Positions 1-25,722 of a stretch of DNA of 25,722 bases are shown piece after piece. Within the stretch, counting starts at the first letter, position 1. Each line of letters begins with the position of its first letter. The stretch is from a virus: the IMG/VR virus record IMGVR_UViG_3300025159_000552, positions 1 to 25,722 of that record. One strand, given 5' to 3'. The position numbers were made by a program, and so were the translations under genes. The notes beneath the pieces are model-generated. The model ran no database searches, was not told the origin of the DNA, and saw only the letters and a list, made by a program, of their open reading frames with translations.

Positions 1-133
1 CCCCGGCGGCCGGTGTGATCGCCGCCGCGTCCTGCTCCTGATACACGCCAATGGACACGTAGCCCGTCTTGGCAGCATCGCCGCCTGTGGATTTGTGCTG
101 ATAAACTCCTATGTCTCGATATCCTGTAGGCAT
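1..133 (-). CDS. Small phage protein, N-terminal part only (runs off left edge)
   Basis: An open frame starts at ATG 133-131, three bases beyond the stop of the beta-helix gene, and stays open to the window edge (about 44 codons visible). The visible peptide holds two related segments, YRDIGVYQ near residues 5-12 and YVSIGVYQ near residues 24-31, an internal repeat of about 20 residues. No strong Shine-Dalgarno is visible, so it may be translated by coupling to the preceding gene. I do not recognise the family. Its place after the beta-helix fibre gene suggests another small virion or fibre-associated protein, but that is inference. Confidence 0.6.
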   Translation of the reverse strand, partial: MPTGYRDIGVYQHKSTGGDAAKTGYVSIGVYQEQDAAAITPAAG

Positions 134-136
134 GGT

Positions 137-1384
137 CTAGAGTCCCGGTAGAGTGCCGGGGAAACCTGCACCGCGACAGGCGGCTCCTGCCCCAGCCGTA
201 TTATTCAAAGTGAAGTCATCCCCCGCCGCGTTTGTGAAGGGATCGCCCGTGAGCGTCACATCGTGCGGCGAGGCGTTGACGTTCTGCCGCGCCCCGCTCG
301 TGTTGTTGTAGAAGGCGTTGTAGTCGATCCATGGGTAATCGGCGTGGGTCTGGGCGGTCGGCTGATTGATCCCGTAGCCGCCATTGTTGACGAGGATATT
401 ATTCTCGCAAACGCCCGCGCCGATGTTGAAAGAGTAGGACTGTGTAGCGCGAATGCCATCCCCACCATTACCATAGAGGATGTTATTGAGGATCAGACCG
501 CCGTAGTTGTAAATTAGGCCGTGACCGCCGTTGTTCGCGATCACATTGCCCGTGACACGACCCGTGGTGAACACAGCAACACCGTCGCTGGTGTTGTCAT
601 GCACCCAGCAATCCATGACGCCACCGACGGCATTCGACCATATCCCGTTGTTGTTATGATCGACTTCGCAGCGTATCAATGACCAATACTCGTAAGAGGC
701 CGACAGACCGTACTGCACAAAATGGTGAATGTGACAGTTGACCAGTGTTCCATGTACGGTGGTCGGGTTCACCCCTCTAAGACCCACCGAAGTGCCGTCC
801 AATTCAAGATTCTCAAACGTCCACCCAAGTCCTGGAGTCAAGCCATCTATGGCTGCCGTAACCGAAATGATCGGTTGTCCGAGATCGCCCCGCGTCGTCG
901 CATAGCCCACAAGGCGTGTGCGGTAGGCCCCGCCAAGGCTTGCTGGCGACAACGCCGTCGTAATGTTGTACGTCCCTCCCCGTACATACACCATCATCCC
1001 AGCGACCGTGGAGAGCGTGAGCCCTTGGGCAATCGTCAAAAACGCCCCGCCGAGGTTGCCCGTCCCGCCCGTGCTCCCGCCGGTCCCGACCGACCGATCC
1101 ATCGTGGCGACACCCGCCGCAACGGAGACCACCTGATACCACCCCGTCGTGAACCCCGTCCCGCCCGTGACGTTCAGAATGTTGCCGACTTCCGCCGCTG
1201 AGAAGGGAAACGCCGCGCTCGTCAACTCGGTGGTCGTCCCGCCGATCACGAGGTCCGTGTAGGCGATCTGCGCCGCGGCCTGCTGCGACCGATCCGTGCC
1301 GGACGCACCGGTGACGAACCCGCCGCCATTGGCATCGTTGCCATCGGTGCGGACTTCCCAGACGGTTGTAGCTGGAAGTGCCAT
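137..1384 (-). CDS. Right-handed beta-helix tail fibre/tailspike-like protein
   Basis: This 415-aa protein probably acts as a receptor-binding fibre, tailspike or surface-glycan-binding subunit. From about residue 120 the sequence has the irregular repeat of a parallel beta-helix, with many Asn/Gly turns such as NNILYGNGGDGI, HDNTSDGV and ENNILVNNGGYGI, as in pectate lyase/NosD-like folds. Residues 1-110 are Gly/Thr/Ala-rich and look like a virion-attachment region. No signal peptide is present, consistent with a virion protein. ATG 1384 follows the preceding TAG (1390-1388) by three bases, with a GAGAGG ribosome site upstream. I cannot assign catalytic residues, so enzyme activity is unproven. 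An accessory decoration protein is also possible. Confidence 0.8.
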   Translation of the reverse strand: MALPATTVWEVRTDGNDANGGGFVTGASGTDRSQQAAAQIAYTDLVIGGTTTELTSAAFPFSAAEVGNILNVTGGTGFTTGWYQVVSVAAGVATMDRSVGTGGSTGGTGNLGGAFLTIAQGLTLSTVAGMMVYVRGGTYNITTALSPASLGGAYRTRLVGYATTRGDLGQPIISVTAAIDGLTPGLGWTFENLELDGTSVGLRGVNPTTVHGTLVNCHIHHFVQYGLSASYEYWSLIRCEVDHNNNGIWSNAVGGVMDCWVHDNTSDGVAVFTTGRVTGNVIANNGGHGLIYNYGGLILNNILYGNGGDGIRATQSYSFNIGAGVCENNILVNNGGYGINQPTAQTHADYPWIDYNAFYNNTSGARQNVNASPHDVTLTGDPFTNAAGDDFTLNNTAGAGAACRGAGFPGTLPGL

Positions 1385-1387
1385 CGT

Positions 1388-1705
1388 CTAGCCTCTCGGG
1401 TTCACCGCCGCCGCGAAGAAGGCGTTCCGCTTGGCGTTGCCTCCCGCTTCGGCATCCGCGATGAAGGCGTCCAGCAACGCCTTGAGCGAGGTCAACGCCG
1501 CGCCGGTGATGCGCCCACGGCCGTCCACGTCGGAGCCGTCGGCGATCAGGTCGGCCGTGTTCGGCACCAGCGCGCCGAGCCCCTGGCCGGCCCAGACAGT
1601 TGTCGCCGTTTTGGCGGTGTTGTAGAACGTCGCCCAGGCGTCGCACAGGACGCGGGCGTGTTCGTTGGCGAAGCGGACCACTTGAGGATTCGTGATGTCA
1701 GGCAT
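1388..1705 (-). CDS. Small conserved phage virion-associated protein
   Basis: This 105-aa acidic protein opens with MPDITNPQVVRFANEHAR, a pattern I know from short conserved hypothetical proteins encoded among phage structural genes. It is predicted largely helical and has no membrane segment, no signal peptide and one Cys (residue 21). ATG 1705 is preceded by AAAGGAG at good spacing, which fixes the start. It lies between an intron-split virion protein and the beta-helix fibre, so a structural or assembly role is likely. The molecular function is unknown. Confidence 0.8.
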   Translation of the reverse strand: MPDITNPQVVRFANEHARVLCDAWATFYNTAKTATTVWAGQGLGALVPNTADLIADGSDVDGRGRITGAALTSLKALLDAFIADAEAGGNAKRNAFFAAAVNPRG

Positions 1706-1820
1706 GAGAGGCTCCTTTGTTAGGCATACGCGCCCGCGCGCCGGATGCGGATGGGGGTGCCGGGCAATCGGCGCGCGGGACGACCCCGACGCCGTCGAGA
1801 CGGACGCTGCCCCGCATCAT
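1698..1820 (-). CDS. Possible 40-aa ORF in the largest gap between genes
   Basis: The 139 bases between the intron-split gene and the next gene hold no clear gene. The only sizeable ATG frame opens at 1820 (tandem ATG ATG, beginning MMRGSVRLDGVGVVP) and ends at TGA 1700-1698, overlapping the next start. There is no good Shine-Dalgarno, and its C-terminus reads through the next gene's ribosome site. Another frame through the same bases is Arg-rich and also lacks a start with a ribosome site. I list it as the best candidate for this gap; it may be non-coding. Confidence 0.2.
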   Translation of the reverse strand: MMRGSVRLDGVGVVPRADCPAPPSASGARARMPNKGASHA

Positions 1821-1844
1821 GCGGCCGCCGACGCGCGTCGGACG

Positions 1845-2568
1845 TCACGCCAGCGTAAAGACGCCCGTCGCAGCCGGCAGAATGGAGAGCGTGTTTGGCG
1901 AAGCGATCGTGAACTGCGCTGAGGACAGCGAGGCAAAGCAGAGCACCTTGCCCGCGCCCGCGCCCGTCGAATTCCGGATCAGCGCGAACCGGATGTTGAT
2001 GAGCGAGGAGCCGGAGGCCGTGAACACGAGCCCCGCCGTCGTGTAGGTGAACTTGTACTGCTTCGCCGACGCGCCGACCGTCCACTGCCCCGTCGCCGGG
2101 CCGATGTTCCGCCCACCCGCGACATAGCCGCCGCGCGCCGAGATCTCCGAGCCGATCGAGGCGAACGTCGAGCGCGTCGAGAGGACGATGATCGCCGCGC
2201 TCGCGCTCGTCTTGTGGAGCGACATCTTGAACACCCCAGCCCCGAGCGTGATCGTCCCCGCGCCGAGGTACTTCTTCGCCTTCAAATGACCTTGCCTTCA
2301 GCCGGCTCTTTATCCGGCCACTCCGCGTTTCCACGGAGGCTGGGACTATCTCTTCATCCCTCTCGGGATGCGGCGCGCTCGTGGAGGTTTCGACCGGTCT
2401 GGCCTACTCCCTCTAGTCTCTGAACCTTCCGAGTATTCCTACTCGGCTTGGCTGCGGATTCCCCTGCGCTTGCGCGTGTAGGGTTCCCGACAATTCACGC
2501 CGTTACCATCGCGCATTACTGCGCGACTAGCCCAGGCGAGCGTAGATCTTCCACGTGCCGACTGCCAT
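1845..2568 (-). CDS. Virion structural protein, split by a group I intron (exons 2568-2539 and 2282-1845)
   Basis: Exon 1 is 30 nt (2568-2539, MAVGTWKIYA). Exon 2 is 438 nt (2282-1845, starting KAKKYLGAGTITLG). Joined, they give a 155-aa protein of a type common in phage structural clusters: an N-terminal TWK-Y-KAKKYLG motif, then a Gly/Ala/Ser-rich beta domain with SARGGYVAGGRN and a C-terminal FTIASPNTLSILPA segment. Exon 2 alone has no proper start; it is open only from codons just after an in-frame TGA inside the intron. Exon 1 supplies an ATG with GGAGGG eight bases upstream. The family identification and the RNA fold independently agree on the same junction. The exact virion role is unknown. 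Confidence 0.88.
2283..2538 (-). ncRNA. Self-splicing group I intron, 256 nt
   Basis: All parts of a group I ribozyme can be traced on the minus strand. P1 pairs exon end CUA(C)GCU plus C2538 with GGGCUAG (2533-2527), with the conserved U2539-G2532 wobble at the splice site. P10 pairs CGCCU (2538-2534) with exon 2 AGGCG (2281-2277). P2 is 2526-2521/2514-2509. P3 is CGGCG 2502-2498/CGCCG 2375-2371. P is AATTGTCGGGAA (from 2495) and Q is AATCCGCAGCC (2460-2450), forming P4 with one bulged U. P5 is capped by GCAA. P6 is 2446-2429 with loop GGAA. R is GTTCAGAGACTA (2425-2414). P7 is GACTA 2418-2414/TAGTC 2348-2344. P8 is 2370-2355 with loop GAGA. P9 is 2338-2321 with loop GAAA, and P9.1 is 2318-2301. 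The terminal G is 2283. Room for extra stems between P7 and P3 suggests subgroup IA. Confidence 0.92.
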
Positions 2569-3295
2569 TTGTCGATCCCTCCATCATGGTGATGACGTCG
2601 TGTGTTGCAATGATCAAGGGGTGTTCCGGATACAACTCCCGGAAGAGCCTCGCCTTCATTTGCGAGCTGGCGTTATGCCACCCCTTGATCTCCCAGAATG
2701 CTCCAGTCTCGGGTACGAAAAAATCAGGAAGGTATGAACATGAGCCTAAGACAAATCGCTTTGGCTCGTATTGCCATCCGATTCCTCTGGCATCCAACGC
2801 CTTGGCAAATCGCACTTCATAGGACGAACGAAAGCGCACGCCGTTGTATTCTGGCCGCGGGCCGCGCATCGGGCTTATCCCTGTCGGAATGCCCTTGTTC
2901 CAAGGAATGGAGCCTGGGCGCCTGCCGCTATTTGCCCTCTGCTCCGGGGACATCATTTTCCCTTTGTTGTGCGCGGGTCTCCCCTTTTTTGCGGTACTCA
3001 TCCTAATCCGAGCCTCGAACGATTTTGCTTTCCCTAAAAGAGCTGCGGCGATCTTCGCACGCCATTCGATGCTCTTTGGTTTTCCACGAAGCGCTGCACT
3101 TCTCTTTGCCAATGTCTCGGCCGATGGAGACGCCATAGATAGCCCCTTGTTCCAGGGAGCGAAACCACGGCGTTTTCCAAAGTTCACACATTGATCAGCA
3201 TTCATTTTGATGCCTTTGTTCCAGGGGACGCGGCCATGGTGGGCTGCGGCGTTCTTCGCCCGCGCTTCCTCTGAATGACACGACCCCTTACGCAT
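2516..3295 (-). CDS. Free-standing homing endonuclease: NUMOD3 repeats plus PD-(D/E)XK nuclease
   Basis: This 259-aa protein is a site-specific DNA endonuclease of the homing type. Residues 1-140 carry four NUMOD3-like DNA-binding repeats, marked by WNKG at 25-28, 48-51 and 132-135 and HNKG at 109-112. Residues 148-235 form a PD-(D/E)XK nuclease: E160 (RSSYEVRFA), PD191FFVP, E202-I-K204-G, preceded by WQYEPKRF. ATG 3295 overlaps the methyltransferase stop (3290-3288) by 8 nt. The 3' end runs through exon 1 and intron P1 of the next gene and stops at TAA 2518-2516, inside the P2 loop. After splicing the frame would stop at the exon junction, giving 252 aa. Lower GC patches than its neighbours suggest transfer. 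Confidence 0.88.
   Translation of the reverse strand: MRKGSCHSEEARAKNAAAHHGRVPWNKGIKMNADQCVNFGKRRGFAPWNKGLSMASPSAETLAKRSAALRGKPKSIEWRAKIAAALLGKAKSFEARIRMSTAKKGRPAHNKGKMMSPEQRANSGRRPGSIPWNKGIPTGISPMRGPRPEYNGVRFRSSYEVRFAKALDARGIGWQYEPKRFVLGSCSYLPDFFVPETGAFWEIKGWHNASSQMKARLFRELYPEHPLIIATHDVITMMEGSTNGSRHVEDLRSPGLVAQ
2569..2584 (-). promoter_or_regulatory. Ribosome binding site for exon 1 of the split virion gene
   Basis: On the minus strand GGAGGG lies eight bases upstream of ATG 2568, inside the homing-endonuclease coding region. This spacing is near ideal. It is the main evidence, besides the protein family, that translation of the split gene begins here and not at the TTG near 2285. Confidence 0.75.
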
Positions 3296-4727
3296 TTGCT
3301 TTATTGTCCTCTAGCTCTGCGGCTACATTGAGTATATGCGCCAAGAGCCCATCGCCACGAATCTTGATCTCTATCTCATCCCCCAAAACTTTTAGTAAAT
3401 CTTGTAGCTCGGTTGCCTGCGCGATCATCCACGGGTGGCAGTAGAAGATCCGGTCGCCCTGGACGGAGAGCGGCACGACAACCGCTGCATCGTTTTCGGG
3501 TTGTGCGTAGGCATGATGCGCGTCATCAGCCGCGAGACAGCTATCGCAGCCGTACAGGTGAAACCGCGTGAACCCGAGCATACGGAGCAGCGGGATCGCG
3601 CGGAGGAGCACCGTCGACCCGCCGGGCACGTACCACCACTTCTCGTACTGCGCGTTGAGCAGATCCGTGATGAGGTCCGTGCTCGTGTGCCAGATGAGCG
3701 TGCGGTCGATCGGCAGTCCCTCGAACACACCCGGATCGCACTGGGAGGCGATGAGGTACTTGCAGCCGGCGATGACCGGCTTGGTGAACCGCGCATTGAA
3801 CGCCCGCGCGTCCACGATGATCTGCGCGGAGGGGGTGAGCCCGTGCTCCAGCGCCCAATTGTACGCCCCGTTGAGCGTGATGAGCTTGACGCCGTGCGCG
3901 CGATGCTGCTTGATCTCTTCCTCGAAGGCCGGCATGGACGGCCCACCGCCGAGGATCATGACTTCGATGTCATTGGTCGGATGCGGCTGCACCTGCGTCC
4001 AGCCCTGCGCGATGTTGTGCTGGACGTTCGCCCGGATCTGCTCATCGGTCACATTGAGAATCCCCGCCTCGACGATCGCAGGCCCGGCGGTCCACGCCGA
4101 CACGTAGAAGAGGCAGGCGCCGTCCACCTCCTGCGACCAGTGGACGACGCAGTCGCGCTTGCGGAATTGCTCCATCCACCACGCGAAGGGATGGAGGCTC
4201 AGATGGAGCGGCTCGCCGATCAATGCGCCGCAGGAGTCCTCGACCGTGGAGATGGAGAAGAAGACGTGTTGCGCGGCCAGCAGGATGTTGTTGAGGACGG
4301 CGTCCACCTTGGCGGGCGGGATGTGTTCGAGGACGTCTGTGCAGAATCCATAGGGCGCGGCGACGGGGAGCTTCTGCTCGAGGTCCGCCTTGAGGAAGCG
4401 GAGCGCGTGCGCCTGCGTCGTCAGCATGGCGCGCACCTCCTCGTCGAGGCAGTTGTTCACGAAATCGAGCATGGTGACCCTGAGCCCGCCGAGGAGCGCC
4501 AGCATGAGCGCGCCGCGGCCGGTGCCGCAGCCGAAGTCGAGGACTTCCGCCCCGGGCTTCGGATGCGCCTGGGCGAGGAACACTTGGGCGAGCTGCTCCC
4601 CGGGCGCAACCGTGCGGTACTCAGGGTGCGCCCAGAGCCTGCCATATTTGAGCGCCTCCGGATTGCCCGCGCCGATCGTGACAACTGGGGCGGCGCCTTC
4701 GAAGCCCGCGTGCCCGGTCTCGGTCAT
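3288..4727 (-). CDS. SAM-dependent methyltransferase fused to an MptE-like (DUF115) domain
   Basis: This 479-aa two-domain protein has a class I methyltransferase at residues about 40-215. Motif I is VLDFGCGTGRG (62-72), with an acidic MLDF strand end at 86-89 and a motif IV-like TDVLEHIPP (130-138). Residues about 225-475 form a DUF115/MptE-like domain, shown by VMILGGGPSM (256-265), LNGAYNWALEHGLTPSAQI (285-303), the following VDAR and a late GGSTVLLRAIPLL segment. That family includes archaeal 6-hydroxymethylpterin diphosphokinase and flagellin-glycosylation factors; the substrate here cannot be told. No signal or membrane segment is seen, so it is probably cytoplasmic. Placed just after a fibre gene, it may modify a fibre glycan or a nucleotide sugar, which is inference. 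Confidence 0.85.
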   Translation of the reverse strand: MTETGHAGFEGAAPVVTIGAGNPEALKYGRLWAHPEYRTVAPGEQLAQVFLAQAHPKPGAEVLDFGCGTGRGALMLALLGGLRVTMLDFVNNCLDEEVRAMLTTQAHALRFLKADLEQKLPVAAPYGFCTDVLEHIPPAKVDAVLNNILLAAQHVFFSISTVEDSCGALIGEPLHLSLHPFAWWMEQFRKRDCVVHWSQEVDGACLFYVSAWTAGPAIVEAGILNVTDEQIRANVQHNIAQGWTQVQPHPTNDIEVMILGGGPSMPAFEEEIKQHRAHGVKLITLNGAYNWALEHGLTPSAQIIVDARAFNARFTKPVIAGCKYLIASQCDPGVFEGLPIDRTLIWHTSTDLITDLLNAQYEKWWYVPGGSTVLLRAIPLLRMLGFTRFHLYGCDSCLAADDAHHAYAQPENDAAVVVPLSVQGDRIFYCHPWMIAQATELQDLLKVLGDEIEIKIRGDGLLAHILNVAAELEDNKANA

Positions 4728-4739
4728 CTGCTCAGCCTT

Positions 4740-6110
4740 TCATGGTGTCGTGGGGGTGAGGATCGTGCCGATGACGCGGGTCGGGGCGACACCAGCCAGC
4801 ACCGTAGCGCCGGCGTTCGGCGTGAGCGACGCCCCCCCCGCCACGCTCCGCAGCTCCAGCGCCACCGCCGCCCACAGCGAGGCGGTGGCCGGGGTCCCGA
4901 CCGTACAGACGACCGACGCGGGGGTCGCGGAGCCCTTGTCGATCAGGCAGCCGTTGACATCAGGCGAGCCGTCGCCGAGCGCATACTGCGTCGATCGGAA
5001 CGTCCCGCTGGACGCAGCGGAAAAGGCGGGCTGGGCGGTGTCTTCATCGCCCAGCCCGGCCACCACGACGTTTTCGGCATCCTGCGTGGTCAGCGCGATC
5101 GTCGCGCTGGTCCCGTTCCCCGTCGCCGTCACCACCGGCCCGAGCGCCTGGACGCCGGAGTATTCCGCCACGCTGACCGTGCCCACGGCGGCCGCGGTCC
5201 ATGCCACGGACACCGACGTGATGCCGGCCGCAACGTTGCGTGCCACCCAACACTCCGCATTGACCCCATCCGTCCCACTCGTGTTCTGCACGCCGCCCTG
5301 ACGGACGAAGGTCGCACCCGTCGCGGTGACCGAGGAGACCGTCGGCAGCGCGGCCGGGTCTTCCCCGTTCTCCACCATCACGACCAAATCGTTGCCCGCG
5401 ACGGTCGCCGGGATCGTCACGACGACGGGAGACGAGTGGGCACTGTCGGTGGTCTTGTTGCTCCCGCCGTTGACGAACTGAATGGGCGGCGCCTTGAACG
5501 CCGCGATCCACACGCGACCGTTCCCGGCACCGACTTCGGTAAAGCTACTGTTGTAGGTGCCCGTTGCCGTCACAATGCGGTAGGCCGTGGCGCCGGGCCA
5601 AAAGGAGGCGCCATTGGTCACTTGGTCCAAGAGCGTCATCGACGCGCCCGCCGTATGCGTGGCCGGATTACTCACCGAATCGCCGCCCATGAAGCCGACC
5701 AGAAACTCGTCCGCGTCGGTCGTCGCGATCCCCGGCGAGGTGAAGGGGGAGGCCGCATCCGCTTGTCGGGCCCCGAGGTCGAAGGCCCCGACAAGTTTGG
5801 CGTCTCGAATCTCGACCATCCAGATAGACGGCTGGCCCGCACTGGTAATCGTCAACGTGAAGGTATGATTGGTGCCGCCTAGAATGTTCTCCGCATAGTA
5901 CATGCGGGTCCTCGGACTCGCACCCAACTCCGTTTGGATCTGCGTCCACGTATTCCCTTTGGAGTCCGTAAAGGAGACAAAAGGATCACCCGTGTTCCAG
6001 TCGCCGCACAGAACGATCGTGCTCCCAGGGGTCGTCGTCCTCGCGGGGGTTGTGACTGTGGTGCCACTCGTGGTGGAGGCAACGGCGGTGACGCCGAGGG
6101 AGAGGGCCAT
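4740..6110 (-). CDS. Tail fibre-like protein with two tandem beta-sandwich domains
   Basis: This 456-aa Thr/Gly/Ala-rich protein has two related domains of about 210 residues. Domain 1 (about 1-210) includes GSTIVLCGDW, FTDSKGNTWTQI, YYAENILGGTNHTFTLTI and VWIAAFKAPP. Domain 2 (about 215-430) includes GNDLVVMVENGED, VSSVTATGATF, WVARNVAAGITSVSVAWT, VAEYSG and LWAAVALELRS. The pattern matches repeats seen in phage fibres and bacterial surface proteins. The C-terminus ends with an LTP-GA-VLAGVAPT motif, also found at the end of the distal tail protein. ATG 6110 is used with only a weak GGTGG upstream. It probably binds the host surface or extends the tail tip, by position and composition. Confidence 0.75.
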   Translation of the reverse strand: MALSLGVTAVASTTSGTTVTTPARTTTPGSTIVLCGDWNTGDPFVSFTDSKGNTWTQIQTELGASPRTRMYYAENILGGTNHTFTLTITSAGQPSIWMVEIRDAKLVGAFDLGARQADAASPFTSPGIATTDADEFLVGFMGGDSVSNPATHTAGASMTLLDQVTNGASFWPGATAYRIVTATGTYNSSFTEVGAGNGRVWIAAFKAPPIQFVNGGSNKTTDSAHSSPVVVTIPATVAGNDLVVMVENGEDPAALPTVSSVTATGATFVRQGGVQNTSGTDGVNAECWVARNVAAGITSVSVAWTAAAVGTVSVAEYSGVQALGPVVTATGNGTSATIALTTQDAENVVVAGLGDEDTAQPAFSAASSGTFRSTQYALGDGSPDVNGCLIDKGSATPASVVCTVGTPATASLWAAVALELRSVAGGASLTPNAGATVLAGVAPTRVIGTILTPTTP

Positions 6111-6139
6111 TTACGCGCCACCGGGAGGCATCGCGCGCG

Positions 6140-6829
6140 TCACCGACCCGGGCTCCCCACGAGCGCGGCGGGATCAATGTACTCGCAGCGCTTGAACACT
6201 CCGAAAATCGGATCGCCAAACACGGCATTCGTACACGGGGTGCCATCGGTCAGCGTCTTCTGCACGTAGACACTGTTGGCCCCGTAGCGCACGACCGCCG
6301 TCCCCTGAAACGCGCACACGCCGTTTTCGTCCGCGCACCGCGTCCAGACTGAGGGCAGTGAGGTTGTCGGCGGAGGTGGAGGAGGTGGAGGAGGCGGGGG
6401 TGGGGGTGGAGGTGGGGGCGGCGCGGGCGGCAGAATGACGACGGCGACGACGGGAGACGACGTGCCTTCCACGCCCGAGAGATTGACGGCGACAAGGCGG
6501 ACATAGTATTGCCCGGCTGCCGTGGGACACGGCCACGACCAGCTCGCGGCGGGTCCGAAGCCCGAGGGCACCGTGGCCACCTTCACCCCAGGATCGGTGG
6601 GACTGGTCGCCAGGTAGACGTTGTACTCCTTGAGCGACCACGACACAGGACAGGACACGCCCGCGGGCGTCTGCGCGGAGGCCGGGATCGCCAGCGCGGC
6701 GAGCAGCAACAACACTCCCCATGTCAGGTAAAGCCTACCTGAGAGGCCAACCGAGCGCGGAGACCCCTTCCCACGAAGGTGGAACAGTCGTCGTCCAGTT
6801 CGTAAGTGGAGTGACGGAAAGAGCAGCAT
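6140..6829 (-). CDS. Secreted protein: signal peptide, FN3-like domain, polyproline linker, Cys-rich C-terminal domain
   Basis: This 229-aa protein has a Sec-type signal: hydrophobic core about 36-50, cleavage likely after ASA-52, and an unusually long basic n-region of about 30 residues. Residues about 57-135 resemble a fibronectin type III fold (KEYNVYLATSPTDPG, YYVRLVAVNLSGVEG). Then come PPA and 18 consecutive prolines, followed by a compact domain with WTRCADENGVCAFQG, VVRYGANSVYVQKT, CTNAVFGDP and VFKRCEYI, a pattern seen at the ends of secreted carbohydrate-active proteins. ATG 6829 has AGGAGGG nine bases upstream, so the long N-terminus looks genuine. A signal peptide is unexpected for a virion subunit. 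A periplasmic or surface role during infection is inferred. Confidence 0.75.
   Translation of the reverse strand: MLLFPSLHLRTGRRLFHLRGKGSPRSVGLSGRLYLTWGVLLLLAALAIPASAQTPAGVSCPVSWSLKEYNVYLATSPTDPGVKVATVPSGFGPAASWSWPCPTAAGQYYVRLVAVNLSGVEGTSSPVVAVVILPPAPPPPPPPPPPPPPPPPPPTTSLPSVWTRCADENGVCAFQGTAVVRYGANSVYVQKTLTDGTPCTNAVFGDPIFGVFKRCEYIDPAALVGSPGR
6396..6427 (+). other. Potential G-quadruplex in the polyproline-coding region
   Basis: The plus strand, which is the template for the gene here, carries four G runs (5, 5, 5 and 3) with loops of 1, 7 and 6 bases, fitting the canonical G4 rule. It is a by-product of 18 Pro codons but could still fold. Confidence 0.6.
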
Positions 6830-6835
6830 GGGGAG

Positions 6836-7144
6836 TTACCCTCCTACCACGGTCATGCGAACCGTAGCGGCTTCATGTTGCAGCCACCGGAGCGCCTGCT
6901 GACACGCGAGGAGCAGCGCGTCCGCGCGGGTACCCGTGTCCACGGGACCGATCGCGGTATGCTGCTGGCCCCGCCAGCGCACCCGCACCCGCCACTGCGT
7001 CATCGCGTTTGTCGGCGTGAGCCGCCCGTGCCACCGGATCTGCACGTATCCGCCCTCGCTGAGATCTGTGAGCGCGAGCATCGTCCAGGCGAACTGCCGC
7101 TCAAAGATCGCCTCATCCACAGCGTGCTGGGCGATGGCCGACAC
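6836..7144 (-). CDS. Small phage protein of unknown function
   Basis: This 102-aa protein starts at GTG 7144, chosen because AGGAGGG lies eight bases upstream and the preceding gene stops at 7148-7146. It begins MSAIAQHAVDEAIFER and contains SEGGYVQIRWHGRLTP and WRVRVRWRGQQHTAIGPVDTGTRADALLLACQQALRW. This reads as a small alpha/beta fold with an antiparallel Trp/Arg-rich sheet and a C-terminal helix. No membrane segment, signal or known motif is seen. It lies between a fibre-adaptor-like gene and a secreted protein, so it may belong to the tail or adhesin module. I do not recognise it. Confidence 0.72.
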   Translation of the reverse strand: MSAIAQHAVDEAIFERQFAWTMLALTDLSEGGYVQIRWHGRLTPTNAMTQWRVRVRWRGQQHTAIGPVDTGTRADALLLACQQALRWLQHEAATVRMTVVGG

Positions 7145-7145
7145 C

Positions 7146-7451
7146 TTAGTGGCCCTCCTGTTGGCACGACAGCGTCGCGTCTTCTTCGAGCAATGAGCCC
7201 GTATTGAGCGTGGCCCGGAACCGGAGGTTGTAAAGATGGCCCGCCGTGCCGGCCTTGATCGTGACCGTGGCGATCGCACCGGAGATACTGGCGCTCGCGC
7301 TCACGAGGATCGCCGTCGTCTGATCCGTGCCGTCGTTCAGATCCTGCACCGCGCAGACGGCCGAGCTTACGGTCGTGCCCGCGGGGAGCGCGGGGGCAAA
7401 GTCGATTGCCACGGGGAACTGCTCGAACGGTTGCTTGAAGAAGCTCCCCAT
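7146..7451 (-). CDS. Small beta-sandwich virion protein, fibre-tail adaptor-like
   Basis: This 101-aa protein begins MGSFFKQPFEQFPVAIDF and continues APALPAGTTVSSA, TAILVSASASISGAIATVTI and AGHLYNLRFRATLNTG. This is the pattern of a short Ig-like protein widespread in phage tail and fibre clusters, often annotated as a fibre-tail adaptor. ATG 7451 overlaps the preceding TGA by one base (TGATG). It probably bridges the tail tip and fibres, from family resemblance and position. The alternative is a head-tail joining protein, which its distance from the head genes makes less likely. Confidence 0.7.
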   Translation of the reverse strand: MGSFFKQPFEQFPVAIDFAPALPAGTTVSSAVCAVQDLNDGTDQTTAILVSASASISGAIATVTIKAGTAGHLYNLRFRATLNTGSLLEEDATLSCQQEGH

Positions 7452-7591
7452 CAGTCGAGGTGCCCGCGGCGGCGTCGGATCGCCGACCAGAGGAGATAGC
7501 CCACGACCGCGACGACGGCAGCCAGGAGGAGCCAGGGCCACAGCGCCACGAGAAGGCCGAGGGTGACGAAGACGCTGACGGCGAAGTCCAT
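7451..7591 (-). CDS. 46-aa membrane protein, holin candidate
   Basis: This peptide starts at ATG 7591, overlapping the preceding TAA by one base (TAATG). Residues 2-36 are almost wholly hydrophobic with a WPW break near 18-20, so it could form one long or two short membrane helices. The C-terminus is basic (RRRRGHLD). Small size, hydrophobic core, charged tail and position at the end of the endolysin/spanin-like cluster fit a small phage holin. No sequence family is recognised, so holin is a positional inference. It could also be an antiholin or a minor membrane protein. Confidence 0.6.
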   Translation of the reverse strand: MDFAVSVFVTLGLLVALWPWLLLAAVVAVVGYLLWSAIRRRRGHLD

Positions 7592-7872
7592 TACTTGTCC
7601 AGCCTCTTCGGAGCGCCGATCGACACTTCCGGCACCACCAGAATCGGCACGCCGATTTTCGACGCAGTATCCGTCACAGCTAACCCCTCCTGCGTACAGG
7701 TCATCGTCCCGCCCTGGACGCCCGTCCCACCAGCCCGCATCGTGCCGTAGACGCTCGTGATGGACACACACCACGACCGCTCGCTCTTGCCGAGCTGCTC
7801 CAGCACCTTGTCGGAGGGGGCGAGGGAGCAGCCGGTCAGGGCGACCACGGACAGCCAGAGGAGGTAGCGCAT
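7591..7872 (-). CDS. Small lipoprotein, o-spanin candidate
   Basis: This 93-aa protein has a signal MRYLLWLSVVALTGC with a lipobox (L12-T13-G14-C15), so the mature protein of 79 residues would be lipid-anchored at C15. Two further Cys lie in SWCVS and MTCTQ. ATG 7872 has TAGGAG six bases upstream, overlapping the stop of the preceding gene. It follows a membrane-anchored coiled-coil gene downstream of the endolysin, the order of i-spanin then o-spanin. Spanin pairing would imply a two-membrane host. It is not Pro-rich like lambda Rz1, so the assignment rests on topology and position. Confidence 0.65.
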   Translation of the reverse strand: MRYLLWLSVVALTGCSLAPSDKVLEQLGKSERSWCVSITSVYGTMRAGGTGVQGGTMTCTQEGLAVTDTASKIGVPILVVPEVSIGAPKRLDK

Positions 7873-7880
7873 CGTGGCTC

Positions 7881-8231
7881 CTATTTGCTCGAAAACTTTC
7901 GGATGCAGTCCGATCGGTCGGCATCGGTTTTCGCCTCTTTGAAGCACGCGATCAGGGCGGCCTGTGTCTGGATGCGGCGCTGATCTTCGAGGACAGTCAG
8001 GATCTTCTCCAGGCTCTCCTGTTGCCGCTTCGATTGTTCGACGTGAAACGTGATGCCATCGGCATTCCGCCGCGTCTGGCTGTCGAGGATGCCGTACTCG
8101 CCCGCGAGGCTCGTAAGCACAATGACGACGATGAGCGCCCATGGGCCCCCTTTGACGACGTACTCGAGCAACCGCAGGTGCCCATTGACACGGGCGGAGG
8201 TCGGTGGCTCATCCGGGAGCGTGGCGGTCAT
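7881..8231 (-). CDS. Membrane-anchored coiled-coil protein, i-spanin-like
   Basis: This 116-aa protein has one membrane segment at about 29-44 (GPWALIVVIVLTSLAG). Residues about 52-92 are charged and helical (VEQSKRQQESLEKILTVLEDQRRIQTQ), typical of a coiled coil, and the tail holds Cys96 and Cys109. The topology matches inner-membrane spanin subunits, which link to an outer-membrane lipoprotein and fuse the two membranes at lysis. ATG 8231 overlaps the endolysin TGA in ATGA, suggesting coupled translation. A holin-type or phage DUF membrane protein is the alternative, because the N-terminal 28 residues are longer than in many i-spanins. Confidence 0.65.
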   Translation of the reverse strand: MTATLPDEPPTSARVNGHLRLLEYVVKGGPWALIVVIVLTSLAGEYGILDSQTRRNADGITFHVEQSKRQQESLEKILTVLEDQRRIQTQAALIACFKEAKTDADRSDCIRKFSSK

Positions 8232-8650
8232 ACCCAGGCGTCCTCGCGCATCGCCTTGGCGAGGCGGTCGTAGCGGGCGCCAACCTCTCGCGCCGCGTCG
8301 CTGTCAAGAATTTCCGCCGCCGCGCGTGGATAGTCCCGCGCTTCGAGCGCCTGGTACATGAGCCGAAAGCGCATGAGCCCCTCGAAGCCCACGTGATAGC
8401 CGATGTTCAGCAACACGCCCTTACGGGGCTCCGAGAGATCCTTCCAGATCGGCAGCGCGAGGCAGGCCGTCTCCACCTCCTGGAGTCGGTCCATCAACAT
8501 CTGCGTCATCGCCGCCTCAGACAACCATCCGCTGGTCAGATTTGTCCCGTAGCCCACCGTCCAGATCCCGCGCGTATCTTGATAGGGCTTCGGCCGCCGG
8601 CCCTCGTCGCGCTTGAGCTTGGCCGCCGTCTGCTCGAGGAGTGGCGTCAT
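8228..8650 (-). CDS. Endolysin, T4-type lysozyme (glycoside hydrolase family 24)
   Basis: This 140-aa muramidase would cleave the MurNAc-GlcNAc bond of peptidoglycan at lysis. The catalytic pattern is complete: Glu16 in LKRDEGRRPKPY, Asp25 in YQDTRGIW and Thr31 in WTVGYGTN. The spacing E-8-D-5-T is the same as E11/D20/T26 in T4 lysozyme. The C-terminal helices include LLNIGYHVGFEGLMRFR and AREVGARYDRL. No signal peptide or SAR helix is visible, so release probably needs a holin. ATG 8650 overlaps the hub TGA as ATGA. It is close to the length of other single-domain GH24 endolysins. Confidence 0.93.
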   Translation of the reverse strand: MTPLLEQTAAKLKRDEGRRPKPYQDTRGIWTVGYGTNLTSGWLSEAAMTQMLMDRLQEVETACLALPIWKDLSEPRKGVLLNIGYHVGFEGLMRFRLMYQALEARDYPRAAAEILDSDAAREVGARYDRLAKAMREDAWV

Positions 8651-10935
8651 CGCGGCACCGACACGCCGAAGTAATCGATTTCCAGACCGACCGCGCCGCT
8701 GAAAGAACTCCCGCTCGCCCCGGGACCCAGGTTGACGGTCGGAATGGTCGTCGTGATGACGCCCACGCTGACGCCGTCGATGAAGAACTCGACCGAGGCG
8801 CCGTTGCCGCTGCTGCGCGCTTTCCCGATGTGGTAGACCCCATCCGCCGCGCTGATTGCGGTCGTGATGCGCGTCTCCACCCGCGTGGCAGGTTGCGCCG
8901 GATTCGTCAGCTTACAGCAGACACATTCGATAAACCCCCCAGCGGTGTGGGTAAAGTAGACGCCATCGTAGATGAGGGCGTCGGATGGGCCGAATGAATT
9001 ACCGACTTCAGTGTTACCGGCCAGCCCAAGGAATCGTATCCCAGCGCCAGTTCCGTACTGCGCCCAGCGCACCCAGAGCGCTTGATTGCTGGAGGCGATC
9101 CAGAGTCCACGCGCAAAAGCCCCATTGTCTTTCGCGAGGGTCATCTGCGCGAAGGTCGTTCCCGCGCCCGCTACAATGACCGTGCCGATCGACTTCCCCG
9201 ACAAGGTGAACGGGCTCGTTCCGTTCCAGTTCCCACTGGGCATGACTTTGCCGCCCACAGCTGGAGAGGGATCGAGGATCGTAAAGAAGTCTTCCCACCA
9301 GCCGATGACATCCACCTCGGGGAAGTTCCCTGGCCCGAACGGCGGCACAAGGGGAATCTCGCCCCCGGAGGTCGGTGGCGTAATCGGCGCAATCGAGGCC
9401 ACCCAGAGGAGCTGCAACGTGACCATCCCGGCATCGAAGCCGGGACTCATGTTGACGACCTCGAAGACTTCGTCCTCCAGCCCGCGCAGCCCGGTATTGA
9501 TGTTGAGGATGTTCGGGTGGGTGACCTGCACCAGATCCCCGGGCTCGAGCAGATGATTGCGGTAGAAGCATTGCACAGTGAGCTGGGCCGGGGGCTCCGA
9601 GAATCGGCGAAAGACCTCGAAGGCGCGATCATCGAGGATCGTCTGCGCGTCCTCGCTCTTCTGAATGCCCATCGACTGAATGAGCAAGCGCGGCTTAGCC
9701 CCATAGCGATCGAACGACGCCGTCTTCGTGTACACCTGCCGGAGCCCGTACTCGCCCGGCGCCCCGGCGCTCTGATTGAACTCGTACTCGAACTGCACGA
9801 TGTTGATGATGTTGCCGTCGCCGGCGTTCCATCCCCAGCTGATGATGTCCTGCTGGGTGAAGAGGGCCGCAATGGTCCCGGGCGGGACAAAGGTCTTATA
9901 CCGCTTGACGGTGAGCTTCCCCTCCTGTGTCACGAAGGGATAGCAGTTGAGCGATTGCAGAATGTCCTTCTCCAGAAACCGCTTGCCCTCTTGCGGTCCG
10001 ACGAGGGAATAGGCGTAGGTCTCGGTGGGGAACTCGAGGGCCCGCAGTGTTTCGATCGCGGCGACATCCACGAAGCTCTCGGGCACCTTGAGCCCGTCGG
10101 CAGCCGAGAGCACGTCATACGGCCCGTTCGTACCCAGGCCGGTTGAGAGCAGGACGCGCAGGAGAATCGTCAGCGGATTCCCCGTGATAAGCGTCGGCGT
10201 GTCCTGGCTCGCCTGGAGGAAAATGGTCTGTCGCGTGGTGCGCTGCATGTCGGCTACGCGGATCGTCACCGTGATCCCATCCGTGGCCACTTCGCGGGAG
10301 GTCACGAGCATCTTGATATACGGCATATACGCGGATTCCGCCAACCCCGCATAGCCGGCGTAGATCTGCACGCGGGTCCCGGGGCGGATCTGCTCCCCGT
10401 TCTGCACGAGATCGCCGATCGCATGCCCCGCCGCGACCGTCCCATCGACCGCACGCGTGATGTCGAGAAAGCGCCGCGTCACGGCATCGTAGGCCTGATA
10501 CCGGATGCGTTCGGCAACGCCGCCGGTAAACACGTCGAGCGTGCCGGTGGTCGGAAATCCAGACGGATCTTCAATCACCATGAGCGCGCCGCCTGAGGGC
10601 GGGTCCGTGGCCGTCATGGTCGCGTTCAGCCGTAGCACGCGCTGCCCCATATGGCGGAGGATCTCACCAGCTCGATCCTGGAAGGTCAGCGTGAACTGCC
10701 CGATCGTCGACTGCCCCAGCTCCGGGCTGATCGATTGCGCGACGCCGGCCACCTTCATCAGCATCGTGAGCTTCTCTGTCGTCGGTTGCAGAATCTCGCC
10801 GGTCGAGAAATCCCTGGAGAAGGCGTAGTCGACCGCCGAGGCGAAGGACGGAATGGCATAAAAGCGCACGAAGAGACGCGGCTGGGTTTGGAGCTGATTC
10901 TGCTGGACGAGATAGGGCGCCGTGGCGGTTTTCAT
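8647..10935 (-). CDS. Tail hub/tip protein with C-terminal lectin-like domain
   Basis: This 762-aa protein probably forms the central hub or tip closing the tail tube. Residues about 1-520 include QPRLFVRFYAIPSFA, DRAGEILRHMG, RVQIYAGYAG, RVADMQRTTRQTIFLQA and a late LLEPGDLVQVTHPN segment typical of gp27/tip-like proteins. After a Pro-rich linker (SIAPITPPTSGG), residues about 545-762 look like a concanavalin/LamG jelly roll: GLWIASSNQALWVRW, DGVYFTHTAGG, and ASVEFFIDGVSVGVI near the end. The ATG at 10935 overlaps the distal tail TGA (ATGA), so the longer upstream reading is rejected. The lectin-like domain suggests glycan binding at the tip. Confidence 0.83.
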   Translation of the reverse strand: MKTATAPYLVQQNQLQTQPRLFVRFYAIPSFASAVDYAFSRDFSTGEILQPTTEKLTMLMKVAGVAQSISPELGQSTIGQFTLTFQDRAGEILRHMGQRVLRLNATMTATDPPSGGALMVIEDPSGFPTTGTLDVFTGGVAERIRYQAYDAVTRRFLDITRAVDGTVAAGHAIGDLVQNGEQIRPGTRVQIYAGYAGLAESAYMPYIKMLVTSREVATDGITVTIRVADMQRTTRQTIFLQASQDTPTLITGNPLTILLRVLLSTGLGTNGPYDVLSAADGLKVPESFVDVAAIETLRALEFPTETYAYSLVGPQEGKRFLEKDILQSLNCYPFVTQEGKLTVKRYKTFVPPGTIAALFTQQDIISWGWNAGDGNIINIVQFEYEFNQSAGAPGEYGLRQVYTKTASFDRYGAKPRLLIQSMGIQKSEDAQTILDDRAFEVFRRFSEPPAQLTVQCFYRNHLLEPGDLVQVTHPNILNINTGLRGLEDEVFEVVNMSPGFDAGMVTLQLLWVASIAPITPPTSGGEIPLVPPFGPGNFPEVDVIGWWEDFFTILDPSPAVGGKVMPSGNWNGTSPFTLSGKSIGTVIVAGAGTTFAQMTLAKDNGAFARGLWIASSNQALWVRWAQYGTGAGIRFLGLAGNTEVGNSFGPSDALIYDGVYFTHTAGGFIECVCCKLTNPAQPATRVETRITTAISAADGVYHIGKARSSGNGASVEFFIDGVSVGVITTTIPTVNLGPGASGSSFSGAVGLEIDYFGVSVPR

Positions 10936-11507
10936 GGCGTCCGCGTGGGCGCAACCCCGGTCAGCACGAGCGCGCCCGTTGTCGGCGTCAGGAGCGAGGC
11001 CTGTCGCACGGTCGGCGCATAGCCGGTCAGCCAGAGGCTCCCGACCCGCGGCGTGAAGGACGGCGGCGTCCCTTGGCGGAAGGTCAGCGAGAGCGCGTAG
11101 TGAATGCCTCGCGGGGTCGTTCGGCGGGGCTGCCACTGCACGTCCACCAGCTCGGCCGTCGTGAAGAACGTGTTATAGGTGTCGTATTCCAGTTGCCCCG
11201 CCGCCGTCTCCAAGCGATCGAGCTTGAGTCCGGACGCCAAGCCCAGCGCGGCATGGGTCCGCCACCAGGTGCGAATGGCGTCGATCGTGGCCTTCGTCAG
11301 AAACTGAAAGGACAGCCGCACTTGTGTCTCGATCCGGAGAAAGAGCGTCTCCGTCGTCCCGTCTTCGGCGACGTTCTGCTTGCGGATGGCCGCCTCGTTG
11401 ATCTCGATCAGCGAGGCCACTTCGCGCGGCTCACTGGCCCCGAAATTGATGACCGTCGGCGTCACACCGTAACTCAGGCTCGGGTAGAACGCGGTGGCGG
11501 TGGCCAT
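10932..11507 (-). CDS. Distal tail/minor tail protein
   Basis: This 191-aa protein lies between the tape measure and the hub, the usual place of distal tail proteins that join tube and tip. It includes AFYPSLSYGVTPTVINFG, SLIEINEAAIRKQNVAEDG, a TETLFLRIETQVRLSFQFLT strand pair and HYALSLTFRQGTPP near residue 150. The last 36 residues hold two tandem copies of a GxLxLTGxAPT motif (GSLWLTGYAPT, GALVLTGVAPT), which look like an appended repeat and not core fold. ATG 11507 is one base past the tape measure stop. The assignment depends on gene order and general fold pattern, not a diagnostic motif. Confidence 0.75.
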   Translation of the reverse strand: MATATAFYPSLSYGVTPTVINFGASEPREVASLIEINEAAIRKQNVAEDGTTETLFLRIETQVRLSFQFLTKATIDAIRTWWRTHAALGLASGLKLDRLETAAGQLEYDTYNTFFTTAELVDVQWQPRRTTPRGIHYALSLTFRQGTPPSFTPRVGSLWLTGYAPTVRQASLLTPTTGALVLTGVAPTRTP

Positions 11508-11508
11508 C

Positions 11509-14358
11509 TCAGACCCGCACGACGTCGCCCGAGAACGGCGTCGCCGAGATGCTCACGATCTCGTCCGTGGCGGGATCGCGGTAGAGGATGTTGAGGTTCA
11601 GGTCCTGGTCGAGCTTGGCGAGGTCCTTCAGGAACGCCACCCGCTGTTCCGGCGTGAGCCCGTTCAAGGACGGCCCTTCGACGCGGAGCTGCTGCCCGGC
11701 GAAGGCCCCGGCTTGATCCGCGCGGAAGGTCGTCGTCCGCTGGACGGTGCCGCCGAAGGGGCTGGCGAGGAGATCGGAGGTCGACAGCTCGATTTGGGAT
11801 TCCATCTGGATCAGTTGCCGCAACTTACTCTTCACCGCCGTCTCGAGATCGGCATTCGGCCCACTCAGGAAGCTGGGGTTGACGCCGGCCTGGATCACCG
11901 CGCGGAAGCTCGTGGGGCCGTAGCGGCGGAACTCGTCCACCGTGGCCACGGCAAAGGCAGCGTTCGGATAACCGATCGCGAGCCCCGGCCCGACGTCCGG
12001 CATGCCGCTGGGATAGACGAGCGTCCCGATCGCCACCGCGGAGGTGCCCCCGCTCGTCCCCGAGCCATTGGCCGCGAGTAGATCGAAGAGTTCCTGCACA
12101 CTGTTCGTCGCCTGCACGGCGCCCCCGAGCGCCTGCGCCGCCCCCACCGCCCGGTTGACCTCCGCCTGCTGGCGGGCTTTCTTCGCAGCCGGGTCGGGTT
12201 TGCCCAGGGCAGCGGCGCCGCCACCGAGGGCCGCGCCGGCGACGGCGCCGATCACCGTGCCGTAGGGCCCGAAATATGATCCAAGGATCGCGCCGCTGAT
12301 GGCGCCCGAGACGGCGCTCGTGGCGATATTGGTCGCCGTGGGCGGATTTGACAGCCCGCCGTAGATCGTGAAAGCTAGCCCCGCTAGGGCAGCCGTCGCA
12401 CCGAGCGCGGTCCCGATCGTCGCACCGGAGCCTCCCGCCATCGCCTGAATCTCGGCACTGGTCGCCGACACGGTGGCCATCTCTGCGGACGCGGCCCCGG
12501 CCGAGACTGTGCTGGCCCCGAAGAGCGAGGGCGCGACCGAGGAGAGCGGCGTGTTGAGGAACGCCCGGAGCGCGGAGCCCGCATCGCTGAAGAGACTCAG
12601 GAAACCACCGGTGCCGCCCGTGCCGCCGCCTGCCGCTCGGCCCCCGATGCCCGCCATGGAGGCGGCGACGCTGGCGCCACCCGCAGAACCCGCCGCCATC
12701 GGCACGAGCACCGTCTGCCCACCGCCCGCGGCGACGGACTGGAAGAGCTGCCCACCGACCTCGACCAGACCGCCCGGGCTCATGCCCGCGCCGAGGAGGC
12801 CCAGGCCGCGGACGAAGGTCTGACCGCCGCCGAAACCGAGCCCTTGCTGGAGCGAGCGCAAGAGGGGCGCCGTCGCCATCGTCGCTAAGGCATCCGTGAG
12901 GCTCCGGACCATGGCCAGGCCGAACTGTCGCCCGATGTCCGGGAGCTTCTTGAACTCGCCGGTGATGACGCTGAAGAACCCGTCCGAAAACTCCCGCTGC
13001 ATGTTACTGGCCGTCTGCTGCGCGAACGTCGTCATGATCGCGCCCGAGCGTTCGGCTTCGTCGGCCGCGAGGCGGAAGCCCGCTGCCAGGCCCGCGAGTG
13101 GCTCGTTCTGCTCGCGTCCCGCCCGCACGATCTCCGCCGTGCGTACGCTGGCCTCCATGTTGGCGAGCGCCTGCTTGTCCAGATCGAACCCGGCCTGCTG
13201 CACCTTGAGCTGGCGCTCCGCCTCGACCGCCGCCATCTCGAGCGAGAGCCGCTGGGCGTCCGTGAGCGCCCCCTGCTCGCGGAGGACATTCACGCGCGCC
13301 TGGTCGATCGCGAGCAGCCGCTCGGCGCCGGCCGCGGCGCGCCGCACCCCGAGCGCCGCATCCTCCGGGCTGACGCCGGTGAATCCCATTTCTGCCTGAT
13401 TCGCACCGGCGACGGCCGTCTGAAGCTCGGCGGCGAAACGCCCCATCCTGACCCGGCGCCGCTGCTCCTCGAGGCCCTCGAACGCCACGCGGGCGCGCGT
13501 GGCCAGGGTACTGATGTCCTTGTCCAGGCGCCCCTCGATCATGCCGATCTCAGCGGGCGAGGCGTTGCGGGCGCCGGCGGCGCCGATGGCCTGCTGCGCC
13601 TTGATCCGGAGATTCCGCTCTTCCAGGCTGAACTGGGCGCTCAACTCCTGGTTGATCGCCTTGACGAGCCGGAGGTATTCCTCCTCATCCTGGAGGACCT
13701 CAGCCTTACCCAGCTGCATCCCGCGCAACTGAATCGTGGCCTGCACCTGCTGGAGGAGCGCCTCTGTCGTGCTCTTCGCCTGGGCCAGCGGGAGATTCAG
13801 CGCCGTGGCGGCGGCCGCCGCCTGGAGATCCTGCATCGCGGAGCGCGTGATCCCGAGCGCATCCGAGAGGTCGCCGAACGCATTCCGGAGCCGCCCGCCG
13901 AAGGTCTTCGCGCGCTCGGCATAGGCTTCCAGCTCGATCGAGGCGGCCAGCATCGCCTGCTGTGTCGAGGCGATGTCGAAGCTCTGGACTGCGATGTTGA
14001 GCTTGGCTTGCGCCTCCGCCGCATTGAGCACCGAATCGAAATAGCCCTTGAGCGCGACCGCGCCCACGACGGCGACCGCCGTTACGCCCGCGAGTGCCGC
14101 ACCCATCGAGCCCGCGCCGCGCGCCACGAGACCGAGATTCCCGACCATCGCACCCAGCGTCGGGTTCAGTGACGAGCCGACATCGGCGGCGAGCGCGCGC
14201 GTCACCCGCGAGACCTGGCCGAAGCCCTCGCCCATGCTCTTCGACGCCGATGCAACCGTCTCACCCATCATCTTCGTGAGCGCGCGGATCTTCTCGAACT
14301 CGGGACCGGTCGTGTTCGTCGCGGTAATGTTGATACCGATGGTGTTGTCAGCCATCAC
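11509..14358 (-). CDS. Tail tape measure protein
   Basis: This 949-aa protein sets tail length and chaperones DNA exit. The N-terminal 60 residues resemble phage tape measures (INITATNTTGPEFEKIRALTKMM). Residues about 130-420 are strongly helical and rich in Ala, Glu, Gln and Arg. Hydrophobic Gly/Ala-rich stretches occur near 90-110 and 660-710 (SGAISGAILGSYFGPYGTVI), the kind used at the membrane. A Gly-rich segment lies around 560-590. It begins at GTG 14358 (GTGA overlap with the previous stop) or ATG 14355. At about 1.5 angstroms per residue the tail would be near 140 nm, an inference from the known rule. Confidence 0.92.
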   Translation of the reverse strand: MMADNTIGINITATNTTGPEFEKIRALTKMMGETVASASKSMGEGFGQVSRVTRALAADVGSSLNPTLGAMVGNLGLVARGAGSMGAALAGVTAVAVVGAVALKGYFDSVLNAAEAQAKLNIAVQSFDIASTQQAMLAASIELEAYAERAKTFGGRLRNAFGDLSDALGITRSAMQDLQAAAAATALNLPLAQAKSTTEALLQQVQATIQLRGMQLGKAEVLQDEEEYLRLVKAINQELSAQFSLEERNLRIKAQQAIGAAGARNASPAEIGMIEGRLDKDISTLATRARVAFEGLEEQRRRVRMGRFAAELQTAVAGANQAEMGFTGVSPEDAALGVRRAAAGAERLLAIDQARVNVLREQGALTDAQRLSLEMAAVEAERQLKVQQAGFDLDKQALANMEASVRTAEIVRAGREQNEPLAGLAAGFRLAADEAERSGAIMTTFAQQTASNMQREFSDGFFSVITGEFKKLPDIGRQFGLAMVRSLTDALATMATAPLLRSLQQGLGFGGGQTFVRGLGLLGAGMSPGGLVEVGGQLFQSVAAGGGQTVLVPMAAGSAGGASVAASMAGIGGRAAGGGTGGTGGFLSLFSDAGSALRAFLNTPLSSVAPSLFGASTVSAGAASAEMATVSATSAEIQAMAGGSGATIGTALGATAALAGLAFTIYGGLSNPPTATNIATSAVSGAISGAILGSYFGPYGTVIGAVAGAALGGGAAALGKPDPAAKKARQQAEVNRAVGAAQALGGAVQATNSVQELFDLLAANGSGTSGGTSAVAIGTLVYPSGMPDVGPGLAIGYPNAAFAVATVDEFRRYGPTSFRAVIQAGVNPSFLSGPNADLETAVKSKLRQLIQMESQIELSTSDLLASPFGGTVQRTTTFRADQAGAFAGQQLRVEGPSLNGLTPEQRVAFLKDLAKLDQDLNLNILYRDPATDEIVSISATPFSGDVVRV

Positions 14359-14981
14359 TCGTCCTCGATCCCCGAAGCCCGAAGGAACTCATCGCCATCC
14401 GATGCCGCGGCCCCGCCCCGCTTGAGCAGATCGTCCTGGAGCAGGATGCGCCAGTCGAACAAGAACTCAGAAATCCGCCACCCGGTCCACACGACGTGCG
14501 GCGCCGTCCGGCACTTGCTCGCCAGGAGCTTGATCGCCGCCTTGATGTTCTCGGCGGGGACCGTCGTAAAGGGCGGGAGGCTCACGATCCAGGCCGCCTC
14601 CATGCGAGCCCACGTGTGCGTGTCCGCTGGCGGAGATGACGGGTCGAGGGCGCGCGCAGGGTCCGCCGAGGCGCCCCCGGGGATCCATCCCACGGTCCGG
14701 AGGTAGGGCATCAGCGCGTCATCGCGCGCGCGGCCCATCCGCTGAACCACCCAGAGCGGCAGTGAAGGAGCCAGCACGACGCGCGTGAGCAGGGCATCCG
14801 CCCACCCCTCGAGGGCCGCCGTAATCGCCTGCTGGCCCTCCGGCGTCTCTTTCGCATAGCAGGGCATGGCCGGCGCCGAATTCGGAAAGCCGTGAAAGAA
14901 CTCGGCCACGGTCACATCCCGGGCGAGGAGCGAAACCGCCCCGGTGGGCAGGGTGATAGGCAGGAGGAAATCAGGCAACAC
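14355..14981 (-). CDS. Protein between tail chaperone and tape measure, probable second tail assembly chaperone
   Basis: This 208-aa protein starts at GTG 14981 (MLPDFLLPITLPTGAV) and overlaps the upstream chaperone gene by 11 nt. It contains AEFFHGFPNSAPAMPCYAKETPEG, several Trp-rich helices and a C-terminal FDWRILLQDDLLKRGG. In siphoviruses this slot usually holds the second tail assembly chaperone, often made by frameshift. Here the frame relation would need a +1 shift and no clear slip site is visible, so independent GTG initiation is favoured. No motif fixes the function, so the call rests on synteny. Confidence 0.65.
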   Translation of the reverse strand: MLPDFLLPITLPTGAVSLLARDVTVAEFFHGFPNSAPAMPCYAKETPEGQQAITAALEGWADALLTRVVLAPSLPLWVVQRMGRARDDALMPYLRTVGWIPGGASADPARALDPSSPPADTHTWARMEAAWIVSLPPFTTVPAENIKAAIKLLASKCRTAPHVVWTGWRISEFLFDWRILLQDDLLKRGGAAASDGDEFLRASGIEDE

Positions 14982-15462
14982 CGGCCGCGGACTCCTCTTC
15001 CTTTACTTCTGACGTGATTCCATGTTTTGCCTCTGACGTGATTCCAGAGAATCGCAAAATCGCCGCTGCCGCCACAAGGGCATCGTCACCCAAGCGCAAT
15101 GCTTGCTCCATGGTCAGCGCAGGATCGAGCGAAGCCATCGCCACCACCTTGACATTGAGCTCCGCCAGCGTGCGCCGACGGGCCTCGATGATCTCGGGCG
15201 GCAGCGTTTCGAGCCAGGCCGCCTCCTTCGCCGCCCAGTCCTCCCGGTCCCAGGACTCGGAGCCGGGAGGATTCGGCGGGAGGCACAGCAAGAACTCCGC
15301 ACGGGCGAGCTTCCGAACCTTGAGCGAACAGGCTTCGCCTACCGTGGCCGAGAGGCCAGGGAGCGTGATGTGTGTCTCGGAGGCGGCGAGGATCTCCGCG
15401 ATGGTCGCGAGGCGGGCTGGGGGCCCCCCGTTGGAGTGACTGGTTACGCTTGGGCCTGACAT
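14971..15462 (-). CDS. Tail assembly chaperone-like protein
   Basis: This 163-aa protein (MSGPSVTSHSNGGPPARL) starts at ATG 15462, supported by AGGAGG with close spacing inside the end of the HNH gene. It includes ITLPGLSATVGEACSLKVRKL, FLLCLPPNPPGSESWDREDW and a helical segment ending in ALTMEQALRLGDDALVAAAA, as expected for a protein that binds the tape measure before tail assembly. Near the C-terminus GITSE occurs twice, encoded by a 15-base direct repeat. Position between tail tube and tape measure supports the call. It overlaps the HNH gene by 19 nt. Confidence 0.75.
   Translation of the reverse strand: MSGPSVTSHSNGGPPARLATIAEILAASETHITLPGLSATVGEACSLKVRKLARAEFLLCLPPNPPGSESWDREDWAAKEAAWLETLPPEIIEARRRTLAELNVKVVAMASLDPALTMEQALRLGDDALVAAAAILRFSGITSEAKHGITSEVKEEESAAGVA
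15008..15046. repeat. 15-bp direct repeat in the chaperone 3' end
   Basis: TCTGACGTGATTCCA occurs at 15008-15022 and again at 15032-15046, start to start 24 bp. It encodes the duplicated GITSE near the chaperone C-terminus. In-frame duplication by slippage is the simplest explanation. Confidence 0.9.
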
Positions 15463-16118
15463 GCGGCCTCCTGTCGTTCGGTGACGTGCGGCGGGTGCGC
15501 TTCTAGCGGCATACGGGTACCCTTCCGAAGATTGCACTTGAGACAGAGTGGCCAGACATTGTCCCACGAATGATGACCACCCTTGATGATCGGGATGAAG
15601 TGGTCGACGGTCAGTTTCTCGCCCGACGCTCCACATTGGCCGCATCGATGTTCATAGAATATGAGGAGCGATTTCCATTCCGCTCCAGTCACGACACCAG
15701 GAGCGGCCCTGCGGCGAGCCGTCGCGGTAGCAAGAAAAGCCTTGATCCGTTCAGGGAACCTCGCCGCATAGCTGGCCTTCGCGGCATTGACACGATCCGG
15801 GTATCGTTCTACGTAGACCCGCTTGTAATCACCACGAGCCGCCATCCTGTCCTCTTCGGAGGCAAACACGCGCTTCGGTTTCACACCACGGCGACGGTTA
15901 CGAACCATCGCCAATGCAGCAACGTGGACATGATTTGTCTTCGCCCAGGCCATGCTTCTAGATAGAATCCGGTCTTTGTTTTTTAGATAGAACGCCGCCA
16001 TCACCGCCTTGATGCAGGACTTGCATCGAGGAATGTAGCCACCGCGATTCAGACGCCCCTTATAAAACTCGGTCAGGGGCTTCTCTTCGCCGCACTTCTT
16101 GCAGCGCTTTATTTCCAT
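15444..16118 (-). CDS. Free-standing HNH homing endonuclease
   Basis: This 224-aa nuclease has an N-terminal zinc ribbon (C6-x2-C9 and C32-x2-C35), a basic middle region rich in Arg/Lys and Tyr, and a C-terminal HNH domain: C159-x2-C162, LTVDH173FIPIIKGGHHSWDN187 and C192-x2-C195-N196. The layout matches phage HNH endonucleases that spread by cutting relatives lacking the gene. ATG 16118 lies nine bases after the tail tube stop, with GAGAGG upstream. It separates tail tube and chaperone genes that are normally adjacent, so it looks like an insertion. No intron fold was found around it. Confidence 0.9.
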   Translation of the reverse strand: MEIKRCKKCGEEKPLTEFYKGRLNRGGYIPRCKSCIKAVMAAFYLKNKDRILSRSMAWAKTNHVHVAALAMVRNRRRGVKPKRVFASEEDRMAARGDYKRVYVERYPDRVNAAKASYAARFPERIKAFLATATARRRAAPGVVTGAEWKSLLIFYEHRCGQCGASGEKLTVDHFIPIIKGGHHSWDNVWPLCLKCNLRKGTRMPLEAHPPHVTERQEAACQAQA

Positions 16119-16127
16119 GCGCCTCTC

Positions 16128-17114
16128 TCAGCTGAAGATCAGGCTGAAGTCATCTTGGCCTGCACTGATCGTCGCGAGCAGGGTCGTCGGGAACGACGTG
16201 AGCCCATCGCGCGAGCCCCAGGACCGCTGGACGATCTGCAAGCCCGCCGCCAGGGAGGCGTTGAACTTGAACTGGAGCTTGTTGTATTGCACGCTCCCGA
16301 TGAGGAAGCTGGCATCCATGAGCGTGCCGGCCTTGTGGTCGGTGAACCAGTCGTGCGTCGCGATCGAATTCGCCTCTGGATCGATCGTGAACAGCGGCCG
16401 GCGATCCGCGATGAAGAACCCGGCCACACCACCCACGGCGTTGACCGACGGCACGGCCTGGAGCACATTACCCATCCGGAAGCCGATCGTCCCGATTCGC
16501 GGCGCATAGTTGTCGGTATCGATCTGGAAGGCCGCGGACTTGACCGTCGGATAGGCCGGCGTCCCGGCAATCGTGCCCGCCACGAAGGCCACGTCCGATT
16601 CGCCGAGGAGCATCCCCTGGAAGCTGAAGCGCGCGGTGATGATCCCACCCGCCCGCATGGTGAAGTCCACGTCGCCGAAGCAGCCGCCCATCTTCAGCGT
16701 GGAGCCATTCTCCTGCACGATGTAGATCGTGTAGGAAGAGGGAGTGGCCACCGGGTCGACAGTGACGATCTCCGCGCCGGCGCCGCCGCTGAATGTGGAA
16801 CTCAGGCCGCAGGCCTGCAACGCGCTGTCCGCCTCCGGCTTGACGCTGGCCGAGTATGCAGCGCCGGCCCCACGGATGAACATTTCGAAGGTGACCCCGG
16901 CCAGTTCGCGGCCGATCCCGCTGGGGAGCCGCCCGATGTCGCCGGAGAGCGCCAGGTTCTCGATCTCCTCGAGCGTGATCGCCGGGCTGATGTTGAAGGC
17001 AGGCACGATGTTGGCCGCGAGATAGGAGCCGCCGAAGGCGTCGGTGCCATAGGTCGACTCGACCTTCATCGCGACCACCATCCGCCGGCTGCGCGGCACT
17101 GTCAGGTTCGCCAT
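16128..17114 (-). CDS. Major tail tube protein
   Basis: This 328-aa protein would polymerise into the tail tube. It begins MANLTVPRSRRMVVAMKVE and shows features of siphovirus tube proteins: ESTYGTDAFGG, ITLEEIENLALSGDIGRLPS, GVTFEMFIRGAGAAYS, a central GAEIVTVDPVATPSSYTIYI and a strand-rich FTMRAGGIITARFSFQGMLL. The TYGTD and FSFQG patterns are typical of this fold family. ATG 17114 has GGAGGG close upstream. It follows the terminator-like gene by 18 bases. Its length is longer than lambda gpV but usual for metagenomic tube proteins. Confidence 0.85.
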   Translation of the reverse strand: MANLTVPRSRRMVVAMKVESTYGTDAFGGSYLAANIVPAFNISPAITLEEIENLALSGDIGRLPSGIGRELAGVTFEMFIRGAGAAYSASVKPEADSALQACGLSSTFSGGAGAEIVTVDPVATPSSYTIYIVQENGSTLKMGGCFGDVDFTMRAGGIITARFSFQGMLLGESDVAFVAGTIAGTPAYPTVKSAAFQIDTDNYAPRIGTIGFRMGNVLQAVPSVNAVGGVAGFFIADRRPLFTIDPEANSIATHDWFTDHKAGTLMDASFLIGSVQYNKLQFKFNASLAAGLQIVQRSWGSRDGLTSFPTTLLATISAGQDDFSLIFS

Positions 17115-17132
17115 GATGCCCTCCGTGTCCCG

Positions 17133-17591
17133 CTAGGGGACGGTGACGTGCTCCGTCACGAGCACCGTGACTTCGCAGTAGTGGACGAGGACCGCACCAA
17201 ACATGCGGGCCTCGAAGATCCGGACCTGCGGGTGGCCCACGAACTGCACCGAGCCGTTCCAGCACGGCCCTTCCTCTGCGCGGATGGCCGTCCGCACCAG
17301 TTCGACGAGATCCTGAAGTTCTGCTTCCGACGCGTCCGCGTTCTTGACCGCGCGATAGGCACGGAGGACGAAGAGATGATCCTCGAAATCGCTGGCATAG
17401 GAGGCGTCCCGCTCGCCGGTCGTCTCGCGGGTCATACTCCAACCGAGGATGTAGTCGAGCGCCGGATCGACGAAGTAGGTCGTCAGATCCTCATCCCGCG
17501 TGATCGCCGGCTCAAAGTCGTTGACGACGCCGACGTTCGGAACGGTCTGGATCGTCGCCTTGAGGGAGGCCCGGATGGCCGAGAGGCTCAC
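17133..17591 (-). CDS. Tail terminator-like / minor tail protein
   Basis: This 152-aa protein starts at GTG 17591 (GTGA overlap with the previous gene). It includes LSAIRASLKATIQTVPNVGVV, DYILGWSMTRET, HLFVLRAYRAVKNADASEAEL and a C-terminal VHYCEVTVLVTEHV strand pair. An N-terminal helix, then a mixed sheet with a closing beta strand, fits the tail terminator (lambda gpU-like) family. Gene order adaptor, gp10-like, terminator, tube agrees with this. No single diagnostic residue is available, so the identification is by fold pattern and synteny. Confidence 0.72.
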   Translation of the reverse strand: MSLSAIRASLKATIQTVPNVGVVNDFEPAITRDEDLTTYFVDPALDYILGWSMTRETTGERDASYASDFEDHLFVLRAYRAVKNADASEAELQDLVELVRTAIRAEEGPCWNGSVQFVGHPQVRIFEARMFGAVLVHYCEVTVLVTEHVTVP

Positions 17592-18091
17592 TTGAGGATC
17601 TCCCCGATCCGGTTCACGAGCGCCTGAAACCGCGACTGGACGAGCGGGCGGAGATCCACGAGAGCATGCGCGAACATGCCCGCGCCGACGGTCCCACGCC
17701 GGGCGATCTTCCGCCCGATCAGGAAGGCCACGTGCTGGGCCTCGGCTCCGCGTTTGCCGAGCTTGCGCACGACCCAGAGCAGAATCGGCCCGGGCGGCGG
17801 ATGACGCCCACCCGGGCGCCGCCCGCGCTCGACGATCGGAGCGTAGTAAACGCTTGAGGCGATGCGCTGCCCACGCCCGAGTGGCGTCCCGTGCGCCTCC
17901 GTGAAGATGGACCCGCGGAGCCCACCGCCACCCGAGCTGACGCCGTGTGGCGTGCGACGGACGACCAGGTTCTGCCCGAGCACGCCCAGTTCCGCCAGCG
18001 TCGCCATGATCTCGCGGTCGAACCGCTGCCCGATAGCCGGATCGGTCAGCAGGCCACCCTTCGCCTCGACGGTGATCTGGTAGCTAATCAT
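17588..18091 (-). CDS. HK97 gp10-like head-tail joining / neck protein
   Basis: This 167-aa protein carries hallmarks of the HK97 gp10 family: LVVRRTPHGVSSGGGGLRGSI, then IASSVYYAPIVERGRRPGGR and a following ILLWVVRKLGKRG. The YYAPIVERG motif, with basic Arg/Gly-rich segments around it, is characteristic. ATG 18091 overlaps the adaptor TGA as ATGA, so translation is probably coupled. The family joins head and tail or closes the tail top in siphoviruses. Confidence 0.82.
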   Translation of the reverse strand: MISYQITVEAKGGLLTDPAIGQRFDREIMATLAELGVLGQNLVVRRTPHGVSSGGGGLRGSIFTEAHGTPLGRGQRIASSVYYAPIVERGRRPGGRHPPPGPILLWVVRKLGKRGAEAQHVAFLIGRKIARRGTVGAGMFAHALVDLRPLVQSRFQALVNRIGEILK

Positions 18092-18777
18092 CGCGAGAGG
18101 TCGTCGTGGTAGAAGGGCAGACCGGCGTTGTTCTGGAGCGCAACGTCCAGGTCACTACTGACACTCGCCGCGGCGACACCAGCCAGGGCGCCCACGTGCT
18201 CGCGGTACGCCGTCTCGAGCGCCTTGGCGAGCGCGAGGTAGTCCTGGCTCTTCGTCCGGTAGTTGACCGTGTCCGCGCCGAACGTCGGATCGCTGGTCTG
18301 GGCGTACAGGGCGGCGAGCTGGGTCGCGCAGCCCGCGGCAGCGAGCTTGACCACCGCCACCCGATCGCCGCTTGGGATCGTATCGAGCGCCGTCGTCAAG
18401 ACGTGGCCGATCCCGTAGGTCACATAGGCCTTCTCCCCGGTGTCCAGGACGTCGGCAAGAAAGCGGATCTTCGAGAGTCCCGTCGCCGGATCGAGGCGCA
18501 CGGTGTACTCGCTCTCGTCCAGGAACTCCGGCCGCTGTTGGTCCACCGGGTTCTCAATCGCGATGATCGAGGAGATGCCGTCCATCCAATCGCTTGGCAC
18601 CGAGAAGTCGAAGGCCGCGCCATCGCCGGTGAGGGTGGCCTGCTTCAGCCGCGGCCGGTGGCGGGAATACATGTCGACGGCCCCGGCGATCGCGCGATCC
18701 CGGTCCGTCGACGAGAGCTTCCCCGCCGTGTCCTGAATCCACGTGGCGACCTGGAGCTGCACGTCAGCGAGCGACAA
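18088..18777 (-). CDS. Head-tail adaptor / connector protein
   Basis: This 229-aa protein probably attaches to the portal. It begins MSLADVQLQVATWIQDTAG and contains AIAGAVDMYSRHRPRLKQAT, FDFSVPSDWMDGISSI, LDPATGLSKIRFL and two late helical segments (VAVVKLAAAGCATQLAALYA and QDYLALAKALETAYREHV). Helical ends around a beta insertion are common in phage adaptor proteins. The start appears to be TTG 18777, overlapping the previous gene by 14 nt, with AGGGAAG upstream. A GTG lies five codons in. Function is assigned from position directly before the gp10-like gene. Confidence 0.72.
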   Translation of the reverse strand: MSLADVQLQVATWIQDTAGKLSSTDRDRAIAGAVDMYSRHRPRLKQATLTGDGAAFDFSVPSDWMDGISSIIAIENPVDQQRPEFLDESEYTVRLDPATGLSKIRFLADVLDTGEKAYVTYGIGHVLTTALDTIPSGDRVAVVKLAAAGCATQLAALYAQTSDPTFGADTVNYRTKSQDYLALAKALETAYREHVGALAGVAAASVSSDLDVALQNNAGLPFYHDDLSR

Positions 18778-19063
18778 TGAGCTTCTTCCCTGAGAGATGG
18801 CCGACCGTGGGCTTCAGGTACTTATGCGCGAGCGCGCTCAGCAGGATGTCCGGCATGATGCCGTTCCGTTTCGCCGCCTCAACGCAGAGTTGCGCGCAGG
18901 CGACATAGAGCTCGGCATCGGGCTTGAGGCCGTCGTAATTGGACGGGAACACATCCATCATCCCGCCATGGGAGCAGATAATCTCCACTCGCCACGCCAG
19001 CTCCGGAGGGAGGAGGGGTTTCGGCCGGCGGATGTGCATCATGAGGCGCGCGAGCCAGTTCAT
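18764..19063 (-). CDS. 99-aa protein of unknown function
   Basis: This ORF runs from ATG 19063 (ATGA overlap with the 60-aa membrane protein) to TGA 18764. It begins MNWLARLMMHIRRPKPLLPP and continues with an amphipathic helical protein: LAWRVEIICSHGGMMDVFPS, AELYVACAQLCVEAAKRNG and ILLSALAHKYLKPTVGHLSG. There is no signal or membrane helix. I do not recognise the family. It sits between two membrane-protein genes and the adaptor gene, so it could belong either to that accessory block or to the connector module. Confidence 0.75.
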   Translation of the reverse strand: MNWLARLMMHIRRPKPLLPPELAWRVEIICSHGGMMDVFPSNYDGLKPDAELYVACAQLCVEAAKRNGIMPDILLSALAHKYLKPTVGHLSGKKLIVAR

Positions 19064-19242
19064 CGGCCGTTCCGTAGCCCGACGTACCTGTGAGCTACAC
19101 AGTCTACAGATGCACCGAAAACTATCAGCGCCGCAAATGTTACCCAGAGTCGCCAGCCCTCCAGCCTCGCCAGGTACACGAGAACCAGGAACCAAGCAGA
19201 GCCGTGAAGAATGCCAAGCACTCTACCTGGCGTCAGCTTCAT
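19060..19242 (-). CDS. 60-aa membrane protein in accessory block
   Basis: This ORF begins at ATG 19242, overlapping the O-antigen ligase-like gene's TGA as ATGA, and ends by the same overlap with the next gene. Two hydrophobic segments are predicted, about 9-26 (LGILHGSAWFLVLVYLAR) and 32-46 (LWVTFAALIVFGASV), with a basic end (HRYVGLRNGR). The coupling suggests it acts with its larger neighbour, perhaps as a partner in the inner membrane. No family is recognised. A longer reading through the upstream gene is Pro/Arg-rich and rejected. Confidence 0.72.
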   Translation of the reverse strand: MKLTPGRVLGILHGSAWFLVLVYLARLEGWRLWVTFAALIVFGASVDCVAHRYVGLRNGR

Positions 19243-20333
19243 CGCCCCGCCACCATCGCCGCGGCCAGCCACCAGGTTCCGCCGAGTGGTGCGATGTGCG
19301 CGGTGTGCATCCCGAGCATGAGGACGCCCCCAGCAATCACCATCGCGCTCCAGGGATCGCCGGCGTGGAGCGCCGGCACCACTCGCCACGCGAAGAGCCC
19401 GAGGGCCGCGAGGCCGAAGAGCCCGTGTTCGTAGGCGAGGCTCACGATCTCGTTGTGGGGATAGCCGACCATCCGATGCTGTACCCCCGCTTGCACCTGG
19501 ACGGCTTCCTCGTGGGACGACCCATCCCCGCGGCCAAGCAACCAGTTCGGCCAGCGCCGCCACACGCGGCCGTAGGCCCGCCAGACCTCCAGGCGCTGGA
19601 CGACGCTGTCCAGCGAGGCCCCCCGAAGAGTCCAGCGCTCGATGGGCCGCATCAGGAGGTGATACCAACCGGGGGCCCGAGACCATGCCCAGAGGGCCGC
19701 ACAGCCCCCCAGGACAGCGAGCAGCGCCAAACCAAGGAAAGGTAGCCAGAGGGCTGGGATCAGCGCGGGAAGGGCCCCCAGCGTGGCCAGCCAGGCCAAC
19801 CAGGAGGAGGTCAACCACAGGCCGAGTCCCAGAAGCGCTACCAGGAGCCACCGCCAAGGGGCTGGGATGAGCCAGCAGAGGGGCAGCACCAGGGCCAGGA
19901 AGCCCGCGCACATCGTCCGATGGCCGAACGTGCCGACCCCCTCGCCCATCTTGTCAACGCCGTCTGCCAGCCAGGCCGGGACCGCGACCCGCTGCCCGAG
20001 ACACTGGAGAACCACGAAGCCCACATTCACGAGAGCAAGGGTCAGCCAGGCCGCTGCAACGAGCCCTGAAGGCCCCAGGGCGAGGCCGAGGAACCAGACA
20101 CCGAAGATCGCCGCCCAGATCATCACGGGCACGAGACGACTGACATCCGTCCAGCGCAGCAGGACGGAGAGAGCCAGCGGGGCCATGAAGGGCTCCACAC
20201 TGACCGCGGCGCCGGCGCCCATGACGGCGGCGCCGCGGACAAAGGCGTTGCGCGCCCAGACGTGCCAACCGCGGCGCGCCGTGAGCAGGAATAACCAGGG
20301 CGCCAACATCGCGCCGACGATGACGATGGTCAT
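19239..20333 (-). CDS. O-antigen ligase/polymerase-like integral membrane protein (Wzy/WaaL type)
   Basis: This 364-aa protein is very hydrophobic, with about 9-11 membrane helices. Family marks include GTFGHRTMCAGFLALVLPL (134-152), a long periplasmic-type loop at about 215-300 with R248-x2-W251-x-AYGRVWRRWPNWLLGRGDG, and HNEIVSLAYEHGLFGLAAL (293-311). The HNE-x6-YE-x-G pattern is typical of the Wzy_C superfamily, which joins or ligates O-antigen chains. Start ATG 20333 overlaps the TGA of a 15-codon leader ORF. A surface-glycan-altering role, such as serotype conversion or superinfection exclusion, is inferred from the family. Expression among late head genes is unusual. Confidence 0.8.
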   Translation of the reverse strand: MTIVIVGAMLAPWLFLLTARRGWHVWARNAFVRGAAVMGAGAAVSVEPFMAPLALSVLLRWTDVSRLVPVMIWAAIFGVWFLGLALGPSGLVAAAWLTLALVNVGFVVLQCLGQRVAVPAWLADGVDKMGEGVGTFGHRTMCAGFLALVLPLCWLIPAPWRWLLVALLGLGLWLTSSWLAWLATLGALPALIPALWLPFLGLALLAVLGGCAALWAWSRAPGWYHLLMRPIERWTLRGASLDSVVQRLEVWRAYGRVWRRWPNWLLGRGDGSSHEEAVQVQAGVQHRMVGYPHNEIVSLAYEHGLFGLAALGLFAWRVVPALHAGDPWSAMVIAGGVLMLGMHTAHIAPLGGTWWLAAAMVAGR

Positions 20334-20377
20334 GGTGAGGAGCGGAGCGACCGGATGCGCTCGGCCGCTCCGCTCAT
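20330..20377 (-). CDS. 15-codon leader ORF coupled to the O-antigen ligase-like gene
   Basis: After the capsid stop TAA (20388-20386), AGAGAGAAG leads to an ATG at 20377. The frame MSGAAERIRSLRSSP ends in a TGA that overlaps the next gene's ATG (ATGA). The larger gene has no ribosome site of its own, so this small frame may deliver ribosomes to it. The peptide itself need not have a function. Confidence 0.45.
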   Translation of the reverse strand: MSGAAERIRSLRSSP

Positions 20378-20385
20378 CTTCTCTC

Positions 20386-22860
20386 TTACCCGGCGACGAT
20401 GTTCTTCGCGGCGCCCTTGACATCCAAGAGATCACCGCCGTAGATGTGCCGGATCTTCCAGTCAATGCGGTCGTTCGTGAATAGCGAGCCCTGCGTGGGC
20501 AGATCCGCCACGAACATCTCCGGCTCCTCACGCCCATCCAGGAAGTCGACCCAGATAGACTCCCGGTCCCCACGGCTGGGATCCACATGGACGCCCCAGT
20601 CAGTCAGATCCGTGAAGAGCGGGTTGACGTTGATGCGTTCATTGTTCAGACCGAACATCTGGTAGATCGGGTTGGCCACCGTCGTTGAGAAGGACGGCGT
20701 CCGGTTCAGCAGGTTTGCGACGCTCCAGAGATCCAGCGGCACATCCAGCCAGAGATCGGTCATGGCCGGCAGGCCGAGGACCTTCAGGGAATCCTTCTCC
20801 TTCATCTTGCCGAGTCGCGTAATCAGCGTCATGACTTCGGCGGCGCCAGTGGAGTCCGAGGTGAGCGCCGTCGTCCCGTAGTTGGAGTGCAGGCCTCGCC
20901 CGTTGCCATCCGTGGAGTCGAACCAGGCCGCGGAATCGATGTCGAAGAGGGCCCCGAATCCGCCGCCGGAGCCGTTCGGGATCGACAGCCAGAAGTTCCA
21001 GATGAATGCCGCCAGCGTCCGGCGGGCCGCCCGGCCGAGGCGCGAGATGGATTCCTGGACCGCGCGGAGGTCGTCGTTCTTGATCGTCTCGAGGGAGACC
21101 GTGAAAAGATTCCCGCGCTTCGCCACGGCGTAGCTGACCTTGTCATCGGTGGGGTTCGTGATGGCCGTGTAGGACCCGTCCTGCGCCACGGTCGACAGAT
21201 CCCCGAAGTACCCCAGGTGCACCACTTCCCGCGTCCGGAAGTCCGGCGCGTTGCCGAAGCGCGCGATCGAGCGCTCGTTGTAGTTCTGCTCCGCGTAGGT
21301 CGCCAGCAGTCGGCGGTAGAGCGTATTGCCGAGCGCGTCAGCCCAGTCCGTCGTCACGACCGTGGCTTCCGAGACGCGTTCGGGACGGCGGCCGGTGACA
21401 TCCTTGTCGCCGGTGGCCTCGATGTAGAAATCCTTGAGTCCCCGGAACCGCAACCCCGGGTCCTTGGCCGCGTCCGCATGAGGTTTGAAGCTCTCCATGA
21501 TCCGCGAGACGGCCTCGGGATTGAACGGCGAACTCTTGAGATTCTCGGCGAGCGACTCCCGGCTCACACCGAAGAGCATATCCAGGCCAGCCTGGATCTT
21601 GTCCTTCCGGTCGATCATGCTGCCGACCTTCACCCCGCCGAGGCCTACCACCTTCCCGGACTCCGTGAGCTTCCCCCAGGTCTCGATCTCGTCCTTGACC
21701 GCCAGGTCGATCTCCGCCTGCTCGGTCACCTTGCCGGCGAAGGACTTCTTGAGCTTCGCCTTGACCGGATCGGGCAGCTCCGTGGCGTCGACGGCCTCCG
21801 CGACGCGCTCCTGGCTCTCGCGGATGGCCAGGCGCTGCTCGAGCGCCGTCAGCTTCTTCAGCTTGACGTCGAGCTCGGGGTCCGGCCCGGGCTTGGGCGG
21901 TTCGACCGGCTCCCGCAGCGCCTCCTTGACGAGTGCCGCGAGCTGGTCGTCGGTCAGCGATTCCACCACGCGGCCCTCGAGCAGCTTGGGCCGGTGCTCC
22001 TGAATCAGGGCAATGAGCTGCGCTCGATTCATGACCTGGTCTCCCTCGGTGAGCAACGGCCCCGCCGTCGCCCGGATGAAGCGCCCATCGGCTGACGGGC
22101 GCGTGACGATGTCCACGGAAAAGAGCCGCTTGATCTCGGTGATCGCCTTCGCAGCGCCTTCCCGCAGCTGGACCGGGACGTACCCCGCCAGCGTGTCCAC
22201 TGACAACCCGAGCACCTTATCCACCACGCCCCGGTTGGCCAGCCCGAGGAGCTTCTGCTTCAGCCACCCGGCGTCCTCGTGGACGTGCAGGGAGGCATAG
22301 ACGCCATCATCCTCGACCCGCGGCGCCTGGAGATCGCCGACGATGTTGCGGATCAGCGGGCCGTTGCCGATGGCCACGCTGCGCGCGTCGGCATGGCCCA
22401 TCGCCCCGGCCGGGTCCATGAAACAGCCGACGGGGGCCGAGGCGAGCAAGGGGGCGAGCTTCTCGCCGGCCTCGCGGCTCCAGAGAAAGCCATTGCGCGA
22501 TCGGCCGAACTTGAGCACGCGGACTTCCCAGATGGTTCCACTCTTCCCCCGCGGCGTGACGGCATCCAGCTCACTCGCCTCGGAAATCTCGTTGTAGACG
22601 ACCTCGACGTCGACGGGCGCCTGAAAGGTGATCGTCCCGTCGGCCGCCATCGTGTACGGGTAGGCTTCAAAGCCGCCGTCCATCTTCCGGACGATGACGC
22701 GGTCTTCATAGACGTCGCAGACCATACCCGCGTCGTAACCAGCCCCGTACTGCGCGGCCCACGCGGCCTGCACTTGCATCACCTTGGCGTCGAGCGAATC
22801 CGAGGCGAGCTGCTCCTTCACCCACTCCCACGCCGCTTTGACTTTCCGGAATCGATGCAT
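20386..22860 (-). CDS. Prohead protease / scaffold / major capsid fusion protein
   Basis: This 824-aa polypeptide joins three head functions. Residues about 85-265 resemble a prohead maturation protease, with His156 (AMGHADAR), Ser220 (VLGLSVDTLAGY) and LFSVDIVTRPSADGRF near the end. Residues about 275-400 are charged and helical (LTALEQRLAIRESQERV), as for a scaffold or delta domain. Residues about 410-824 form the HK97-fold capsid protein, including TTDWADALGNTLYRRLLATY, FTVSLETIKNDDL and LGRAARRTLAAFIWNF. ATG 22860 has AGGAG five bases upstream. Fused protease-capsid proteins are known in some phages. The catalytic residues are my assignment from pattern. Confidence 0.85.
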   Translation of the reverse strand: MHRFRKVKAAWEWVKEQLASDSLDAKVMQVQAAWAAQYGAGYDAGMVCDVYEDRVIVRKMDGGFEAYPYTMAADGTITFQAPVDVEVVYNEISEASELDAVTPRGKSGTIWEVRVLKFGRSRNGFLWSREAGEKLAPLLASAPVGCFMDPAGAMGHADARSVAIGNGPLIRNIVGDLQAPRVEDDGVYASLHVHEDAGWLKQKLLGLANRGVVDKVLGLSVDTLAGYVPVQLREGAAKAITEIKRLFSVDIVTRPSADGRFIRATAGPLLTEGDQVMNRAQLIALIQEHRPKLLEGRVVESLTDDQLAALVKEALREPVEPPKPGPDPELDVKLKKLTALEQRLAIRESQERVAEAVDATELPDPVKAKLKKSFAGKVTEQAEIDLAVKDEIETWGKLTESGKVVGLGGVKVGSMIDRKDKIQAGLDMLFGVSRESLAENLKSSPFNPEAVSRIMESFKPHADAAKDPGLRFRGLKDFYIEATGDKDVTGRRPERVSEATVVTTDWADALGNTLYRRLLATYAEQNYNERSIARFGNAPDFRTREVVHLGYFGDLSTVAQDGSYTAITNPTDDKVSYAVAKRGNLFTVSLETIKNDDLRAVQESISRLGRAARRTLAAFIWNFWLSIPNGSGGGFGALFDIDSAAWFDSTDGNGRGLHSNYGTTALTSDSTGAAEVMTLITRLGKMKEKDSLKVLGLPAMTDLWLDVPLDLWSVANLLNRTPSFSTTVANPIYQMFGLNNERINVNPLFTDLTDWGVHVDPSRGDRESIWVDFLDGREEPEMFVADLPTQGSLFTNDRIDWKIRHIYGGDLLDVKGAAKNIVAG

Positions 22861-22868
22861 GCGCGCTC

Positions 22869-23765
22869 CTATGCCGCCGCGATCTCTTGACGCGACGCTT
22901 CGAGGTCAGCCGCCCATGCGGCCCGGAAGGGAACGGAGACACACCCGCAGTTGATCGTGTTCCGGGGACTCGCCGAGGGATCGCGGGGATAGAGCAGCGC
23001 TTCCTGCTCCCCGCCCGCAATCTCGGCCACTTGAAACGTCTCGTCGACGTCACGCACCTGCCCGTTGGCCACGATGTGCCCAGTGCGGCGATACGGCCCT
23101 GCATTCCCGGAGTGCATCCATTGCTTCTGGAGATCCGGCACCTGCTGCTGGAGATCTCGGAGGCTCCCCTGCGTGGCCACGCTCTGAATCCGGCCGAGTT
23201 CTGTCCGGGTGATCGCTTCCGCGCGCGCGGCGATGGAGCCGAAGGTCGCCGTGCCCGTGAGCGATCCGGCGACCGCCTGCGAGGCTTCGTAGACACTCTG
23301 CCCCCGGAGGATCGCCAGCCCGAGATCCTGACTGATCTGGTTCGTCGCGTCGTCGGCGAGATTCGAGATCAGGAGCGCTTGAAAGGTCCGCGCGACTTCG
23401 AGCTGCCGCCGCGAGATCTGCGGCACCCAGAGGGCGAGGCCGCTGGCGACCAAGGGCTCGGCGGCTAGCGCACTGCCGAGTTGCGCCACGGCCCCCTGGA
23501 TCGGCGAGAGCATGAGGCCGTACTTGTCCGCGAAGCGGTACATGACATCGCTGATGCGCGCCTGGAGTTCGATGAGCTCACGCGGACTCGCAGCGGCGCC
23601 CATCACAAGAATTTCGCGGACGACCTGCTGCCGTGCGGTTTCCAGATCGCTTAGCATGGCTTGGACGGCAGCGGTGGGGAGCGCATCGAGGCGAAGGAGG
23701 ATCTCGGCGAGCTGCGCTGTGAAACGCTCGACCGGCACGTCGGCGAAGCGGGCGCGGCCGATCAT
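22869..23765 (-). CDS. Head morphogenesis / minor head protein (Mu gpF-like)
   Basis: This 298-aa protein starts at ATG 23765, overlapping the portal TGA (ATGA). The longer upstream reading is out of frame with real coding and is rejected. Residues 1-110 are helical. The C-terminal part has the Mu F pattern: AEAITRTELGRIQS (182-195), HSGNAGPYRRTGH (218-230), then DVDETF and NTINCGCVSVPF (269-280). Such proteins sit near the portal and aid head assembly or DNA entry. Position directly after portal is standard. The NTINCGC motif is a reliable marker. Confidence 0.9.
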   Translation of the reverse strand: MIGRARFADVPVERFTAQLAEILLRLDALPTAAVQAMLSDLETARQQVVREILVMGAAASPRELIELQARISDVMYRFADKYGLMLSPIQGAVAQLGSALAAEPLVASGLALWVPQISRRQLEVARTFQALLISNLADDATNQISQDLGLAILRGQSVYEASQAVAGSLTGTATFGSIAARAEAITRTELGRIQSVATQGSLRDLQQQVPDLQKQWMHSGNAGPYRRTGHIVANGQVRDVDETFQVAEIAGGEQEALLYPRDPSASPRNTINCGCVSVPFRAAWAADLEASRQEIAAA

Positions 23766-25342
23766 GCCACGGCCCCACCCGGCGCCGGCATCTTCGGCAT
23801 GTTCATGTTGTCGCCGTTGCCGTTCCCGGCGCGCTGGAGCTGGGCCAGGAGCCGCTGGAGATTCGCCGGGGAATAGTCTGTGAGCGCCGCGCCGCGCGGG
23901 CCCGCGCCCGGCTGGAGTTCCGCCGCAGCGTCGATCTCGATGCCGAGTTGGCTCACGAGATGGGCGAAGATCTTCCCCGCGGTTTCGTTCCGGAGCCAGC
24001 CCTGCGCGACGGCTTGCGTCAGGGCCGCACTCAGCGACGCCGCGGCGGCAACGGTCTGTGCGGTGTCCTTCGTCGAGATCTCTGGGAGCACGATCCGGTA
24101 GGCCTGATCTGCTGGCACTGCCAGCGCGGCGCTTGCGCCGTCGGCAGAGACTGTCGAGCCGCTCAACACCGTGGCTTTCAGGGTGCCGGCACGCTGCGCA
24201 GAATGGATCTGAAAGCGGCAGAGCGTCTGGACAATCCGCTTGATCTCCTGCTGCCGGCGTCCCAACCGCTTGCCCGGCGGGGCCGCCATTTCCTTCGCCG
24301 AGGCGAAGTTGACATCCGACCCCTGCCCATACCAGTGCTCCGGGAAGCTCTTCGAGCCGAGGATCTGCCCACGAAGGAAATGGAGGAACGTATCTTTTTC
24401 CTGCGCTTTCAGATCCGGCGAGAGCTCTGCCCACTTCACCTTTTCGTTATGGGCCCGGATCATGCCGCGCTTGACGGTCTGATTCGCGGCGAGCCACTTT
24501 TTGAGTGTGGCTTCATCAGCGCCGTCGAGCGTCACGTCCCAGATATACGAATTGAACTGCTGCGCGGCCTGCATGGAGTCATAGAGAAACGCATCGTACC
24601 CGTCGACCCAGTCGATCAGCGAGAGCAGATCCGACCGACCCCGGCGGGCGTTACTGACGCGATTGGTCTGGAAGAGGAAACACTGGCCCTTGTACACGCG
24701 CCCCGTGCGGGGCTCGGTCTCACCGGGTTCCGCGCCGACCAGTTGCCCATAGGCAGGATTCGCCCGATCTGCTTCCCCGCGGATGATCTTGTAGAGCTCC
24801 CCGGGACCACGATCCCCGCTCGGCGGTTTGCGCACCACGGCCGTCTGTACGAGCGCGTTGTCGGGATCGGTCAGGACTTCCTTGATCTCGAGCGGGTCGA
24901 GATAGCCCAGGCGCACGTGGCCGTCGACCTGATTCACGAAGGCGGGCAGGCAGAGCTCGCCGTAGAGGCCGAAGTCCCGCGCGAAGCCCTCGAGACGCGC
25001 CAGCAGCTGATTGACCGGATCATCCTCGAAGGCGGTGAGCACCGCGCCGACGTCGTCGTTGAGCGGCTCGATGGTTACCCCCTCACCCACGGTGAAGTCG
25101 ATCGTCGTCTCGATGATCCACTGCGCGATCGCATTCGACTCCCAGAGGAAAAACACCAGCTCGAGCATCCGGTCCTGCGCCATCGGGGAGAGATCGCGTC
25201 GCGTCGAGGCGCCGGATTGGCCCGTGGAGAGGCGCCGGAAAAGGTAATCGTCTTTGTCCACCAGGCCGCCCGCGAACGCCCCCACCGCTTCGGCGGCCCG
25301 CACGACCGGCTTCGTCTTCGGGGCGCGGACGCCGTACTTCAT
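23762..25342 (-). CDS. Portal protein
   Basis: This 526-aa protein forms the dodecameric portal at the head vertex. Recognisable segments are ARRDLSPMAQDRMLELVFFL-like start of the core, NAIAQWIIETTIDFTVGEGV, a middle RLGYLDPLEIKEVLTDPDN strand region, ARRGRSDLLSLIDWVDGYD, the basic stretch ATLKKWLAANQTVKRGMIRA and the clip/crown end with RLGRRQQEIKRIVQTLCRF. The C-terminal 40 residues are Gly/Asn/Met-rich and look disordered. ATG 25342 overlaps the preceding TGA as ATGA. Length and gene order ahead of a gpF-like protein are as expected. Confidence 0.92.
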   Translation of the reverse strand: MKYGVRAPKTKPVVRAAEAVGAFAGGLVDKDDYLFRRLSTGQSGASTRRDLSPMAQDRMLELVFFLWESNAIAQWIIETTIDFTVGEGVTIEPLNDDVGAVLTAFEDDPVNQLLARLEGFARDFGLYGELCLPAFVNQVDGHVRLGYLDPLEIKEVLTDPDNALVQTAVVRKPPSGDRGPGELYKIIRGEADRANPAYGQLVGAEPGETEPRTGRVYKGQCFLFQTNRVSNARRGRSDLLSLIDWVDGYDAFLYDSMQAAQQFNSYIWDVTLDGADEATLKKWLAANQTVKRGMIRAHNEKVKWAELSPDLKAQEKDTFLHFLRGQILGSKSFPEHWYGQGSDVNFASAKEMAAPPGKRLGRRQQEIKRIVQTLCRFQIHSAQRAGTLKATVLSGSTVSADGASAALAVPADQAYRIVLPEISTKDTAQTVAAAASLSAALTQAVAQGWLRNETAGKIFAHLVSQLGIEIDAAAELQPGAGPRGAALTDYSPANLQRLLAQLQRAGNGNGDNMNMPKMPAPGGAVA

Positions 25343-25668
25343 TTCGGCACCAATGCTTCGAGCGCGTGGACCATCCGCATCGTGACGGGACTCGCTTCCG
25401 CCGCAATCCGCTGCTCCGTCTGGATCACGTGGAAGCGATAATCGAGCCAGCCGAGGAGCACCTTGGCCAGCTCGATCCCAAGCAGGATCGCCAGCCCGAA
25501 GTAGGTTGCCCAGGCCGTATCGGTGAACCCCGCGCCCTTCGCCACGCCCGCGCCGAGCAAACCCGCCTGGAGCGAGGTCCGGAGCCCTTCCGTGTAGACA
25601 GCGCCGCGGTTGCGCAAGGCATGCACGCGACCGAGACGGGGGCCCAAGGGAGGCCGGCTATCGCCCAC
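25339..25668 (-). CDS. Small membrane protein upstream of portal
   Basis: This 109-aa frame begins at GTG 25668 and stays open to the window edge upstream, so the true start could lie outside. A later GTG at 25626 is also possible. A membrane helix is clear at about 56-76 (YFGLAILLGIELAKVLLGWL), with a weaker hydrophobic Gly/Ala stretch before it at 34-50. The remainder is charged and helical. Small membrane proteins between terminase and portal occur in several siphoviruses, but I cannot assign a function. GGCGGG upstream of 25668 gives modest start support. Confidence 0.65.
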   Translation of the reverse strand: MGDSRPPLGPRLGRVHALRNRGAVYTEGLRTSLQAGLLGAGVAKGAGFTDTAWATYFGLAILLGIELAKVLLGWLDYRFHVIQTEQRIAAEASPVTMRMVHALEALVPK

Positions 25669-25722
25669 GCCAGAATCCCGCCGGCTGCCGCGACCAGAAG
25701 CGGCGATCGATGTCGATCGGCT
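25658..25722 (-). CDS. Possible C-terminal end of the upstream gene (terminase position)
   Basis: A frame enters from the right edge and ends at TAG 25660-25658, reading PIDIDRRFWSRQPAGFWRGR in its last 20 codons. It overlaps the next GTG start by 11 nt, like neighbouring gene junctions. Upstream of portal the large terminase subunit is expected, but only about 21 codons are visible and no terminase motif is within them, so this is a guess from position. Confidence 0.3.
   Translation of the reverse strand, partial: PIDIDRRFWSRQPAGFWRGR

Follow-up and report, generated by a model that had tools for sequence, protein, structure and literature searches.

How does a 256-nt intron that encodes no protein itself come to interrupt a phage gene after its tenth codon, beside a free-standing endonuclease gene, and where exactly would it leave the transcript? 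We addressed these questions in a viral DNA of 25,722 nt (IMG/VR record IMGVR_UViG_3300025159_000552; hereafter, the window), and in homologues of the interrupted gene at other loci (L numbers).

A compact group I intron and its splice sites

The Rfam model of group I introns (RF00028, Intron_gpI) matched full length at 2553-2321 on the minus strand (cmscan; 68.6 bits, where the cut-off is 50; E=1e-15), and this was its sole match in the whole record. The model recognised the conserved catalytic core (P3-P8, with the P7 guanosine-binding helix). A preliminary description made from the sequence had called a compact 256-nt group I intron at 2283-2538 (minus strand) and had proposed this covariance-model search as a check; the match and the boundaries bore it out. 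In unconstrained folding, the precursor reached -114 kcal/mol, compared to a mean of -95.9 for shuffled sequences (z=-4.0; 0 of 200 shuffles were equally stable), and the minimum-energy structure included helices or hairpins matching P2, P3, P5, P6a, P7.1, P7.2, P8, P9 and P9.1. The core helices, the GNRA loops on P5, P6, P8 and P9, the U-G pair of P1 at the splice site and the perfect 5-bp P10 listed in the preliminary description were all present. The loops read GCAA (P5), GGAA (P6a), GAGA (P8) and GAAA (P9), P1 is GCU/GGC with the U-G at the junction (3 bp only, plus a C/U mismatch), and all 5 bp of P10 (CGCCU/AGGCG) are paired. As in other group I introns, the U-G pair at the 5' splice site is accompanied by a terminal intron G (...CAUUUG).

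To this list of elements we add an insertion of two helices, P7.1 and P7.2. This insertion defines subgroup IA, to which the phage T4 introns td and sunY belong. Its presence in the window, with both helices covarying among relatives (see below), points to subgroup IA for this intron as well. Bastillevirinae introns are likewise group IA phage introns (PMC11878797), and the window intron resembles them and the T4 introns in its P7.1/P7.2 insertion, its GNRA loops and its location in a phage gene; compared to them, the introns described here are small (233-259 nt) and lack an internal ORF.

Table 1 Features of the intron-bearing locus in the window.
Feature	Position	Strand	Basis
Upstream methyltransferase/MptE-like gene	3288..4727	-	profile matches
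Free-standing endonuclease ORF, 259 aa, NUMOD3 repeats and T7-endonuclease-I-type PD-(D/E)XK	2516..3295	-	Pfam, PHROG and structure-profile matches
Exon 1, 30 nt, MAVGTWKIYA, ends ...UACGCU	2539..2568	-	sequence; intronless homologue L001 MAVGTWKIYAKAKKYLGAG
Group I intron, 256 nt, omega-G end at 2283	2283..2538	-	RF00028, fold z, compensatory pairs across six introns
P10 5' strand CGCCU, pairs with exon 2 AGGCG (2281-2277)	2534..2538	-	5/5 pairs; compensatory change in L032
Internal guide GGCU; GGC pairs with exon 1 GCU (P1)	2529..2532	-	sequence; aligned with site-A GUCU and L156 GGCU
P2 hairpin UCGCGC-AGUAAU-GCGCGA	2509..2526	-	fold and alignment; absent in L014
P3 5' strand CGGCGUG, partner CGCGCCG at 2377-2371	2496..2502	-	fold
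P7 5' strand GACUA, partner UAGUC at 2348-2344	2414..2418	-	covariance-model match
P7.1/P7.2 insertion between P7 and P3 (GAGG/CCUC; GGCC/GGUC)	2384..2413	-	fold, curated helices
P8 hairpin CAUCCC-GAGA-GGGAUG	2355..2370	-	fold
P9 hairpin CUCCGUG-GAAA-CGCGGAG	2321..2338	-	covariance-model match and fold
P9.1 hairpin GGCCGG-AUAAAGAG-CCGGCU	2300..2319	-	fold; loop identical across six introns
Exon 2 of 155-aa protein (phrog_644-like), starts AAGGCGAAGAAG	1845..2282	-	homologues, profile match

Homology establishes the boundaries. Among 198 combinations of a U-ending exon 1 with a G-ending intron, only the one that ends exon 1 at 2539 and the intron at 2283 restores the N-terminus of the family exactly (19/19 residues). 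The second-best combination (2546 with 2290) gives MAVGTWKIHLKAKK, which matches at 17/19 residues (two substitutions) and comes without a proper P1 or P10. The predicted spliced product, MAVGTWKIYA joined to KAKKYLGAG..., is contiguous in the intronless locus L001, whose protein is 94% identical to it across all 155 residues; 23 more loci, at lower identity than L001, are also contiguous across the site (intronless loci, 24 of the 30 in the homologue set). The preliminary description had considered this joined N-terminus typical of the family and had suggested comparing intronless homologues, which indeed match the predicted junction; its 30-nt exon 1 at 2539-2568, with the intron after codon 10, also held. 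A ribosome-binding site (GGAGG) lies just 5' of exon 1, within the endonuclease ORF. From these features we infer that the intron is spliced out, joining MAVGTWKIYA to KAKKYLGAG. In self-splicing, the guide GGC would hold the end of exon 1 (...GCU) through the U-G-capped P1, exogenous guanosine would attack, and P10 would then align exon 2 for ligation, giving the 155-aa protein.

The 155-aa product matches phrog_644, a family of unknown function. A tblastn search with the spliced protein detected no relatives in cultured phages, and only distant mycobacteriophage hypothetical proteins matched, reached through the relative L018. We assign no function to the protein, given a weak AlphaFold model (pLDDT 64) whose closest structural counterpart is itself uncharacterised; a modelled N-terminal helix (residues 3-16, low confidence) spans the splice junction. 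Judging only by its neighbourhood among structural genes, it is plausible that the host gene is a virion gene. In the intronless locus L153, 18 nt separate the end of the methyltransferase/MptE-like gene from the start codon of the homologue. That homologue (3634-4128) follows the methyltransferase gene directly and contains a tandem duplication of 9 residues, in frame (RVLCFASLS); its contig was binned with a Nitrospirae MAG, which hints at a possible host.

Related introns at two sites 7 nt apart

Introns were found in L002-L004 (identical to that of the window), L005, L010, L014, L032 and L156; counting that of the window, homologues of a single gene carry six distinct introns. They occupy two sites. 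Site A lies inside codon 8 (AAG AU^C/U or AAG CU^U) and is used in L005, L010, L014 and L156; site B lies 7 nt downstream, after codon 10 (ACG CU^AA), and is used in the window and L032. Because the two sites fell out of register when the introns were aligned by MAFFT together with their exon flanks, pairs were counted on curated helices. Standard pairing holds in 322 of 325 pair cells across the six introns; both partners have changed in 18 of the 58 curated pairs, these lying in P1, P3, P4, P6a, P7.1, P7.2, P8, P9, P9.1 and P10. The compensatory changes include A-U to C-G in P1 and C-G to U-A in P10 (window CGCCU/AGGCG, L032 CGCUU/AAGCG); these same two introns have a P1 of just 3 bp. In L014, the intron (3133-3365) lacks P2 and keeps the remaining core, and the adjoining endonuclease ORF runs through most of it. 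Related group I introns were also seen in other phage genes: judged from readable flanks, one lies in a capsid-like gene beside an HNH ORF (L158, 8060-8351) and one in a tape-measure-like gene (L157, 577-819). In L154 (IMGVR_UViG_3300025889_015705, 11311-12897, minus strand), four separate RF00028 introns fall within ~1.6 kb, and a phage gene there is apparently multiply interrupted.

The guides follow the sites. At site A, the guide is GUCU where exon 1 ends in AGAU and GGCU where it ends in AGCU (L156), a compensatory change in P1; site-B introns also carry GGCU, with its GGC paired to GCU. Three site-A loci form P10 from UAG and YUA, and site-B introns form it from CGCYU and ARGCG. In L156, the GGCU guide is already present at site A, behind an exon 1 ending in AAGCU. 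A single guide change is therefore consistent with a change of target from GAU to GCU. Reverse splicing, which has precedent, is a possible route by which the DNA reached a new site.

The DNA around the intron is mosaic. The window and L005 are ~82% identical in the upstream gene and 85.6% identical from the start codon onward; between these blocks, BLAST matched only a 105-nt stretch of the endonuclease gene. Directly 3' of its intron, L005 carries a diverged tract of ~75 nt (about codons 16-40) that differs from both the window and L001. The window and L005 have 25 differences in a 60-nt stretch here and 40 in the other 405 nt (permutation p=0.003), and the comparison of L005 with L001 likewise reached p=0.003, the floor for 300 permutations; no comparable tract was seen between the window and L001 (p=0.40). 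The foreign-looking tract of L005 fits co-conversion during homing, and ordinary phage recombination could also be its source. Because this tract sets L005 apart from the window and L001, separate acquisitions of the two introns are likelier, and an in-situ slide of the intron from site A in L005 to site B in the window is disfavoured. In the host-gene tree, the two site-B hosts are separated and their monophyly is rejected (p-AU 3e-5); the intron-core tree leans toward separating the two site-B introns, and their monophyly is not rejected (p-AU 0.06).

These comparisons bear on two other readings of the intron. The window intron could be real and yet spliced at the ancestral site A (2546, intron end 2290), giving the second-best N-terminus and leaving UACGCU in the intron. 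That combination is the sole other one with an N-terminus of the same length, and close relatives are inserted at this site. However, its guide would be a GUC within P2 and it would have no P10; transferred to L032, the equivalent choice would give an intron with a terminal A and no guide. Moreover, UACGCU corresponds to the Y-A codons found in most homologues, and the 5' ends of the introns align as CGCYUGGGCU with CACCUAGGUCU only if site B is used, and we consider splicing at site A highly improbable. It is just as hard to credit a degenerate or trapped intron that splices inefficiently, with a gene that is broken or internally started, for example, at a TTG at 2285. P1 is indeed weak, and the ORF listing offers a TTG start that would give 146 aa. 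Against decay, P7, the core sequences and every helix are preserved, the helices with compensatory changes; exon 2 is still open and encodes a protein 94-97% identical to its relatives, and exon 1 is retained with its ribosome-binding site. Splicing at site B of a functional intron is the reading that we carry forward.

A free-standing endonuclease gene beside the intron

The ORF upstream of the interrupted gene matched NUMOD3 in Pfam (8.5e-7), phrog_9019 (1.4e-17) and T7 endonuclease I (1m0d; 1.7e-6). Foldseek pointed to T7 endonuclease I and Bax1, with no match below E=0.001. The residues of an E...D...ExK motif (E160, D191, E202 and K204) are conserved in the window, L005, L014 and L156 and align with those of T7 endonuclease I. 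The product is thus probably a PD-(D/E)XK homing enzyme, with DNA cleavage predicted from these matches. Elsewhere in the window, an HNH/Endo VII-like endonuclease gene (15444-16118, minus strand) is wedged between two tail-region genes and is a second probable homing gene.

The endonuclease ORF begins 8 nt inside the end of the upstream gene, 757 nt upstream of the intron, and its catalytic domain lies entirely outside the intron, as is characteristic of collaborative homing, where the endonuclease gene adjoins the intron-bearing gene and is not intron-internal. The final 53 nt of the ORF are shared, in a different frame, with exon 1 (30 nt) and the 5' end of the intron (23 nt). These results agree with the preliminary description, which had an upstream endonuclease gene with its tail in the intron and an intron without an ORF of its own. 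In the spliced RNA, the endonuclease frame would meet TAA exactly at the junction (GAU CUA CGC U/AA) and lose its last 7 residues. The homologues in L005, L014 and L156 also run into the intron.

Intron and endonuclease are separable, and their presence is patchy. All combinations occur among relatives: neither (L001, L153), endonuclease only (L098/L099, where the gene is free-standing beside an intronless allele), intron only (L032, where no significant match to the endonuclease was found at the intron-bearing locus), both (the window, L005, L014 and L156), and intron with an unrelated HNH gene in place of the endonuclease (L010). The joint absence seen in L001 and L153 does not extend to L098/L099 or L032. 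The endonuclease genes of L098/L099, which adjoin a gene free of introns, show that the enzyme is independent of the intron; the partnership is loose, given the lone intron of L032 and the HNH gene that stands in for the endonuclease in L010. In L098 (2153-2764 and 2872-3477), the protein of the intronless relative next to the lone endonuclease homologue has an N-terminal extension of ~40 residues (MSEMKSASRR...).

The locus is best read as an instance of collaborative homing, a kind of arrangement already known. The mobility of the intron would probably depend on the adjoining endonuclease. The gene for this enzyme occupies the space from the upstream gene to the start codon and continues into the first 23 nt of the intron. 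The predicted enzyme would cut intronless alleles near the insertion point, and repair would copy the endonuclease gene and the intron together. Its predicted target would span sites A and B, and an intron at either site would block cutting. The competing explanation is that the endonuclease moved independently of the intron and that the two lie together by the chance of a recombination hot spot. The mixed combinations in L098/L099, L032 and L010 suit this explanation, as do the shared intron (88-90% identical) and backbone of the window and L005 beside endonucleases that are only 44-46% identical. On the other side, same-family endonucleases flank four of the six distinct introns in the same position, overlapping exon 1, and a search of the other loci turned up a gene of this family in L098/L099 alone. 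We consider independent movement rather unlikely and lean toward endonuclease-driven co-mobility; taken jointly, the intron, its splice sites and a general collaborative-homing reading are very probably correct.

Comparison with known systems and implications

The alternative insertion site and the collaborative-homing arrangement were brought out by comparing loci and go beyond the preliminary description. As outlined in PMC6083498, F-CphI and the psbA intron of cyanophage S-PM2 represent collaborative homing (Zeng, Bonocora and Shub 2009), and in that account a free-standing endonuclease gene adjoins an intron-bearing gene, as in the window. F-CphI is an Endo VII enzyme, whereas the window nuclease is of the T7-endonuclease-I-type PD-(D/E)XK with NUMOD3, and, unlike the S-PM2 locus as outlined there, the window ORF overlaps exon 1 and the 5' end of the intron, with cleavage here a prediction. 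In phage ICP1, the excerpted account of the terL intron (PMC10448857) places a T5orf172 endonuclease beside the N-terminal exon. The window shares with it a short N-terminal exon, an intron and an endonuclease gene beside exon 1 that is not intron-internal. The nuclease families differ, splicing of terL was demonstrated by RNA-seq and RT-PCR whereas that of the window is predicted from sequence, and that excerpt reports no 7-nt site variants. In fungal rDNA, group I introns have spread through reverse splicing, and a 1-nt slide of an intron has been reported among them (PMC1299323). Like those introns, the ones described here are related, lie at heterologous sites and have matching guide pairing; compared to that slide, the shift here is 7 nt, it lies in a phage gene that encodes a protein, and it comes with differences in the guide as well as in P10.

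A more far-reaching proposal is that the locus preserves intermediates in the assembly and re-targeting of a mobile intron, combining a guide-driven 7-nt change of site with a half-captured endonuclease gene; we offer this as tentative, and on balance doubtful. The intron would have shifted its site through the change of guide from GUCU to GGCU, with a new P10, and in four lineages a T7-endonuclease-I-type homing gene that lies outside the intron yet reads into its 5' end would be part-way to becoming intron-encoded. ORFs that overlap an intron core are already known (PMC3984707).

The interest of the locus lies in a natural series of intron, endonuclease and insertion-site states: across homologues of one gene, the site is empty in some, and others carry the endonuclease alone, the intron alone, both together or the intron with a different nuclease gene, with insertion at either of two positions 7 nt apart. 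Because these states occur at a single locus, the steps are testable with short DNA substrates and in vitro transcripts. PMC10448857 describes the origin of collaborative homing as not clear, and the series bears on how an intron and a free-standing endonuclease acquire a common target.
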